From Pseudarthrobacter sp. NS4 (GTDB lineage: Bacteria > Actinomycetota > Actinomycetes > Actinomycetales > Micrococcaceae), in the NCBI RefSeq assembly GCF_024758005.1, contig NZ_CP103288.1:1240001-1304000 (forward strand): 64,000 nt of DNA. The letters are read 5' to 3'. Position 1 is the stretch's first letter. Each line of letters begins with the position of its first letter. A program made the translations under genes and the position numbers. A model generated the notes under the pieces. It was not told the DNA's origin. It worked only from the letters and a program-made list of their open reading frames with translations, and searched no databases. Shown piece by piece: positions 1-64,000 of the stretch.

Positions 1-801
1 AATGGTGCAGCCATTGCCCGTCTGGTGGAGGACAACGAGATTGACGCGTTCCTGGGGCTCGGGGATTTCCAGTACGACACCGCTTACTGCGATGACTACG
101 TGAAGTACTGGGCGCGGCTGTGGGGTGGCACCATGCCCAAGTTGTATTGGGTGTCCGCCCCGAGCCACGACTGGAAACCCGGCCGGAACGAAGACCTCGA
201 AAAATTCATGAGCGGCGAATGCCCGGGGTCTGAGGCGAAGGCTGCGATCAACCAGGAGCGTGGGTTCATTGGGAACGGGGAAGCGTATTCGAAGGACTTC
301 GGGAACTGGCACTTCGCGTTCCTGTCCTCCGCGCAGTGGCGGTACGACTCCAAGCAGGCTAAGGAGTTGACGAAGTGGCTGGACGATGACCTCGCTGCTG
401 CGAAGGCGGCGGGCAAGCACCTGGCAGTCGTGTTCCACGAACCGTACTTCACGTCGAACACGAAACAACATGAGCGGGCCAAGAACCACAAGCCGTGGAT
501 CGACGTGATGTGGAAGCACCGGGTCAGACTGACCCTGTCAGGGTCACAACACAACTATGAACGGTCATGTCCGGTGAACAACGATGACGAGTGCGTCGAT
601 GACGGGATGACCGCGTTCCAGGTGTCCACGGGAGGCATCGGTCTCCGCTCCTTTACCAGCAATCCGTCGTACATCGAGAAGCGGTTCAGCGACACTCACG
701 GGTTCCTTCGGATGACACTACGGGAGGACGGGTCTTTCGACTGGAACTTCGTTCCAACGTCGGGATCGGAAACGGACTCGGGCACGCGTTCCGCGCCGTA
801 A
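1..801 (+). CDS. Metallophosphoesterase, 5' truncated by window edge
   Basis: The reading frame is open from base 1, so the true start lies outside the window; 266 codons are visible. The segment resembles the C-terminal two thirds of a secreted calcineurin-like phosphoesterase of the purple-acid-phosphatase type. Visible motifs are GDFQYD (metal block I), PSHDW where GNHD is usual, VVFHEPYF (the metal-binding His of block IV) and SGSQHNYER where GHxHxYER is usual. Two normally metal-binding positions (Asn of GNH, first His of GHxH) therefore appear as Ser. The family hydrolyses phosphomonoesters outside the cell; whether this copy still does is doubtful. It converges on the DNRLRE protein, whose domains are often fused to such phosphatases in relatives (recollection, not checked). 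Confidence 0.8.
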   Translation, partial: NGAAIARLVEDNEIDAFLGLGDFQYDTAYCDDYVKYWARLWGGTMPKLYWVSAPSHDWKPGRNEDLEKFMSGECPGSEAKAAINQERGFIGNGEAYSKDFGNWHFAFLSSAQWRYDSKQAKELTKWLDDDLAAAKAAGKHLAVVFHEPYFTSNTKQHERAKNHKPWIDVMWKHRVRLTLSGSQHNYERSCPVNNDDECVDDGMTAFQVSTGGIGLRSFTSNPSYIEKRFSDTHGFLRMTLREDGSFDWNFVPTSGSETDSGTRSAP

Positions 802-910
802 TAAAAGTCCGACTGCGGTGCTCTCCCAGCGGTGACGAAGTTCCTACTAACGTGGGAGACTTCGGCATGCGCATGCCTGCGCCGTTCCAGGTGCGATGGA
901 TGTACAAGGC

Positions 911-954
911 AGTGCCGGGACCCCCCATCCTCACGGATAAAAAGTCCCGGCACT
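911..954. terminator. Stem-loop between convergent genes
   Basis: An 11-bp perfect inverted repeat (AGTGCCGGGAC at 911-921, its complement at 944-954) encloses a 22-nt loop. It lies between the convergent phosphoesterase and DNRLRE genes, so it is well placed as a bidirectional terminator, but no long T-run follows it. A separate 12-bp palindrome, GCATGC repeated twice, lies at 864-875. Confidence 0.5.
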
Positions 955-979
955 TGGGTGGTGGGATGCTAGTCGCGAC

Positions 980-3220
980 CTACTTCAGGGTGAGGACGAG
1001 CTTGGGTGCTGCGGTGGTGCCGGCTTCTTTGGAGTTGAGGTCCAAGCCATCGCTGCTGCTGGAGTCCATGCCCAGTGAGATCTGTTGGCCGAGCTCGCCG
1101 GCCACGCCGCTGACCGTCAGCGGAACGTTGTAATTGGTGTTGGTCGTTGTCGGGCCGAGCGTGCCGATGCCGGCACCAAGCCCGGGGCGGTTGCTGTAGG
1201 TTATCCCGGTCTCGGTCCAGGTGTCATCAGCGACCAGCTTGACGTTCTGGGTACCTGTTGACCCGCTCCCGGCGCTCCGCAGCTGCAGCGTCGCACTCTC
1301 CAGTGTCCTGCCCGCGTATGCGGAGAGGTCGAACTTCAAGTACGTGATCTCCTCCGTGCTGGCGTCTACGCCCAGTACGGTGCTGGTGCCGTAGTTCGTC
1401 CCGGTCGCCCCGGCCGAGACGTAGCTGTCAGCGGTGGCAGTGAGCGTGACGGTCTGCGACGTGCCGCCGCCGGACGCGGCAGCCGCGGTGGTGAAGGTCC
1501 ATACCTTGTCCGCCGCCAGGGCGTTACCGGCAGCATCCTTCACCCCACCGGTGCCGCCCTTGATCGTTGCGGTGTACGTCGTGCCCGCCGCCAGGTCCGC
1601 ATCCGGGTTCAACGTCGCAACCTTGTTCGTGCTGCTGTACGTCACAGCAGCCGGCACCGTCGTCGTCCCTGCCTTCAACGTGAACGTGGTCGACGTGACC
1701 GTTGAGGCATCCATCGCCTCCGAGAACGACCCCGTCACATTCGTCGATGCAGCCACACCGGTCGCACCATCAGTCGGAGTTGTACCGGTCACCGTCGGAG
1801 CCGTCGTATCCGTTGTCGTCGCCGTTCCGCTACTGGGCTCATAGAAGTGCCAGTACCGGCTTGTGGCGTTCACGTCGGCCAGCACCAGCAGGCCGCTGTT
1901 GGCCGTGCCCCGGGCCGAAGCGTTGAGGTTCTGCTTCGTCGAGGTCACGTTGTGGGCATACTGGTCGGCGTCCACGATACGAGCCGTCTTCGTGGTGGTG
2001 AAGTTGATCGTGTCCAGCGGCGTGGACTTCTCGTAGATCGCGCCTCCCGAGCTGGTGCAGGCACCGGCGTTCGTTGTGCCGCTGGGCTTGGGATAGGTAG
2101 CGAAGGTACGCAGCCTCTGCGTGCTCTCGTCAATCAGGACGATCACCCGGTTCGGGCACTCGGCCACGGTCGCGATGGTGTGCGCTGACCAGGTCGCTGT
2201 CGTTGCGTTCAATGCCAACAGCTGGATCAGCGGCTGGGACGCGGACGTGAACGACGTCTTGATGGCGGCGAAAACCTTATCATCCGTAGAGTCCAGCCAC
2301 TTCAGGTTCATGTGGTCATCCCCGCTGCGCAGCCCCTTCACCGCCGCGACAGGAGTGGTCCAAGACGTGTTCGACGCTCCATCGACGTGGTAGCTCCAGT
2401 ACATGCCGTCGGTGGAATCACCGACCTGCCGGCTCCACATCAGACCCACCTTCCCGCCGAACGCGATCACAGCCGAGGTGTCATCCACAGACACGTTGCT
2501 CAACGATGAAGGATGCGGGAACGGCGTCCCCCAGGTCTTGCCGTCCGTTCCGGTGACATTCACATAGATCCGGTTCCCCTGCTGCCACGTCGCCCACACC
2601 CGGCCGGTCGAGTCCTTATCGATGGTCAGGGCCTCAACGCGGTAGTTGTTGATCTGTGTAGAACCCAGCAGCGAGTACTTCTTAGTGCCCGGGTCGTAGC
2701 TGTAACGCCGCATCGTCGTCGGGTAGTTCGGCTCAGCCGGCAGACCGTCATTGACGAACCGATAGCTCGCCACATGCAACGTCTTCCCATCCCACAACAC
2801 GTCATGATGCGTGCTCGCCCGCGGGTCCGTCGCCACACCGGTATCGACCCACGAACTCGTCGCGGCGTTAAACCGGAAGATATGAAAATCTTTGCTGGCC
2901 GTGTCCCACAGGTTCCCCCACCAGATCCCGTCGTTGAACCACAACCCACTCGTCGACCGCTTCGTACCCGTCGGTGTCCCGGTCCCCGAATGGGACGGAC
3001 CCTCAACCCCGACATCACCCGTAGCAGCCGACGCCCCAACCGGCACCACCAGGCCGGCCAGCGCAACCAGCAGCGCTGTCAGCAGTGCGTGGAGCCGCAG
3101 CTTCCGCGACCCGCGGGGACGAAGACCAGCCGGGCCACCGCCTCCCCGTTTTACAAAAAGCTGGGAAGTCCTGGGACCTCGACTGCGCGTGCCTATGTTG
3201 AATAGTGGATTTTCCAGCAA
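980..3220 (-). CDS. Secreted DNRLRE / Ig-like domain protein
   Basis: 746 aa from a TTG start (3220) preceded by GGGGAG five bases upstream. A basic stretch of about 40 residues precedes the hydrophobic core ALLTALLVALAGLVV and a signal-peptidase site near GASAA (about residue 66), so export is expected. The middle (about 75-470) is rich in Trp and Tyr and looks like a beta-propeller or lectin-like fold that I cannot name. About residues 475-580 form an SbsA-type Ig-like domain (TTPTDGATGV, SEAMD, WTFTT). About 590-746 form a DNRLRE domain (ADSYV, YLKFDLS, NRP, LVLTL at the end), a C-terminal module of secreted actinobacterial enzymes. No catalytic residues are recognised. It is probably a surface or carbohydrate-associated protein. 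The start could lie further downstream. Confidence 0.8.
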   Translation of the reverse strand: MLENPLFNIGTRSRGPRTSQLFVKRGGGGPAGLRPRGSRKLRLHALLTALLVALAGLVVPVGASAATGDVGVEGPSHSGTGTPTGTKRSTSGLWFNDGIWWGNLWDTASKDFHIFRFNAATSSWVDTGVATDPRASTHHDVLWDGKTLHVASYRFVNDGLPAEPNYPTTMRRYSYDPGTKKYSLLGSTQINNYRVEALTIDKDSTGRVWATWQQGNRIYVNVTGTDGKTWGTPFPHPSSLSNVSVDDTSAVIAFGGKVGLMWSRQVGDSTDGMYWSYHVDGASNTSWTTPVAAVKGLRSGDDHMNLKWLDSTDDKVFAAIKTSFTSASQPLIQLLALNATTATWSAHTIATVAECPNRVIVLIDESTQRLRTFATYPKPSGTTNAGACTSSGGAIYEKSTPLDTINFTTTKTARIVDADQYAHNVTSTKQNLNASARGTANSGLLVLADVNATSRYWHFYEPSSGTATTTDTTAPTVTGTTPTDGATGVAASTNVTGSFSEAMDASTVTSTTFTLKAGTTTVPAAVTYSSTNKVATLNPDADLAAGTTYTATIKGGTGGVKDAAGNALAADKVWTFTTAAAASGGGTSQTVTLTATADSYVSAGATGTNYGTSTVLGVDASTEEITYLKFDLSAYAGRTLESATLQLRSAGSGSTGTQNVKLVADDTWTETGITYSNRPGLGAGIGTLGPTTTNTNYNVPLTVSGVAGELGQQISLGMDSSSSDGLDLNSKEAGTTAAPKLVLTLK

Positions 3221-3557
3221 CTTTACTCCCCGGGTTCAATATCACAGTCAACCCCCAGGTTGTTCAGTTTTAGCGCTGGAAGCATCGAAAGCAATCCCCG
3301 GTACCCCCCGATTGTGTTGCCCCTGCAATCCCCTATCGCCGTCATGGCCGGCGGCCTTTTTTAGTGCTGAATGGCGCTGCTGGTGTCCGTTGTCAATCAC
3401 GGGTGAAGACCCCGTAAAGAAGACCGCACGGAACAGACCCGGTTGCTGAAGCGGCTAGGTACGACGGCGGCGCCCGCCAAGGCGGTTGCGGCACCTGTGT
3501 AATTAGGTAGGGCGAGTGGGAGAGGCCCCCTATCCCCGCAGAAGCAGGTGGAGCAAG
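3221..3557. other. Intergenic region upstream of divergent secreted-protein genes
   Basis: About 340 bp separating the divergent DNRLRE gene and subtilisin gene. It should hold both promoters; none is convincing by eye. A short hairpin (CGCCG at 3337-3341 pairing with CGGCG at 3349-3353) is followed by six T residues (3357-3362), a weak plus-strand terminator or attenuator. No known riboswitch pattern was recognised. Confidence 0.35.
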
Positions 3558-4817
3558 ATGACCCCCATGAGAAGGATCCTTACGGCTGGGTTGGCAGCGA
3601 CGATGCTGGCTCTTGGGGGAATTAACCCGGCAGTTGCCGGCAACGCGGCGCCCGGGTCACCGCACATCACGGGCCAGATCATGGTCAAGTTCAAGGATCA
3701 CGGCGCGGCGGCCAGCGTCCTGCGCCAGCACGGCCTGGGCCAGGGGCACGGCATCGGCAACACGGGGGTGCACCTCATCAAGGTGCCGACCGGCAAGGAG
3801 CTTGGGTTCATCGAAGCCTTGAGCCGGAACCCGGTGGTGGAGTACGCCGAGCCGGATGCGATCGCGACCGCCGTAACGGATGACCAGTATTTCCCTAGCC
3901 AGTACGCCCTGCACAACGTCGGCCAGTCGTTCACCAACACCGCAGGCACGCTGTTGGTAGAGGGGGGCAAAGCGGACGCGGATGTGGACGCCGTCGAGGC
4001 CTGGGGTGTCACCACCGGCGACGGCATCAAAGTGGCCGTTCTCGACTCAGGCGTTGATCTCGATCATCCCGACATCACCCCGAAGGTTGTTGCCCGCGCC
4101 AACTTTAGCGGCGCGGCAACCAACGACGACATCTACGGGCACGGCACTCACGTGGCCGGCATCGTCGCCGCTACCGCCAACAACGCGACCGGTGTTGCCG
4201 GTGTATGCCCAGGCTGCACCATCCTGGACGTCAAAGTGCTGAATGACAGCGGGTCCGGCTCCGCCTCGGCCATTGCCAAAGGCATCGACTGGGCCGTTGC
4301 CAACGGCGCCAAGGTCATCAACATGAGCCTGGGGCAGCGCGTTTCATCGCGCACCCTCGAAACTGCCGTCAACAACGCATGGAAAAAAGGCGTGGTCATT
4401 GTGGCCGCAGCCGGCAACGCCGGCACGCAGGCGCAAATCTATCCGGCCGCCTATCCGAACGTTATTGCCGTAGCAGCAACCGACAACAACGATGCCAAGG
4501 CGTCCTTTTCCACTTACGGCAAGTGGGTGGATATTGCCGCGCCGGGGGTGGATGTCTATTCGACCTTCCCCAACCACGAGTTCGTCATTGGCACCCAGAA
4601 CAAGCGGTCAATGGGCTATGACATAGCCAGCGGCACCTCGATGGCCTCACCCGTCGTCGCTGCTGTTGCCGCGCTCACCTGGAGCACACCTGCCGGCACC
4701 TCAAACACGTCCGTCCGCGCAAAAGTCGAATCATCCGCCGACAAGATAGAAGGCACCGGATCCCTCTGGGATGAGGGCCGTGTGAACGCCTGCAAGGCGG
4801 TGGGCTGCGATCCCTAA
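3558..4817 (+). CDS. Secreted subtilisin-like serine peptidase (S8)
   Basis: 419 aa. I chose the ATG at 3558 because AGGTGGAG lies just upstream; a GTG at 3516 would add 14 residues. A signal peptide (RRILTAGLAATMLALGG ... AVAG) is followed by an I9-type propeptide (about residues 36-102, ending NPVVEYAEPDA). The catalytic domain carries all three blocks: Asp in VAVLDSGVD (about 163), His in GHGTHVAG (about 197) and Ser in SGTSMASP (about 371), plus the oxyanion-hole region AAAGNAG. The length suits a fervidolysin/thermitase-like extracellular protease without extra C-terminal domains. Its stop lies 18 bp from the convergent GntR gene. Confidence 0.93.
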   Translation: MTPMRRILTAGLAATMLALGGINPAVAGNAAPGSPHITGQIMVKFKDHGAAASVLRQHGLGQGHGIGNTGVHLIKVPTGKELGFIEALSRNPVVEYAEPDAIATAVTDDQYFPSQYALHNVGQSFTNTAGTLLVEGGKADADVDAVEAWGVTTGDGIKVAVLDSGVDLDHPDITPKVVARANFSGAATNDDIYGHGTHVAGIVAATANNATGVAGVCPGCTILDVKVLNDSGSGSASAIAKGIDWAVANGAKVINMSLGQRVSSRTLETAVNNAWKKGVVIVAAAGNAGTQAQIYPAAYPNVIAVAATDNNDAKASFSTYGKWVDIAAPGVDVYSTFPNHEFVIGTQNKRSMGYDIASGTSMASPVVAAVAALTWSTPAGTSNTSVRAKVESSADKIEGTGSLWDEGRVNACKAVGCDP

Positions 4818-4835
4818 TCCTGGAAACGGTTCAAG

Positions 4836-5618
4836 TCAGGACTGGAGGGACTGCATCACGGAGAGGTGCCCGGCCCGGGCCGCGATCAGGCATTTCGCCA
4901 GGTAAAACGGCTGGTTGCCGTACCTGACGTACTGGGTGAGGACCAGCACGGGGTCGGACGGGCGCAGGTCCAGCAGCTTGGCGCGGCTGGGACCCACCTG
5001 GCTGAGGCCGATCTGGCACTCACCCGGGCCGGGCAGCCGGCCCAGGTGTTTGTTCAGCGAGGCAAGGAGGGTGGCGCCGCCGTCGTCCTCTATCTCAAGG
5101 GGTGCGGCGGCGTTCTTGCCGAGGCTGACGGGCTGGGCTGAGACGTTTTCCTGCAGGTGGGCGATGGCCTCGCCGTCGCGGATCAGGACGGATTCCCAGA
5201 GCCAGCAGTGGCTGCCGGGCTCAACCCCGATGCCGGGGGCCACGAACTCGGAGGCGGCCTGCCGGACCACCTGGGTGCGCTTGACCTGGAGTTGCTGGCC
5301 GGGGGTGCCGAGGACTTCCTCGAAGGGGCGGATGCGTTCGATGCCGATGCGGGGGAGTGTGTCCGAGACGAAGCGTCCGACGCCGCGCCTCGCCCTGATC
5401 AGGCCGTCCTCCTCGAGCAGCATGAGGGCTTCGCGGACCACAGTGCGGCTGACTTTCATGTCGGCGCCGAGTTCGGTTTCGGTGGGAATCATGGAGCCGG
5501 GCGTGAGGAGGCCGTTGCGGATGGCTTCGGCGATCCGGGAGTACACCGCGACGCGGAGGGGTGAGCCGGGCTGTGCGGCCACCGGCTGGGACAGGAACCG
5601 GGCGGCGTCCTGGTGCAC
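4836..5618 (-). CDS. GntR-family regulator with UTRA domain
   Basis: 260 aa. The N-terminal winged helix (about residues 20-88) has the GntR signature: LTPGSMIPTETELG, then VSRTVVREALMLLEEDGL and GVGRFV. The C-terminal half (about 95-255) has the HutC/UTRA effector-binding fold (WLWESVLIRDGEAIAHLQEN, DPVLVLTQYVRYGNQPFY). Such proteins are sugar- or amino-acid-responsive repressors. The target is not evident: the upstream neighbour on the same strand is the Wadjet operon and the downstream gene is a convergent subtilisin. A good GntR operator at 5674-5684 lies about 55 bp before its start and suggests autoregulation. Confidence 0.9.
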   Translation of the reverse strand: MHQDAARFLSQPVAAQPGSPLRVAVYSRIAEAIRNGLLTPGSMIPTETELGADMKVSRTVVREALMLLEEDGLIRARRGVGRFVSDTLPRIGIERIRPFEEVLGTPGQQLQVKRTQVVRQAASEFVAPGIGVEPGSHCWLWESVLIRDGEAIAHLQENVSAQPVSLGKNAAAPLEIEDDGGATLLASLNKHLGRLPGPGECQIGLSQVGPSRAKLLDLRPSDPVLVLTQYVRYGNQPFYLAKCLIAARAGHLSVMQSLQS

Positions 5619-5673
5619 GTTATGCCTCGCTACGTTGTGGGTCTGGGGATTTCAGCCTACCGGTGTGAGGGGT

Positions 5674-5684
5674 TTGTTGGACAA
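5674..5684. promoter_or_regulatory. GntR-type operator
   Basis: TTGTTGGACAA is a 4-3-4 palindrome fitting the GntR consensus TNGTNNNACNA. It sits in the 169-bp gap between the GntR/UTRA start (5618) and the end of jetD (5788), where its promoter must be. It is probably the autoregulatory site. Confidence 0.55.
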
Positions 5685-5787
5685 GTGCGGGTGCTGAGGA
5701 AGCTGCAGCGGTCCGCGCTGCTGCACAGGGTGATTTGTTTTTTTCGATCGTCATTGGACGTGACGAGTTGCTGGAGGACTTCAAGAC

Positions 5788-7104
5788 CTAACCCACCCGG
5801 GATCGCAGCCGCTCCAGCGCCCAGTTCCAGCTGATCAGCTCCTGTTCCAAGCGAACGTTGGCCCCATATACATTGCTGCCCAGTGCCTCGTAGAGCTTGT
5901 GTTCCTCTGGAGTCAGCCGCGTCAATAGAGCCTTCGACTGCGATGGCTCCTGGCCCCAGGCATCCCGGTGCTCCAGCAGCGTCTCTTCATCCATCAGGAC
6001 GCTCACTACGTGGGGATGGACAGCGCGAAGCTGATCGAGGATCCGGAAACCGTGGGTATCCAGGTCGCCCCAGTACAGGATGTGGCAATCCCGCAGCCAC
6101 AAAGCGTCCCGCAGCGAGGAGAACCCGTACCCGCCGCCGTAGACAGCCATCGCCTCAAGCCGTTCAGGCAGGGCCAAAAAGTTCACCAGGTTCTCGGTCA
6201 TCAGTACCGCTTTTACTGGAAGATTTAGCGTGCAGAAGGCCTCCGCCGTGACCGTCAGATCACGCACGCCGCCCAGCAGCGGCAGGTCAGGATCGAGCAT
6301 CCGGAACCTGACCAGCTCCGGCGGATGGAGGAAACCATGTTTGGTGGCGAAGCGGGCGGCAGGTGTATTGGCCACCGGCTGACCCAACAGGGATCCCGGC
6401 TCCACGGGTTGCTCCGCAACGTTTTCGTCCGAGAAGTCATCTTTGGGAACTTCCGGCAGACTCAGTGAATCCGACATCTCATCAAGCACCCGCCGATGGT
6501 TCTCGATGAACTTCGTATGCACTCCCGGCAGGCTCAACTGCCGCACGTAGACCCCGGGCTCGGGATTGCCGCGGAGCCACAGCGCTACGCGTGCGGCCGT
6601 CAACGCATTGGTCCCAAGCTCCAGGAGCTTGAGCGGCCGTCGCAGCGCCCAGGCAGTGAAGGCGGTGTCCAAGGCAGCCAGACCGGCCGCAAGTTCAACA
6701 CATTTCGCCGCGTCCTTGGCTTTCCCAACAAATGCAATTTCGTCATCAGCGGATGCGAACACGGCGGCAGCGGGCAACCGGTTGGGGCCCACCGTCGTCC
6801 GGCCCACCTCCGCTGTCTCGAGACTGAACGGTCCAGTGGCGGCGTTGAGCTCAGCAGCCCACGCACGGGCGGCCGCATAATCGCTCAGGAGGCCTGCCGC
6901 CGTCGGACGCTTTAGAGTACGGCGGCGGGGGTACAGTCCGCCGGGCTCCAGCAGCTCACGCAGCAGCGCGCCGCTGTTCCAGGCCTTCAGGGACTGCGCC
7001 CGCAAATCCGTCAGCGTGGTCCAGCCGGATGGAGAGTCAGCGCGGAGGTCCCTCCCCGAATCCCGCGAGCTCGCTTGGGGCCCCTCGGGACGCCGCTTAG
7101 GCAC
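5788..7104 (-). CDS. jetD: Wadjet nuclease subunit JetD (DUF3322/DUF2220)
   Basis: 438 aa from a GTG start that overlaps the end of jetC by 8 nt. The N-terminal half matches DUF3322 (LPGVHTKFIENH region). The C-terminal half is the DUF2220 Toprim-like part: VLMTENLVNFLALP supplies the acidic Glu, GGGYGFSSLRDALWL follows, and YWGDLDTHGFRIL supplies the Asp-x-Asp. In characterised Wadjet systems JetD is the topoisomerase VI-related nuclease that cuts circular plasmid DNA after loop extrusion by JetABC. All the Toprim acidic residues are visible, so activity is expected. It is last in the jetABCD operon; no clear terminator follows. Confidence 0.93.
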   Translation of the reverse strand: MPKRRPEGPQASSRDSGRDLRADSPSGWTTLTDLRAQSLKAWNSGALLRELLEPGGLYPRRRTLKRPTAAGLLSDYAAARAWAAELNAATGPFSLETAEVGRTTVGPNRLPAAAVFASADDEIAFVGKAKDAAKCVELAAGLAALDTAFTAWALRRPLKLLELGTNALTAARVALWLRGNPEPGVYVRQLSLPGVHTKFIENHRRVLDEMSDSLSLPEVPKDDFSDENVAEQPVEPGSLLGQPVANTPAARFATKHGFLHPPELVRFRMLDPDLPLLGGVRDLTVTAEAFCTLNLPVKAVLMTENLVNFLALPERLEAMAVYGGGYGFSSLRDALWLRDCHILYWGDLDTHGFRILDQLRAVHPHVVSVLMDEETLLEHRDAWGQEPSQSKALLTRLTPEEHKLYEALGSNVYGANVRLEQELISWNWALERLRSRVG

Positions 7105-10100
7105 GGCGGTCCCGCTCGTCGCGGTACTCCTGGATGGTCATGTTCCGCAGCTGGGAGTCGTTGCCGTTGGTGTTGGCCACGAAGCCCACGTGTGCCACAA
7201 ACGGTTCGATCACGTGGATCTTCTGCAGCGGAGTAACGATCAGCAGCTGCAGCCTCATCCGCTGGAACAGCTCCAGGCCGTACCGCGCTGACTCGTCCGA
7301 GCCCCGGCCGAACGCCTCATCAATCACCACAAACCGGAAGCTGCGGCCCTTGCCGGTTCCCTTCCCCGCTCCTGCCCCTGCGCCGTGCCCCGCGCCCAGG
7401 CCGAACTGGAACGCCAGGGCCGCCGCCAGGATGGTGTAGGCCAGTTTCTCCTTCTGCCCGCCGGACTTGCCGCCGGAGTCGGTGAAGTGCTCGAACTCCT
7501 CGCCGTTCTCCGTCCACTTCTCGGAGGCGGAGAAAGTGAACCAGTTCCGCACGTCCGTGACCTTGGCCGTCCACCGCTCGTCCAGGTTGGTGAAGCCGTC
7601 CCGTCCGCGGAAACGCTCGATCAGCCGCTCCACCTGCAGGTACTTCTGCTCGGAATACTGGTCCTCATCCCCGATGGTGCCTTCAGAACAGGCCCGCAGG
7701 TCGGACCCGAACTGGCGGACATCGAGGTCGGTGGTGTTCTGGTGCTCCAGCTGGATGTGCCGGCCGCGGTTGTATTCGATGGTGGCCAGGGACAGGTTGA
7801 TCTCGGCGATCCGGTTGATGATGTCCTGCCGGCGGCTGTCCAGGAACGCGTTGAACGCCACCACCTCATGGATGGTGTTCTGGTTCAGGGAGTCCTTGAA
7901 GTGCGCCTCGAACTTGGGCAGGTCGTTCTTCTCCAGCTGGTCCAGCAGGCGTTCATAGTCGACGGCGGCGTCCAAAGATGCGTCGATGTCCGTGGTCTCG
8001 GTGGGGTACTTGTTCCGGAAATCGGCCATTAGCCGCACAGTGCCGGCCTCAGCCGTTGCCAGCCGCTTGGCCAGCGCGTCGATGGTGGCGGTGAGCCCGG
8101 ACCGGACGGTGCTCTCAACCGCAGCCGTGTTCTTGTAGGTGAGCACCTTCTCCCCGGACGTCCCGGCGGTGAGGTCCGTTACGGACGCCAATAGCCCGGC
8201 GTCGTCCGTTAACGGCTGTTCCTGCAGCAGCGAACGGCACTCCTCGATGGCCTCCGCGATGTCCTTGGCGTCCTTCTCGTTCGCGCCCAGCCGCTGCTGG
8301 AGCTTGCCGGCCCGTTCTTCCAGGCGCTGCAGGTCGGCCTTTAGGGCAGCTTCTTTGGCCGCCAGATCCTGCAGGACGTTGCTGGTGGATTCCAGGGCAC
8401 GGCGCTCGACCTTGAGCTCCTCGATCCGGCGGGCGGTGTCCTGCCAATTGATGTCGGCGAACCCGGACACGGAGCGGACAGTCCCCAGCTGCTGGTTCTT
8501 CCGCCCGATGTCACCCAGCTGCCCATCGACCTTGGCCAGCTGTGTTTCCGCAACCTGGAGCTGGCCCTTGACCTCATCCAGCTCGGCCAGGAATCCGTTG
8601 ATTTTGTCCTGGTTGTCCCAGCCCAGGACGTAGTTCCGCCGGTCTCGAAGGTCCTTGCGGTCGTCCTTCTCGTGCCGGCCGCGGCCACCCTTCAGCTGTC
8701 CATTGGCGGTCAGCGCCTTGGGATGGCGGCGGAAATCCGCCAGGGTGTCGCAGCAGACGTAGTCGAACCTGGTGGCCAGCTCGTCCATCAGGAAGTCGCG
8801 GAACGGGGTGCCCTGCTTGATGGCGATCTTGGCCGCGAGCGTCCCTGGTTCTGCCAGCCTGGGGGAGTGCGAGTCGCCGATCCGAAGGTAGACCAGCCGA
8901 CCCTTGAGGTTGTTGGAGTCCACCCAGCCGCTGACGGCGGAGTAATGCTCCGACGGCACCAGCAGGGACAGCGCGAAGCCATGCAGCGTGCGCTCGGCGG
9001 CACCTTCCCAGGCGGCTTCGCCGTCGCGGACCTTCAGCAGCTCACCGGCGAACGGCAGCTCCTTCTCCGGCACGCCGGTCCCCTCGCACAGCCGACGGCG
9101 GATCTCCAGTTGCTGCAGCGGCAGCAGGTTCCGCCGGGCCTGGAGGCTTGTGAGTTCGGCTTTGAGGTCCGCGGCACGCCCGCTGAGGACGGTGCGCGTC
9201 ATGGTGACCTCGGTGCGGTCGTCCTGGAGCCTGTTGTATTGATCGGCCAGCCCCGATTCGACGGCGGCCAGCCGGTCCCGGTTCGCATCGAACAGCACCC
9301 TGTCCTCCGGTGCACGGAGGCCGAGCTCCGCGGCGGCTGCTGCATAGGTCTGGTAGCGGGCACGCTGTGCGCCGGCCTCGGTACCCAGCCGGGCCACGTC
9401 CGCCTCGATGGCGGCAAGCCGGCCGCCGCCGTTGGTGCGGATGTCCTCCACCACCGCGTTGATCTGATGCCGCATGTCATCGGTCCGGGCAGTGAGGGAA
9501 GCGGCTTCTTCGCTCAGACGTTTGCCAGTGCTGTCCAGCTCGGCGGCGTGTTCCAGACTCAGGAGCAGGCGCTGGTTGGTGAACCAGGGGTGCAGCTGGT
9601 CACGCTGGGCACGGGCCAGCTCGTCCTCGGCAGTCAGTTTGGCGTGCCTTGCTGCACCTTCACGAATGGGGGTGAGCAGGCTGATCTGGTCCTTTGCGCG
9701 CAGCACGGCGCCGTGGGCCTTCTTGAGGTCGTCGAAGTGGCTGATCAGCTTGCTGATGCGTGCCTCCACGTCGTCCTCGTCCAGCATATTGGTGCGCACG
9801 AAGGAGGTGATGTTCTCCACCTGTTTCATGGACACCGTGCGGTGGAACAGCTCCATGGCCTGGTTCCCGCTGATGCCGAACTGCCGTTTGAAGGCAGCCG
9901 CGTACGGTTCGAAGCTGTCATGGACCGTGGCGCCGTCGGCCTTCAGCTTTTTCTTCAGCTTGTATGGGTCCTGCCCGAAGTTGGAGAAATCCTCGGCGAT
10001 GGACTGGTCCGTCTCCGCCAGGGAATAGAACCGGTTGGGCTGGCCGGCCTCGTGCACCGCCCACAGCGTGATGGCCAGCGTGACGGACTTGTTGAGGACG

Positions 10101-10522
10101 GCGTTATGGAACACGCCCAGGACCACGGTCAGCGCGCCCGTCCCGCGGAGCGACACCGGCTTGGAGTTCTCACCGCCCGTGCTGCGCGTGCTCTTGTGGT
10201 ATCCCCGCACATAGGACATGAGCGAGCGCTCTTTCTTCTGCGCACCGGCGGCTTTGTTGTACTCGATCTTGTTGGCCGGCAGCAGGAGCGTGGTGATCGC
10301 ATCCACCACGGTGGACTTTCCGGAGCCGATGTCACCGGTGAGGAGGCTGTTGGCGCCGTCGAGGCGGAACGTGCGCACGCCCTGGTGGAAGGTGCCCCAG
10401 TTGAGCAGCTCCAAACGGTGCAGCCGGTAACCCGGGGGAGTGCCGGCGTCGTCCGTTGTTCCCTGCGCCTCCTGCGGGGTTTCGTCCAGGCTGAACAGGC
10501 TGTCCTGCAGGTCAGCTGTCAC
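7097..10522 (-). CDS. jetC: Wadjet SMC-like ATPase JetC
   Basis: 1141 aa. The GTG at 10522 is the likely start: AAGGAG lies 7-9 bases upstream and GTGA overlaps the jetB stop; an earlier in-frame start at 10624 would read deep into jetB. Walker A is GDIGSGKSTVVDAI (about residues 63-76). Long coiled-coil-rich segments with many Leu/Glu/Arg heptads flank a central hinge-like region (about 450-600). The ABC signature is SGGQKEKLAYT (about 1017) and Walker B is FVVIDEAFGRG (about 1063). This MukB/SMC-like motor extrudes DNA loops with JetA and JetB. A glycine/alanine-rich insert lies between signature and Walker B (about 1040-1058). Confidence 0.95.
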   Translation of the reverse strand: MTADLQDSLFSLDETPQEAQGTTDDAGTPPGYRLHRLELLNWGTFHQGVRTFRLDGANSLLTGDIGSGKSTVVDAITTLLLPANKIEYNKAAGAQKKERSLMSYVRGYHKSTRSTGGENSKPVSLRGTGALTVVLGVFHNAVLNKSVTLAITLWAVHEAGQPNRFYSLAETDQSIAEDFSNFGQDPYKLKKKLKADGATVHDSFEPYAAAFKRQFGISGNQAMELFHRTVSMKQVENITSFVRTNMLDEDDVEARISKLISHFDDLKKAHGAVLRAKDQISLLTPIREGAARHAKLTAEDELARAQRDQLHPWFTNQRLLLSLEHAAELDSTGKRLSEEAASLTARTDDMRHQINAVVEDIRTNGGGRLAAIEADVARLGTEAGAQRARYQTYAAAAAELGLRAPEDRVLFDANRDRLAAVESGLADQYNRLQDDRTEVTMTRTVLSGRAADLKAELTSLQARRNLLPLQQLEIRRRLCEGTGVPEKELPFAGELLKVRDGEAAWEGAAERTLHGFALSLLVPSEHYSAVSGWVDSNNLKGRLVYLRIGDSHSPRLAEPGTLAAKIAIKQGTPFRDFLMDELATRFDYVCCDTLADFRRHPKALTANGQLKGGRGRHEKDDRKDLRDRRNYVLGWDNQDKINGFLAELDEVKGQLQVAETQLAKVDGQLGDIGRKNQQLGTVRSVSGFADINWQDTARRIEELKVERRALESTSNVLQDLAAKEAALKADLQRLEERAGKLQQRLGANEKDAKDIAEAIEECRSLLQEQPLTDDAGLLASVTDLTAGTSGEKVLTYKNTAAVESTVRSGLTATIDALAKRLATAEAGTVRLMADFRNKYPTETTDIDASLDAAVDYERLLDQLEKNDLPKFEAHFKDSLNQNTIHEVVAFNAFLDSRRQDIINRIAEINLSLATIEYNRGRHIQLEHQNTTDLDVRQFGSDLRACSEGTIGDEDQYSEQKYLQVERLIERFRGRDGFTNLDERWTAKVTDVRNWFTFSASEKWTENGEEFEHFTDSGGKSGGQKEKLAYTILAAALAFQFGLGAGHGAGAGAGKGTGKGRSFRFVVIDEAFGRGSDESARYGLELFQRMRLQLLIVTPLQKIHVIEPFVAHVGFVANTNGNDSQLRNMTIQEYRDERDRRA

Positions 10523-11166
10523 GGGAGGTCTCCTTCGCTCGTGTCGGCGCCGGTACCGGGTTGAGGTGTTCCGGCGAGGGACGCGCGGTAGTCTGCCAGC
10601 CGCGCGTCGAACTCCTCCAGCCACTGTGCATCCACGTAGGCCTTCAGGATCCGCGCCACTTCGTAGGTGTCCGCCTGGCCGCGCAGCTTGCGGAGGAAGC
10701 CCAGTTCCACCACCTTCTTGATATTTCCAGCCAGCCTGTCCAGGATTCGTGCCTGGTTGCTGGACTCCGGGAGGAAGACGGCCACCATGTCGGTGATCTC
10801 CTGCTCCGTCATGATCAGGCGGAGCTCGCTGCTGTTGGTATCGAACTCGAGCATGCGCTTGCGCAGCAGGGCCAGTAAAAGGCTGACATCGAAGGTCAGC
10901 CTCCGCCGTTGGACGAGCCGGGGGAGGTTTCCCTCCGGGTCTTCCCGCGACCGCAGGAACGCGTACCCTTCCGACTCGTCCAGGATCAGGTCCAGGCCCA
11001 GCACGGCCACGTAGTCGCGGGTTTGCGATTCCAGCACCAAAAGTGCCTGCCAGACTTTCTCGTCCGACTCGGCGTACACCACGCCGCGGAACAGCCGGGT
11101 GACGACGCCGGGGAGTTCCTCCGGCGTCCGGCTTGCGTTGGGTTCCGTGGTGTCGGTTAAGTTCAT
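10519..11166 (-). CDS. jetB: Wadjet subunit JetB (DUF4194)
   Basis: 215 aa; its start overlaps the jetA stop by 4 nt (ATGA) and its stop overlaps the jetC start by 4 nt, indicating translational coupling. The protein is compact and helical/winged-helix-like, with LFRGVVYAESDEKVWQALL near the N-terminus and RRRLTFDVSLLLALLRKRM in the middle, as in DUF4194. JetB is the MukE/KITE-like partner that binds the JetA kleisin-like subunit and JetC. The acidic tail (GTGADTSEGDLP) is weakly conserved. Size and gene order fit the type I system. Confidence 0.92.
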   Translation of the reverse strand: MNLTDTTEPNASRTPEELPGVVTRLFRGVVYAESDEKVWQALLVLESQTRDYVAVLGLDLILDESEGYAFLRSREDPEGNLPRLVQRRRLTFDVSLLLALLRKRMLEFDTNSSELRLIMTEQEITDMVAVFLPESSNQARILDRLAGNIKKVVELGFLRKLRGQADTYEVARILKAYVDAQWLEEFDARLADYRASLAGTPQPGTGADTSEGDLP

Positions 11167-12605
11167 GCTGGCCTCACAAAGATGATCTGGTCGACGGTCG
11201 CTTCACGGATACTGCCGTCGGGGAGCTGCCACTGGAGATGCTGGGGCGACGTGTCATCGATGCTGGCCCACTCCGACTCACTGGCCAGCTGGTAGTATGC
11301 CACGATCTCGGCGAGGCCCTGCTGCAGCGGGTGGGCCTGAGTGATCTCCGCCAGGGTGGCCTGCCCGGACTCCGCGAGGACACTGTCCACATTGGCCTTC
11401 AGCCGTTCCTTGTCCACATGGAACTGGCTGAAGAGGGCATCTGCGTCCACCTCCGTGTCGTCAGCGGTGACCACACGGTCGTCCACCATCACCTTCTGGC
11501 TTGGTTCGTAGAGCGGCCGCTCGAAGGGCAGGGCCACGTCCACGGACTGCGCGGCAATGTCCATAAATTCGCCCGACGGCGGTGCGTCCCGGGTGCCCAG
11601 GGCGCCGGTTTCGATGCTGCGTATCAGCCGCATGATGCGCTTGTTCTCAAGGAAGACTTTGTCATCGAGCAGCCTTCGCATCTGCTCGGACAGCTGCCGG
11701 ACGGTGGCCTGGGTCTGGTCGACGGCGGGCAGCCAGTCCTGGTGCAGCGTGGTCACGGCTTGCAGGCCTTCGACTGCGGCCAGCGCCTCAATTTGGGTGG
11801 CGCGCTGAAGGAGGTCCTGCAGTTCCAGGCGCAGCTGCGGCGACATGAGGTAGTCCCAGAACCCTTGGAATGTCCGGCCCTGGAGGGAACTGCTGATGCC
11901 TTGCTGGTTGGCGAAGATCGTTTCCAGAAGCTCCCCCTGGCTGCCCTCCCACGTGGCGATCTGTTCGCGGACCTGTCGGTCCAGCTTGCGGAAGTTCTGT
12001 TCGACTTCGCGGAAGTCCGCGAGGAGGTCCTTGGCCAAGGTGGTCAGCTGCTGGAAGTGGTCCAGCGCCTCCGGGGCGGTCATGACTTTGAGGTTGCCGT
12101 CCCTGATCCGCTGCATCTCGGCATCAATCCCGTCCCGCTGGCGCTGGAGCTCCGTCAGCCGGACCTCCGGATCAGTCTCCGATTGCTGTACCAGGGCTTT
12201 AAGAACCGCGAAGATACTGGTCAGGCGGGACTGTGTTGCCACGAAGTCCCGGCCCCGCAGGCTCTCCACCCAGCGGACCACATCCTCGGCAGCGGAGGTG
12301 AGATCGTAGTGCGGCTCGTCCTGGCCCGGGACATAGTACTTTCGAAGCCACGCCCGCTCCGTCGCTGCCCAGTCATCAAGGTACTCACCGGCGGGGCGCG
12401 GAAATTTGTCCTCACCATAGACATCCCGCAGGCCGAACAGGACGTCGTCCAGGTGGTCGATCAGTTCCTGACGGGCGATGTCCCTTTGGTTGGGGGCGGT
12501 GAAAGCCTTGATGAAGAAACTGATGGCCAGCGGGGCGTTCTGGGCACGGAGCAGGGACCAGCCTGGGTGGTTCTCACGCAGTTGGTTGATGGCGTAGAAG
12601 TCCAT
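11163..12605 (-). CDS. jetA: Wadjet subunit JetA (DUF3375)
   Basis: 480 aa from the ATG at 12605, preceded by GAGG five bases upstream; an ORF from 12659 would add 18 residues without support. The N-terminus (INQLRENHPGWSLLRAQN, then FFIKAF) and the middle (ERAWLRKYYVPGQDEPHYDLT, RWVESLRGRDFVATQSRL) are typical of DUF3375. A helical region (about 180-300) is rich in Gln, Leu and Arg. JetA is the kleisin/MukF-like scaffold of the Wadjet complex. It is first in the operon, so the promoter should lie in 12606-12776, shared with the divergent hydrolase. Confidence 0.93.
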   Translation of the reverse strand: MDFYAINQLRENHPGWSLLRAQNAPLAISFFIKAFTAPNQRDIARQELIDHLDDVLFGLRDVYGEDKFPRPAGEYLDDWAATERAWLRKYYVPGQDEPHYDLTSAAEDVVRWVESLRGRDFVATQSRLTSIFAVLKALVQQSETDPEVRLTELQRQRDGIDAEMQRIRDGNLKVMTAPEALDHFQQLTTLAKDLLADFREVEQNFRKLDRQVREQIATWEGSQGELLETIFANQQGISSSLQGRTFQGFWDYLMSPQLRLELQDLLQRATQIEALAAVEGLQAVTTLHQDWLPAVDQTQATVRQLSEQMRRLLDDKVFLENKRIMRLIRSIETGALGTRDAPPSGEFMDIAAQSVDVALPFERPLYEPSQKVMVDDRVVTADDTEVDADALFSQFHVDKERLKANVDSVLAESGQATLAEITQAHPLQQGLAEIVAYYQLASESEWASIDDTSPQHLQWQLPDGSIREATVDQIIFVRPA

Positions 12606-12776
12606 GTCGTCCTCGGGGCGGCGAAGTGATAGGCCTAAGCTACACGGAACCGCCGACAATCCACGTGCCAGAGCGGCGGCCGCAGCCGGTCACTGTGGCA
12701 ATTGGACCTGACGCACGGCGAAGATTCAACATCAGAATTGGTGACACGTTTACTGCAACAGCAGTACCTTTGGTCC

Positions 12777-13685
12777 ATGCAAGGCACAGTCGCCGCCATG
12801 CCGCATCTCGACGGCGTGACTCACCGGTGGATCCACGTGCGCGGGATACGGATGCACATCGCGGAGGCCGGAAGCGGGGAGCCGCTTTTCCTGCTCCATG
12901 GCTTCCCTCAGAACTGGTGGGAGTGGCACGGCGTCATTCCCCGCCTGGCCGGACACTACCGGGTGATCGCCGTGGACCAGCGCGGTTTCGGATGGACCGA
13001 TGCACCCGCCCATGGCTACAGCGCGCGTTCGCTTGTAGCGGACATCATCCAGCTCATGGGCATGTTGGACATCCCGCGGGCGCGGTTCCTCACCCATGAC
13101 TGGGGCGCCATCATCGGCCAGCTTCTCGCCATCGAAAGGCCCGATCTGGTGGAGGCCCTGATTGTTTCGGGCGCCCCGGACGTACACATTAAGCCAAACG
13201 CGCGGCTGCTGGTGCTCACGCCCAAGCTCTGGCACGCCTTCGCGTTCGCAGTTCCGGTGATCGGACCGCGTCTGCAGCGGAACGGAAAACTTATGCGGCA
13301 CCTCTTCAGGGCTTTCGAACCCTCAGGGGGAGTGGCTCGTGAGGACATTAAGATCTACCTCGCTGTGATGGCCCAGCCCGGCAGGGCTTTCGCAGGATCA
13401 GCTCTTTACCGGCGCACGATCCTCCCGGCGTTCATGGGCATCATCTTCGGGACGTACGCCAAGCGCAGGTTCACGGTCCCGACCCTCGTTCTGGTCGGCG
13501 CCATGGACCCGTCCGGCGCACTGCAAAAGATGGGCCACCGGTCCGGCCTCGGGGGCAACGTGACCACGGAGATCCTTCCCGGCGAGGGCCACTTCCTCAT
13601 CGACCACCGGCCGGAGCTCGTGGCGGACAGGGCCCTGCGGTTTTTTGCCCAGGAGCCGGGCAGCGCGGCGCCGTTCAACGGGTAG
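12777..13685 (+). CDS. Alpha/beta hydrolase, epoxide-hydrolase-like
   Basis: 302 aa from the ATG at 12777; longer (TTG 12702) and shorter (ATG 12798) starts are possible and none has a good ribosome site. The fold signature is clear: oxyanion motif FLLHGFPQNWWEW, nucleophile elbow THDWGA (Asp), acid in LVGAMDPSG, and His in GEGHFLIDHRPELV. An aspartate nucleophile in H-D-W-G is typical of epoxide hydrolases and haloalkane dehalogenases; the pattern HGFPxxW favours epoxide hydrolase. It is divergent from jetA and converges with the NERD-like gene. I see no reason to include it in the defence operon. Confidence 0.85.
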   Translation: MQGTVAAMPHLDGVTHRWIHVRGIRMHIAEAGSGEPLFLLHGFPQNWWEWHGVIPRLAGHYRVIAVDQRGFGWTDAPAHGYSARSLVADIIQLMGMLDIPRARFLTHDWGAIIGQLLAIERPDLVEALIVSGAPDVHIKPNARLLVLTPKLWHAFAFAVPVIGPRLQRNGKLMRHLFRAFEPSGGVAREDIKIYLAVMAQPGRAFAGSALYRRTILPAFMGIIFGTYAKRRFTVPTLVLVGAMDPSGALQKMGHRSGLGGNVTTEILPGEGHFLIDHRPELVADRALRFFAQEPGSAAPFNG

Positions 13686-13694
13686 TAGCGCCAG

Positions 13695-14891
13695 TCAGCG
13701 CACGCGGATGTTGGAGGGCTTCCCTGCAACATCGCTCGGCTCCAGCCCTGCCGCTTTTGCCTGAAGCACACACCATTTACGCAACTGCATGCCGAGCAGC
13801 TTTGCCAGTGAACCGTGTTTCTCCTTTACCAACGGAGATCCCGTGGAGCCGAACAAGGAGACACTGATTCCCGTCTCGCCGTGGAGCAGCGGATCGTCCA
13901 ACACAGCAGCCCAGGCCTTCTCCAATGCCTTTCCTGCCTCGTCAGCGCTTCCGTTAACTCCCCGGAAGCTCCGCGCCAGGTGCGCCTGCATCCGCTGCTG
14001 TTCAGTCATGGCCGAATCCTTCTTGGCCGTTGCCTTCGTGTCCGCGGGCTTCGTCGCTGCCGGCTGCGCCTTTGGCCGCGGTTGCGGTTCCGCGGGGTGT
14101 ACATCGCCACCTGCTGCGAGCAGAGTCAGCTCCGCGAGTTCTCCGTGGAGCGCCGCAATCTGGCGGTGGATTTCGCTGATCCGGTGTACGACGTCGATGC
14201 TTGCCTCCTTTTTCGAAGCGTGCAGCTTGGCTTTCACGTCAGCAGGGAAGCTGGTGCGGAACAGTGCGCAGAGCGCGTTTGCGAGTTTGAGGCGCGCTTC
14301 GGAGCTGGGCACGAGAAGGGGCGCAGGGCTGGTCGAGTTCGAAATCACGGCCGCCAGTTCTGGAAGGCGGCCGTATACCTTGCCCCAGCGGATGCGTTCT
14401 ATAGCCGTCCCATCGTCCACTTGCGGGGAGTAGACGCTCTGCATGAGCCGCAACTGCAGCGGCTCAAAAGCCGGAAAATGCTGGGGAAGGATCGAGCTTC
14501 GCAGGACTGCCCGGACCGCGTCGAGCTGCCGCGAGACCTGCTCTATCGGATTGGCGACCATCACTCCTCCCTCAAGCAGCCACTGCGTGCCCGTATCGGT
14601 CGCCGACAGGACCCTTTGCGGAAAACCCTTCCATTCGCTGACCATGAGCGTCCCGTGCCGGATGTTGTAGAAGAACCAGTCGATCTCTGCAACCGGCTTG
14701 CCTGCCGCATCCACCCGGCAGTTGCTGAACGCCCAGACGTCGTCGTCGAGCAGTTCACTGAGCCTCGCAACATCGCGGGCGGACGGTCTGTGCGCAGCCG
14801 AATTGGCCGAAGGAAAATGCAGCAACGAAGGCTTTCTGGGGCGCTTAGGCCAGCGAAGGGAACCCCCACCCCTGAGCCGGTCGCGCCTCAT
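13695..14891 (-). CDS. NERD-type nuclease-related protein, function unknown
   Basis: 398 aa. The N-terminal part (about residues 40-160) has the layout of a NERD PD-(D/E)xK domain: VAEIDWFFYN supplies Glu/Asp, and LMVSEWKGFP supplies the E-x-K pair. The rest contains a helical segment (about 235-270, HRISEIHRQIAALHGELAEL), a Pro/Ala/Lys-rich linker (about 278-305) and a basic C-terminal region ending PSNIRVR. NERD proteins are often found in defence loci and plasmids, and this one lies about 1.1 kb from jetA, but separated by an opposite-strand gene. The annotated ATG may be too early: the first 30 residues are Arg/Pro-rich. Confidence 0.65.
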   Translation of the reverse strand: MRRDRLRGGGSLRWPKRPRKPSLLHFPSANSAAHRPSARDVARLSELLDDDVWAFSNCRVDAAGKPVAEIDWFFYNIRHGTLMVSEWKGFPQRVLSATDTGTQWLLEGGVMVANPIEQVSRQLDAVRAVLRSSILPQHFPAFEPLQLRLMQSVYSPQVDDGTAIERIRWGKVYGRLPELAAVISNSTSPAPLLVPSSEARLKLANALCALFRTSFPADVKAKLHASKKEASIDVVHRISEIHRQIAALHGELAELTLLAAGGDVHPAEPQPRPKAQPAATKPADTKATAKKDSAMTEQQRMQAHLARSFRGVNGSADEAGKALEKAWAAVLDDPLLHGETGISVSLFGSTGSPLVKEKHGSLAKLLGMQLRKWCVLQAKAAGLEPSDVAGKPSNIRVR

Positions 14892-15088
14892 GCGCTAGGC
14901 CATCATCACCGCCCGTGCGGCCTGATCGCAAGTAGCGTCCGTTCATTTTTCGATAGGTCCGAGGCATTACTTCGCACCCATCAGGATCCACCGTTGCGCC
15001 TCGCGGTCCGGCGGCAGAAACTGAGATCACTGAGGTGCGGTGCTGGATGTTTCATCTGATTTGAGAGTGCCCAGCGGAAGGCCAAGTC

Positions 15089-15898
15089 ATGGGAGTGTAC
15101 GTACAGCGCGGGGATGTAGCTATCTGGACGGAGCAGGTGGGCCAGGGACCGGATGTACTGCTGATCGGAGGCCTGGGCGACACGGTCGAATCATGGCAGT
15201 TCCAGATGGATGGGTTGGCCGACGGCTATCGGCTTACTGCCTTCGACAACCGGGGCGCCGGCCGGACAGCCAATCCCAGTGGGCCTCTGTCTGTTGAAGC
15301 GCTGGCTGATGACGCGGCCGGAGTCCTCCGGGCGCTCGGCGCAGGTTCTTCCCATGTGGCGGGTTTCTCAGCCGGAAGTGTCATCGCTCAGGAGTTGGCC
15401 CTGCGCCACCCTGAGCTTGTCCGGAGCCTGGTTCTGCAGAGCACGTGGACGGTGATGGATCAGTACCTCCGGTCATGGGCGTTGTTCATGAAAGCGCTGG
15501 TCAGTGCGGCTCCCACCGAGCGGGTTTTCCTCCAGGGTCTGTTCCTGAGCGTTTACACGCCGCGGGCGCATAACGACGGAACCGTAAACCAGATCATTGA
15601 GGAGGCGCTCGCCTTCCCGCATAAGCAGAGAAGCGAAGACGTCGCAGCCTTCATCGATGCCTTCGTCAGCCACGATGCGGCTGAACGTCTCTCGCAGGTG
15701 AATGTTCCCACGCTCGTGCTTGCAGGCGGTATCGATCCCATCACCCGTCCCGAGCTCTGCCGAGAGGTGGCGGAGAGGATCCCCGGCTCGGTATTCGAAG
15801 TCATGGAGGGTGAGGCCCATCAACCGTTCCAGGAGGTCCCGGATCGGTGGAACGCCCGCGTCAGTGCCTTTTGGCAAAGCGTGGATGCCGCAGTTTGA
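15089..15898 (+). CDS. Alpha/beta hydrolase, serine nucleophile
   Basis: 269 aa from the ATG at 15089 with GGAAGG eight bases upstream. Fold markers: LLIGGLGDTVESW (oxyanion turn), FDNRGAGRT, nucleophile elbow GFSAGSVIAQ (Ser about 94), acid in LAGGIDPIT, and His in EGEAHQPFQE. This is the enol-lactonase/esterase type (PcaD-like), unlike the Asp-nucleophile hydrolase upstream. No aromatic catabolic genes lie beside it, so the substrate is open. The 197 bp before it show no recognisable regulatory element. Confidence 0.85.
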   Translation: MGVYVQRGDVAIWTEQVGQGPDVLLIGGLGDTVESWQFQMDGLADGYRLTAFDNRGAGRTANPSGPLSVEALADDAAGVLRALGAGSSHVAGFSAGSVIAQELALRHPELVRSLVLQSTWTVMDQYLRSWALFMKALVSAAPTERVFLQGLFLSVYTPRAHNDGTVNQIIEEALAFPHKQRSEDVAAFIDAFVSHDAAERLSQVNVPTLVLAGGIDPITRPELCREVAERIPGSVFEVMEGEAHQPFQEVPDRWNARVSAFWQSVDAAV

Positions 15899-16047
15899 TC
15901 ACCTCCCAAGCGGCGGGGGCCAGGCGTGCGCGCATGCCGCCCAGTCCGTCCTCGGCCAGGGGGTCCAGCGCCAGGCGGGTCCAGATCACGAAGTTGTCGG
16001 GCCACGGCACCCGGAGGCGATACCGGCCCGGATCAGGGATCCGGGTG
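15894..16047 (-). pseudogene. Relic of a PhoD-like alkaline phosphatase N-terminal domain
   Basis: Read on the minus strand, this gap encodes PWPDNFVIWTRLALDPL followed by AEDGLGGM and WEV, the conserved beginning of PhoD phosphatases (usual pattern GVASGDPxPDxVVxWTRLAPDPL ... GGM ... WEV). Immediately upstream the matching GIASG is present but one frame away, so a single-base indel separates them. The fragment ends after WEV, where it runs into the end of the upstream hydrolase gene on the other strand. No start codon, signal peptide or catalytic domain remains. It is a degraded fragment left by deletion, wedged between the hydrolase and the TfoX-like gene. Confidence 0.7.
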
Positions 16048-16060
16048 ACAAGTCGAGCGG

Positions 16061-16447
16061 TTACTTCCTCGCGGCTTTGGGCGCTCTAATCTTCGGCTCC
16101 TTCGGCGGCAGGGTGGCAACGTATTCGTATGCCTTGATGACCCACGCCCTCGCCCTCGTATCGTCGCCGTCACCCTCTTCATTCCACACCTCGGGCAGCC
16201 CCGCGTAGCCCGCCATGGGCCGCTCGGCCGGCCCGAACGGGAGAGTCCGTTCCGAGGACTCGAGCAAAACACGGTCTTCATCGGAAAGCTTGACACCGAT
16301 GGTGGATCCGAAAAGGCCGGCGAACATGTTGCCGTTGACGAATGCGCCGAGGTTGCCGAACATCGGCTTGACCACCACATCGGTGGCGGCGGGGACGATC
16401 GAGCGGAAGCGCTCCTTGTCGGCCTCGGCGGCTTTGGGCATCTCCAT
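16061..16447 (-). CDS. TfoX N-terminal domain protein
   Basis: 128 aa from the ATG at 16447, with AGGGGGA just upstream. The protein matches the TfoX/Sxy N-terminal domain: KPMFGNLGAFVNGNMFAGLF then VKLSDEDR and a basic tail KIRAPKAARK. Stand-alone TfoX_N proteins of this size are common in actinobacteria and have no demonstrated competence role. The neighbouring PhoD relic indicates a rearranged locus; this gene itself looks intact. Confidence 0.88.
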   Translation of the reverse strand: MEMPKAAEADKERFRSIVPAATDVVVKPMFGNLGAFVNGNMFAGLFGSTIGVKLSDEDRVLLESSERTLPFGPAERPMAGYAGLPEVWNEEGDGDDTRARAWVIKAYEYVATLPPKEPKIRAPKAARK

Positions 16448-16666
16448 GTTCTTTTCCCCCTTGTATGAATTTCGCTGAATCTGTTGGCAGGATATGCCCG
16501 CTTAAGCGTCCCGGTACAGGGTCTACATGACCGAGTGGCTCGCAGTCCCGCCAATCTCATGTAGTGTGGAACCTGTTGTTGTGTTTATGCAGTTGGTAGT
16601 TCAGGCAGTACGCGCGGTCGAGAGTCCGTGTTCTTCTGAAGTAGCGGTTTTTGAACACCCCACACC

Positions 16667-16696
16667 GGAGGGCCCGAAAGTCGGGATTTTCCCTCC
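16667..16696 (+). promoter_or_regulatory. Structured leader hairpin of the cold-shock gene
   Basis: GGAGGG (16667-16672) can pair with CCCTCC (16691-16696), enclosing CCCGA/TCGGG (16673-16677 with 16681-16685) and a five-base bulge. The hairpin ends 8 bases before the GAAGGA ribosome site. It may be a temperature-sensitive leader as in other cold-shock mRNAs; this is inferred from position and shape only. The rest of the 270-bp gap (16448-16718) shows no gene. Confidence 0.45.
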
Positions 16697-16718
16697 ACCT
16701 TCACGAAGGACAAAAATA

Positions 16719-16922
16719 ATGGCTACTGGCACCGTCAAATGGTTTAACGCTGAAAAGGGCTTCGGCTTCATTTCCCCCGACGACTCCTCACAGGACGTTT
16801 TCGCACACTACTCTGCGATCAACTCCAACGGTTTCCGCTCCCTCGAAGAGAACCAGAAGGTTTCCTTCGACACCGAGCAGGGCCCCAAGGGTCCCCAGGC
16901 AACCAACATCCAGGCTCTCTAA
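16719..16922 (+). CDS. cspA: Cold-shock protein CspA family
   Basis: 67 aa, the standard CSD length, from the ATG at 16719 with GAAGGA nine bases upstream. An in-frame upstream ORF from 16527 is only leader. RNP1 KGFGFISP and RNP2 VFAHY, both nucleic-acid-binding motifs, are intact after the usual [14 protein letters not shown] opening. The protein is a cytoplasmic RNA chaperone/antiterminator. It is monocistronic: a strong terminator follows after 35 bp and a structured leader precedes it. Confidence 0.96.
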
Positions 16923-16957
16923 TTTCCTAGAGTTCCGGGACCGTTAGGTTTCTTCAA

Positions 16958-16989
16958 GCAGGGTCTGCCTTCGGGCAGGCCCTGCTTTT
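16958..16989 (+). terminator. Rho-independent terminator of the cold-shock gene
   Basis: A 12-bp stem (16958-16969 with 16974-16985, one G-U pair) closed by a TTCG tetraloop and followed by TTTT. This is a textbook intrinsic terminator. Confidence 0.93.
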
Positions 16990-17045
16990 GTTAACCCGCC
17001 TGTGCTGAAATGTTCGGGCAGCAACAGCCCTTCCCTCAGTCGTTC

Positions 17046-17435
17046 TTACTCGGGCGACAGCACGTTGAGGCCAGCCTCGACGGCTGCCGCGAGGAGTTCG
17101 ACGTCGTACGCCACCAACAGGTCCGACTGCAGCCGAATCGCGGTGGCCAGATGGATCGCATCTGCGCTTCTAAGCCCGCCCGGCAGGGCGGCGGCGTACA
17201 TGAGGTCTTGCCGTGCGACGTCAATCAAATTTATCCCCGACAGCACTGCGGTAACGCCCGCACTGGGAATTCCGCGCCGGTGTGCTGCGCAATGCAACTC
17301 GGTGTACAGCAGCATCGAAGCTACCAGTTGATCACCGCGTGAAGCGGCGCCTGACAAGTATTCGGCAGCACTGGGTGATTGTGGTTCATCGATCAGGAGT
17401 TTGAGGACAGCTGAAGTGTCCACATAAACGATCAA
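17046..17435 (-). CDS. vapC: PIN-domain toxin, VapC family
   Basis: 129 aa. PIN fold with the acidic residues in place: Asp in VYVDTSAVLK, Glu in LYTELHC, Asp in SADAIHLATA and Asp in VAYDVEL. VapC toxins are Mg-dependent RNases that cleave tRNA or rRNA when free of antitoxin. The start overlaps the antitoxin stop by 4 nt (ATGA), so the pair is co-translated. Confidence 0.93.
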   Translation of the reverse strand: MIVYVDTSAVLKLLIDEPQSPSAAEYLSGAASRGDQLVASMLLYTELHCAAHRRGIPSAGVTAVLSGINLIDVARQDLMYAAALPGGLRSADAIHLATAIRLQSDLLVAYDVELLAAAVEAGLNVLSPE

Positions 17436-17698
17436 CGGTCTCCGCGGAGGTCACGAAGGATTTCGTCTGTGCTGATATCTGAGGAAACCCTGGCGACCGT
17501 CCGGAAGTCGACCGGACTGCTGCTGGCAGGCCGTACCTGACCTGCCAGCAGCAGGAGTTCAAAGGGGGAAAGCCCCGGAGGAACGAGGATGGCTGCCACC
17601 TGGCCGTTGTTGGTGACGTCGATGGTTTCGCCGTTCTTGACCCGCTCGAGTATCTGGCTGCTGTGATTACGCAGCTCACGGTGGGGAATGGTTGTCAT
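17432..17698 (-). CDS. vapB: Antitoxin of the Phd/YefM-VapB type
   Basis: 88 aa from the ATG at 17698 with GGAGGT six bases upstream. The N-terminus has the Phd/YefM DNA-binding pattern (IPHRELRNHSSQILERVKNG, then VTNNGQVAAILVP); the C-terminal half, which should wrap the toxin, ends STDEILRDLRGDR. It is first in the operon, and an operator with three half-sites overlaps its start region. Confidence 0.92.
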   Translation of the reverse strand: MTTIPHRELRNHSSQILERVKNGETIDVTNNGQVAAILVPPGLSPFELLLLAGQVRPASSSPVDFRTVARVSSDISTDEILRDLRGDR

Positions 17699-17724
17699 TG
17701 CTACCTCCGTAGCAAGCGTAGCAA
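17698..17724. promoter_or_regulatory. VapBC operator with three GTAGCAA half-sites
   Basis: TTGCTAC (17698-17704) and GTAGCAA (17709-17715) form a perfect inverted repeat with a 4-nt spacer over the antitoxin ribosome site, and a further direct GTAGCAA lies at 17718-17724. This fits autoregulation by the toxin-antitoxin complex. Confidence 0.65.
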
Positions 17725-17748
17725 CGGTGGTTACCGGAAGGAAGGCCG

Positions 17749-18483
17749 TTAGCCCAGCCCCATCGCGCTCCGGACCTCGTCCAGGATGTGGTGCATGGCC
17801 CGTTCTGCCACCACGGTATCCCCGCGGGCAACAGCCGCGGCAACGTCCTCATGCGCCTGCAGTGCTTCGTTCCGCGGCCTGAACGGCATCAGCCCCTGCT
17901 GCGTCCGGCTGGTGAGCACCTCGGCCACCATGCCCTCCAGCGCCTGGAACATCTCATTGCCGCAGGCCCGAAGCAGCAGCTGGTGGAACGCAATGTCCGC
18001 TGCGAGGAAACCCTGCAGGTCTCCTGCCTCACCCAACCGCCGCAGCTCGGCACCCAGTGCCACCAGCTGCGCCCGTTCCGCCGCACTGGCCCGGCGCGCG
18101 GCCCCTGCTGCGGCAATGGGTTCGACGGCGATGCGCAGCTCGGTCAGGCTGCCGTACTGGATTTCCCGCCGGTCCGAGGCGAGGCGCCACCGCACCAGCT
18201 TGGGATCAAAAACGTTCCACAGGCCCGGCTCCTGCACCACGATGCCCACCCGCCGGCGTGAATAGACCAGGTTCATCGATTCCAGGACCTTCATGGTGTC
18301 CCGCGCAACAGTCCGGGAAATCCCGTATTCCTGCTGCAGCCCCTCAAGGGTCAGCCTGCTCCCGGGCGGGAGGTCCCCGGACGCGATGGCTACGCCAACC
18401 GCCTCCAGAACGCGCTCGTGCATCGCGGGGGAGGCCCCGCCGTCGTGCGCGTTATCCGCGTCCCGTACTGTCGCCGTCGACAT
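17749..18483 (-). CDS. gntR: FadR-type GntR regulator of gluconate genes
   Basis: 244 aa. I chose the ATG at 18483 (MSTATVRD; GAGAGG upstream); an ORF from 18540 would start inside the operator. The winged helix (about residues 20-90) reads IASGDLPPGSRLTLEGLQQ, GISRTVARDTMKVLES, RRRVGIVV. The C-terminal FCD domain (about 105-240) has the metal-ligand pattern with D in AADIAFHQLL and H in AHEDVAAA and MHHILDEV. Divergence from gntK-gntP and two GTNNNAC boxes between them support a gluconate-responsive repressor. Confidence 0.85.
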   Translation of the reverse strand: MSTATVRDADNAHDGGASPAMHERVLEAVGVAIASGDLPPGSRLTLEGLQQEYGISRTVARDTMKVLESMNLVYSRRRVGIVVQEPGLWNVFDPKLVRWRLASDRREIQYGSLTELRIAVEPIAAAGAARRASAAERAQLVALGAELRRLGEAGDLQGFLAADIAFHQLLLRACGNEMFQALEGMVAEVLTSRTQQGLMPFRPRNEALQAHEDVAAAVARGDTVVAERAMHHILDEVRSAMGLG

Positions 18484-18542
18484 TTTTCGCCGCCTCTCTT
18501 CGCGCCGAAGCGCCCTTCTAGGATAGGCGAATATTTCCAAAG

Positions 18543-18596
18543 GTATGACTTATGACATGGGAAGATAGTATCTGTGCATTCAAAAGGTGATACCTT
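18543..18596. promoter_or_regulatory. Two FadR-type operator boxes, gntR-gntK intergenic region
   Basis: AAGGTGATACCTT (18584-18596) is a perfect 5-3-5 palindrome with the FadR-subfamily core GTNNNAC. A second, less perfect copy has the core GTATGAC at 18543-18549. They are 44 bp apart (four helical turns), between the divergent regulator and gluconokinase, so they are likely sites of the adjacent regulator. Confidence 0.65.
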
Positions 18597-18673
18597 ATGG
18601 CGTAGCCCACTTCACCGTGGGCTCGCAGCGAGCTTCTTCGAAAGCCAAAGACGTCTTCTCCGGAGGTAAGAAC

Positions 18674-19219
18674 ATGCAGTATCCACCCACGCACCTTGTG
18701 GTGATGGGCGTTGCCGGGTCCGGCAAATCCACCCTCGCGGCAGCCCTGTCCCGGCAGCTGGGGTGGGCCTGCGCCGAGGCCGACGAGTTCCACCCGGAAG
18801 CCAACATCGTTAAGATGACGCAGGGCATTCCCCTGCAGGACGGGGACCGCTGGCCCTGGCTCGGGGAAATCCGCAACTGGATGACCGGGCAGGCCCAGGC
18901 CGGCTGCAGCACCGTCCTCACCTGCTCCGCCCTCAAGAAAAGCTACCGCCGTCTCCTCTCCGAGGCCGAAGGCCGCGTCCTCTTCCTCCACCTCGACGGC
19001 GGAGCGGACCTGATCAGCCAGCGCATGCAGGGCCGCGAGGGCCACTTCATGCCACCCACCCTGCTTCCGAGCCAGCTGGCCACCCTCGAACCGCTCAGCC
19101 AGGAGGAGCGCGACGCCGGCAGCCTCCGCCTGGACATCTCCCGCCCGCCCGAGGAGCTGGTGGCCGCCGTCGTGGAGGCCCTGAAGCTTCCCGCCGGCCA
19201 GCCGCCCTGCGAGCCCTAA
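18674..19219 (+). CDS. gntK: Gluconokinase
   Basis: 181 aa from the ATG at 18674 with GGAGGT eight bases upstream; the ORF is open further 5' but those codons cover the operator. Walker A is GVAGSGKSTLA, followed by the gluconokinase pattern EADEFHPEANIVKMTQGIPL (substrate site) and GDRWPWL, then TCSALKKSYR and REGHFMPPTLLPSQLATLE. It phosphorylates D-gluconate to 6-phosphogluconate in the cytoplasm. It is followed after 46 bp by the gluconate permease, so both are likely one operon. Confidence 0.95.
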   Translation: MQYPPTHLVVMGVAGSGKSTLAAALSRQLGWACAEADEFHPEANIVKMTQGIPLQDGDRWPWLGEIRNWMTGQAQAGCSTVLTCSALKKSYRRLLSEAEGRVLFLHLDGGADLISQRMQGREGHFMPPTLLPSQLATLEPLSQEERDAGSLRLDISRPPEELVAAVVEALKLPAGQPPCEP

Positions 19220-19265
19220 GCACCCCCCTTAATCCCCAATATCAGTTCTGTTTCAAAGGAGAACC

Positions 19266-20669
19266 ATGACCATCGAAGGATGGACCCAGACGCTGGGAGC
19301 AGGCCCCCTGCTGCTCATCGCCGCAGCCGCGATCGTCGCCCTGCTGTTCCTGATCATCAAGCTGCGCGTGCACGCCCTGGTCGCCCTGATCCTGATCAGC
19401 CTCGCCACCGCCTTCGCCACCGGCATCCCCGCCAACCAGGTGGTCCCGGTCCTGATCAACGGCTTCGGCACAACCCTTGGCACCGTTGCGCTCCTGGTGG
19501 GCCTGGGCGCCATGCTCGGCCGCATCGTGGAAACCAGCGGCGGCGCCAAGGTGCTGGCCGACTACCTCATCGGCGTCTTCGGTGAGAAGCGCGCCCCGTT
19601 CGCGCTGGGCCTGGCCTCGCTGATCTTCGGGTTCCCCATCTTCTTCGACGCCGGCCTGGTGGTCATGCTGCCGGTCGTCTTCGCCGTCGCACACCGCCTG
19701 GGCGGGGGAGTGCTCCGCTATGGCCTGCCCGCCGCCGGCGCGTTCTCCGTGATGCACATCTTCCTGCCGCCGCACCCGGGCCCGGTATCCGCCTCCGCGT
19801 TCTTTGACGCCAACATCGGCCTGGTGACCATCGCAGGCATCATCGTCGCCATCCCCACCTGGTACGTCACCTGCTACCTGTACGGCCTCTACACCGGCAA
19901 GAAACTGGTCCTGCCCGTGCCGGAAATCCTGGGCCACGCCACGGCGGAAGCCGAATCGAACCCGCCGCGCTTCCGCACCGTTGTAGGCCTGCTGCTCCTG
20001 CCCCTGGCCCTGATCTTCATGAACACCGGCCTGAACACCCTTGCATCCTCCGGAGTGCTGGCCGAAGACACCAGGGACGAGCAGTGGTTCCAGGTCCTGC
20101 GGACCATCGGCGAAACCCCGGTGGCCCTGCTGATCGCCGTGCTGGTGGCCATGTTCGTCCTGGGAGCCAAGCGCGGCAAGGACGCCGGCGCGCTGGAAAA
20201 GCTGCTGGAGTCCTCCCTCGGCCCGGTCTGCTCCGTCATCCTGATCACCGGCGCAGGCGGCATGTTCGGCGGCGTGCTCCGCACCTCCGGCATCGGCACT
20301 GCACTTGCCGACGTCCTGGGCAACCTGGGCATCCCGCTCATCCTGGCCGGCTTCCTGATCTCCTCCATCCTCCGTATCGCCCAGGGCTCCGCCACTGTGG
20401 CCCTCACCACCACCGCAGGCCTGATCGCCCCGGCCGTGGCTACCGCCGGACTGAACGGGATGCAGGTGGCCGCCATGGTCCTCGCAGTCGCGGCCGGCTC
20501 CGTGGTGGTCTCGCACGTCAACGACTCCGGCTTCTGGCTGGTGGGCCGCTTCTTCGGCATGGACGTCAAGACCACGCTGAAGACGTGGACCGTCATGGAA
20601 ACCCTGATCGGTGTCATGGGCTTCGCCATTGCCGCGGTCATCTTCCTCCTCGCCGGGCTGGCGGGGTAG
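19266..20669 (+). CDS. gntP: GntP-family gluconate:H+ symporter
   Basis: 467 aa, with about 12 hydrophobic segments across the whole length, as usual for GntP. Conserved stretches include IKLRVHALVALIL, GFGTTLGTVALLVGLGAMLG, FGFPIFFDAGLVVMLPV, LPPHPGPVSA, RIAQGSATVALTT and VVSHVNDSGFWLV. AAAGGAGAACC precedes the ATG. It imports gluconate (or a related aldonate) for the preceding kinase. A strong hairpin follows the gene. Confidence 0.94.
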   Translation: MTIEGWTQTLGAGPLLLIAAAAIVALLFLIIKLRVHALVALILISLATAFATGIPANQVVPVLINGFGTTLGTVALLVGLGAMLGRIVETSGGAKVLADYLIGVFGEKRAPFALGLASLIFGFPIFFDAGLVVMLPVVFAVAHRLGGGVLRYGLPAAGAFSVMHIFLPPHPGPVSASAFFDANIGLVTIAGIIVAIPTWYVTCYLYGLYTGKKLVLPVPEILGHATAEAESNPPRFRTVVGLLLLPLALIFMNTGLNTLASSGVLAEDTRDEQWFQVLRTIGETPVALLIAVLVAMFVLGAKRGKDAGALEKLLESSLGPVCSVILITGAGGMFGGVLRTSGIGTALADVLGNLGIPLILAGFLISSILRIAQGSATVALTTTAGLIAPAVATAGLNGMQVAAMVLAVAAGSVVVSHVNDSGFWLVGRFFGMDVKTTLKTWTVMETLIGVMGFAIAAVIFLLAGLAG

Positions 20670-20683
20670 CTTTCTCCTGATTC

Positions 20684-20729
20684 ACGACGGCGGGGCGGCG
20701 GGTGGGAACACCGGCCGCCCCGCCGTCGT
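20684..20729 (+). terminator. Terminator of the gluconate operon
   Basis: A 16-bp GC-rich perfect stem (20684-20699 with 20714-20729), 15 bp after the permease stop. Only a short TTGT follows, so termination may be partly Rho-assisted. Confidence 0.8.
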
Positions 20730-20776
20730 TGTGCCAGAGTCACCCCACCGGGAACCAACCGACCAAAGGACACCCC

Positions 20777-21604
20777 TTGACCCAACGCACCATCGTGATC
20801 ACCGGCGCCAGCGACGGCATCGGCGCAGCAGCTGCACGGACGCTGAGCGAGGCAGGGGAACAGGTGGTTGTCGTCGGCCGGTCCGAGGAGAAGACGCGCG
20901 CCATCGCCAAGGAACTCAACGTCGACTACTTCGTGGCCGACTTTGCCGAGCTGGACCAGGTCCGCACCCTCGCCGCGCAGCTGGAGTCCGACTATCCGCG
21001 CATCGACGTCCTCGCCAACAACGCCGGCGGCATCATGGGCAAACACCAGCTCACGGTGGACGGCAACGAGTCAACGTTCCAGATCAACCACCTGGCTCCG
21101 TTCCTCCTCACCATGCTGCTGATGGACACCCTTACCGCCAGCAAGGCCAAGGTCATCAACACCGCCAGCGCCGCCAACGGCATCGGCAAGCTGGACCTGT
21201 TCGACCTCAACTCCGAGCACACCTACTCCACCAACCGCGCCTACGGCACGGGCAAGCTCGCCAACATCCTCTTCACCTCTGAACTCCACCGCCGCTACGG
21301 CGACAAGGGAATTGCGACGGCGGCGTTCCACCCGGGCGTGGTCCGCACCAATTTCGCGGCCGAGTCCACCAGCCCGTTCCGGCACGCCTACAAGACCTTG
21401 CTGAACCGGTTCATGCTCACCCCGGACCAGGGTGCCGACACCCTGCTCTGGCTTATCAATGGCACCCCCGGCGCCGACTGGTTCTCCGGCGCCTACTACG
21501 CCAAGCGTGCCCTGGCCAAGGCGAACCCGCAGGCGTACGACGCCGAGCTGGCCCGCGGCCTGTGGGAAAAGAGTGAAGAGCTGGCCCGCACCAAGCAGGG
21601 CTGA
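20777..21604 (+). CDS. Short-chain dehydrogenase/reductase
   Basis: 275 aa. The TTG at 20777 is preferred (AAAGGA seven bases upstream; the upstream codons lie in the terminator). The NAD(P) motif is TGASDGIG, followed by NNAGG, the catalytic Ser in INTASAANG, and Tyr/Lys in YGTGKLAN. An Arg in VVGRSEEK after beta-2 suggests NADP preference. The closest family feel is the retinol-dehydrogenase/WW-oxidoreductase-like SDRs. Substrate unknown; it appears monocistronic. Confidence 0.9.
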   Translation: MTQRTIVITGASDGIGAAAARTLSEAGEQVVVVGRSEEKTRAIAKELNVDYFVADFAELDQVRTLAAQLESDYPRIDVLANNAGGIMGKHQLTVDGNESTFQINHLAPFLLTMLLMDTLTASKAKVINTASAANGIGKLDLFDLNSEHTYSTNRAYGTGKLANILFTSELHRRYGDKGIATAAFHPGVVRTNFAAESTSPFRHAYKTLLNRFMLTPDQGADTLLWLINGTPGADWFSGAYYAKRALAKANPQAYDAELARGLWEKSEELARTKQG

Positions 21605-21715
21605 CCCGGAATGCGTCACTTTTGGGCCCACCGTGCGGAGGGCGCCCTGCCGTTCCGGGGCTCCAGGCGTTAGCGCTGCCCATAAGTTCCGCATTTGCGT
21701 CGCATGGCCCGGCTT

Positions 21716-23128
21716 TCAGCAGCCCAACCTGGCCAGCGCTTCGCCGATGATGCGCGCACCCTCCGGATAGGCGCCAGGGTTGGGCCCGGAGTAGTTGAGC
21801 CTGACGAACGGCCCCGCGGGCTCGGCCGGGAACCACTCGGTCCCGGCGGCAATCATCACCCCGGCGTCCTCGCAGTCCCGTGCCAGCCTCGGCAGGTCCG
21901 TCCCGTCCGGCATGCGCAGCCACAGGTTCAGCCCGCCTTTGGGCAGCAGCTCTATATGGGCTTGCGGAATATGCTCCCGGACGCTGGTAACGAGCAGATC
22001 GCGGCGCGACTGGAGCTGCTGGCGCAGGCTGCGCAGGTGCGTTTGCCATCCTGGCTGCGTCACGACATCCAACGCCGCGGCCTGCAGCAGTCCGCTGACA
22101 TACATCGACTCTGCTGCCCGCTGGGCCAGGATCCGTTCCCGCGCCGGACCCCTGGCGATGACGGCGGCGATGCGGATCGCGGTGGACACGCTCTTGGTCA
22201 GCGAACGGGTGTAGATGACGTGGCCGGAATCGTCCCTCGTGGCCACGGGCACCGGGTCCGAGGTGATGCCGAAGTCGTGCGCCCAGTCGTCCTCCACCAG
22301 GAACGCGCCGTGAGCACGCACTACGTCAAGGACCTCATCGCCCCGCCCGGGAGCCCATTGCGCGCCGGTGGGGTTCGCGTAGTTGGGCTGCGCATAAAAC
22401 GCCCGTGCTCCGGTTTCCTGGAAGGCGCGCGCCAGCCCCGCTGGATCAGGTCCTTCCGGCCCGCTGGGTACCGGGACCACCCGGACGCCGGTCTGCGCCG
22501 CGGCCAGGATGGCGCCCCAATAGGTGGGTGACTCCATCAGCAGCGTCTGGCCCGCGCCTACCAGCGCCCGGAAGATCGAGCTGAGCCCACTCTGGCTTCC
22601 GGGCAGGACAATCACGTCACTCGGGGTCGGGGGAGTGACTCCGGCGGGTGTGGCCGAACCCAATTCCTGCGCGAACCACTGCTGCAGCTCCGGCATGCCG
22701 GCGGCGGGCGGCCGGGACAGGGCAGCGTCACCGCGGGCGGCCCGGGTGAGGGCTGCGCGGACCAGGCGTTCAGGCAGGAGTTCACGGTCCGGGTACCCGG
22801 AGTGGAATGCGATGACGTTGTTGGGCACGTCGCGCATGGTGCCGGAAGCGGAGGGAAGGGCCGACGGCGGTGCCCCCAGCGCCGCCGTCTGCCAGCCGTA
22901 ATCGGCGGGCCGCGCCGTCCGGACCGCCCGCACGAACGTCCCCACGCCGGGCCGGCTCTCGATCAGGCCCTGCGCGGCCAAGGTCTGCAGCGCCTTCTGC
23001 ACCGTCACCGGGCTCGCCTGGTACTCGGCCACCAAGGACCGGGTGGAGGGAAGCCGCGCGCCGGGAGCAGCTGCGGAGATCCACTGCCTCAGTGCCAAAA
23101 CGATGCGTGAACTGCTATCGTTGTTCAT
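21716..23128 (-). CDS. MocR-type regulator (GntR domain fused to PLP aminotransferase)
   Basis: 470 aa from the ATG at 23128 (MNNDSSSRIVLALRQW is the usual MocR opening). The winged helix spans about 10-75 (GARLPSTRSLVAEYQ, SPVTVQKALQTL, GVGTFV). The fold-type-I aminotransferase part (about 100-470) has LPGSQSGLSS, QPNYANPTGAQW, VEDDWAHDFG, the PLP-binding Lys in TRSLTKSVSTAIRIA and RLNYSGPNP near the end. These are PLP-sensing regulators. Divergent from, and start codon overlapping, an EamA exporter gene, probably its target. Confidence 0.9.
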   Translation of the reverse strand: MNNDSSSRIVLALRQWISAAAPGARLPSTRSLVAEYQASPVTVQKALQTLAAQGLIESRPGVGTFVRAVRTARPADYGWQTAALGAPPSALPSASGTMRDVPNNVIAFHSGYPDRELLPERLVRAALTRAARGDAALSRPPAAGMPELQQWFAQELGSATPAGVTPPTPSDVIVLPGSQSGLSSIFRALVGAGQTLLMESPTYWGAILAAAQTGVRVVPVPSGPEGPDPAGLARAFQETGARAFYAQPNYANPTGAQWAPGRGDEVLDVVRAHGAFLVEDDWAHDFGITSDPVPVATRDDSGHVIYTRSLTKSVSTAIRIAAVIARGPARERILAQRAAESMYVSGLLQAAALDVVTQPGWQTHLRSLRQQLQSRRDLLVTSVREHIPQAHIELLPKGGLNLWLRMPDGTDLPRLARDCEDAGVMIAAGTEWFPAEPAGPFVRLNYSGPNPGAYPEGARIIGEALARLGC

Positions 23129-24062
23129 GAAAGAACATAGTAGCGCTACTATCGCTGAACAGCCAGCGATACTGCCCCGGCCAGCCGCCGGAATCTGGTG
23201 GGGACTCCTGGGAGTAGCAGCCTTTTCCTTTACCGTTCCCTTCACGCGCGTAGCGGTTGCCGGCCTGTCTCCACTGTTCATCGGCTCCGGCCGGGCCGTC
23301 ATAGCAGCAATCCTCGCCGCCGCAGCCCTCTCGCTCACCCGGCAGCGGCTGCCGTCCGCCCGCATCCGGGCGCGGCTTGCCCTCGTGGCCGGGGGCGTCG
23401 TCGTCGGCTTTCCGCTACTGACCTCCTACGCCCTCACTGCCGTTCCGGCCGGGCACGGGGCCGTGGTGATCGCACTCCTGCCCGCTGCTACGGCGACGGC
23501 AGCCGTGCTTCGCACCCGGGAACGTCCGCCGGCCGCCTTCTGGGTGGTCATGGTGCTCGGTTCTCTGGCCGCGACGACGTTTGCCTTCCTGCAGTCGGGC
23601 GGATTCGGGCACCTTCACTGGGCTGACCTCTTGCTGCTGGGCGCCGTCGCCTGCGCTGCCGTCGGCTACGCGGAGGGCGGCCTGCTGGCGAGGGAGCTCG
23701 GCTCGTGGCAGACCATCGCTTGGGCCCTCGTCCTCGCCTCGCCTCTAATGCTGGCCCTGACGGTGCTCTCGATCGCCAACCAGCCGCCGTCGGCCACGCC
23801 CGCCCAGTGGGCCGCCTTCGCCTACCTTGCCGTTGTCAGCATGTTCCTCGGCTTCTTCGCCTGGTACCGCGGCCTGGCCATCGGCCCCATTCCACAGGTC
23901 AGCCAGCTCCAGCTCCTCCAGCCGGTCCTCAGCATCTGCTGGGCCGCACTCCTGCTGGGCGAGGCGCTCACCTGGACCACCATCATCGGCGGCCTGGCCG
24001 TGATTGCCTGCGCCGGTGCCGCCGTCCGGGTCCGGCTGCGCCGGCCCGCCCTGACCTCCTGA
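23127..24062 (+). CDS. EamA/DMT-family exporter
   Basis: 311 aa from the ATG at 23127. Ten hydrophobic segments in two EamA repeats (about 22-150 and 165-300): WWGLLGVAAFSFTVPFTRVA at the start, FIGSGRAVIAAILAAAAL, then SQLQLLQPVLSICWAALLLG in the second repeat. The family exports amino acids or metabolites. The chosen ATG overlaps the ATG of the divergent MocR gene and has no ribosome site, and the palindrome falls inside the first codons, so the true start may be further downstream. PaiB follows after 21 bp. Confidence 0.88.
   Translation: MKEHSSATIAEQPAILPRPAAGIWWGLLGVAAFSFTVPFTRVAVAGLSPLFIGSGRAVIAAILAAAALSLTRQRLPSARIRARLALVAGGVVVGFPLLTSYALTAVPAGHGAVVIALLPAATATAAVLRTRERPPAAFWVVMVLGSLAATTFAFLQSGGFGHLHWADLLLLGAVACAAVGYAEGGLLARELGSWQTIAWALVLASPLMLALTVLSIANQPPSATPAQWAAFAYLAVVSMFLGFFAWYRGLAIGPIPQVSQLQLLQPVLSICWAALLLGEALTWTTIIGGLAVIACAGAAVRVRLRRPALTS
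23137..23152. promoter_or_regulatory. 16-bp palindrome at the MocR/EamA divergent starts
   Basis: ATAGTAGCGCTACTAT is a perfect palindrome 9 bp from the regulator's ATG. On the minus strand it contains TACTAT, a fair -10 element about 7 bp before the start, so the regulator mRNA may be leaderless or nearly so. Likely the MocR operator. Confidence 0.6.
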
Positions 24063-24083
24063 CCATCCCGAAAGGACCACGCC

Positions 24084-24710
24084 ATGTACATTCCAGCCCA
24101 CTTCGCCGCCGATTCCGACGCCGTCCACCGCCTGCTCACCGGGCCTGCTGCAGCCAACCTGGTCACCATGACCGCAGGCGGAGTGCAGGCGACGCTCCTG
24201 CCCTTCGTTTATGAGGCTTCCGTGGGGGAGCACGGCGCGCTGCACGCACACGCCGCGCGGAACAACCCGCAGTTTTCCGGCGCCCCGATCGGCGAAGCAC
24301 TGGCCATGATCGAGGGACCCGATGCCTACATCTCGCCGTCCTGGTACCCATCCAAGGCGGGGCACGGCCGCGTGGTTCCCACCTGGAACTACTCCACCGC
24401 CCACGTGTACGGCGAACTGAGGATCCATGACGACGCCGGCTGGCTGGGGCGGCACGTCCGGCGCCTGACCGGGCTGCACGAGTCAGGGCAGGAGCACCCG
24501 TGGTCAGTTGATGACGCGCCCGCCGGGTTCATTGCCGGACAGCTGCGCGCCATCGTCGGCGTCGAGCTGGTGATCTCGCGGATCGAGGCGAAGGAGAAGC
24601 TGAGCCAGAACCGCTCAGCGGCGGACGCCGAAGGAGTGGTCAGGGGCCTTAGGGCCAGCGGACAGGAAGACAGTGCGGCGGCCGTGGAGCGTAACAGGCG
24701 TGCAATATAA
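24084..24710 (+). CDS. paiB: PaiB-family FMN-binding protein
   Basis: 208 aa. MYIPAHF at the N-terminus, LPFVYE, HAARNNPQ, SPSWYPSKAGHGRVVPTWNY and KEKLSQNRS are the conserved blocks of PaiB, an FMN-binding split-barrel protein first linked to regulation of protease and sporulation genes in Bacillus. AAAGGA lies before the ATG. It probably forms an operon with the EamA exporter. Its biochemical role in actinobacteria is unproven. Confidence 0.92.
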   Translation: MYIPAHFAADSDAVHRLLTGPAAANLVTMTAGGVQATLLPFVYEASVGEHGALHAHAARNNPQFSGAPIGEALAMIEGPDAYISPSWYPSKAGHGRVVPTWNYSTAHVYGELRIHDDAGWLGRHVRRLTGLHESGQEHPWSVDDAPAGFIAGQLRAIVGVELVISRIEAKEKLSQNRSAADAEGVVRGLRASGQEDSAAAVERNRRAI

Positions 24711-24857
24711 GCATGGCTTCATGTGTTTGATGACGGAAATTCAGCGGCCGTGCTACTTTCAGCACTGTCGACGTGCATTTCTTCGTTTCCCGGGACCGGG
24801 ACCAGGGGAGCTGCGCGCGCCCCCATCGCACCGATCACCCCCATACTGGAGACGCCC

Positions 24858-26300
24858 GTGGAACCCTCAGGACCGCTCACGCTGGATAAGCACTCAGCAA
24901 GTGTGGCAACGCCACAACGGGAGGAGTCAGGGCTCCGCCGGTCCATGGGCCCGCGCCACCTGGTGATGATCGCCATGGGCGGTGTCATCGGCTCCGGCCT
25001 GTTCCTCAGCTCCGGCTACACCATTTCCCAGGCCGGTCCGCTCGGCGCCGTGATCGCCTACCTGGTGGGCGCCTTCGTGGTGTACCTGGTCATGGCCTGC
25101 CTCGGCGAACTCGCCATCGCCTACCCGGTGTCCGGCGCGTTCCACATCTACGCCGCCCGCTCCATCGGCCCCGCCACCGGATTCGCCACCGCCTGGCTGT
25201 ACTGGCTGTGCTGGGCCGTGGCCATCGGCTCGGAGTTCACCGCCTCCGGCCTGCTCATGCAGCGCTGGTTCCCGGACGTTGAGGTCTGGGTCTGGTGCCT
25301 GGTGTTCGCCGCGGTCCTCTTCGGCTTCAACGCAGTGTCCTCCAAGTTCTTCGGCGAGTCCGAATTCTGGTTCGCCATCGTGAAAGTGGCCGCCATCATC
25401 GGCCTCATCGTCCTGGGCGGCGCCGCCTTGTTCGGTTTTCGCCCGCTCGGCGGCGGGGGCGGGCACCCGTTCCTCTTCGAGAACTTCGCCACCGAGGCCG
25501 GCCTGTTCCCCAACGGCTTCACCGGCGTCCTGGTCACAGTCCTCGCGGTCTTCTACGCCTTCTCCGGCTCCGAACTCATCGGCGTGGCAGCCGGCGAAAC
25601 CAAGGACCCCGCCACCAGCATTCCCAAGGCGATGCGCACCACCGTGATCCGCCTGCTCATCTTCTTCGTGGGTGCCATCGCCGTCATCGCCGCCACCATC
25701 CCGTACACCGAGGTGGGCCTGGACGAAAGCCCGTTCGTCACGGTCTTCTCAGCCATCGGCCTGCCGTCCGCCGCCGACATCATGAACTTCGTCATCATCA
25801 CCGCCCTCCTGTCCGCCGGCAACAGCGGACTCTTCTCCTGCGCCCGCATGCTCTACTCCCTCGCCGACGAAGGCCACGCACCCCGCGCCTTCAAAAAGCT
25901 GACCCGCCGCGGCATCCCCATGATCGCGCTCTCCGTAAGCATGGTGGGCGGCGTCGCATCGCTGATCAGCAGCGTGGTTGCCCCGGAAACGGTCTACATG
26001 GTCCTGGTGTCCGTTGCGGGCTTCGCCGTGGTGGGGGTGTGGATGTCCATCACCGCCTCGCACTTCTTCCACCGCCGCGCCTTCGTCCGCGACGGCGGCG
26101 ACATCGCCACCCTGGCCTACAAGGCGCCGCTGTTCCCGCTGGTGCCCATCCTGGCGTTCACGCTCTGCGTTGTCTCCCTGATCGGCATCGCCCTCGACCC
26201 CACCCAGGCCGCCGCGCTCTACTTCGGCATCCCCTTCGTGGCCGCCTGCTACATCTGGTTCCACTTCCGGCACGGACGCAAGGCTGTGCCCGCCACGTAA
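24858..26300 (+). CDS. mmuP: APC-family permease, S-methylmethionine (MmuP) type
   Basis: 480 aa from the GTG at 24858 with GGAG seven bases upstream; the ORF is open 135 bp further but without support. Twelve membrane segments. It follows E. coli MmuP closely in the blocks I remember: RHLVMIAMGGVIGSGLFL, CLGELAIAYPVSGAFHIYAA, ATAWLYWLCW, WVWCLVF, FFGESEFWFAIVKV, AFSGSELIGVAAGETKDP and ALLSAGNSGLFSCARMLYSL. It should import S-methylmethionine or a related amino acid. A homocysteine S-methyltransferase gene 3 kb away supports this. A terminator-like hairpin follows. Confidence 0.82.
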   Translation: MEPSGPLTLDKHSASVATPQREESGLRRSMGPRHLVMIAMGGVIGSGLFLSSGYTISQAGPLGAVIAYLVGAFVVYLVMACLGELAIAYPVSGAFHIYAARSIGPATGFATAWLYWLCWAVAIGSEFTASGLLMQRWFPDVEVWVWCLVFAAVLFGFNAVSSKFFGESEFWFAIVKVAAIIGLIVLGGAALFGFRPLGGGGGHPFLFENFATEAGLFPNGFTGVLVTVLAVFYAFSGSELIGVAAGETKDPATSIPKAMRTTVIRLLIFFVGAIAVIAATIPYTEVGLDESPFVTVFSAIGLPSAADIMNFVIITALLSAGNSGLFSCARMLYSLADEGHAPRAFKKLTRRGIPMIALSVSMVGGVASLISSVVAPETVYMVLVSVAGFAVVGVWMSITASHFFHRRAFVRDGGDIATLAYKAPLFPLVPILAFTLCVVSLIGIALDPTQAAALYFGIPFVAACYIWFHFRHGRKAVPAT

Positions 26301-26305
26301 CGCGG

Positions 26306-26367
26306 ACGACGGCGGCTGCCGGATTAGGTGCGCCGGGCACCTTCCCGGACGGTCGCCGTCGTTCTTT
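26306..26367 (+). terminator. Hairpin after the permease gene
   Basis: ACGACGGCG (26306-26314) pairs with CGCCGTCGT (26354-26362), 9 bp, with a 39-nt loop that has its own weak pairing; TCTTTCC follows. It starts 6 bp after the permease stop. Confidence 0.55.
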
Positions 26368-26449
26368 CCAGGAACTCTTCCTGCCCTTCGGAGGGGGAAG
26401 GGCCGTGGAAGAATGGGGCGAGGTTACCGGCCGGGAGGGGCAAATACGC

Positions 26450-27217
26450 GTGGATTCGTCCGCTGAGGCGTCGTCGATGGCGCAGGGGCTCCGCATTGTG
26501 CGGCTGGTGGCCGACCGGGAGAAACGGGGCCGCCAACTGCTGGGCGTTTCCCAACTGGCCGCCGAGCTGGACATGGAACAAAGCCGCGTCTCCCGGCTGA
26601 CCCAGGAACTGTGCGACCTCGGGCTGCTCGAGCGGATGGACCGCGGCCCGTTCCGGACCGGCCGGCGCTTCTTCAGCCTCGCCGCCTCTTTGAACACCGG
26701 CTGGGTCCGGGAGGCTAAGACCGAACTTGAGGCGCTGGTGGCCTCGCTGGGGCTGCGCGCAAGGCTCTCGGTCCGGGACGGCTACCGTGTGATATTGGTG
26801 CGCAGCTCAAGCAACGATGCAGTTCCTGGAAGCTTCGTGAAGCCGGGCATGGTGACGCCGGTGTGGTGCACGGGCGCGGGCCGGGCGTTGCTGTGGGACC
26901 ACGACCGCACGGCCCTCGATGCCCTGCTCCAGGACGTGAACTACATCGGCATCGGCGGCCCGGGTGCTGCCCATTCCACCGATGAGGTCTGGGGCCTGAT
27001 GGTCCGGGACCGTGCCGCAGGGTTCATTGCCGCTGCTGAAGAATTCGAGCACAACGTGGTGGAACTCGCGGTGCCCGTCCGGGACGCCGGCGGTGCCATC
27101 CTTGCCTCGCTCAGCGTGCTGGGAAGCCGGGCCGAGGCCGGGTCCGGCGCCGAAGCCGCCTCCGCGGCGCTCACCCGTGCCGCGGAGCGGCTGGGATCCT
27201 TCCAGGCGCCGGGCTAG
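26450..27217 (+). CDS. IclR-family transcriptional regulator
   Basis: 255 aa from the GTG at 26450 (GGAGGGG nine bases upstream). An in-frame GTG at 26405 also has a good ribosome site and would add 15 residues. The helix-turn-helix (about 10-70) reads LRIVRLVADREKRGRQLLG, SQLAAELDMEQSRVSRLTQE; the IclR effector domain (about 80-245) contains PVWCTGAGRALLWDHD and VVELAVPVRDAGGAILASLS. It sits just after mmuP and may regulate it. Its stop codon overlaps the stop of a second, convergent IclR gene. Confidence 0.9.
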   Translation: MDSSAEASSMAQGLRIVRLVADREKRGRQLLGVSQLAAELDMEQSRVSRLTQELCDLGLLERMDRGPFRTGRRFFSLAASLNTGWVREAKTELEALVASLGLRARLSVRDGYRVILVRSSSNDAVPGSFVKPGMVTPVWCTGAGRALLWDHDRTALDALLQDVNYIGIGGPGAAHSTDEVWGLMVRDRAAGFIAAAEEFEHNVVELAVPVRDAGGAILASLSVLGSRAEAGSGAEAASAALTRAAERLGSFQAPG

Positions 27218-27981
27218 TCCCGCGGCTGGTAGCCGAGCCTGGACTCGAGCCACTCTCCCTGTGCCACCAGCGCCGCCGCGCACGCTTCCCGGCGCGGTTC
27301 CAGCCGTTCCTTGATGCCGACGATCTGCAGCGCCGCCACCACGTCGCCCTTGAAGTCCCGGACGGGGACGGCCAGCGAATAGAGCCCGGGTTCGGCTTCC
27401 TCGTCAACGACTGAGTAACCCCGCGCCCGCGCAGCCTGGCGGCGGGCCAGGAAGTCATCAACGTCCGTGGGTGTGTTGGGGCCGTGGCGCACGAAGGCCA
27501 CAGCCGCGAAGACGGTGCGCACTTCTGCCTCCGATGCCTCCCACAGCACTGCCTGCCCGGCATCGCTGCAATAGGCGGGGTAGGGCCGGCCCAGCCAGGA
27601 GCCAACCAGGTTGCTGCTGGCCGGAACGCTTTCACCGATGGTCACCGTGCTGTCGCCATGGAGGACCCCAAGGAAGCAGGCCTCGTCAGCTTCACGGGCC
27701 AGGTCATCCAATGCGGTGGCACCGTCGGACTGCAGCCGGCGTTCCGTCAGCAACTGCGCATCCGTGAGAATTGACCAGTCCAGGGCGTAGGTGCGCCGGC
27801 TGGTGCGGGTAAGGAAGCCCTCCTGCTCAGCGGTGCGCAGGTTGCGCGACACCTGGCTGCGGTCCTTGCCCAGGTCCACGGCGATGTCAGCCACTGTTCC
27901 ACCGGGATGTCCCGCTGCATGGCGTGCACCTACAGCAAGGACGGCCATGATTCCGCGGCCCATGCTGGAAGTCTTTGACAT
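27214..27981 (-). CDS. IclR-family transcriptional regulator
   Basis: 255 aa. The winged helix (about 8-65) reads GTVADIAVDLGKDRSQVSRN and LRTAEQEGFLTR; the effector domain follows (ACFLGVLHGDSTVTIGES, CSDAGQAVLWEASEAEV, GLYSLAVPVRDFKGDVVAAL). It is same-strand with, and 64 bp downstream of, the cyclase gene pair, which is the most likely target. The two IclR genes are related in length and layout but not close copies. Confidence 0.9.
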   Translation of the reverse strand: MSKTSSMGRGIMAVLAVGARHAAGHPGGTVADIAVDLGKDRSQVSRNLRTAEQEGFLTRTSRRTYALDWSILTDAQLLTERRLQSDGATALDDLAREADEACFLGVLHGDSTVTIGESVPASSNLVGSWLGRPYPAYCSDAGQAVLWEASEAEVRTVFAAVAFVRHGPNTPTDVDDFLARRQAARARGYSVVDEEAEPGLYSLAVPVRDFKGDVVAALQIVGIKERLEPRREACAAALVAQGEWLESRLGYQPRD

Positions 27982-28044
27982 GGAGTTGAGTCTAGTGGAG
28001 CCGCTTTCCTGTTCCTGGCCCTGCCCGGCACCCTGCGCGCAGGT

Positions 28045-28800
28045 TCAGCAGATGGCAAACACCCTTGCCGGGAAGCCGCTTCCGCCCAGCGGCTTGGCCC
28101 ACGTTGCGACGACGGCGGCGCCCGCTTCCGGAAGCCCGTCCAGGTTGGCCAGCAGTTCAATCTGCCAGCGGTCCTGTTCCAGGACATAGGTCTCCAGGCT
28201 GAAGTCCTGCCGCGACGTTGCGAGGCCCGGGTCTGTGTCCGTCTGCTCGTGGCCTACCGCCGAAACTGAGCGCTCATTGATCAGGAAGGCCAGCACCTCA
28301 AGTGACCAGCCGGGCGTGTGGCTCAACCCGGCACTGTCACGGTTGGCCATGGCGTCCGGGTCCGGCCAGCGGCGGCTCCAGCCGGTACGCAACGCCACGA
28401 AGGCGCCCGCCGGGATGGTGCCGTTCCGGCTTTCCCAGTCCTTCACGTCCTGCAGGCTGGGCGTGGCATCCGGGTCGCCGGCCACCCGCGAGGTGATGTC
28501 CAGGACCACCAGCGGAAGGACCATCTCCTCCACCGGGATCTGGTCCAGTGTCCTGCCGCCGCGGATGAAGTGGGAGGGCGGGTCCACATGGGTTCCCCAT
28601 TGGCCAACGATCGTGTACCGGTGGGCGGTGAACCCGTCACCCTTCTCCAAATCGAAGAGTGCTTCGCGTTCCTCATCCGGGAAGGCGGCGAAGTGTGGCT
28701 GGCCCGGGTGGAAGGCGTGCGTCAGGTCAACGAACTGCCTGCCTGCGAGCACGGACTGCAGGCCCTCCCACAGGGAGGCGGTGGTGGTGGCGTCCGTCAT
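28045..28800 (-). CDS. Cyclase-family metal hydrolase (kynurenine formamidase-like)
   Basis: 251 aa. The metal-binding signature of the family is present as QWGTHVDPPSHF; the first position, usually His in HxGTHxDxPxH, is Gln here. Other conserved stretches are FVDLTHAFHPGQPHF, LVVLDITSRV, ALRTGWSRRW and VSAVGHEQTDTDPG. The family includes kynurenine formamidase and isatin hydrolase, hydrolysing cyclic or acyl amides with Mn or Zn. Start overlaps the upstream gene's stop by 4 nt, so both are co-translated. Substrate unknown. Confidence 0.85.
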   Translation of the reverse strand: MTDATTTASLWEGLQSVLAGRQFVDLTHAFHPGQPHFAAFPDEEREALFDLEKGDGFTAHRYTIVGQWGTHVDPPSHFIRGGRTLDQIPVEEMVLPLVVLDITSRVAGDPDATPSLQDVKDWESRNGTIPAGAFVALRTGWSRRWPDPDAMANRDSAGLSHTPGWSLEVLAFLINERSVSAVGHEQTDTDPGLATSRQDFSLETYVLEQDRWQIELLANLDGLPEAGAAVVATWAKPLGGSGFPARVFAIC

Positions 28801-29240
28801 GATGCAGCAGCTCCTTGGGGTGCCAGCGCGCTGCTGGAAACACTGATGGGTCCGGTCAGTTCAATGACCGGGACTTCCCACGGGTGGATGTCCACGATCT
28901 GTCGCATGAAGCGTTCCACGGCGGCGTCTTCCAGCGAGGCATCGAAGTAGGTAGTGAACACGAACGTTGGGGAGAGGGTCTGTTCCCCCACGCGGCCCAG
29001 TGTGGGGTGGGCGCCTTCGGCGCTGGTGAACCCTTCGAAGCCAAGTCCGGACTCGAACACGTGCTTGTAGTTGCCAAAGTCGCCCAGTTCGCGGAACTGT
29101 GTGAGGGCTTGCAGCAGGTTGGCGATGCCCGGATCGTCCCGGAAGGCATCCGCTTCGCCTTTTGCCAGCTGCGCAAAGGTGGTGCCGCTGATGGGCCAGT
29201 GCACGCGCAGCTTGCGTACCGGGTGCAGTTGAACGTCCAA
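28797..29240 (-). CDS. Uncharacterised protein coupled to the cyclase
   Basis: 147 aa from the TTG at 29240, with AGAGG and GGAGG upstream; an ATG at 29285 would add 15 residues but lacks a ribosome site. I do not recognise the family. The sequence is soluble, without signal peptide or membrane segment. Notable stretches are KLRVHWPISGTTFAQLAKGE, FRELGDFGNYKHVFESG and RFMRQIVDIHPWEVPVIEL; the last half could be a small alpha/beta ferredoxin-like fold. Its 4-nt overlap with the cyclase indicates a shared pathway, perhaps as a second enzyme or a dimeric-barrel isomerase (inference). Confidence 0.7.
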   Translation of the reverse strand: MDVQLHPVRKLRVHWPISGTTFAQLAKGEADAFRDDPGIANLLQALTQFRELGDFGNYKHVFESGLGFEGFTSAEGAHPTLGRVGEQTLSPTFVFTTYFDASLEDAAVERFMRQIVDIHPWEVPVIELTGPISVSSSALAPQGAAAS

Positions 29241-29322
29241 GAACCTGTCCTCTTTCCTCCCGCCGGGCTGACGGTTGCCTGCCATCGTGACAGAAAGAAA
29301 TAATCATTACAAGCATAAGTAG

Positions 29323-30327
29323 ATGCGTATGATGACTAGCATGCCTTCACATGCGCCGCTGTCGTCCTTGCTGGAATCCGGGGAGCACCTGTCCGCCGAC
29401 GGTGCCCTGGCCACCGAGCTCGAGGCACGGGGCTGCAATCTCGACGATCCCCTGTGGTCCGCGAAGGTCCTGCTCGAACAGCCCCAGGTGATCAAGGACG
29501 TCCATCGCGACTACTTCGCGGCGGGCGCCAGGATTGCCACCACCGCCAGCTACCAGGCCACACCCCAGGGGTTTGCGCCGCGGGGGATGAGTGAGCAGGA
29601 AGCGCTGGGGCTGGTTGCGCTATCAGTCCGGCTGGCGGCCGAGGCCCGCCGCGAACACATGTTTCTTGCGCCCGACGCCGGGCCTTTGCTGATTGCCGGC
29701 TCCGTTGGCCCGTACGGTGCGTACCTGGCGGACGGCTCCGAATACCGCGGGGACTACGTCCTGACACCCGCCGAATTCCGGGACTTCCATCGTCCCCGGA
29801 TTGCCGCGCTGGTGGAGGCCGGCGCCGACTTCCTCGCGTGCGAAACGCTGCCGTCATTTGCCGAGGCCGAGGCGCTGCTGGCACTCACCCGCGAATACGA
29901 CGTCGAATCCTGGTTCTCCTTCTCGCTGCGGGATGGCGCACACATCAGTGACGGCACCCCGCTCGAGGCCGTGGCCGGACTCTTCGACGCGCAGCCCCTG
30001 GTGGCCGCGATCGGCGTGAACTGCGTGCCGCTGCACCTTGTCGCGCCCGCGCTCGCGTCGCTGCACCAGGTTAGTGACAAACCGCTGGTGGCGTACCCCA
30101 ACTCCGGTGAAACCTACGATCCCGTGACCAAGACGTGGGGACCTGCCACAGTGCAGGGAAGCACCGGCCCGGGCCCAGCCGACGCCAACAATGGCGCCCG
30201 GCCCGGCAGCCTTGCCGGGGGAACCGCGACCTGGCGGGAACTCGGTGCGCGGATCATCGGCGGCTGCTGCCGGACGACACCCGGTGACATCGCCGCCGTC
30301 GAACGCGTTCTTTCCCCCACCCAATAA
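29323..30327 (+). CDS. mmuM: Homocysteine S-methyltransferase
   Basis: 334 aa. Family blocks are in order: ADGALATELEARGCNL, TTASYQAT, AGSVGPYGAYLADGSEY, ACETLPSFAEAEAL, and the zinc-binding cysteines in GVNCVPL and GGCCRTTP. The MmuM type uses S-methylmethionine (or SAM) to methylate homocysteine. Several ATGs cluster at the 5' end (29323, 29332, 29335, 29341) without a clear ribosome site, so the mRNA may be leaderless. Divergent from the cyclase pair. Confidence 0.93.
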   Translation: MRMMTSMPSHAPLSSLLESGEHLSADGALATELEARGCNLDDPLWSAKVLLEQPQVIKDVHRDYFAAGARIATTASYQATPQGFAPRGMSEQEALGLVALSVRLAAEARREHMFLAPDAGPLLIAGSVGPYGAYLADGSEYRGDYVLTPAEFRDFHRPRIAALVEAGADFLACETLPSFAEAEALLALTREYDVESWFSFSLRDGAHISDGTPLEAVAGLFDAQPLVAAIGVNCVPLHLVAPALASLHQVSDKPLVAYPNSGETYDPVTKTWGPATVQGSTGPGPADANNGARPGSLAGGTATWRELGARIIGGCCRTTPGDIAAVERVLSPTQ

Positions 30328-30361
30328 GGCCAAGGGGAGCCGCAGTCCGGCCAACACTGTC

Positions 30362-30580
30362 CTAACCGGACTGCTGGTCGCCGTCCTCCCCGCTCTGTTC
30401 TTCCGCCTTCTCCTTGGCTTCCTGCTGGTGCTGTTCCAGCTTCGCTTCGGCATCCCTGCGGCGGTACCCGATGGCCCGTGCCTGCTCCGGTGTGGGATGG
30501 CGGTGCTCCCGTTCCCAGGCGTGGTCATTGACGCCGGTGGTGGGGGCAACCCCGTCCGGCTCGTGACTGTTTTCACCCAT
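30362..30580 (-). CDS. Small hydrophilic protein, uncharacterised
   Basis: 72 aa, highly charged, with NDHAWEREHRHPTPEQARAIG then a Lys/Glu/Gln-rich helix (EAKLEQHQQEAKEKAEEQ) that could form a short coiled coil. No ribosome site is obvious before the ATG at 30580. Coding is supported by composition and by lack of competing ORFs rather than by a known family. Confidence 0.5.
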   Translation of the reverse strand: MGENSHEPDGVAPTTGVNDHAWEREHRHPTPEQARAIGYRRRDAEAKLEQHQQEAKEKAEEQSGEDGDQQSG

Positions 30581-30663
30581 TAAGGGATCGTTTCACAGCC
30601 GGGCCGCAGATAGAAGCACAGGACCCACCCTTGGCGAAAGAGGGGGGCGCATGGCCCGCCGGC

Positions 30664-31215
30664 TTAGCCCTCCAGCCGCCCGTACGTGCTGATCACGTTG
30701 CCCTTGCTCGTGCGCGTCTGGTCCTGGAGCACCAGCCTGGTTGTCGGGTCGCCGTCCTCGAACAGGCGGCGGCCGGTTCCTGCCACCACGGGATGTGTCA
30801 TCAGGGTCAGCGAGTCCAGGAGCCCGGCAAACAGCAGCTGCCGGGTCACGGAGATGCTTCCGCACACGGCGATCTCGCCACCGTCGCGCTCCTTCAGCCT
30901 GGCCACGAACTCCTCCAGCGGAGCGTCCATGATCTGCGAGTTCTGCCATTCCAGCGGGTCGGTGAGCGTCCGCGAGGCCACGTACTTTTCCACCGGGTTG
31001 ATGAAGGCGGCGAAGTCCTCGTCCACTGATGCATTCGGCCAGTAGCCGGCCCACTCCTGGTAGCTCACCCGGCCCAGCACCACGGTGTCCACCATTTCCA
31101 TCATTCGGGTCATCCCTTCGCCGAGTTCGTCGTCAAAGCTGTCGAACTGGAATTTGTACGGATCCGACACCACGCCGTCAACGGAATGGAACAAGCCAGC
31201 GGTTACTTTGCGCAT
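30664..31215 (-). CDS. Dihydrofolate reductase / RibD C-terminal family protein
   Basis: 183 aa from the ATG at 31215 with AGGAGG six bases upstream. The RibD_C/DHFR-like fold is marked by FHSVDGVVSDP, DTVVLGRVSYQEWAGYWP, EIAVCGSISVTRQLL and HPVVAGTGRRLFEDG. Proteins of this group are stand-alone reductases of unknown substrate (YyaP/YwjB type), not the folA housekeeping enzyme. Confidence 0.9.
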   Translation of the reverse strand: MRKVTAGLFHSVDGVVSDPYKFQFDSFDDELGEGMTRMMEMVDTVVLGRVSYQEWAGYWPNASVDEDFAAFINPVEKYVASRTLTDPLEWQNSQIMDAPLEEFVARLKERDGGEIAVCGSISVTRQLLFAGLLDSLTLMTHPVVAGTGRRLFEDGDPTTRLVLQDQTRTSKGNVISTYGRLEG

Positions 31216-31423
31216 TCAAAGCCTCCTGGAAAACGAGTGGACAAAACAACCGTATCGGGGCGCCCGGGGCGGCGGAAGGTGCTCCTGGGAATTGCACGAC
31301 GCCGCACCGCCAGTTAACTTCATCACTCGCCGCGGCGTCTTGCAGGGTTTCGGCGGGACCGGGCTTCATACTGGGTGTTGATGCGGCCACTTTCCGCAGC
31401 CCCGGCCAGGCAGGAGGAAGTGC

Positions 31424-31933
31424 ATGGAAACCCTGAAAAAGATCGCAAGCAACCAGTATTTCCCAGCGGGTGCCGTCCTCACGGCAGTCGTCCTTTTCTG
31501 GGCCGTGGGACTGCTGGGCGGACTGTCCCTCCTGCACAACAACCAGCCGCCGCTGGCCACCTTGACCTGGATGCTGTTCGTCTACATGGCCGCGGTGCTC
31601 ACCCCGATCGCCGGCCTGCTGGCCGCCCTCGACCTGATCCGCCGCTGGCGCCGCAACCGGGCCGCAGCTGCCGTCAGTGTTGAAACCGCCGGTCTTGCTC
31701 CCGAAGCGGAACCGGCCACCCCTAATGCCGCAGCGCCGGCGCCTGAGTCCGCCGGCCCGGCACCCCGGGTGCCCGCGGAAGCTGCGGAAACCGGGCAGCC
31801 CGCTGAGCCTGCTGCGCCCGCTGGGCCTGCCGCACCTGCCCAGTCTGCAGCGCCCGCCCAGCCTGCCGCAGCCGAAACTCAGCCGGCACGGAAGAAGAGC
31901 AGCAAGCACCCGGGACGCAAACAAGCTGCCTAG
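31424..31933 (+). CDS. Two-TM membrane protein with Ala/Pro-rich tail
   Basis: 169 aa from the ATG at 31424 with AGGAGG seven bases upstream. Two hydrophobic segments (about 15-37 and 46-70) are followed by a basic stop-transfer stretch (RRWRRNR), then a tail of about 90 residues that is almost entirely Ala, Pro, Glu and Gly, ending in a basic cluster KKSSKHPGRKQ. Function unknown; the tail is low-complexity and probably cytoplasmic. Confidence 0.8.
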   Translation: METLKKIASNQYFPAGAVLTAVVLFWAVGLLGGLSLLHNNQPPLATLTWMLFVYMAAVLTPIAGLLAALDLIRRWRRNRAAAAVSVETAGLAPEAEPATPNAAAPAPESAGPAPRVPAEAAETGQPAEPAAPAGPAAPAQSAAPAQPAAAETQPARKKSSKHPGRKQAA

Positions 31934-31965
31934 TCCGCCTTGCCGGGTCCGGTCAGGTCCCCGCC

Positions 31966-34152
31966 CTACCGGGCCCTAAGCGCGAGCAGCGCTTCTTCCG
32001 CGTGACGCAGCGCGTACTCCAGTCTTTCGCCGGGCTCGGGCAGGGAAAACAGATACCCCTGGAGCGAGTCGCACTCCAGCGCCGTGAGGTAGTCCGCCTG
32101 GGCGGCCGTTTCGACGCCTTCGGCGGTGACCGTCAGGCCCAGGCTGTGGGCCATGTTGATCATCGAGCTGAGGATGGGCAGCCGCTCGTGGCCGGTCCGC
32201 ACCATGGAAACGAAGGTCTTATCGATCTTCACGGTATCCACGGGCAGGTCCTGCAGCCTGCCAAGCGAGGAGTAGCCGGTACCGAAGTCGTCAAGGGCCA
32301 CCCGGGCGCCGGCTTCCCGAAGGGTGCTGAGCTGTTTGATCAGGCTGCAGTCAGCGTCGAAAAATACGCTTTCGGTGACCTCCAGCACCAGCTGGTAGGC
32401 ACCCACACCGCTGGCCTCCGCGAGGCTTAATACGGACTCGGCGAAATCCGGTTCCTGGAGCTGGACGCCTGAAACGTTGACGGAAAGGGACCGCGACGGG
32501 TCCTCGCTCAGCCATTCCGCCAGTTCCACCATCCCCATCGCCATCACTTCCGCCCCGATCTCGTTGATGAGCCCGGTCCGTTCAGCCAGCGGGATGAATA
32601 TCGACGGCGGCACCCGCTCGCCGCCGCGGTCCCACCGTGCCAATGCCTCGAACTTGACCACCTGGCCCATACGGTGGGAGACGATGGGCTGGAAGTCCAC
32701 CGAGATCTCGCCGCGGGGCACCGCCAGCTGCAGAGCACTTTCCATGTCCGTCCGTTTTACCAGGGCTGTCATCATGTCCGGATGAAACCGCAGGTAGCGG
32801 TTCTTGCCGGCAGCTTTCGCCGCGTACATGGCGATGTCGGCCTGGCGCAGGAGTTCGGACGGGCCCACGCCGTCCCGGGCCAGCGATGCAAGCCCCATGC
32901 TCAGGCTGGGCCGCAGCACCGCGCCATCGATGGTCACGGGGACGTGCAGGCAGCGGACGATGCAGGCTGCGATCGCCTCAGCGTCGGGACAGGCAGTGAG
33001 CAGCACCACGAATTCGTCGCCGCCCAGCCTGGCCACGACATCGGCGGAGGGCGTGCAGCCGCGCAACCGGCGGGCCACCTCGATCAGCATGTCGTCGCCG
33101 GCCTGGTGGCCGAGGATGTCGTTGACCTCTTTGAAGTCGTCCAGGTCCAGAAGCAGTACGTCCACCGACTTCAGCCGCGGCTCCTGCAGGGCAACAGCCA
33201 CCGCCTCATTGAACACGGCCCGGTTGGCCAGGCCGGTCAGCGGATCCTGGAAGGCCATGGTCCGCAGTTTCTCCGCCTGGGCGGCGAGGTCCAGCATGGC
33301 CTGGTGCGCCTGCTCCTGGGCCTTCCGGCGGGGCGTCACGTCCCGGAAGCTCCACACCCGGCCAACGATGTTGTCTCCCACCCGCTGCGGCCGGGAGTAG
33401 CGCTCGAACGTACGCCCGTCCTTGAAGTCCAGCACGTCGTGGCTCTCGGCGGCGGGGTCGTCTTCAAGCTCGGTGAGCCGGGCCATGTAGCCGACGGGAT
33501 CCACTACCTGGCCGACGATGAGCCGCTTGATGGGTGTTTCACTGTCGCCCTCGAGGAGCTCCGGCGGGATGTTCCACATTTTGAGGAACTGGTCGTTGAA
33601 GCCGGCGACGCGTCCGTCAGCGCTCATCACCAGGATGCCGTCCGCCGTGGACTCCAACGTGGCGGTCAGCAGTGACATGGCCTCCCGCAAGTCGGCGTCT
33701 GCGGCCTGGCGGTGTGAAGTATCCCGGACAGACAGCAGCAGCCGGGTGCCGGCCGGGACGCCGTCGGGGTGCCCTTGCTCTCCATGTGATCCTTGCGGGT
33801 CTGCATCCTGCACATTGTCCTCGGGGAGGAGGGCGAGGGCTACCTCCGCGGCGAACTCGGTGCCATCCCTGTGATTCCCGTAAATCTCCCGGGGCGATGG
33901 ATATCCGGCGGGTCCGCTGATCAGCTCCCGGAACAGGTGATCCAGGCTGTCACGGAAGCCGGCGGCCAGGAGCGCTCGATAGTTGCGGCCCGTCAGTTCT
34001 TCCCGGGGAAACCCGAAAAGCCTTGCTGCAGCGGCGTTGGCGAGGGTGATGGTGCCGTCAGTGGTTACGGCCAAAAGGGCGTCAGGGTTGGCATCCAGAA
34101 TCGCGCCGAATGTTCGTATCGCCAAATTATTGCTGTCGGCCGAATCAGCCAT
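31966..34152 (-). CDS. PAS-PAS-GGDEF-EAL cyclic di-GMP protein
   Basis: 728 aa from the ATG at 34152 (GAGGGGG seven bases upstream). Two PAS domains (about 10-140 and 150-275, e.g. LLAVTTDGTITLANAAAARL and ILVMSADGRVAGFNDQFLKM) precede a GGDEF domain (about 300-460; RLGGDEFVVLL intact) and an EAL domain (about 475-725; FEALARW, DDFGTGYSS and KIDKTFV present). There are no membrane segments, so it is a cytoplasmic sensor. Both catalytic signatures are complete, so either synthesis or hydrolysis of c-di-GMP is possible. Confidence 0.94.
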   Translation of the reverse strand: MADSADSNNLAIRTFGAILDANPDALLAVTTDGTITLANAAAARLFGFPREELTGRNYRALLAAGFRDSLDHLFRELISGPAGYPSPREIYGNHRDGTEFAAEVALALLPEDNVQDADPQGSHGEQGHPDGVPAGTRLLLSVRDTSHRQAADADLREAMSLLTATLESTADGILVMSADGRVAGFNDQFLKMWNIPPELLEGDSETPIKRLIVGQVVDPVGYMARLTELEDDPAAESHDVLDFKDGRTFERYSRPQRVGDNIVGRVWSFRDVTPRRKAQEQAHQAMLDLAAQAEKLRTMAFQDPLTGLANRAVFNEAVAVALQEPRLKSVDVLLLDLDDFKEVNDILGHQAGDDMLIEVARRLRGCTPSADVVARLGGDEFVVLLTACPDAEAIAACIVRCLHVPVTIDGAVLRPSLSMGLASLARDGVGPSELLRQADIAMYAAKAAGKNRYLRFHPDMMTALVKRTDMESALQLAVPRGEISVDFQPIVSHRMGQVVKFEALARWDRGGERVPPSIFIPLAERTGLINEIGAEVMAMGMVELAEWLSEDPSRSLSVNVSGVQLQEPDFAESVLSLAEASGVGAYQLVLEVTESVFFDADCSLIKQLSTLREAGARVALDDFGTGYSSLGRLQDLPVDTVKIDKTFVSMVRTGHERLPILSSMINMAHSLGLTVTAEGVETAAQADYLTALECDSLQGYLFSLPEPGERLEYALRHAEEALLALRAR

Positions 34153-34263
34153 AACAACACCCCCTCGGACATCATAAACGCGAACCCGCCATTTAATCTG
34201 TGCGGGAGGAATCGGTTTCCTTGTTAATTACCCGGCAACAGGCGGCTGAAGGGCACCCGGCAC

Positions 34264-34297
34264 AAAAAGCGCCGCCCTCCCGGCGGGAGGACGACGC
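34264..34297 (-). terminator. Intrinsic terminator of the GlsB-like gene
   Basis: On the minus strand a GC-rich stem (core CCTCCC/GGGAGG, extended with two mismatches to 13 pairs, 34269-34297) is followed by TTTTT (34264-34268). It lies 29 bp after the stop. Confidence 0.8.
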
Positions 34298-34325
34298 TCT
34301 GTGTTGTTCGAATTCTGTGGTGCTG

Positions 34326-34595
34326 CTACGCCCCGCGGTGGCTGCGGCTGGTGATCGCGCCATAGACCAGCAGCACGATGACCGAGCCGAGAATGGCCAG
34401 CAGCCAGGTGCGGAGGTCGAAGAATTCCGCAAGTCCGCCGCCAAAGATCAAGGATCCGATCCACCCGCCCAGGAGGGCTCCGACAACGCCGAGGACCAGG
34501 GTCAGCACCCAGCCTACGCCTTGGCGGCCCGGCAGGATTGCCTTCGCGATGGCGCCGGCGATCAGGCCCAAAATGAGAAATCCGAGAATGCCCAT
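34326..34595 (-). CDS. GlsB/YeaQ/YmgE family membrane protein
   Basis: 89 aa with AAGGAG before the ATG. Three hydrophobic segments rich in Gly (GILGFLILGLIAGAIAKAIL, VLTLVLGVVGALLGGWIGS, LLAILGSVIVLLVYGAI) separated by PGRQGVGW, the family hallmark (transglycosylase-associated protein fold). These small inner-membrane proteins are stress-induced in many bacteria; biochemical role unknown. Confidence 0.93.
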   Translation of the reverse strand: MGILGFLILGLIAGAIAKAILPGRQGVGWVLTLVLGVVGALLGGWIGSLIFGGGLAEFFDLRTWLLAILGSVIVLLVYGAITSRSHRGA

Positions 34596-34827
34596 GTTGT
34601 CACTCCTTAATCAGTAAGTTGTGCCGGGCCCCCATTTCCGGTGTCCTAATTCAATCAGCGTGCTTACTTCTCTGCAAGGCTTTATTTGTCACAGGATGAC
34701 TGTCACTTTGCAGGCGGGAATGCGGAACTTTTGCCGGACGAAGCCGTGCAAAACCCTGTGATTCCGGGTATCGCAACAGCCCTTCGATAGGATGGGGTGT
34801 CCCCGCAGCAGACCAAGGAGCCCCGGC

Positions 34828-35694
34828 ATGTCCAGCCAGCAAAGCATCCGGCCACGTGCCATCTTCCTCGACATCGACGGCACTTACGCCGACCACGGGC
34901 TGGCGCCGGTTGCGCACATTGAGGCTGTCCGGACGGCACGGCGGCTCGGGCACCTGGTCTTCGTCTGCACCGGGCGGCCGCTGGCCATGGTTCCCGGCCA
35001 CATCCTGGAAGCGGGCTTCGACGGCGTCATCACGGGCGCCGGAGCCCGGGTGGAGCTCAATGGCGAAATCCTGAAGGACACGCGCTTTGAGCCGGACCTG
35101 GCCGCCCTCATCGTTGAAACGCTGGATGCCCATGGCGCCGCCTACATCCTGGAAGCACCCGAGGCGCTGCACGGCCGCACGGGCGTGGACCAGCGGCTGA
35201 GGGAGGTGCTCGGTCCCGTCTTCGCCGGCCGCCCCCGGCATGATGGAGTCCTCAGCACCGACGTGGATCCCCTCGAAGACATCCTGGGACCAATGCAGTA
35301 CAGCGACGATCTGCGTTCCACGTCCTTTGCGAAAATCTCCTGCTTTGACTCGCCGGTGCCGCTGACAGCGCTCATGGACACCTTCGGCCCGCAGGTGGGC
35401 CTTATTCCAAGTTCCCTCTCAGCGCTCGGTGACCGTGCCGGCGAGATCTACATGGCAGGGACCCACAAAGCGGTGGGCATCCAGGCGGTGGAAGCCCGGC
35501 TCGGGCTGGACCGCGCCGATATCGTGGCCATCGGCGACAGCGCCAACGATATTGAAATGCTGGAGTATGCAGGGATAGGCATCGCCATTGAGGGCGGGCA
35601 CCCCGCCGTGCTGGCGGTTGCCGACAGGATCACTCCGGGGCCTGCCGGCAACGGCGTGGCACTCGCTTTTGCCGAGTTGGGCCTCCTGAACTGA
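34828..35694 (+). CDS. Cof-type HAD hydrolase
   Basis: 288 aa from the ATG at 34828 with AAGGAG seven bases upstream. Motif I is FLDIDGTYAD (nucleophile and acid Asp), motif II Thr in FVCTGRP, motif III Lys in THKAVGIQA and motif IV IGDSANDIEMLEYAG. A C2-type cap lies in the middle (about 85-190). Such enzymes dephosphorylate sugar phosphates or flavin/PLP intermediates. The gene converges with ugd, with 9 bp between the stops. Confidence 0.92.
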   Translation: MSSQQSIRPRAIFLDIDGTYADHGLAPVAHIEAVRTARRLGHLVFVCTGRPLAMVPGHILEAGFDGVITGAGARVELNGEILKDTRFEPDLAALIVETLDAHGAAYILEAPEALHGRTGVDQRLREVLGPVFAGRPRHDGVLSTDVDPLEDILGPMQYSDDLRSTSFAKISCFDSPVPLTALMDTFGPQVGLIPSSLSALGDRAGEIYMAGTHKAVGIQAVEARLGLDRADIVAIGDSANDIEMLEYAGIGIAIEGGHPAVLAVADRITPGPAGNGVALAFAELGLLN

Positions 35695-35703
35695 CCGGCG
35701 GGG

Positions 35704-37113
35704 TCAGCGGTAGGTCGCTGATGCCGGCCGCATGCCGCTAACGGGCGACGTGCCGCTGACGGGTTGCGTTCCGCCGTGCCGGGTCCCCAGGCCGCGCACC
35801 GTCCAGCCCTCACCCTGCCAGGCAGCGGCGTCCAGGGCGTTGCGTGCGTCCAGCACCACCGGGCGCCGGACCAGCGCGGCGGCCACGGCGGGGGAGAAGT
35901 CACGGTATTCGTCCCACTCGGTCAGGAGCAGCACCAGTTCGGCACCCTCAAGTGCGCGCAGGATGGAGGCCTCGAAGCGCAACCTGGGATAGCGCCGCCA
36001 GGCATGGTTGACGGCTTTGGGGTCCGTCACAGTGACGTGGGCTCCGGCCGCTGCCAGCCGGTCTGCCACATCCAGTGCGGGGGAGTCACGGATGTCGTCT
36101 GTTTCCGGCTTAAAGGATGCGCCGAGGACAGTGATTGAACGGCCGGCAAGGCTGCCGCCGCACAACTCTTCGGCCAAAGCAACTGTCCGTGAGCGCTGCC
36201 CAAGGTTCACCGAATCCACCAGTTGCATCCAGTCCTCCACAGCGGTGACGCCATGGCCTGCTGCCTGGGCCCGGAAACTGCGGATGTCCTTGGGGAGGCA
36301 GCCGCCGCCGAAGCCCAGCCCGGCGTGCAGGTACCGGCTGCCGATTCTGGGGTCCAAACCCATCGCCTCGCTAAGCTCCGAGATGTCCGCACCGGAGGCG
36401 TCGCACAATTCCGCCACGGCATTGATGAAGCTGATTTTGGTGGCCAGGTACGCATTCGCCGCGGACTTAATAAGCTCCGCCGTGGCGAAGTTGCAGACAA
36501 GCCGCGGGATCCCTGCACGGAGCAGCGGCTCGTACACGGCGTCCAGCGCGGCCGTGACGCCCAGGGGCCCTCCCGACGACGGGTTGAAGGCGGCGGCGCG
36601 TCCGCCGTCCACGCCATAGACCAGCCGGTCGGGCACCAGCGAGTCCTTCACGGCGGTGCCCTGCCGGAGGAACTCCGGGTTCCACCCCAGCAGCACGTCC
36701 GGGCGGGCGGCCAGCACGCCGCGGAGCATGTCCACGGTGCCTACGGGCACGGTGGATTTGCCGACGACGACGGCGCCCGCCGCCAGGTGCGGCAGCAGCG
36801 CCTCCGCGGCGGAGACCAGGAAGGTGAGGTCGGCGGCGTCGGACGTCTTGTCCTGCGGGGTGCCCACGCACAGGAAATGAACCTGCGCGCCCTTGGCATC
36901 GGCCGGGTCCGTCGAGAACCGAAGCCGCCCCTTGGCCTGCCCGTCCTGGAGGAGTTCATCCAGCCCGGGTTCATGGAAGGGGGCCGCGCCCTGCCCAAGC
37001 TGCTCCACCTTCACAGGATCGACATCGATGCCCAGCACGTTATGGCCCATGGAAGCCAGGGTGGCGGCGTGGACTGCGCCCAAATAGCCGCAGCCGATAA
37101 CAGAGATTTTCAC
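35704..37113 (-). CDS. ugd: UDP-glucose 6-dehydrogenase
   Basis: 469 aa from a GTG overlapping the upstream glycosyltransferase stop by 4 nt. The NAD-binding start is ISVIGCGYLGAVHAATLA with the acidic residue in LGIDVDP; PVGTVDM and NPEFLRQGTAVKD are typical; the catalytic Cys is in GFGGGCLPKDIR. A proline/Gly/Ser tail after about 440 is not part of the family core (it repeats the tripeptide Pro-Val-Ser). Oxidises UDP-glucose to UDP-glucuronate for surface polysaccharide, in keeping with the coupled glycosyltransferase. Confidence 0.94.
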   Translation of the reverse strand: MKISVIGCGYLGAVHAATLASMGHNVLGIDVDPVKVEQLGQGAAPFHEPGLDELLQDGQAKGRLRFSTDPADAKGAQVHFLCVGTPQDKTSDAADLTFLVSAAEALLPHLAAGAVVVGKSTVPVGTVDMLRGVLAARPDVLLGWNPEFLRQGTAVKDSLVPDRLVYGVDGGRAAAFNPSSGGPLGVTAALDAVYEPLLRAGIPRLVCNFATAELIKSAANAYLATKISFINAVAELCDASGADISELSEAMGLDPRIGSRYLHAGLGFGGGCLPKDIRSFRAQAAGHGVTAVEDWMQLVDSVNLGQRSRTVALAEELCGGSLAGRSITVLGASFKPETDDIRDSPALDVADRLAAAGAHVTVTDPKAVNHAWRRYPRLRFEASILRALEGAELVLLLTEWDEYRDFSPAVAAALVRRPVVLDARNALDAAAWQGEGWTVRGLGTRHGGTQPVSGTSPVSGMRPASATYR

Positions 37114-38267
37114 TGCGCTGCCCCTGCCCGTGAGTCCCTGGCCGGTGTGGCCTGCCCACCAGTGATGACGTCCGCGTAATGGCCCACAAGCTCGCCGCAG
37201 AGTGCCGGCCAGGTCCTGTCCTGCACCGAGGCGTGCGCCGCGGCGGCGAACGCGCGGCGTTTGGCGTCGTCGCCCATCAGGTCCAGCACATGGGTGCGCA
37301 GTCCTGCCAGGTCGCCGGGTTCATAGAGCCAGCCCGTCCGGGAATTCTCCACCAGGTCCAGGGGGCCGCCGCGGCCGGTGGCCACGACCGGAACGCCCGA
37401 TGCCATGGCCTCCTGGATGGTTTGGCAGAACGTTTCGAACTCACCCGGATGGACGAACAGATCGAAGGACGCCATGGCGCGCGCCAGTTCTTCGCCACCC
37501 AGGAATCCGGTGAAGACGGCGTCCGGCAGGGCGTCCTCCAGGGCTGCGCGCTGGGGGCCGTCGCCGACGATCACCAGCCGGGCGTTGGGCACTCCGGCCA
37601 GGGCGGCCAGGTCCTCAACCTGCTTCTCCACGGCCAGCCTGCCCACGTAGCCGATGATCCGCTTTCCGCCGGGCGCCACCGAAGCCCGCCACCCGTCGTC
37701 GCGCTTTTCCGGCGAAAACCGGGCAGTGTCCACCCCGCGGCGCCACATCTGCACCCGGGGGATGCCACGGCCGCGCAACTGGTTCAGCGCGAACGTTGAG
37801 GGCGCCAGGGTACGGGAGGCGAGCAGGTGGATGTTTTCCACCCGGTTCCAGGCCCAGTTCTCCAGGAACGGAACACCGTACCGTGCCGCGTAGCTGGGGA
37901 CCTCGGTCTGGTAAATGGCCACGGTGGGGATGCCAAGCTGGTGTGCCGCCTGGGCCGCCCGCCACCCGAGCACAAACGGTGACGCCAGGTGGACCACATC
38001 CGGTGCGTATTCGGCAAGGATTCGCTTGACCCGGTACACACCGCCCATCGCCACCCGGACATTCGTGTATCCCGCCAGCGGGACGGCGGGAAGCCGGTGG
38101 ATATCCGCGCCCTTGACCCGGTCCGGCGCCTCACCATCCTGCGTGGACGGCGCAATGACCAGGACGTCGTCGCCCCGGTCCTGCAGATGGTCCAGCACCC
38201 GCAGGATGGAGTGGGTGACGCCGTTCATCAGTGGCAGGAATGACTCAGCAACAATTGCGATCCTCAC
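37110..38267 (-). CDS. GT4-family glycosyltransferase (MgtA/PimB-like)
   Basis: 385 aa from a GTG. IVAESFLPLMNGVTHSILRV at the N-terminus is typical of GDP-mannose-dependent mannosyl- or glucuronosyl-lipid transferases. The GT-B donor site shows GYVGRLAVEKQVEDL, VIVGDGPQRAALE and PGEFETFCQTIQEAMASGVP (the E-x7-E motif). With ugd downstream, a glucuronosyl-glycolipid or capsule step is plausible. GGAGGA lies almost directly against the GTG, which is unusually close. Confidence 0.88.
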   Translation of the reverse strand: MRIAIVAESFLPLMNGVTHSILRVLDHLQDRGDDVLVIAPSTQDGEAPDRVKGADIHRLPAVPLAGYTNVRVAMGGVYRVKRILAEYAPDVVHLASPFVLGWRAAQAAHQLGIPTVAIYQTEVPSYAARYGVPFLENWAWNRVENIHLLASRTLAPSTFALNQLRGRGIPRVQMWRRGVDTARFSPEKRDDGWRASVAPGGKRIIGYVGRLAVEKQVEDLAALAGVPNARLVIVGDGPQRAALEDALPDAVFTGFLGGEELARAMASFDLFVHPGEFETFCQTIQEAMASGVPVVATGRGGPLDLVENSRTGWLYEPGDLAGLRTHVLDLMGDDAKRRAFAAAAHASVQDRTWPALCGELVGHYADVITGGQATPARDSRAGAAQ

Positions 38268-38451
38268 TCCTCCACGGTGGGCCCCGGGACTGACACGGCG
38301 GGGCAGAAAGCGTTACCCGGAGGGAAAAGTTGGGTGAACAGGAGGCGCCTTGCGCAAATGTCCGGGCGTGGCCACCGCCGCTTCTCCACGGCGTTTCCAC
38401 GGACGGGGGAACACGGATCGGTTACGAAAGTTCCAGTGGGCCCGGATTCTA

Positions 38452-38480
38452 TTGACGGCGATGTTGGGCAGTCCTATGAT
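38452..38480 (+). promoter_or_regulatory. Sigma-70-type promoter of the rhamnose importer
   Basis: TTGACG (38452-38457), a 17-bp spacer and TATGAT (38475-38480): close to the -35/-10 consensus at ideal spacing, 69 bp before the ATPase ATG. This is the best promoter in the window by eye. Confidence 0.8.
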
Positions 38481-38499
38481 TCAAACCACAAGGGCGTTC

Positions 38500-38511
38500 T
38501 GAAACGATTCA
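38500..38511. promoter_or_regulatory. LacI-type operator of the rhamnose importer
   Basis: TGAAACGATTCA (arms TGAA/TTCA) lies just downstream of the expected transcription start. Position and sequence fit repression by a LacI-family rhamnose regulator, but no such gene is in the window. Confidence 0.55.
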
Positions 38512-38548
38512 TTCCGAGTTGGTAAACCCCGAAGGCGCGGTTCACTTT

Positions 38549-40099
38549 ATGCAGCAGACTTCGAATTCCCACACGGCTCCCGGCTCAACGGACGGGCCGC
38601 GCCCGGCGATACTTTCGCTGACGCATGCAGCCAAGACATTCGGTCCGGTGGTTGCCCTGGCGGACGGCACTATTGAAGTCCAGTCGGGGGAGATCCACGC
38701 CTTGGTCGGAGAAAACGGAGCCGGCAAATCCACGCTGGTGAAGATCCTGGCAGGTCTTCACCATCCGGACTCCGGGGATTTCCGGCTCAACGGCGAACCG
38801 GTCCATTTCCGGAATGTGGCCGAGAGCAAGGCTGCCGGCATCTCGGTCATCTACCAGGAACCCACGCTGTTCCCGGACCTGACCGTGGCGGAGAACATCT
38901 TTATTGGCCGGCAACCGAAAGGATGGTCGCGGCTCATCAGCCGTACCGAGATGCGGCGGCAGGCCGCCGAACTGTTCACGCGGCTGGGGGTGCCCATCGA
39001 TCCCTCCCGGGTGGCGGAAGGGCTCTCCATTGCGGACCAGCAAATCATCGAGATCGCAAAAGCCATCTCCCTCGATGCCAAGGTCCTGGTCATGGACGAG
39101 CCGACGGCCGCCTTGAGCGGGGTGGAAGTGGACAGGCTTTTCGCCGTGGCCCGCGCCCTCCGGGACAAGGGGACCGGGATCCTGTTCATCTCGCACCGCT
39201 TCGACGAGGTGTTTGACCTCTGTGACCGGATCACCGTCATGCGGGACGGGCGCTACATCGCCACCCACCGCACCGCTGACGTCACGGTGGACCGGATCGT
39301 CCGCGAAATGGTGGGCCGTGACATCGCCGCCCTGTTCCCCAAGACAGAGGCGGAGATCGGCCACACTGTCCTCAAAGTGGAAGGCCTCAGCAGCGCCGGG
39401 GTTTTCCGTGACATCAGCTTCGAGGTCCGGGCCGGGGAAATTGTTGCCCTGGCCGGACTGGTGGGAGCGGGCCGCACCGAAGTTGCCCGCGCCGTTTTCG
39501 GCATCGACTCCTACGATTCCGGACGGATCGAAGTGGAGGGCAAGCGGCTGAAGGCCCGGGACCCCCAGGCCGCCATCGCAGCCGGCCTTGGGTTCGTCCC
39601 CGAGGACCGCCGCAAGCAGGGCCTGGTCATGAACCTGTCCGTCGCACGCAACATCACCCTGACCCTTCGGGAGAAATTCCTGACGGCGGGGCTGATCAAT
39701 GGTGCCAAGGAGCGGCGCGCTGCCGAGGAGTGGAGCAAGCGCCTGCAGGTCAAAGCCGGCTCACAGGAACACTCGGTCTCCACCCTCTCCGGCGGCAACC
39801 AGCAAAAGGTGGTACTCGCTAAATGGCTCGCAACAGAGCCCCGGCTGCTGATCATTGACGAACCCACCCGCGGCATCGATGTGGGGACGAAGAGCGAGGT
39901 CCACCGCCTCATCTCCGACCTGGCCGGGCGCGGGATCGCCATCCTGATGATCTCCTCCGAGCTCCCCGAAGTCCTGGGCATGGCGGACCGGGTCCTGGTC
40001 ATGCGCGAGGGGCGGATAACGGCCCAGCTGGACAGGGAAGCCGCAACTCCGGAGTCCGTTATGCATGCAGCAACATCGTCCACGGGAGTGACGGAATGA
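38549..40099 (+). CDS. rhaT: CUT2 sugar ABC transporter ATPase (rhamnose type)
   Basis: 516 aa from the ATG at 38549; a TTG ten codons earlier is possible. Two tandem ABC domains, as in RbsA/XylG/RhaT. Domain 1 (about 20-250): Walker A GENGAGKSTLVK, signature LSIADQQIIEIAK, Walker B VLVMDEPTAAL. Domain 2 (about 265-505) lacks a standard Walker A (GLVGAGRTEVAR), which is normal for this subfamily, and keeps LSGGNQQKVVLAKWL and LLIIDEPTRGID. It energises the importer formed with the next three genes. The stop overlaps the next start (ATGA). Confidence 0.9.
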   Translation: MQQTSNSHTAPGSTDGPRPAILSLTHAAKTFGPVVALADGTIEVQSGEIHALVGENGAGKSTLVKILAGLHHPDSGDFRLNGEPVHFRNVAESKAAGISVIYQEPTLFPDLTVAENIFIGRQPKGWSRLISRTEMRRQAAELFTRLGVPIDPSRVAEGLSIADQQIIEIAKAISLDAKVLVMDEPTAALSGVEVDRLFAVARALRDKGTGILFISHRFDEVFDLCDRITVMRDGRYIATHRTADVTVDRIVREMVGRDIAALFPKTEAEIGHTVLKVEGLSSAGVFRDISFEVRAGEIVALAGLVGAGRTEVARAVFGIDSYDSGRIEVEGKRLKARDPQAAIAAGLGFVPEDRRKQGLVMNLSVARNITLTLREKFLTAGLINGAKERRAAEEWSKRLQVKAGSQEHSVSTLSGGNQQKVVLAKWLATEPRLLIIDEPTRGIDVGTKSEVHRLISDLAGRGIAILMISSELPEVLGMADRVLVMREGRITAQLDREAATPESVMHAATSSTGVTE

Positions 40100-41145
40100 G
40101 CTCCACCATCGAACATCGGGAATCAAGCACGACGGCCGGACGCGCCGGCGGCGGCCTCCGCACGCTTGGCTCCGTGCTGCGGCTGCGCGAACTTCCCGTC
40201 CTGGTTGCGCTGGCCCTGCTGGTGCTCATCACCTACATCAACAACCCGTTGTTCCTGTCCCCGCAGGGCATCAAAGACCTCCTGCTGAACGCGACCATCA
40301 TCGTGATCCTGGCGGCCGGCCAGAGCCTGCTCATCATCACGCGGAACATCGATCTCTCGGTCGGGTCCATGCTGGGGCTCGTCGCTTTCGGAACCGGGTC
40401 CATCTTCGCGGCGATGCCGGACCTGCCCATCATCGCCGTCGTTCTCCTCGGGATTGCGTTCGGCGCGTTGCTGGGTGGGGTCAACGGGCTTCTGGTCACG
40501 GTGGCCAAGGTTCCCGCGCTGGTCATCACCCTCGGCACGCTGTACGTGTTCCGGGGCCTCAACAATGCCTGGGCCGGCGGAAAGCAGTACTTCGCCGGAG
40601 ACCGGCCGGAGGCGTTCGGGGCGCTGTCCGTGGACACCGTCCTGGGCTTCCCCATCATTACGCTGCTGGCCATCGCCGTCGTGGTGGCGGTAGGGGTCTA
40701 CATGGCCGGCACCCGCCCAGGCCGGGACCTGTACGCCATCGGCTCGGACCCGGAAGCCGCCAAGGTCTTCGGCATCAAGGTCTCCCAACGGGTGTTCCTG
40801 GCATTCCTGGCCAACGGTGCCCTGGCCGGCCTGGCCGGCGTCCTCTATGCGAGCCGCTTCAACTCGGTGGGCGCCACTACCGGAAGCGGCATGGAACTGG
40901 ACGTCGTCGCGGCGGCGGTGGTAGGCGGCGTCGCCATCTTCGGCGGCAGCGGAACTGTTGCCGGGGCCGCCCTGGGGGCACTGCTCCTGACCACCATCAC
41001 CAGCTCGCTCACGGCCTTGCGGGTGGACAAGTTCTGGCAGCAGGCCATCGTGGGCATCCTCATCCTGACAGCCATCATCATCGACCGCCTGGCCAGCCTG
41101 CGGACTGCGAAGAAACTGCGAACAAGCGAGGCACGCAATGTCTGA
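40096..41145 (+). CDS. rhaP: CUT2 sugar ABC transporter permease 1
   Basis: 349 aa with about 9-10 membrane segments. The BPD_transp_2 family motif is clear: AGQSLLIITRNIDLSVGSM, GAVNGLLVT-like GGVNGLLVTVAKVPALVITL, GLAGVLYASRF and GGVAIFGGSGTVAGAALGAL. The N-terminal 30 residues are Ser/Gly/Arg-rich and cytoplasmic. Overlaps the ATPase by 4 nt and the second permease by 8 nt, so all are translated together. Confidence 0.9.
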   Translation: MSSTIEHRESSTTAGRAGGGLRTLGSVLRLRELPVLVALALLVLITYINNPLFLSPQGIKDLLLNATIIVILAAGQSLLIITRNIDLSVGSMLGLVAFGTGSIFAAMPDLPIIAVVLLGIAFGALLGGVNGLLVTVAKVPALVITLGTLYVFRGLNNAWAGGKQYFAGDRPEAFGALSVDTVLGFPIITLLAIAVVVAVGVYMAGTRPGRDLYAIGSDPEAAKVFGIKVSQRVFLAFLANGALAGLAGVLYASRFNSVGATTGSGMELDVVAAAVVGGVAIFGGSGTVAGAALGALLLTTITSSLTALRVDKFWQQAIVGILILTAIIIDRLASLRTAKKLRTSEARNV

Positions 41146-42226
41146 GACCACTACTCCCAGGAGCAAACCGGCGCCACCGGCCCCGGTTGCGGACAGCACC
41201 AAGCCACTTGCGGACGAACCTAAAGGCAGGACAGGGGCGGCCCGGATCCTGGCCAGCCGCGACGCCATCACCATCTATGCCCTCCTGGCGTTCCTCATCT
41301 ACGCGGCAGTGGCCATCCCACGGTTCGCTTCCCCTGTCACCACAGGCTTCCTGCTCCTGGACGTCATACCGGTCCTGCTCATCGCCATGCCCATGACGCT
41401 GATCATCATCACGGGAGAAATCGACCTTTCGGTGGCCAGTACCGCCGGCCTGACGAGCGCCCTTATGGGTGTCCTGTGGGCAGGCGGCATGGATATCTGG
41501 CTTGTGCTCGTTATCTGCCTGCTGGCGGGTACGGCGGCGGGAATGTTCAACGGTTTCCTGATCGCCGTCCTTGGCCTGCCCTCACTGGCCGTCACCATCG
41601 GCACCCTGGCATTGTTCCGCGGCCTCGCCCTCGTGGTCATTGGGGACAACGCGGTAGCCAACTTCCCAAGGGCACTCACTGCCTTCTTCACCTCAAAACT
41701 TGGTGCCACCGGCATCCCGACGGTGATGATCGGCGTCGTGCTGATCATGCTGTTTTTCGGCGTCCTGCTGCATTTCACCCCGTTCGGGCGCGGCCTTTAC
41801 GCGATGGGCTACAGCAAGGAAGCCGCCACGTTCGTGGGTATTAACGTGGCCCGCAGCAAGTTCTGGCTTTACGTGGGCTCCGGCGTGGTTTCGGCCCTGG
41901 CCGGGATTTACTGGACGCTGCGGTACACCAGTGCCCGCAGTGACAACGCGTCCGGCCTGGAACTCGCCGTAATCGCCGCCGTCCTCCTGGGTGGGGTATC
42001 CATCTTCGGCGGCAAGGGCACCATTCCGGGCGTCATCGCCGGCGTCCTGCTGATCGGCACCCTCAACTACGCCCTGCGCCTTGGCCGCGTGTCCGACGTC
42101 GTCCTGATCACCGTGACCGGACTGCTGCTCATCGCCTCTGTGGTGGCTCCCAGCATTGGTTCGGCCATAAGGGAGTGGCGGCACACCCGCCGGGTGCGCC
42201 GCCAATTCTCACAAAACAGCGCCTGA
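41138..42226 (+). CDS. rhaQ: CUT2 sugar ABC transporter permease 2
   Basis: 362 aa, same fold as the preceding permease (ITGEIDLSVASTAGLTSAL, GMFNGFLIAVLGLPSLAVTI, GGVSIFGGKGTIPGVIAGVL). Two distinct permeases beside one double ATPase is the pattern of the rhaSTPQ rhamnose system, unlike the single permease of ribose or xylose importers. The first 30 residues are a Pro/Ala/Thr-rich cytoplasmic extension. The lipoprotein gene follows after 59 bp. Confidence 0.9.
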   Translation: MSETTTPRSKPAPPAPVADSTKPLADEPKGRTGAARILASRDAITIYALLAFLIYAAVAIPRFASPVTTGFLLLDVIPVLLIAMPMTLIIITGEIDLSVASTAGLTSALMGVLWAGGMDIWLVLVICLLAGTAAGMFNGFLIAVLGLPSLAVTIGTLALFRGLALVVIGDNAVANFPRALTAFFTSKLGATGIPTVMIGVVLIMLFFGVLLHFTPFGRGLYAMGYSKEAATFVGINVARSKFWLYVGSGVVSALAGIYWTLRYTSARSDNASGLELAVIAAVLLGGVSIFGGKGTIPGVIAGVLLIGTLNYALRLGRVSDVVLITVTGLLLIASVVAPSIGSAIREWRHTRRVRRQFSQNSA

Positions 42227-42285
42227 ACAGCATCACCCGCCACATCGCGTCCAAGGATCCGACCGCATCAAGGAAAAGGAAAACA

Positions 42286-43341
42286 ATGATGTTCAACCGC
42301 AAAAACACCGGACTGGGCAGGCGCACCGTGCCGCTGGTCGCCCTCACGGCTGCCGCAGCGCTGGCCCTGACTGCCTGCAATGGTGGCGCCGGGACGCCCG
42401 GCGAAACCGGTGCCGTCGAAGAGCAGACGATCACGTTCATCCCCAAGCAGCTGAACAACCCGTACACGGACGTAGTCCTCAGCGGCGGCAAGAAGGGATC
42501 CGAGGAAGCGGGTTTCGCGTCATCCCAGGTGGTCGGCCCGCTCGAAGCGTCAGCGTCCAGCCAGGTGTCCTTCATTAACGCGGAGACCCAGGCGGGGACG
42601 GATGTCATCGTCATCGCCGCCAATGATCCCGACGCCGTCTGCACGGCCCTCGGCGAGGCACGCTCCGCAGGTGCCAAGATTGTCGCCTTCGACTCGGACG
42701 CAAACCCTGACTGCCGCGATGTCTTCATCAGCCAGGTTGTGGCGAAAGAAGTGGCGCTCATCCAGACCAAACTGATCGCAGAGCAGATTGGCGGATCCGG
42801 GGAAATCGCCATCTTGTCCGCCACGGCCAACGCCACCAACCAGAACGAATGGATCAAGTTCATGGAGGAGGACCTCGCCTCCAACCCGGACTACAAGGAC
42901 ATCAAGCTGGTGGCCAAGGTCTACGGTGATGACGACGACACCAAGTCCTTCCAGGAAGCCCAGGGCCTGCTGCAGGCCCACCCGAACCTGAAGGGCATCA
43001 TCTCGCCGACGACCGTCGGCATCGCCGCCACCGCCCGCTACCTCTCCACGTCGGCCTATAAAGGCAAAGTGGCGCTGACGGGGCTGGGGCTGCCCAATGA
43101 AATGCGGCCGTTCGTCAAGGACGGAACTGTTACTGAATTCGCGCTGTGGGATCCGGCCCAGCTGGGCTACGTGGCGGCGTTCGCAGGTAAAGCCCTCGTG
43201 GAAGGAAAGATCACCGGAGCCGAGGGCGACACCTTCACTGCCGGGGAATTGGGAGACCGTACAGTCGAAGAAGGCGGAGTGGTCATCGTAGGGCCGCCGA
43301 CCGTTTTCAACAAGGACAACATCGACCAGTACGACTTCTAG
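42286..43341 (+). CDS. rhaS: Rhamnose ABC transporter substrate-binding lipoprotein
   Basis: 351 aa from the ATG at 42286 (AAAGGA five bases upstream); in-frame upstream codons overlap the permease. Lipobox LTAC at about residue 27 gives a lipid-anchored solute-binding protein. The periplasmic-binding fold blocks I know from RhaS are present: FIPKQLNNPYTDVV, VIAANDPDAVCTAL, FDSDANPDCRD, ILSATANATNQNEWI, GDDDDTKSFQEAQGLLQA and ISPTTVGIAATARYL. The match to the RhaS family is the main ground for assigning the whole importer to L-rhamnose. Confidence 0.88.
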   Translation: MMFNRKNTGLGRRTVPLVALTAAAALALTACNGGAGTPGETGAVEEQTITFIPKQLNNPYTDVVLSGGKKGSEEAGFASSQVVGPLEASASSQVSFINAETQAGTDVIVIAANDPDAVCTALGEARSAGAKIVAFDSDANPDCRDVFISQVVAKEVALIQTKLIAEQIGGSGEIAILSATANATNQNEWIKFMEEDLASNPDYKDIKLVAKVYGDDDDTKSFQEAQGLLQAHPNLKGIISPTTVGIAATARYLSTSAYKGKVALTGLGLPNEMRPFVKDGTVTEFALWDPAQLGYVAAFAGKALVEGKITGAEGDTFTAGELGDRTVEEGGVVIVGPPTVFNKDNIDQYDF

Positions 43342-43470
43342 CTCCCCTCACGGGTCCTGTCCGGGCGGGCCGCGTGGGCCCGCCTGGAAAGGACACCTGC
43401 TCCACGTTTTTTGGAGTATCTGAATCCCGCATTTTCCGCTGAAGTTTCCAGCCGGAGGGTTGTGTTCACA

Positions 43471-44931
43471 GTGGCAGATCCGAACCGCTCAGCAGAACTG
43501 CTGGAGCCCCACAGGCGCCGGCCCACCCGGATCGGGATGGTATCAGGAGGCCTGGGAGCCTACTGGCCGCAGTTCCCCGATCTCTTGCCGCAGCTGCAGG
43601 AATCAGCGCGCTACGTCACTGGCCGCCTCCGGGAACTCGACGCCGAAGTGATCGACGCCGGATTCATCTCCGACCCACCGGAGGCAGCCGCCGCGGGGGA
43701 GAAGCTGCGGGTTGCCGACTGCGACCTGATTGTCATTTTCCTGGCAACCTACCTGACCTCATCCATGGTCCTTCCCATCGCACAGCGCTCGCACACTCCG
43801 GTGCTGGTTGTTGATCTCCAGCCCACCGAGGCAATGGACCACGCCAGTTTCGACACCGGCAAATGGCTCGCCTACTGCGGACAGTGCCCCGTGCCCGAGG
43901 TCGCCAACGTCTTCCGCCGGGCAGGCATCGACTTCCGCTCCGTCTCGGGACACCTGAAACAGGAGTCGGCCTGGGCGCGGATCAACCAGTGGGTCCATGC
44001 CGCCGGTGTCCGCGCCCGGCTTCGGAACGCCCGCCACGGCCTGATGGGCCACCTGTACCCGGGCATGCTGGACGTCTCCACGGACCTGACCAGTGTCTCC
44101 ACAACCTTCGGTTCCCATGTGGAAGTCCTCGAATTCGATGACCTGCGCGAACGCGTCAATACGGTCTCCGATGCGGAAGTCGCAGACCGCCTGGCGTTGG
44201 CCAAAGACCTTTTCAAACTCGATGATTCGGTCAACGAGGAGGACTTTGCCTGGGGTGCCAAAGTCTCCGTAGGGCTGGACAGGCTGGTGGAAGACTTCGA
44301 CCTGGACTCCGTGGCCTACTACCACCGGGGACTGGCCGGAGAACAGCATGAACGGCTGGCAGCCGGCATGATCCTGGGCTCCTCCATCCTCACAGCCCGT
44401 GGTATCCCCATGGCCGGTGAGTACGAACTGCGGACTTCCATCGCAATGCTGGCAGCCCAGGCCCTCGGAGCCGGCGGTTCGTTCACTGAAATCCAGGCGC
44501 TCAATTTCTTCGACGGGGTAGTGGAAATGGGCCACGATGGCCCGGCGCACCTTGCGGTATCCGCCAGGGAACCTCTCCTGCGGGGGCTGGGCACGTATCA
44601 CGGCAAGCGCGGCTGGGGAGTTTCGGTCGAGTTCGATGTGCGGCAAGGCCCTGTTACCACCTTTGGCCTTGGACAGGAACGGGACGGCAGGTACATCTTT
44701 GTCACCTCCGAAGGCGAAGTGGTCCCCGGTCCGCTGCTGGAGATCGGAAACACCACCTCCCGGCTGGATTTCGGCGGTGACCCGGGACTGTGGGTTGACC
44801 GTTGGAGCCAAACCGGCGTGGGCCATCACTGGGCACTCTGCCTCGGGCACCGGGCGGCCGACCTCGGTGCAGCTGCCGCCCTACTTGGAGTGGAGCACAG
44901 GCATATTTCCCTGCAGCAGGAAAAACTTTAA
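43471..44931 (+). CDS. L-arabinose/L-fucose isomerase-like protein
   Basis: 486 aa from the GTG at 43471 (GGAGGG 11 bases upstream); an earlier GTG at 43462 and TTG at 43411 are possible. The FucI/AraA N-terminal fold is visible (IGMVSGGLGAYWPQFPDLL, ADCDLIVIFLATYLTSS, VVDLQPTEAMDH) and the central part has YYHRGLAGEQHERLAAGMI, MAGEYELRTSIAMLAAQALG and EIQALNFFDGVVEMGHDGPA with Glu and Asp/His residues able to bind the metal. The family interconverts aldoses and ketoses. Placed directly after rhaS, it probably acts on the imported sugar or a breakdown product; it is not a canonical rhamnose isomerase. Confidence 0.82.
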   Translation: MADPNRSAELLEPHRRRPTRIGMVSGGLGAYWPQFPDLLPQLQESARYVTGRLRELDAEVIDAGFISDPPEAAAAGEKLRVADCDLIVIFLATYLTSSMVLPIAQRSHTPVLVVDLQPTEAMDHASFDTGKWLAYCGQCPVPEVANVFRRAGIDFRSVSGHLKQESAWARINQWVHAAGVRARLRNARHGLMGHLYPGMLDVSTDLTSVSTTFGSHVEVLEFDDLRERVNTVSDAEVADRLALAKDLFKLDDSVNEEDFAWGAKVSVGLDRLVEDFDLDSVAYYHRGLAGEQHERLAAGMILGSSILTARGIPMAGEYELRTSIAMLAAQALGAGGSFTEIQALNFFDGVVEMGHDGPAHLAVSAREPLLRGLGTYHGKRGWGVSVEFDVRQGPVTTFGLGQERDGRYIFVTSEGEVVPGPLLEIGNTTSRLDFGGDPGLWVDRWSQTGVGHHWALCLGHRAADLGAAAALLGVEHRHISLQQEKL

Positions 44932-44999
44932 GCTGGCCTGCTCCTGCCGAAGGTGCGCCTTACCGCAGCTTCGCCGGCCTGAAGTTCCAGAAAAAATTA

Positions 45000-45054
45000 C
45001 TAAGTATGCTTTGCATTTGATGCTAAGCATGCTTACGGTAGAGGGGTACTTAGC
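45000..45054. promoter_or_regulatory. Repeated CTAAGC-type motif upstream of the PRC-barrel gene
   Basis: CTAAGTATGCTTTGCA (45000-45015) and CTAAGCATGCTTA (45023-45035; the inner 12 bp TAAGCATGCTTA are a perfect palindrome) lie 23 bp apart. A reversed half-site TACTTAGCG follows at 45047-45055. The same motif occurs before the catalase gene at 57137. The motif lies 125-160 bp before the ATG of the PRC-barrel gene. The remaining bases of 44932-45160 hold no gene. Confidence 0.6.
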
Positions 45055-45160
45055 GCAAAGCCTCAAGCAGCCGGGGCGGAGGCCGCACCTCGGGAACACC
45101 CGGTGGCGGAGCATCCATTGCCAGCTATGCCCAGCGCAACGACACATCCAAGGAGACGTC

Positions 45161-46015
45161 ATGCTCAACAGGGAAAACATTGAAGACCTGCTCAACAAGG
45201 GTGGCAACGTCATCGGATCAGATGGCGAGAAGATCGGCTCGATCGGCCAGCTCTACGCGGATGATGACACCGGTGAGCCCACGTGGGTCACCGTCAAGAC
45301 GGGGCTTTTCGGCACGTCCCAGTCCTTTGTTCCCGTTGAAGGTGCGCACAGCCAGGGCGATGACCTGGTGGTTCCCTACACCAAGGAGCACGTCAAGGAC
45401 GCCCCGCGTGTAGACGTGGACGGCCACCTTACCCCTGAGGAAGAGGACCGCCTGTACACCTACTACGAGCGCAGTGCCCGTACCTACTCCGACACCCGGA
45501 ACGATGTGGACGCCCAGGGCGACGCGGACCTTAACGCCGGCACCCCCACCGCCGGTATTGACCGCGACCGCACTACTGACCGCGATACCGTGGGCCACGA
45601 CACATCCGGACCCACCACGGACGACGCCATGACGCGGTCCGAGGAGCGGCTGCACGTAGGCACCGAGCGCGAGGCTGCCAGCCGTGCCCGGCTGCGGAAA
45701 TATGTCACCACGGAGAACGTCACCAAGACCGTACCCGTGCAGCGCGAGGAAGTCCGGCTGGAGCGCGAGCCCATCACGGAATCCAACCGCGGCGCTGCCA
45801 TGTCCGGCCCGGACATCAGCGAAGAAGAGCATGAGGTGATCCTTCACGAGGAACGCCCCGTGGTAGAGAAGGAAGCCGTTCCGGTGGAGCGGGTCCGCCT
45901 CGACAAGGACGTCGTCCAGGACGACGTCACGGTCAATGAGGAAGTCCGCAAGGAGAAAATCGAGGCAGACGGCGTGGACCGCGACCGCCGCCGCGACGAC
46001 GACCGCGGGATCTAA
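45161..46015 (+). CDS. PRC-barrel and DUF2382 stress protein
   Basis: 284 aa from the ATG at 45161 with AAGGAG five bases upstream. The N-terminal PRC-barrel (about 10-85) reads GNVIGSDGEKIGSIGQLYAD and TWVTVKTGLFGTSQSFVPVE. The C-terminal DUF2382 domain (about 165-275, YsnF/AvaK type) has RSEERLHVGTER, LRKYVTTENVTKTVPVQREE, VILHEERPVVEKEAVPVERV. Between them is an acidic Asp/Arg/Thr linker. Such proteins are general-stress proteins of unknown activity in soil actinobacteria. It appears monocistronic, with its own motif-bearing leader. Confidence 0.9.
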   Translation: MLNRENIEDLLNKGGNVIGSDGEKIGSIGQLYADDDTGEPTWVTVKTGLFGTSQSFVPVEGAHSQGDDLVVPYTKEHVKDAPRVDVDGHLTPEEEDRLYTYYERSARTYSDTRNDVDAQGDADLNAGTPTAGIDRDRTTDRDTVGHDTSGPTTDDAMTRSEERLHVGTEREAASRARLRKYVTTENVTKTVPVQREEVRLEREPITESNRGAAMSGPDISEEEHEVILHEERPVVEKEAVPVERVRLDKDVVQDDVTVNEEVRKEKIEADGVDRDRRRDDDRGI

Positions 46016-46097
46016 TCCAGCAAAACATGCTGTCCTGATGCGCCGATGACACGGAGGCGCAGAGAGGGCGGGGGCGACATATCGCCAGAGCAACCGA

Positions 46098-46127
46098 CGC
46101 CGGGAGCCTACTTGGGGGCTCCCGGCG
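46098..46127 (+). terminator. Hairpin after the PRC-barrel gene
   Basis: CGCCGGGAGCC (46098-46108) pairs perfectly with GGCTCCCGGCG (46117-46127), 11 bp with an 8-nt loop. There is no T-run; it is terminator-like by position. Confidence 0.6.
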
Positions 46128-46156
46128 CCGCTGTGCTTGCAGATTCTGTTGTAAAT

Positions 46157-46193
46157 GCTGGTGCAGCCGCGCCGAAGCGGAGACTGCACCAGC
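46157..46193. other. Structured element in the gap before perM
   Basis: GCTGGTGCAG (46157-46166) pairs with CTGCACCAGC (46184-46193), and inside it CCGC pairs with GCGG (46167-46170 with 46177-46180), leaving a one-sided three-base bulge (AGA). The 440-bp gap 46016-46454 otherwise holds the preceding hairpin, and GCTAAGTAC (46396-46404), a half-site of the motif seen at 45000 and 57137. No ORF of interest. The structure may be an RNA element or a remnant repeat. Confidence 0.4.
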
Positions 46194-46454
46194 CAGTAGG
46201 ACGAATATCTTCAGAACTTATTGTTCATCTTTCATTCGCGGCTCCTGTTTCCCGGCTTACGGATTCCGGGTCCCTCGCTGGCCCAGCTGTCGCAGGGTGG
46301 CCAGCCGCACTTCCTATGCACCATTGCAGGTGTCTGCGCTTTCAGTAAGTCCTATTTTACGGCGGAGCCCTGGAAAAAGCGCCGCGATAGGTTGTGCTAA
46401 GTACAGTTTCACGCCGGTCCGGAGCCTGTCGCTTCCGGGCAGAACGGGGCGGCC

Positions 46455-47786
46455 GTGTCACGATGGAACACGATGAAACTGCGCGCTGATCAGACCGGAG
46501 ACCGTGGCCTTCCGATGCCCTTGTGGCTGCAGGGCGCCATCGAAACAGCCCAGGCAGCGTTCATTTCCGCCCTGGTGGTGATGATTCCGATCGTTGCCGT
46601 CTGGGCGACCGCCGGTTTCCAGAACAGCCAATTCGACGTCCTTGCACGGCTGGGTGGCCAGTCCTGGCTGCTGGTCCACGGCGTGCCGCTGGGACTCACC
46701 GCGGCCGGCTCCGACGCGGCGGCCCACGCGGAGGCGGGCCTCCTGACACTGGTTCCCCTGGGCCTGACCCTGATTCCGTTCCTCCTGGCGTGGCGCGCCG
46801 GGCGCCGCCTGGCGCGCGCCTCCTATACTGACCAGCTCTGGCAGGCCCTGCTGGGATCGTGGCTGGTCTACTCAGCCTTCGGCGCGGCCACGGGCTTCAT
46901 CTGCCGGACGTCCGATGTCACCGTCAACCTTGGGCACGCGATGTTGGTCCCCCTGATTCCCTACGCCCTGGGGATGGTGATCGGCGCCCGCCGCGAGGCC
47001 GGGTCCTGGAGCAGGCTCATCGGCGTCGACGCAGTGGACTGGATCTCGCGCACCAGCCAGCACTCGCGCTGGGCAGGCTCATACCTGGCCTCGGCCGGGA
47101 AAGCAGGCTTTGTCGCCGTCATGTCTGCTGTGGCGATGGCCTCGGTGCTGCTGGGCGTGGATCTGTTCATCCACTGGAACCTGGTGGTCGCCGTCTATGA
47201 AGCGCTCGACGCCGGCGCCGTCGGAGGTGCGGCCCTCACCATTGCCCAACTTGGCTACCTGCCAAACCTCGTGGTCTTTGCCCTCGCCTGGACGTCGGGT
47301 TCAGGCTTCGCCATGGGGGTAGGTTCCCAGGTGGGTCCACTGGGCACCGCCGTCGGGCCGCTGCCCTCCATTCCGGTATTGGCTGCTATTCCCGGCGGGC
47401 CGCTGGATTATGCCTTCATCGCGCTGATCGTCCCCGTGCTGGCCGGCGTCCTGGCCGGCTGGTGGTTCCTGCGCGAGGGCGAGAACCACTTCGATGAGTG
47501 GCTTTCCATCAAAATCCGTGTGCGCTGGTTCACGGCAACTGTGTCCACACTGGTGCTCGGGGCGCTGACCGGCCTGGCCGCAGGACTGCTGACCGTTTCC
47601 CTCGCCTGGCTGGCCCGCGGCTCAGCCGGCATCGGACGACTGACCGAGATTGGCCCCGACCCCCTCTGGACAGGAGTCTGCGTGGCAGTCGAGGTGGGTG
47701 CCGGCGTCGTCATTGGTTACGCAGCCGGACCCTGGCTGGAACGTGAGCGGGCTGCGAAGGACCAGGACGCGGAACTGGTCCACTAG
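46455..47786 (+). CDS. perM: PerM-like membrane protein (DUF6350)
   Basis: 443 aa from a GTG at 46455 (ATG at 46473 is an alternative). About nine to ten hydrophobic segments, with LPLWLQGAIETAQAAFISAL at the N-terminus, LLVHGVPLGLTAAG, QLGYLPNLVVFALAWTSGSGFAMG and PLPSIPVLAAIPGG, the conserved block of DUF6350. In Mycobacterium the homologue PerM sits just before purN-purH and is needed for cell division under stress; the same neighbourhood is found here, with a small opposite-strand gene between perM and purN. Confidence 0.85.
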   Translation: MSRWNTMKLRADQTGDRGLPMPLWLQGAIETAQAAFISALVVMIPIVAVWATAGFQNSQFDVLARLGGQSWLLVHGVPLGLTAAGSDAAAHAEAGLLTLVPLGLTLIPFLLAWRAGRRLARASYTDQLWQALLGSWLVYSAFGAATGFICRTSDVTVNLGHAMLVPLIPYALGMVIGARREAGSWSRLIGVDAVDWISRTSQHSRWAGSYLASAGKAGFVAVMSAVAMASVLLGVDLFIHWNLVVAVYEALDAGAVGGAALTIAQLGYLPNLVVFALAWTSGSGFAMGVGSQVGPLGTAVGPLPSIPVLAAIPGGPLDYAFIALIVPVLAGVLAGWWFLREGENHFDEWLSIKIRVRWFTATVSTLVLGALTGLAAGLLTVSLAWLARGSAGIGRLTEIGPDPLWTGVCVAVEVGAGVVIGYAAGPWLERERAAKDQDAELVH

Positions 47787-47819
47787 GCCGTTATAAGCGT
47801 CCGGCGCCTGCAGGTTGTC

Positions 47820-48251
47820 CTACGGGATCTGCGTGGGCAGTGAACCCTCAAGCTGCACCCGGCACGCGGTCTGGGCCTGGTCTGTCAGCGCCCGGCCCAG
47901 GCACGCCTGGTAGTCGCGCACCTCGTTGAAGAACACCGCGGTAACCAGAATCAGCAGCACCAGGATTGCTGATACCACCAGGCCCGAGATGGTCCCGATG
48001 AGGACGAGCTTGGATTCCTTCAACCGTGCCGCCCGGACCAGCAGGACTACTCCCAGGGCCAGGCTGGCGGCGGTGAGGATTGCCGTCAGCCAGAGGTAGC
48101 TGACGTCCAGCTGGTAGACGAAGAACGCGCCAAGCACGGAGACGACGAACATCCGGAACAGCGTGTGGGTCCTGGCCAGCGAGGCCTTTGCTGCGTCGCT
48201 GAGCGGGGGTTTGGTCCGCTGCTGCTGCGCCGGTTCGGGGGTGCTGTTCAT
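47820..48251 (-). CDS. Small membrane protein, uncharacterised
   Basis: 143 aa from the ATG at 48251; longer ORFs on this strand overlap purN antisense and are not credible. Three hydrophobic segments (about 34-52, 56-78 and 85-115) follow a polar start with DAAKASLARTHTLFRMFV. After the last segment comes a short extracellular tail with two Cys (YQACLGRALTDQAQTACRVQ) that could form a disulphide. Divergent from purN, with 39 bp between start codons. Confidence 0.8.
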   Translation of the reverse strand: MNSTPEPAQQQRTKPPLSDAAKASLARTHTLFRMFVVSVLGAFFVYQLDVSYLWLTAILTAASLALGVVLLVRAARLKESKLVLIGTISGLVVSAILVLLILVTAVFFNEVRDYQACLGRALTDQAQTACRVQLEGSLPTQIP

Positions 48252-48290
48252 GTTTTCCAGCCTACGCGAGCCTGCCCATAAGCTGGACCA

Positions 48291-48860
48291 ATGCGCATCG
48301 TAGTCCTCGTTTCCGGTACCGGGTCCAATCTCCAGGCAGTTATTGACGCGGTCAAGGCGGGGGAGCTCGACGTCGAGATCGCTGCCGTGGGCGCTGACCG
48401 CCCGGGGACCTACGGTGTGGAACGCTCCGCCGCCGCCGGGATCCCCACGTTCGTCGTGGATTTCAAGGCGTACCAGGACCGGGGGGAGTGGAACGCAGCG
48501 CTGACTGAAGCTGTGGCTTCGTTCTCGCCTGACGTCGTGGTGTCGTCCGGATTCATGCGCATCGTGAGCCCGGAATTCATCGCCGCTTTCAAAGGCAAGT
48601 ACCTCAATACGCACCCGGCTTTGCTCCCGGCCTTCCCTGGCGCCCATGGGGTCCGGGACGCAATGGCCTATGGGGTGAAAGTTACCGGCTGCACGGTGCA
48701 CTGGGCGGACGCCGGGGTGGATACCGGGCCGATCATCGCCCAGGAGGCTGTGGCCATCGAGGAGGGCGACACCGAGGAAACCCTTCACGAGCGGATCAAG
48801 GAGGTGGAACGCCGGCTGCTGGTGTCCACCCTCGCGTCCCTCGCCGCAGCCTCCTCCTGA
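48291..48860 (+). CDS. purN: Phosphoribosylglycinamide formyltransferase
   Basis: 189 aa. IVVLVSGTGSNLQAVIDA at the start, the catalytic Asn-His-Asp set in LNTHPALLPAFPGAHGVRDA (Asn and His) and VHWADAGVDTGPII (Asp), and the C-terminal EEGDTEETLHERIKEVE. Transfers formyl from 10-formyl-THF to GAR, third step of purine synthesis. purH follows about 2.7 kb later; in relatives the two are usually adjacent, so the unit at 48.87-50.03 kb and an MFS gene lie between them here. Confidence 0.95.
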   Translation: MRIVVLVSGTGSNLQAVIDAVKAGELDVEIAAVGADRPGTYGVERSAAAGIPTFVVDFKAYQDRGEWNAALTEAVASFSPDVVVSSGFMRIVSPEFIAAFKGKYLNTHPALLPAFPGAHGVRDAMAYGVKVTGCTVHWADAGVDTGPIIAQEAVAIEEGDTEETLHERIKEVERRLLVSTLASLAAASS

Positions 48861-48868
48861 CACAGCGT

Positions 48869-48888
48869 CCCGCTCTCCCTCCCCGCCC
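48869..48888 (-). other. G-quadruplex-type tract, minus strand, outer side of palindrome A
   Basis: On the minus strand the pattern is GGG-C-GGGG-A-GGG-AGAGC-GGG (48888 to 48869), which fits four runs of three or more G with loops of 1, 1 and 5. It directly abuts, and shares its first run with, palindrome A. The mirror position on the other side of the gene has the same kind of tract. Confidence 0.5.
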
Positions 48889-48952
48889 AACTAAGTAGCA
48901 GCAGGTGTCGTTTTGACCGCTGAAAACGACGCCTGCTGCTACTTAGTTGGGC
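48885..48952. repeat. Palindromic repeat A (68 bp)
   Basis: Arms of 30 nt (48885-48914 and 48923-48952) pair with a single mismatch (a T-G wobble) around an 8-nt loop. The core GTAGCAGCAGG is shared with palindrome B at 49937-50002. It lies 24 bp after purN and 61 bp before the ATG of the nuclease gene. Length, near-perfection and repetition fit a mobile REP-like element more than a simple terminator, although it could also stop purN transcription. Confidence 0.85.
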
Positions 48953-48966
48953 AGGAAACTCCAGGG

Positions 48967-48983
48967 TGTGGATAACCTCCACA
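48967..48983. promoter_or_regulatory. DnaA-box-like site and small inverted repeat before the nuclease gene
   Basis: TGTGGATAA (48967-48975) is the reverse complement of the DnaA box TTATCCACA, an exact match. It is half of TGTGGA-TAACC-TCCACA (48967-48983). Lies between palindrome A and the ATG at 49014. A single box can occur by chance in 64 kb, but its place in this compact unit is suggestive. Confidence 0.45.
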
Positions 48984-49013
48984 ACCAGCCGCAGTTTTTG
49001 CCACCATGGGGAA

Positions 49014-49949
49014 ATGAAGACCGCGCAGCCCCTGCCCGAACGGCTGAACCCCATCGCGTTCACTTTTCAGGAGGCTGCCGACGCCGGTGTGTCCCGTCGG
49101 CAGTTAAGGCACCATGCGCTCCACGTGCCCAGCAGGGGGATCAGGCGGTCAGGCCAGGGGACCGCCGAGCTTCTGCCACAGGTCCGGCCGCTTACGCTCA
49201 TCACAGAGTTTTCTGCAGCCTCGCACGCCACAGCCTTTTCTCTTTGGTCATTTCCCGGATATCACCGGGAAGCATATGAAGACGTCGTTCACGTTTCCAG
49301 GCCTGACACGGTTGCAATTCCGCGGCGCAGGGGAGTGCGCGGACACCGTGGCCAGTTCTTTGCAGACGAAATCGTGAACCTCCATGGCGCGGTGGTCACT
49401 TCCCGCACCCGAACCTGGCTTGATTGCGCCCGTAAAATGAGCGTCGCAGAAGTCACCGTCGTCGCCGACCACCTGCTGCGGGTTCCGCGGCCGGACTTCG
49501 AAGCCAGATGCGAGCCTTATGCCACCCGTGCTGATTTGGAGGACATGCTGGACAGGCATAAGGGGACCCCTGGTATTCAGAAGGCCCGCCTCGCCTTGGA
49601 ACTGGCAAGAATCGGCTCAGATTCCGCCCCTGAGACCAGGCTAAGGCTTGCGCTGGAGGACGCAGGTCTCCCGGAGCCTGAACTGAACGTTCCCACTGAG
49701 CTGAGTGTCGGCGTCGTACGCCAACCTGACCTGAGGTATCTGGAACGGAAGGTTGCCGTGGAGTACGAGGGTGAAGGCCATTCTGAAGCCGAACAGATCA
49801 TCCGCGACATCGCCCGCGAAGAGGACTTCGTCCGGGCCGATTGGATGCTGGTCAGGATTTCCAAACGGCACATGCAGGACGGGTCGCGGGCCGCCGTCGC
49901 AAAAGTCAGGCGGGCGTTACTCAGCCGCGGCTGGTCTCCAAGTAGGTAG
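49014..49949 (+). CDS. AbiEi-like HTH plus DUF559/Vsr-like endonuclease
   Basis: 311 aa from the ATG at 49014; a GTG at 48966 would extend the frame through the DnaA-like site. The N-terminal part (about 15-60) looks like the AbiEi/type IV antitoxin winged helix (FTFQEAADAGVSRRQLRHHA, VPSRGIRR). The middle (about 70-160) matches the transcriptional-regulator-like AbiEi_4 region (TEFSAASHATAFSLW, VVTSRTRTWLDCAR). The C-terminal 100 residues are a DUF559/Vsr-like PD-(D/E)xK nuclease: APETRLRLALEDAGLPEPEL, PDLRYLERKVAVEYEGEGH and DFVRADWMLVRISKRHM carry the acidic triad. The stop codon TAG lies inside palindrome B. Flanked on both sides by palindromes. Confidence 0.82.
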   Translation: MKTAQPLPERLNPIAFTFQEAADAGVSRRQLRHHALHVPSRGIRRSGQGTAELLPQVRPLTLITEFSAASHATAFSLWSFPGYHREAYEDVVHVSRPDTVAIPRRRGVRGHRGQFFADEIVNLHGAVVTSRTRTWLDCARKMSVAEVTVVADHLLRVPRPDFEARCEPYATRADLEDMLDRHKGTPGIQKARLALELARIGSDSAPETRLRLALEDAGLPEPELNVPTELSVGVVRQPDLRYLERKVAVEYEGEGHSEAEQIIRDIAREEDFVRADWMLVRISKRHMQDGSRAAVAKVRRALLSRGWSPSR

Positions 49950-50002
49950 CAGCAGGTGTCGTTTTCAGCATTCAAAACGACACCTGCTGCTACCTAGTTG
50001 GG
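49937..50002. repeat. Palindromic repeat B (66 bp)
   Basis: Arms 49937-49965 and 49974-50002 pair with two mismatches or wobbles around an 8-nt loop (49966-49973). The core TAGCAGCAGGTGTCGTTTT is identical to that of palindrome A. The last codons and stop codon of the nuclease gene are inside the left arm, so the gene and the repeat are physically joined. Confidence 0.85.
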
Positions 50003-50014
50003 AAGGAGACAGGA

Positions 50015-50031
50015 GGGGAGGGGAGGGTGGG
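50015..50031 (+). other. G-quadruplex-type tract, plus strand, outer side of palindrome B
   Basis: GGGG-A-GGGG-A-GGG-T-GGG (50015-50031): four G-runs with one-base loops, the class expected to fold most stably. It mirrors the minus-strand tract outside palindrome A. It ends 12 bp before the end of the convergent MFS gene, whose mRNA would carry the C-rich complement. Confidence 0.55.
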
Positions 50032-50042
50032 AGCTACTGGGT

Positions 50043-51395
50043 TTACTCGAGGCGGCGCTGCTTGGTTTCCGGGGAGAAGAACGCCATCCACAGCACGGCC
50101 AGCAGGACCAGCCCGCCGGCCAGGGCGAAGGAGGTGGCCAGGCCGAGTTCGGGCCAGAAGTAGTTCGCGAAGATCAGCGGGCCAAATCCGGCACCCAGCC
50201 TCGAGAAAGTGGACGCCCAGCCAAAGCCGGTACCGCGCAGCTCGGTGGGGTAGAGCTCGGACACATAGGCGTACAGCACCGGGATGGCCACCTGCACCAC
50301 GAACCCGAACACCAGCAGCCAGAACACCGCTGCAGTGGGGATGTCCACCACAAAAGCGACGATCACCAGGGTCAGCGCGGACAGGGGACCGGTCACGGCC
50401 AGGATCCACTTCCGGCCCACGCGTTCCACCAGGAGGGCAGCCACGACCACGCCGAGCAGGCCGACGGCGGCCATGGACGCCGTGGTCACGAATGCCTTGT
50501 ACTCGGCGAACCCGGCACCGATCAGGATCCGTGGCATCCACGTCAGCGAGAGGTAGTAGACCAACAGGATGCTGAAGAACAGGGCCCAGGCCGTGGCCGT
50601 GATCTTCCAGTTGAACTGCCAGACGGAACGCAGCTGGGTCCAGGCGCTGCCGGCGGAGAGCCGCGGCACGTCCTTCGCGTCCGGCAGGCTGTAGGCCCGC
50701 GCTTCCGCACCGGTGGCTGACACCAGGCCGTCAATGACCTTGGCCGCTTCCTCGCGCCTGCCCTTGCGGATCAGGAACAGCGGCGACTCGGGCACGCTCC
50801 GCCGGACCCAGAACACCAGCAGTGCGGGCAGGACCATCACCAGCATGGTCAACCGCCAGTCGCCGAACACGCCCACGAGGCCGGCGGAGACGAAGCCTGC
50901 CAGTGCTGCGCCAACGGGCCACCAGCCGTCCATCGCGGTGAGCACCTTGCCGCGCTGCTTCCGGGGCGTGAACTCACCCACCAGGGCATAATCCACCGGG
51001 ATGCACCCGCCCAGGCCGAAGCCCGCCATGAACCGGAACACGCAGAACCAGATGAAATCGGGGGAGAAGGCCCCGAGTACGGTGAAGAGCGAGAAGATCA
51101 GGAGCGTAGCCGTGAAAGCCTTCTTGCGCCCGATGGTGTCCGCGATGGTACCCCAGATGAAGGCACCAAAGGCCATGCCGATGAGGTTGGACGTGCCCAC
51201 CCATGCGACCTCGCCCGGAGTCAGTGCCCAGTGGGTGGAGAGCAGCGGAATGAGGATGCCGTTCAGCGTTACGTCCCAGGCATCGAACATGAAGCCAAGA
51301 CCGCCGATCAAAAAAATCCTGCCCTGGACTTTCCATCGCCATGGCAGTTCCTGGACCACCTGTTCGCCGCTCGGCACAGTGGTGTAAGTATTCAT
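50043..51395 (-). CDS. MFS transporter (sugar/acid symporter type)
   Basis: 450 aa from the ATG at 51395 with AGGAGG six bases upstream; a longer frame to 51650 has no ribosome site. Twelve membrane segments. Family markers: LGFMFDAWDVTLNGILIP (first segment with Asp), WGTIADTIGRKKAF, FGLGGCIPVDYALVGEFTP, RRSVPESPLFLIRKGR, YVSELYPTELRGTGFGWAST. The VPESPxFL and LYPTELRGTG motifs link it to the NiaP/SV2-like and aromatic-acid transporters. Substrate unknown. Confidence 0.9.
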   Translation of the reverse strand: MNTYTTVPSGEQVVQELPWRWKVQGRIFLIGGLGFMFDAWDVTLNGILIPLLSTHWALTPGEVAWVGTSNLIGMAFGAFIWGTIADTIGRKKAFTATLLIFSLFTVLGAFSPDFIWFCVFRFMAGFGLGGCIPVDYALVGEFTPRKQRGKVLTAMDGWWPVGAALAGFVSAGLVGVFGDWRLTMLVMVLPALLVFWVRRSVPESPLFLIRKGRREEAAKVIDGLVSATGAEARAYSLPDAKDVPRLSAGSAWTQLRSVWQFNWKITATAWALFFSILLVYYLSLTWMPRILIGAGFAEYKAFVTTASMAAVGLLGVVVAALLVERVGRKWILAVTGPLSALTLVIVAFVVDIPTAAVFWLLVFGFVVQVAIPVLYAYVSELYPTELRGTGFGWASTFSRLGAGFGPLIFANYFWPELGLATSFALAGGLVLLAVLWMAFFSPETKQRRLE

Positions 51396-51539
51396 CGCAG
51401 CCTCCTGGGAAAACTCTAGCCGCCGTGCCCACCGGTGTTCACACTCCGGCAGACACGCGGGGCAACCTGCGCTTCGCGATAAACTGGCCCTATCCCCACC
51501 AACCGCGGCACTGTTCCGCGAGATAAGACGGAGACATTT

Positions 51540-53225
51540 GTGAGCTTCACGCAGCATGAGCGCGTATCCATTGACCGTGTTCCCATCCGCCGGGCGCTGA
51601 TCTCGGTTTACGACAAGACCGGTCTGGAGGAGCTCGCCCAGGGCCTGCACTCAGCAGGAGTGAAGCTGGTGTCCACCGGCTCCACGGCTAAGAAGATCGC
51701 CGCCGCGGGCATCCCGGTGCAGGAAGTCGAGGAAGTCACCGGTTCGCCGGAGATGCTGGACGGCCGCGTCAAGACGCTGCACCCGCGCGTCCACGGCGGC
51801 ATCCTGGCCGACCGCCGCGTGCCGGCCCACATGGATACGCTCACCAGCATGCAGATCGAACCCTTCGACCTGGTGGTGGTAAACCTCTACCCCTTCGTTG
51901 AGACCGTCAAGTCCGGCGCCGCCCAGGACGACGTGGTGGAGCAGATCGATATCGGAGGCCCCGCCATGGTGCGGTCGGCCGCTAAGAACCACGCGGCCGT
52001 CGCCATCGTGGTTGACCCCTCGTTCTATGGCCATGTTGTGGAGGCCGCCGCAGCAGGCGGCTTCGACTTGAAGACCCGCCGCCGCCTCGCGGCCAAGGCC
52101 TTCGCCCACACCGCGTCCTACGACAACGCCGTGGCCACCTGGACTGCCAGCCAGTTCCTGGATGAGGACGGCGACGGCGTCATCGACTGGCCCGCCTACG
52201 CAGGCGTGTCCCTGGAGCGCTCGGAGGTCCTGCGTTACGGCGAGAACCCCCACCAGCAGGCCGCCCTCTATGTGGACAAGGCAGCACCCGTCGGCATCGC
52301 CCAGGCGGACCAGCTGCACGGCAAGGCCATGAGCTACAACAATTTCGTTGATGCCGATGCCGCCCTCCGCGCCGCCTACGACTTCAGCGAACCCGCCGTT
52401 GCCATCATCAAGCACGCCAACCCGTGCGGTGTGGCTGTCGGATCCGCGGACGCCGCCGACCCCATCGCCGACGCCCACGCCAAGGCCCACGCCTGCGACC
52501 CCGTCTCCGCGTTCGGCGGAGTCATCGCCGCGAACCGCATGGTCACCGCCGGAATGGCCAACACCGTCAAGGACATCTTCACCGAGGTTGTCATCGCCCC
52601 GGGCTTCGAACCGGAAGCCGTGGAGATCCTCTCCACGAAGAAGAACATCCGCCTGCTCGCGCTTCCCGAGGGCTACGGCCGCTACCCGGCGGAAATGCGG
52701 CAGGTCTCCGGTGGCATGCTGGTCCAGGTCAGCGACAAGGTGGATGCTGACGGCGACAACCCCGGCAACTGGACCCTTGCGGCCGGCGAAGCAGCAGACG
52801 AAAAGACCCTCGCAGACCTCGCCTTCGCCTGGACCGCCTGCCGGGCCGCGAAATCCAACGCCATCCTCCTCGCCGCTGACGGCGCCGCCGTCGGCATCGG
52901 CATGGGCCAGGTCAACCGCCTGGATTCCTGCCGCCTGGCCGTGGAGCGGGCCAACACCCTGGGCGTAGAGGTCGAGTCCGACGTCGACGGTGCCGGCGGT
53001 GCCTCGAACACTGATGCGAGCGGGGCGCCCCAGCGCGCCCGCGGCGCCGTTGCAGCGTCCGACGCCTTCTTCCCGTTCGCTGACGGCCTGCAGATCCTGA
53101 TCGAGGCCGGCGTCCGCGCCGTGGTGCAGCCGGGCGGGTCCGTCCGCGACGAGGAAGTCATCGCCGCAGCAAACGCCGCCGGCGTGACGATGTACTTCAC
53201 CGGTGCCCGCCACTTCTTCCACTGA
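51540..53225 (+). CDS. purH: Bifunctional AICAR formyltransferase / IMP cyclohydrolase
   Basis: 561 aa from a GTG at 51540 with GGAG nine bases upstream. The N-terminal cyclohydrolase (about 15-200) shows [36 protein letters not shown] and [15 protein letters not shown]. The C-terminal transformylase has [37 protein letters not shown] (catalytic Lys and His) and CDPVSAFGG. This completes IMP synthesis. A non-conserved Gly/Ala/Asp insertion lies at about 478-503 ([20 protein letters not shown]), between conserved blocks. Confidence 0.96.
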
Positions 53226-53246
53226 GAAGCCGGACAACCTGGTTTA

Positions 53247-53293
53247 AACGACGGCGCCTGTCCCCGCGGTGGGGACAGGCGCCGTCGTTGTTT
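53247..53293. terminator. Bidirectional terminator after purH
   Basis: A 19-bp perfect stem (53247-53265 with 53271-53289) with a five-base loop, TTT just after it and AAA before it, so it can act for purH and for the convergent small gene. Confidence 0.93.
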
Positions 53294-53316
53294 GCCTGCG
53301 TTGTTTGTAGAAGTTC

Positions 53317-53535
53317 CTAGGGAGCCGAGCCTGCCGGGCCGGAGCCCGGTTCTTCAGCGTCCGCGCCCCTCTGCTTGAGACGCGGACCCTCCGCCGGAAG
53401 CCGAAGCTCCCGGGGTTTGGCTTCCACCATCCGTTGCTTTGTCCAGTACTCGAGGATCTCCTCGTGCGTCTGGTTTACATCGCCGCGGCTGACCGAATCC
53501 TGCCCCGACGGCTCGCCGTCAGGAGATGGCTGCAC
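53317..53535 (-). CDS. Small ORF resembling a peptidase propeptide
   Basis: 72 aa from a GTG at 53535, overlapping the end of the secreted peptidase gene by 17 nt on the same strand. It contains EEILEYWTKQRMVEAKPREL, a variant of the propeptide motif of the upstream peptidase (VAEYWTAEKMKSAIP). The rest is Pro/Gly/Arg-rich without signal peptide. Possibly a truncated duplicate of a second peptidase gene or a small coupled protein. The coding status is uncertain. Confidence 0.5.
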   Translation of the reverse strand: MQPSPDGEPSGQDSVSRGDVNQTHEEILEYWTKQRMVEAKPRELRLPAEGPRLKQRGADAEEPGSGPAGSAP

Positions 53536-54487
53536 TGTTGTAGGTGGCCTCGATAATGGAACCCCAGTACGGGCCGTACATCACTGCGGAACTTTTGTAA
53601 CCGTAGCTGTTGACAGAGTTCTGTATGCCCGAGGAGTCGGTACCGATGAACCACGGACCGCCAGAGGATCCACCGGTCATGTTGCAGGGGATGCCCTGGG
53701 TGCCGAACTGCGGGTTGTGGGGATCGTTGGCGGCCGTTCCGGTGCAGCTCTTCAGGGTTTCTCCATCGAAGGGCTTGGCGGCCGGGTAACCGAAGGACTT
53801 GTAAGTCAGGCCGTAGGCCTGGTTGAAGGCCACGCCGGAACCGCCCACGACGTCTGTCAGGAGTTGGCCGCTGCTGTTTGGGTTCATCACGGCGAAGGCA
53901 GTGTCGTATGCCATGTCCCCGGTGGCGGTCCACTGCGCGGGGGCGTGCAGGGACTTTGCCGTCCACTGGCCGTAGTGTGACGGGCCGTTCTCATAGGCGG
54001 GCATGAAGATGAAATTGGTGGCTTTCTGCCCCGGTCCTCCAAAGGCGCAATGCCCGGCGGTGGATACCGTGCTCCTGTTCAGGGAGGACACGGCGTTGCC
54101 GGAGCAGACGTAGTTGGAACCGCCCAGGGTGAAGAACACCTTGCCGACGTGCTTGACCGGAGCTTCACTGGCCGCAATCGTGGGCTTGCCCTTGGTGGGC
54201 TTGACCTCGCTCTTCTTGCCCTTTTCCACGAGCAGCGCGCTGGAGCGGTTGCCGCGTTCCAGCGCCTTGGCGGCCAGGACATCGCCGGGGATGGCGCTCT
54301 TCATCTTCTCAGCCGTCCAGTATTCGGCCACTCCGGTGCTGTCCACGGTGATGCTGACGACGGAAGGATCCTTTTTCCTGTCCTCGGAGGTGGGCGCGGC
54401 GGTGGCTCCGCCGGCCGCGCTGAGTGCTAGAACGGCAGCGGCCGAGAGGCTCAGGAGACCGGTGGCCAGAGACCTGGTGCGTGTCAT
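53519..54487 (-). CDS. Secreted trypsin-like serine peptidase
   Basis: 322 aa with signal peptide (LATGLLSLSAAAVLALSAAGGATAA; cleavage near residue 31). A propeptide-like region (about 32-105, containing VAEYWTAEKMKSAIPG) precedes an S1 domain. The triad is visible: His in STVSTAGHCAFG, Asp in MAYDTAFAVM, Ser in GGSSGGPWFIG. Cys pairs flank the His loop. Actinobacterial proteases of this type are extracellular. A plausible promoter lies at 54545-54573. Confidence 0.92.
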   Translation of the reverse strand: MTRTRSLATGLLSLSAAAVLALSAAGGATAAPTSEDRKKDPSVVSITVDSTGVAEYWTAEKMKSAIPGDVLAAKALERGNRSSALLVEKGKKSEVKPTKGKPTIAASEAPVKHVGKVFFTLGGSNYVCSGNAVSSLNRSTVSTAGHCAFGGPGQKATNFIFMPAYENGPSHYGQWTAKSLHAPAQWTATGDMAYDTAFAVMNPNSSGQLLTDVVGGSGVAFNQAYGLTYKSFGYPAAKPFDGETLKSCTGTAANDPHNPQFGTQGIPCNMTGGSSGGPWFIGTDSSGIQNSVNSYGYKSSAVMYGPYWGSIIEATYNSAAIS

Positions 54488-54544
54488 TATTGTCCTGTCT
54501 GAAACGAGGTGCGGGCCCCGGGGCGGGCCAAGAGTGACTTAGCG

Positions 54545-54573
54545 AATTTACCGTGATATGACAAGTTTGTAAA
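54545..54573 (-). promoter_or_regulatory. Candidate promoter of the secreted peptidase
   Basis: On the minus strand, TTTACA (54573-54568), 17 bp, TAAATT (54550-54545), about 58 bp before the ATG. The whole divergent gap 54488-54818 (331 bp) is AT-richer here; on the plus strand only a weak match (TTGGTG, 17 bp, TAACCA near 54762-54790) is seen for idh. No other element was recognised in the gap. Confidence 0.5.
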
Positions 54574-54788
54574 TAGTAGTGACGTATCATGTACGGCTTC
54601 GGGTGGCCCTGTAGCCGCTGCCCGGGGCGGAGGCATGGCCGGGGCAACGCGCCCGGGCGCGTACCGCCGTCGTCCGTTCTCCATCGCTGTAATCCTGCTC
54701 ACCGCAAGGGTAATCCAGTGGCGCCGGTAGGGTTCAATTCAGCGTCCTCGGGTAAGTTGTAGTTGGTGAAATAGACCGGATTTCATAA

Positions 54789-57038
<2,250 letters not shown>

Positions 57039-57046
57039 CCCATTGG

Positions 57047-57086
57047 CAAAGCGGCGTTCCGGATTTCCGGAACGCCGCTTTGTTGT
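57047..57086 (+). terminator. Intrinsic terminator of the isocitrate dehydrogenase gene
   Basis: CAAAGCGGCGTTCCGGA pairs with its complement (57047-57063 with 57066-57082), effectively a 15-bp stem with a small loop, followed by TTGTTT. Confidence 0.93.
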
Positions 57087-57127
57087 TTCCGGGGCACGGG
57101 CGCAAGTTGTGCCCTCAGGAAAAATTG

Positions 57128-57152
57128 CTAAGGTACTAAGCACGCTTAGCAT
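57128..57152. promoter_or_regulatory. CTAAGC-type motif upstream of the catalase gene
   Basis: CTAAGCACGCTTAG (57137-57150; arms CTAAGC/GCTTAG) is preceded by the half-site GCTAAGGTAC (57128-57137). It matches the motif before the PRC-barrel gene (45000-45035), including the same A-rich run just before it (AAAAATTRCTAAG). It lies about 55-75 bp before the catalase GTG, within the promoter zone. Confidence 0.6.
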
Positions 57153-57204
57153 CTCGGTTTCGGCCGGGGACTGCTAGGTTTTCCTATCCTGAGGAGAAGA
57201 ATCC

Positions 57205-59421
57205 GTGCCAGAAGAGAGCAACATCCACATTCCCGGCGTCCCCGCCAGCGAACCTGCCAGCCTGGAAGAACCCACCACTCCACGGGAGCCGCTGCCGCCC
57301 AAACCGGACCAGCAAGGACCAGAAGCGGTCTCGCCCACTGGAAGCCCTACCGGCGCGCCGGCCACCGCCCGAGCACAGTCCGGCCAGTACCTCACTACCG
57401 CGCAGGGGCTGCGCCTTCGCGATACCGACCACTCCCTGAAAGCCGGTTCCCGCGGTCCCATCCTGCTGCAGGACCACCACCTGCGGGAAAAAATCACGCA
57501 CTTTGACCACGAACGCATCCCCGAGCGCGTTGTCCACGCACGTGGCGCCGGAGCCCACGGCGTCTTCCGCTCCTACGGGACCGCAGCCAACATCACCCGC
57601 GCGGGATTCCTGGCTAAAGACGTTGAGACTCCGGTCTTCGTCCGTTTTTCCACCGTGTTGGGCTCCCGGGGATCTGCCGACGCCGTCCGCGACACCCGCG
57701 GATTCTCAACCAAGTTCTACACCGACGAGGGCACGTACGACCTGGTGGGCAACAACATTCCCGTGTTCTTCATCCAGGACGGCATCAAGTTCCCGGACAT
57801 CGTCCACGCCGCGAAGCCGCACCCGGACCGGGAGATCCCCCAGGCACAGAGTGCCCACGACACGTTCTGGGACTTTGTCTCCCTGCACACCGAGGCCCAG
57901 GCGCACACCATGTGGAACATGTCAGACCGGGGAATCCCGCGCTCGTACCGGACCATGGAAGGTTTCGGTGTCCACACTTTCCGGTTCGTCAACGCCGAGG
58001 GCAAGACAACTTTGGTGAAGTTCCACTGGAAGCCCAAGCAGGGCGTCCACTCCCTGGTGTGGGAGGAAGCGCAGATCATCAACGGCATGGACCCTGACTT
58101 CCACCGCCGGGACCTCGCGGACGCCATCGAAGCCGGCGCTTTTCCCGAGTGGGAGCTTGGCGTCCAGACCTTCCCTGACACCGAAGACCAGATGTTTGAA
58201 GGTATCGACCTGCTGGATCCCACCAAGTTCGTGCCGGAGGAACTGGCTCCGGTCCAGCCCATCGGCGTCATGACGTTGAACGCTAATCCCACCAACTTCT
58301 TCGCCGAAACCGAGCAGGTGGCCTTCCACCCCGGCCACTTGGTGCCGGGCATCGACGTCACCAACGATCCGCTGCTGCAGGTGCGTCTCTTCTCGTACCT
58401 GGATACCCAGATCTCCCGCCTGGGTGGACCCAACTTCGGCCAGATCCCCATCAACCGTCCGCAGGCCCCGGTAAATGACATGCTGCGGGACGGGATGCAC
58501 CAGCAGGCGGTCCATGGGGGAGTGGCTCCCTACCAGCCCAACTCTCTCGACGGCGGCTGCCCGTTCCTTGCCGGACAGGATGTTGGTGCGTTCATCGACG
58601 TGCCGGAGGAATTGGCTGCCTCCATCAAGGAACGGAAAAACCCGGCTTCTTTCGATGACCACTACAGCCAGGTGGGCCTCTTCTTCCGCAGCCTGAGCCC
58701 GGTGGAACAGGACCACGTGATCCAGGCCTACACGTTCGAGCTGGGCAAGTGCTACGAGAAGTCCATCCGGGAACGCCAGCTTGCAGCCTTGGCCAACGTG
58801 GACACTGGACTTTGCGCTGCCGTGGCCAAGGGTCTGGGCCTGCCCGTCCCGGAGCCCACAGAACAGGTGCCGGAGTCCGACTCCAGCCCCGCACTGTCCC
58901 AGGTGGGCAAGACCTGGCCGGTTGCCGGCCGGATCGTGGGAATCCTCGCCGACGAGCGAAGCGATCTTGCTGCCGTGAGCGCGGCCCGAAAAGCTTTGGA
59001 CGCCCAGGGGATTCTGCCGCTGGTCATCGCTCCGGCGGGCGGTTTCCTGGGATTGGAGAACGACGGCGGGGTCCCCGTCCAGCGGACGTACCTCACTGCC
59101 CGCTCCACCGAGTTCGACGCCATTATCGTTGCAGCGGCAGCCGCTCCGGCTCCAGATGCCGCTCCGGGGCTTGACGCCAAGGCCGGCGCCCCTGGGGGAG
59201 CCTCCGACCCGCGGGCCGTCCTGATGCTTACGGAAGCCTTCCGGCACGCCAAAGCAATCGGCACCTGGGATTCCGGCACCGAGGCTTTGGCGGCGGCCGG
59301 CATTCCACAGGACACCCCGGGCATCGTGTCCGCCGGGGACGCAGAGTCACTGGTGAATGAACTGGCCGGGCTTTTGGCATCCCACCGGGTGTGGGAACGG
59401 TTCCCGGCCGCCTCAGCCTAG
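57205..59421 (+). CDS. katE: HPII-type large-subunit catalase
   Basis: 738 aa from a GTG at 57205 with GAGGAG eight bases upstream. The long N-terminal arm (about 1-70) is Pro/Ser-rich. The catalase core has the catalytic His in ERVVHARGAGAHG, the Asn in VGNNIPVFFIQD, and the heme-binding Tyr region LFSYLDTQISRLGG (proximal Tyr in the RLFSYLDTQ motif). After about residue 560 a class-I-glutaminase-like domain follows (GRIVGILADERSDLAAVS), the hallmark of large clade-2 catalases. Detoxifies hydrogen peroxide in the cytoplasm; probably stress induced. Confidence 0.95.
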   Translation: MPEESNIHIPGVPASEPASLEEPTTPREPLPPKPDQQGPEAVSPTGSPTGAPATARAQSGQYLTTAQGLRLRDTDHSLKAGSRGPILLQDHHLREKITHFDHERIPERVVHARGAGAHGVFRSYGTAANITRAGFLAKDVETPVFVRFSTVLGSRGSADAVRDTRGFSTKFYTDEGTYDLVGNNIPVFFIQDGIKFPDIVHAAKPHPDREIPQAQSAHDTFWDFVSLHTEAQAHTMWNMSDRGIPRSYRTMEGFGVHTFRFVNAEGKTTLVKFHWKPKQGVHSLVWEEAQIINGMDPDFHRRDLADAIEAGAFPEWELGVQTFPDTEDQMFEGIDLLDPTKFVPEELAPVQPIGVMTLNANPTNFFAETEQVAFHPGHLVPGIDVTNDPLLQVRLFSYLDTQISRLGGPNFGQIPINRPQAPVNDMLRDGMHQQAVHGGVAPYQPNSLDGGCPFLAGQDVGAFIDVPEELAASIKERKNPASFDDHYSQVGLFFRSLSPVEQDHVIQAYTFELGKCYEKSIRERQLAALANVDTGLCAAVAKGLGLPVPEPTEQVPESDSSPALSQVGKTWPVAGRIVGILADERSDLAAVSAARKALDAQGILPLVIAPAGGFLGLENDGGVPVQRTYLTARSTEFDAIIVAAAAAPAPDAAPGLDAKAGAPGGASDPRAVLMLTEAFRHAKAIGTWDSGTEALAAAGIPQDTPGIVSAGDAESLVNELAGLLASHRVWERFPAASA

Positions 59422-59450
59422 GCCCAACCGAGGAGAGCTGACAATGGGAG

Positions 59451-59490
59451 GGGAGCGCCGGCGTCGTACCTGGACGGGCGCTCCCTTCCA
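59451..59490. terminator. Hairpin between the catalase and lipoprotein genes
   Basis: GGGAGCGCC (59451-59459) pairs with GGCGCTCCC (59477-59485), 9 bp, followed by TTCC. It lies between two convergent genes, so it may serve both. Confidence 0.7.
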
Positions 59491-59502
59491 CTGTGTCCGG
59501 CG

Positions 59503-60033
59503 CTAGTCCTTGCCCTTGCCCTTTTCCTGGTCCTTCTTGTCTGCGTCTTCATCCGGCTCCGGTGCAGGGGCCGGAGCCGGTGCCGGTGCGGGCTGCGCAG
59601 CTTCCGCAGCCGCCTGTTCCGCTGCTATCCGCTCCTCTTCCGCTGCCCGTTCGGCTTCAGCCGTATCCTGCGCGGCCTTCTCGGCGGCTGCCGTATCCGC
59701 CGCTGCCTTCTGGGCAGCGATGGCATCCTCAAGGTCTGCACGCACGGCCGTAGCGATTGTGGTGATGCTGCGGCGCCGTTCCTCTGAGACCTGGCCGTTC
59801 GCTTGGGCCTTTTCCAGCTCCGCTTCAAGCCCCTCAAGGGCGGTCAGGGCGGCGGCGGGATCGTTCTGCGAGGACGCCTGGGTTACCTCGAGCACACGGG
59901 CCTGAAGCTGCCTGGCAGCCTCACGTTGCAGGCCGGATTCCCCTAGTCCGCAGCCACTCAGCAGCCCCGCCGCCAACAAGGTGGCGGACCATCCGACGAC
60001 CAGGCGGCCACCGCCTCCTCGGCTCAGCCTCAC
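59503..60033 (-). CDS. Lipoprotein with Ala/Glu helix and Pro-rich tail
   Basis: 176 aa; a signal peptide with lipobox LLSGC (Cys about 28) gives a membrane-anchored surface protein. The mature part is mostly Ala/Glu/Gln-rich helix (about 35-140, heptads such as AADTAAAEKAAQDTAEAERA) followed by an Ala-Pro repeat (about 146-158) and a very acidic then basic tail KKDQEKGKGKD. The start overlaps the kinase stop by 4 nt, so both are translated together. The kinase's external part is short and this could be its partner (inference). Confidence 0.8.
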   Translation of the reverse strand: MRLSRGGGGRLVVGWSATLLAAGLLSGCGLGESGLQREAARQLQARVLEVTQASSQNDPAAALTALEGLEAELEKAQANGQVSEERRRSITTIATAVRADLEDAIAAQKAAADTAAAEKAAQDTAEAERAAEEERIAAEQAAAEAAQPAPAPAPAPAPEPDEDADKKDQEKGKGKD

Positions 60034-61256
60034 GGCTTCACACTCTTCTGGAGTTCCTCCAGATGTTCGCCCAGGACGCCGGTCACGGTGGGATAAGGCA
60101 CGACGTCGGCGGGATTCTGTACGGACAGGGTCATCATCACGGCGGTCGCCGCCGCCGCAACCACCACGAGGCCGAGGACCAGCGCCAGCCAGAAGCGTTT
60201 CGTCCGGGTTTGCGGGCGGAGTTCCTGTGCGGCTGCAGGATTGCCCGAAGACATCTCCACGCCGGTTGCAGGGGCCGGCCCGTCTACGGCTCCGGCCGCT
60301 TCGCGAAGCTCATCCACCGATTCCTCCGCTGTAATGGAGGGAGGATGGAACGGCATGGCGGGAAGGACACGGGTAGTCTCAGGCGCCAGTACCCCCGGGG
60401 TTGATGCCGGCGAGACCAGCGCCTGCCGCAGCGCGGTCTCAATGTCTGCCGCGGCAGGGCGTTCCAGCGGCTCGATTGCAGTCATGGAGCGGATGAGTTC
60501 GGCCCACTCTGAGGGGACATCGTCTGGAATTTCAGGGGCGCGGTGCAGCCGGGCAACCGCGGATTCAACCGCTCCGCCCGGGTATTCCACTGTGCCCTTG
60601 ATGCACTCCAGGAGCACCAGGCCCAAGGAATAAATGTCTGTGGCGGAGGTGAGGGGCTTGCCCAGGGCCTGTTCGGGGCTGAGATATGCAGCAGTGCCCA
60701 CCATGGTTCCTGTGGCCGTGAGACGGGTTGCATCGACGATGCGGGCAATGCCGAAATCGGTGAGCTTCGGGCGCAGCGGCTCCCCGGGCCGGATCTGGAC
60801 CAGCAGGATGTTGGCGGGTTTGATGTCCCGGTGAATAATGCCCAGTCCGTGGACGTAGGCCAGGGCATCGGCAATGCCGGCACCAATTACGGCGAGTTCC
60901 TCGAGGGGAACACGGCTGTGCCGGATCCGCGTGCGGAGGTCCTGGCCCTCTACCAGTTCCATGGTGAGGAACGGCCTGGGCTCGTCCGGTATACGTGTGT
61001 CGATGCCGGCGTCGAAGAGTGTGACCAAGCCGGGGTGGTTCAGGGTGGCCAGAAGTTGGATTTCTGCTTCCTGGCGCTTCAATTCATCGGCGTCAGGGGC
61101 CTGCGGTGCGAAGAGTTTGAGGGCCACGTCGCGCCCCAAATTCTCGTCCCGAGCGCAGTAAACCGATGACATCCCGCCGCGGCCGATAACTTCCCCCAAC
61201 CGGTAACGCCCGCCGACAACTTCATTCGTGATGGAGCTAGGCGATTCCGCCACCAT
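60030..61256 (-). CDS. Membrane serine/threonine protein kinase (PknB-like, no PASTA)
   Basis: 408 aa from the ATG at 61256 with GGGAGG eight bases upstream. Kinase domain about 14-280: Gly loop IGRGGMSSVY, VAIK Lys in DVALKLF, catalytic HRDIKPANILL, DFG in LTDFGIARI, activation loop TGTMVGTAAYLSPEQALG. A single membrane segment (about 355-380, WLALVLGLVVVAAAATAVMM) is followed by only about 30 extracellular residues (VPYPTVTGVLGEHLEELQKS), so there are no PASTA domains. Such kinases regulate growth or cell-wall synthesis. It is coupled to the lipoprotein downstream. Confidence 0.93.
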   Translation of the reverse strand: MVAESPSSITNEVVGGRYRLGEVIGRGGMSSVYCARDENLGRDVALKLFAPQAPDADELKRQEAEIQLLATLNHPGLVTLFDAGIDTRIPDEPRPFLTMELVEGQDLRTRIRHSRVPLEELAVIGAGIADALAYVHGLGIIHRDIKPANILLVQIRPGEPLRPKLTDFGIARIVDATRLTATGTMVGTAAYLSPEQALGKPLTSATDIYSLGLVLLECIKGTVEYPGGAVESAVARLHRAPEIPDDVPSEWAELIRSMTAIEPLERPAAADIETALRQALVSPASTPGVLAPETTRVLPAMPFHPPSITAEESVDELREAAGAVDGPAPATGVEMSSGNPAAAQELRPQTRTKRFWLALVLGLVVVAAAATAVMMTLSVQNPADVVPYPTVTGVLGEHLEELQKSVKP

Positions 61257-61543
61257 GTCCCGTTCCTCCCGGTGCGCTGCGGCACTGTCGTACTCAAATT
61301 ATACCGACGGGGCGGGAGAACTAGCGATTGACCTCGGCTTTGCCTTCACGGCAAACCGACGGTCCGGCGGCGAACTTGGAGTTTTTCGCCACCGGACCAC
61401 CGGTCACAAGGACATGTGTGCTGAAGACATGTTTTGCGTATTTTTTTGCTTTTCTTCGGGATGGACCTCCTTTCCTTGGCCTGCGGACTGCCGCCGCTTC
61501 AGGAGCATGGCGCAGGGGTTGTCAGATGGCTTTCCGGTAGTGC

Positions 61544-63121
61544 TTAAGACACCCTGCGCTTACGCAGGATCAGGAGCCCGGCCGCCAGAAGGAGCAGGGC
61601 GAGCGGGACGAGTGAGGCGTCCATGCCCGTCTTGGCCAAGGAGTTGCCGCCCTGGGCCGTGGTGCTGCGGTTGGTGCTGTCGACAGAAATGGCACCGCCA
61701 ACTGCGGTGGATCCCGCGGGTGCTACGGAGATGCTGCTGTTACCGGTGCTGCCGTTGCCGGCGCCGTTTCCGCTGTTTGTCCCCGCGGTCCCGTTACCGT
61801 TTCCGGTCCCCGGGGCCGATGCACCAGGGCTGGTGGTGCCGGTTCCGGTGCCCTGACCCGTGACGCCGGGATCAAGGGTGCCGGCACCGCCGGCGCTGCC
61901 GGTTCCGGTGCCCTGACCCGTGACGCCGGGATCAAGGGTGCCGGCACCGCCGGCGCTTCCGTCGACCGTACCGACAGTGCCCGGGGTTTCGGTGCCCGGG
62001 TTCTCGGTGCCCGGGTTCTCGGTTCCCGGGGTCCCGGTGCCATTGTCGTCGCCGATCAGTCCGCTAGCGAGGTCAAGCCCCAGATCCAGTCCGGCGTTGC
62101 CGCCGGTGGTGCCGAGGGACCCGAGGCTGAGGTTGAAGTCGGCCGCTGCATCTATGTCGGCGGTGGTGCCGCTGTTGGTTCCGGTGATGGCTCCCAGTCC
62201 CACGATCGCGTCTGCGGAGACGGCCAGGTCGGCTGCCGCCGTGTCGGTTCCTGTGGTGCCCAAAGACCCGAGGCCGAGGTTGACGGCGGCTCCAACTTCA
62301 CCGGAGGTGTCGATGCCTGAAATGGTTCCGAGGCCCAGGGCTGCGTCTGCGGCGACGGCGAGGTCGGCTGCCGCCGTGTCGGTTCCGGTGGTGCCCAGGG
62401 AGCCGAGGCCTAGGTTAAGGTCGGCCGCTGCGGCGACGTCGCCAGTGCCGCTGTTGGTTCCGGCGGTGTCCGCCAGTCCCACGGTTGCGTCTGCGGCGAC
62501 GGCGAGGTCGGCTGCCGCTGTGTCGGTTCCGGTGGTGCCCAGGGAGCCGAGGCCGAGGTTGAGGTCGGCCGCTGCGGCGACGTCGGCAGTACCGCTGTTG
62601 GTTCCGGCGGTGTCTGCCAGTCCCACGGTTGCATCTGCGGCGACGTCGGCAGTGCCGCTGTTGGTTCCGGCGGTGTCTGCCAGTCCGGTTGCGTCTGCGG
62701 CGACGGCGAGGTCGGCTGCCGCTGTGTCTGTTCCGGTGGTGCCCAGGGAGCCGAGGCCGAGGTCGGCCGCTGCGGCGACGTTGGCAGTGCCGCTGTTGGT
62801 TCCGGCGGTGTCTGCCAGTCCGGTCGCGTCTGCGGCGACGGCGAGGTCGGCTGCCGCTGTATCGGTTCCGGTGGTGCCCAGGGAGCCGAGGCCGAGGGCA
62901 ACGTCTACTACGGCGGTGACGCCCGTTGACTCGGTCGGCGTTGGGTCACCCAGCAGGCCCAACGACGTCGAATCAGCGGACGCCGCCGCCGAGATGAGGG
63001 CGGATGCGGAAAGGTCCGATCCGCTGGTGGTATCCGCGGCGTTTGCGGCGGTGCAGCCGAGGGCCAAAAGCCCGCCGGCGAAGAGGCTGCTGAGCAGCCC
63101 CCTGTGAAGGGTGGAACTCAT
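61544..63121 (-). CDS. Repetitive sortase-anchored surface protein (LAKTG)
   Basis: 525 aa from the ATG at 63121 (AGGAG eight bases upstream); an ORF to 63178 would add 19 residues. A signal peptide (LLSSLFAGGLLALGCTAANAA) starts it. About residues 75-345 are repeats: five full and one degenerate unit built on LGSLGTTGTDTAAADLAV plus GLADTAGTNSGTADV. Then follow Gly/Thr/Pro-rich linkers, including a 20-residue unit repeated twice. The C-terminus has the class-E sortase motif LAKTG (about 494), a hydrophobic segment LVPLALLLLAAGLLIL and the basic RKRRVS. The structure is that of a cell-wall-anchored fibrillar protein. Confidence 0.9.
   Translation of the reverse strand: MSSTLHRGLLSSLFAGGLLALGCTAANAADTTSGSDLSASALISAAASADSTSLGLLGDPTPTESTGVTAVVDVALGLGSLGTTGTDTAAADLAVAADATGLADTAGTNSGTANVAAAADLGLGSLGTTGTDTAAADLAVAADATGLADTAGTNSGTADVAADATVGLADTAGTNSGTADVAAAADLNLGLGSLGTTGTDTAAADLAVAADATVGLADTAGTNSGTGDVAAAADLNLGLGSLGTTGTDTAAADLAVAADAALGLGTISGIDTSGEVGAAVNLGLGSLGTTGTDTAAADLAVSADAIVGLGAITGTNSGTTADIDAAADFNLSLGSLGTTGGNAGLDLGLDLASGLIGDDNGTGTPGTENPGTENPGTETPGTVGTVDGSAGGAGTLDPGVTGQGTGTGSAGGAGTLDPGVTGQGTGTGTTSPGASAPGTGNGNGTAGTNSGNGAGNGSTGNSSISVAPAGSTAVGGAISVDSTNRSTTAQGGNSLAKTGMDASLVPLALLLLAAGLLILRKRRVS
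61839..61958. repeat. 60-bp direct tandem repeat (two copies)
   Basis: Bases 61839-61898 recur exactly at 61899-61958 apart from the last few positions, encoding the 20-residue linker unit twice. Recent duplication by slippage is likely. Confidence 0.9.
62100..62905. repeat. Tandem coding repeats of the surface protein
   Basis: Five full units of about 130-150 bp plus one degenerate unit (near 62100), with very high DNA identity between copies 2-5, including one unit containing an internal duplication of the GLADTAGTNSGTADV part. This region is likely to vary in copy number among strains. Confidence 0.85.
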
Positions 63122-63209
63122 GATGATGTCTCCTGAGATAGTTGAAGTCGGGCGCTTATCGGCTGCCCATAGAGCCACGTTCTGCCCGCAACGGGCAGGC
63201 GGGCCTCAA

Positions 63210-64000
63210 CTAGTCAGGAGAGGAACCGGGATCGAACGACACCGGTGAGGGGGCATGCTCAAGAGCTTCGCCGGCCAGGACAGGGCGGGTGAAGGGAAGG
63301 TTGAAGTCAAAGGGGCTTAGCCAGGCCGTAAAACCAGGGGAGCCTGCCGAGGACGCAGTACTACCCGAACCGGAGCCGGGAACAGCCGGGCTTGGCGCAT
63401 GGTCGGGTGAAGGGTCTGCAGCACCCGGCCGACCCGCATCCTGGTCGGTTAGGGCCGATGCGGACCGTGAGCGTTCGGAAGTGCCCGCAAAGGCCGCCTC
63501 GCCCGCAGAGTCGCTCGGAGCGCCCGGAACGTCAGAAGCCTCGGTGAGTGTAGTGGCCGCAGCAGGTGCTTCCGGTGACGGGCTGCCGGCAGCTTCAGTT
63601 CTGTTCGATGCAGGGGTATCAGCCGCAATCTCGGGAAGCTCCTCAGTAACTGCTGTCCCGGGGAGTTCAGGAAGCGGGACGGGCAGCGCGGCGGTTCCTG
63701 TCCCCAAGTCGGCAACAGGCTCCAGAACCGGCTCAAGCACCGGGAGATCCTCTGTCACGGGTGGAACGACAACCTCAACCACTGCCGCTGCGGCACCGTC
63801 AGCAACTCCAGCCATTGGAGCAGAGACAGCAGACACCGTCCCGGCCGGCACCACGTGGGTCACGACCGGCACGGAGGACACGACACTGTCCGTGAGCTTG
63901 GTAACTGGGGCCGCCAGTGGCTGAAGCAGGTTGGACGGTTGTGATACGGCAGGATCCGGTGCCTGCACGGCGGACACCGGCCCGGCCAGCTTGTCCGTGA
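63210..64000 (-). CDS. Ala/Pro/Ser-rich protein, 5' end beyond window
   Basis: The frame is open to the end of the window without a stop, so the true start is probably outside; the GTG at 63977 would give 255 aa. The sequence is low-complexity, rich in Ala, Pro, Val, Ser and Glu (TEDLPVLEPVLEPVADLG, PVPLPELPG). Near the C-terminus, TAWLSPFDFNLPFTRPV is the only less-repetitive stretch. No membrane anchor or sortase motif is seen. It is same-strand with and 88 bp upstream of the LAKTG protein, so they could be coexpressed surface proteins. Confidence 0.75.
   Translation of the reverse strand, partial: TDKLAGPVSAVQAPDPAVSQPSNLLQPLAAPVTKLTDSVVSSVPVVTHVVPAGTVSAVSAPMAGVADGAAAAVVEVVVPPVTEDLPVLEPVLEPVADLGTGTAALPVPLPELPGTAVTEELPEIAADTPASNRTEAAGSPSPEAPAAATTLTEASDVPGAPSDSAGEAAFAGTSERSRSASALTDQDAGRPGAADPSPDHAPSPAVPGSGSGSTASSAGSPGFTAWLSPFDFNLPFTRPVLAGEALEHAPSPVSFDPGSSPD

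Follow-up and report, generated by a model that had tools for sequence, protein, structure and literature searches.

What is a nuclease gene doing between two copies of the same long palindrome? The question is raised by a locus of Pseudarthrobacter sp. NS4, which lies in the 64,000-nucleotide stretch of DNA analysed here (the window). The original prediction held that gene and palindromes might form a REP/RAYT-like mobile unit built on a different nuclease. The layout does resemble that of a REPtron, no RAYT-type domain was found in 18 palindrome-bearing genomes, and the proposal is largely supported. In our best reading, the locus belongs to a REPtron-like nuclease-palindrome system in which a different type of nuclease binds, and presumably cuts, its cognate palindromes, with repair copying them; we assign this cognate system a probability of roughly 0.6.

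The two matching palindromes that had been claimed around the gene were confirmed on alignment (Table 1). In the left one, arms of 33 nt (48882-48914 and 48923-48955) match at 94% across an 8-nt loop; in the right one, arms of 28 nt (49938-49965 and 49974-50001) match at 96%, again across 8 nt. Over 80 nt the two palindrome regions share 83% identity, and over 65 nt they are 91% complementary. Aligned in register, each is a 66-nt unit with 29-nt arms and an 8-nt loop, whose T-rich part adjoins the loop; no T-run follows the stem. The left palindrome ends 62 nt upstream of the nuclease ATG at 49014, and the nuclease stop codon (49947-49949) is inside the right palindrome. A 20-nt palindrome core, with up to 3 mismatches allowed, matched the window four times, at the four arms, with 0.00 matches expected in shuffled windows. 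The position of the unit between purN and purH stands as predicted, but the unit is not alone there. The gene order is purN, palindrome, nuclease, palindrome, MFS-type transporter on the minus strand and purH, so the transporter shares the interval.

Table 1. Positions, in the window, of the nuclease unit, its parts and its neighbours
Feature	Position	Strand	Remarks
purN	48291..48860	+	left neighbour, context outside the unit; PF00551, 1.5e-58
Left palindrome	48886-48951	.	66 nt; 8-nt loop 48915-48922
311-aa nuclease gene	49014..49949	+	AbiEi-like N-terminal part and EDxHD/Vsr-type nuclease domain
Codons of residues 29-33	49098..49112	+	in a predicted helix (residues 28-33); co-variation with the palindrome at columns 29 and 33
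Arg112 codon	49347..49349	+	accompanies G at arm position 10 of the palindrome (clade 1)
Stretch with E207, D239, H256 and D265	49632..49808	+	invariant EDxHD-type residues, 38/38 aligned sequences
Right palindrome	49937-50002	.	66 nt; 8-nt loop 49966-49973
MFS-type transporter	50043..51396	-	right neighbour, context; named by eye

The protein had been described as an AbiEi-type helix-turn-helix joined to a Vsr-like nuclease. Both parts were found, with a refinement of the second: judged by its predicted fold, the nuclease domain has its nearest structural likeness in an EDxHD homing endonuclease. The window protein matches AbiEi in PADLOC (1.2e-10) and, below the Pfam cut-off, MTES_1575. Its AbiEi-like part (residues 3-199) comprises the AbiEi-type N-terminal winged helix and the domain that follows it, and residues from about 202 to 308 are predicted to adopt a Vsr-like nuclease fold furnished with E, D, H and D residues. 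The four invariant residues E207, D239, H256 and D265 probably constitute the catalytic set. In the 25 closest nuclease pairs, dN/dS is 0.07-0.37, and the gene is evidently under purifying selection. Two paralogues occur in the same genome, L047 (3017265-3018173, 37%) and L048 (3317892-3318419, 30%).

The palindromes are not confined to this locus. A pattern with fixed 8-nt loop spacing, the reversed control of which gave no match, located 21 copies in the NS4 genome (4.44 Mb, one contig), and 19 of these lie elsewhere than the nuclease locus. Thus, of the solitary and gene-flanking copies that were to be counted, the solitary ones prevail, and they are distributed genome-wide. By a rough ORF call, one of the 19 distant copies (2562984) falls within a chosen ORF and the other 18 do not, numerous copies are close to gene ends, and the solitary copies are found in parallel, convergent and divergent gene settings. 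Within a copy, the 20-nt stem arms are more alike than between copies (identity 0.924 versus 0.887, p 1e-4), an excess that, unlike in the stem, is absent from the outer 9 nt and the loop of the NS4 copies. The same-copy excess of the stem recurs in 44 copies at orthologous sites (0.920 versus 0.842) and in 15 copies of five other genomes (0.853 versus 0.628); among the copies compared, stem pairing is evidently maintained.

Two further features of the NS4 genome deserve mention. A second close pair of palindromes (L066, G000:C1 1491938-1492786; copies at 1491938 and 1492739, 801 bp apart) has a nuclease-like layout, with a stop codon in its right-hand member. The bracketed gene encodes, by eye, an unrelated secreted-type protein, and the pair was rejected as a second nuclease unit. 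In addition, a lone palindrome arm without a matching partner arm is present at G000:C1 458165-458184.

Homologues of the nuclease at E 1e-30 or better are present in 119 of 121 genomes of the genus, among matches listed down to about 190 bits, a range that misses fragments and weaker matches. By identity they were split into clade 1 (at least 60%), clade 2 (44-50%) and clade 3 (about 37-41%). At least 74 matches reach 60% identity, and 70 clade-1 loci (71 matches) were read, with three clade-1 fragments (in G027, in G033 and, as its second match, in G047) left out. The reading covered 14 clade-2 loci out of 46 full-length matches listed and 7 of the many in clade 3; L048 was left out of the locus alignment and the bracketing count. 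Among the 67 clade-1 loci readable on both sides, hairpins are found on both sides at 56, on one side at nine and on neither at two. The 14 clade-2 loci have them on both sides in ten cases and on one side in four, and shuffled flanks yielded a hairpin in 1 of 1,790. With 0.00 core matches expected in shuffles, 21 genomic copies and this degree of bracketing, we rejected a chance or one-off palindrome. None of the seven clade-3 loci read has flanking palindromes, which counts against our best explanation. The paralogue L047 has a hairpin on neither side.

Clade-1 palindromes (family A) have a common outer frame, CCCAACT...AGTTGGG, within which the stem word varies. Those of clade 2 (family B) are of unrelated sequence, CCCATCGATTGCT..., but of similar length and placement. 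The types told apart were the window's own, a GCGCTAAG-type, a CTCGC-type and family B. Left and right stems share 0.896 identity within a locus versus 0.623 between loci (55 loci, p 1e-4), and for 45 loci the own left or right partner is among the five best of 55, for 23 of them the very best. In most loci read, the gene is demonstrably bracketed by its own palindromes, and the palindromes are clade-specific. The idea that each DUF559 subfamily has its own palindrome thus holds for clades and subclades alike.

Does the number of palindromes follow the gene? Across the 121 genomes there are 2,602 matches to the family A pattern and 803 to that of family B. Family A was counted by its outer frame (the reversed control gave one match each in 4 of the 121 genomes); the reversed control for family B gave 0. 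The median number of family A copies is 28 in the 69 clade-1 genomes (64 with a full-length and 5 with a partial gene) versus 1.5 in the 52 others (AUC 0.96, p 7e-18), and that of family B copies is 12 in the 47 clade-2 genomes versus 0 in the 74 others (AUC 0.93, p 7e-16), both by a rank test that ignores relatedness. In the same 121 genomes, family A copy number has no link to clade 2 (AUC 0.48) and family B copy number none to clade 1 (AUC 0.42). With flanking copies excluded, the AUC is still 0.93 for A and 0.90 for B. Matched copies range from 2 to 102 per clade-1 genome. There are exceptions in both families: 11 of the 52 clade-1-negative genomes have at least 8 family A copies and 4 of the 69 clade-1 genomes at most 5, while 13 of the 74 clade-2-negative genomes have at least 5 family B copies and 1 of the 47 clade-2 genomes at most 3. 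The palindrome-rich genomes that lack the cognate clade (11/52 and 13/74) count against our best explanation. As a whole, copy number nonetheless tracks the cognate gene in this genus, each family following its own nuclease clade. The palindromes are neither restricted to the window nor unlinked to DUF559 genes, the two outcomes against which the original prediction had been set.

Further, the divergence of the palindromes is tied to one part of the protein. The further apart two proteins are, the further apart their palindromes tend to be (Mantel r 0.57, p 5e-4, 65 loci). Once PurN distance is controlled for (50 loci), r is 0.62 for residues 1-60, 0.59 for 61-130, 0.31 for 131-200 and 0.18 for 201-311. 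Residues 1-60 are the most variable, which can raise their r, but the variability of residues 61-130 is about equal to that of the nuclease domain (0.270 versus 0.254). On these correlations, palindrome divergence follows the AbiEi-like N-terminal part, not the nuclease domain. AbiEi itself binds inverted repeats. Among the conspicuous columns, 29 and 33 lie in or at a predicted helix (28-33) and 112 closes a strand (108-112); further examples are 3, 67, 101, 106 and 109.

In clade 1, column 112 holds Arg or Val, and a simple rule fits 233 of 240 half-sites at arm position 10. Of 128 half-sites that belong to Arg112, 126 have G, both exceptions coming from a single mis-centred palindrome (L076); of 112 that belong to Val112, 107 have C. 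When column 112 is left out in building the protein tree, the residue changes six times on it and the base seven times, five of these on the same branch (p 5e-5, by parsimony on one tree with random branch placement regardless of branch length). Copies found with a pattern blind to arm position 10 follow the same rule. In G066 (Arg112), the 22 copies listed of 47 have 42 G and 2 C, and in G065 (Val112), the 17 listed of 96, one of which flanks the nuclease, have 34 C; in 15 of 208 copies from five genomes, Arg genomes have G in 12 of 12 cases and Val genomes C in 15 of 18. The NS4 genome (Arg112) has G in 38 of 38, a count that is not independent because arm position 10 is part of the search pattern. 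Residue and base have demonstrably changed together in these lineages. The co-change, the N-terminal tracking and the match between the two palindromes of a locus strongly support, at the level of sequence, the earlier supposition that the DUF559 protein recognises the palindromes.

PurN is beside the unit in 50 of 65 clade-1 loci and absent from 15, some of which may be limited by the length of the stretch read. This tendency to stay put counts against our best explanation. In two clade-1 loci, L075 and L084, the unit has the opposite orientation with respect to purN and the MFS gene. The gene-free purN sites for which a search had been proposed do exist. In 30 genomes, selected because the unit is absent at purN, such sites either are free of palindromes, have a single solitary one, or retain a fragment of the gene together with palindromes. 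A single family A palindrome is present in G043, G107, G054, G012, G079 and G112, and a nuclease fragment with palindromes in G017 (L168) and G072 (L188), the latter genome having a full-length unit elsewhere. In G064 (L139), the nuclease at purN is split over two frames, with the palindromes still beside it. A third palindrome family, of the GATGCGCTATCAC... type, was observed near purN at L172, L175, L183 and L184 (G061, G118, G088 and G042), where there is no clade-1 gene.

Ten solitary NS4 sites were traced in ten relatives, part of the 100 combinations being readable. The family palindrome is present at s7 in 8 of 8 genomes read, at s2 in 6 of 7, at s5 in 8 of 10 (not in G120 and G063) and at s8 in 7 of 10 (not in G100, G029 and G120). 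The corresponding figures are 2 of 10 for s10, 4 of 9 for s1, 2 of 2 for s3 and 1 of 1 for s6; for s4 and s9, no orthologous comparison among the ten relatives could be used. Among the genomes read, the presence of solitary copies clearly varies between relatives. No target-site duplication is discernible at the solitary sites compared across relatives, which also counts against our best explanation. In G060 (unit L107), many solitary copies have, by eye, an asymmetric CCCAAGTAGG end, which in the unit is the stop-codon end; this hints that the solitary copies of that genome may descend from the right-hand palindrome.

Are solitary copies kept alike? Stem identity is 0.887 between different sites of the same genome (82 pairs), 0.858 between genomes at the same site (137 pairs) and 0.840 where neither is shared (727 pairs). 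Of the 44 copies compared, 43 from 10 genomes entered a test against the nuclease, G120 being without one. They resemble the palindromes of the resident nuclease (0.899) more than those of others (0.830; p 0.003). The clear exception is G029, where three solitary copies have 0.74 identity to their own nuclease's palindromes versus 0.84 to others', a mismatch that counts against our best explanation. At s2, several species have the loop in common while their stems differ, a pattern which implies that change acts on stems rather than by replacement of the whole unit, and which argues against simple wholesale copying. The solitary copies compared exhibit partial concerted evolution, and their leaning to the resident nuclease's word suggests that, as had been proposed, the DUF559 protein may maintain them.

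Beyond the genus, we scanned 67 loci, 65 of them outside clade 1 or distant, together with the clade-1 loci L232 and L265. A hairpin is found on both sides in 24; the two hairpins are alike at the threshold score of 15 in 20 loci and at 24 or above in 18, and the other 47 loci have no matching hairpin pair. Among 1,302 pairings of mismatched loci, 48 reach a score of 15 and 8 reach 24. Matching pairs occur in Arthrobacter sp. 35W, Specibacter cremeus, Frigoribacterium faeni (L280) and three Blastococcus loci (L292, L296, L300). The Frigoribacterium faeni and Blastococcus nucleases are distant homologues, each with its own matching hairpin pair. In G277, of another family, a 400-kb sample contains 5 solitary copies of the palindrome of its own nuclease; a 400-kb sample of the 3.6-Mb genome G165 (family f13) has no solitary copies.

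How might such a system operate? The protein would bind the 66-bp palindrome, probably as a dimer with one 33-nt half-site per subunit. The AbiEi-like part would make the contact, and the EDxHD-type domain presumably nicks or cuts at or near the palindrome centre. Repair would then copy palindrome sequence from other copies. The outcome would be a slow spread to intergenic sites, homogenised copies and a gene kept bracketed by its own target. We infer the dimer, the cleavage, the repair-driven copying and a selfish character rather than host benefit, and likewise the cutting and active mobilisation of the palindromes.

In the strongest competing explanation, the protein serves its host as a regulator that binds DNA or as an organiser of the chromosome, with sites selected as terminators, for supercoiling or at transcript ends, and with a nuclease domain rarely or never used. 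Such a protein would sit well with the purifying selection on the gene, its AbiEi-like N-terminal part, the many copies near gene ends (rough ORF call) and the sites (s2, s5, s7, s8) common to most relatives read. It would not sit well with the invariance of E207, D239, H256 and D265, with solitary copies in all gene orientations at sites gained and lost between relatives, or with the bracketing of the gene by its own sites at most loci, needless for a plain regulator, and we consider it unlikely. Less probable still is general template switching at quasi-palindromes together with ordinary recombination, the nuclease gene having been caught early between two copies and inherited. The mostly vertical inheritance at purN and the conserved loop and changing stems of s2 could be so explained, but the way in which each of two unrelated palindromes follows its own clade of nucleases could not, nor could the matching pairs around units away from purN and in other families; the repeated residue-base co-change also disfavours it. 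It is very improbable that the palindromes are REPs which a RAYT/IS200-type HUH transposase encoded at another locus mobilises, with no relation to the flanked gene: the architecture resembles a REPtron (available text of PMC6006769), but we rejected this origin, as Y1_Tnp (PF01797) occurs in 0 of the 18 palindrome-bearing genomes, NS4 included, with the control positive in 5 of 14 known genomes, E. coli among them, and copy number tracks the EDxHD nuclease clades. Ordinary intrinsic terminators, stem-loops often near gene ends, are just as improbable and were rejected on the T-rich part beside the loop rather than after the stem, copies in all gene orientations, between divergent genes too, and clade-specific words that change with the protein.

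The preferred reading, a cognate nuclease-palindrome system, places the locus among several known ones. Like a REPtron, as set out in the available text of PMC6006769, it has short palindromes on both sides of a gene and dispersed over intergenic sites, each nuclease subtype with a palindrome family of its own, and a gene apparently not transposing as a unit. Unlike a REPtron, the flanked gene is of the AbiEi and EDxHD/Vsr type (MTES_1575/DUF559-type), not HUH-Y1; the 66-bp palindrome is near-symmetric, without an unpaired GTAG foot; and the evidence for recognition points to the AbiEi-like part. No GT[AG]G foot was found, GTAG being within both arms in some subfamilies and absent from others; in the same text of PMC6006769, there are RAYT subclasses without that foot, and the Actinobacteridae sampled have only subclass 1.1 (IS200-type) members, none of REP type. 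TIRtrons also place a gene between inverted repeats that are sometimes repeated in the genome, but they have a HUH transposase, and their repeats are described as terminal inverted repeats, not as a self-palindrome at either end (available text of PMC3733652, in which Arthrobacter and actinobacteria are unmentioned). Counts for Arthrobacter livingstonensis are given in the available text of PMC12306157.

The protein resembles the AbiE type IV toxin-antitoxin in its AbiEi-type N-terminal winged helix and following domain. Unlike an AbiEi antitoxin, it is fused to a nuclease, with palindromes on both sides and genome-wide, and no AbiEii nucleotidyltransferase toxin is adjacent, the neighbours being purN and the MFS-type gene (by eye). 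With EDxHD homing endonucleases it shares the predicted Vsr-like fold and the invariant E/D/H/D residues. In homing, the gene or its intron interrupts the target, and an occupied site is no longer cut. Here the gene leaves both palindromes beside it uninterrupted, in contrast to homing if they are indeed what the nuclease targets; unlike I-Bth0305I, the window gene is not in an intron, and its presumed targets are intact around it and repeated in the genome.

Among the literature matches listed on DUF559, RAYT/Vsr and Arthrobacter repeats, titles and abstract openings contain no description of such a nuclease-palindrome system. To our knowledge, no enzymes other than HUH transposases are dedicated to REP-type palindromes scattered over a genome. 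In these soil bacteria, another kind of nuclease appears to have palindromes of its own, and gene and repeats evolve together, which suggests a selfish repeat system of a kind not yet described. We put at even odds the broader proposal of an AbiEi-EDxHD class of selfish palindromes across Actinobacteria, with a changeable residue-base code for palindromes of 66 bp or similar length, a homing-like drive by cutting and repair, and a chromosomal set that is rewritten when specificity shifts. The co-varying residue-base pair makes recognition testable by one substitution, and the system records the joint change of a DNA-binding protein and dozens of its sites. If the broader proposal is true, REP/RAYT would have a non-HUH counterpart whose recognition code can be read.
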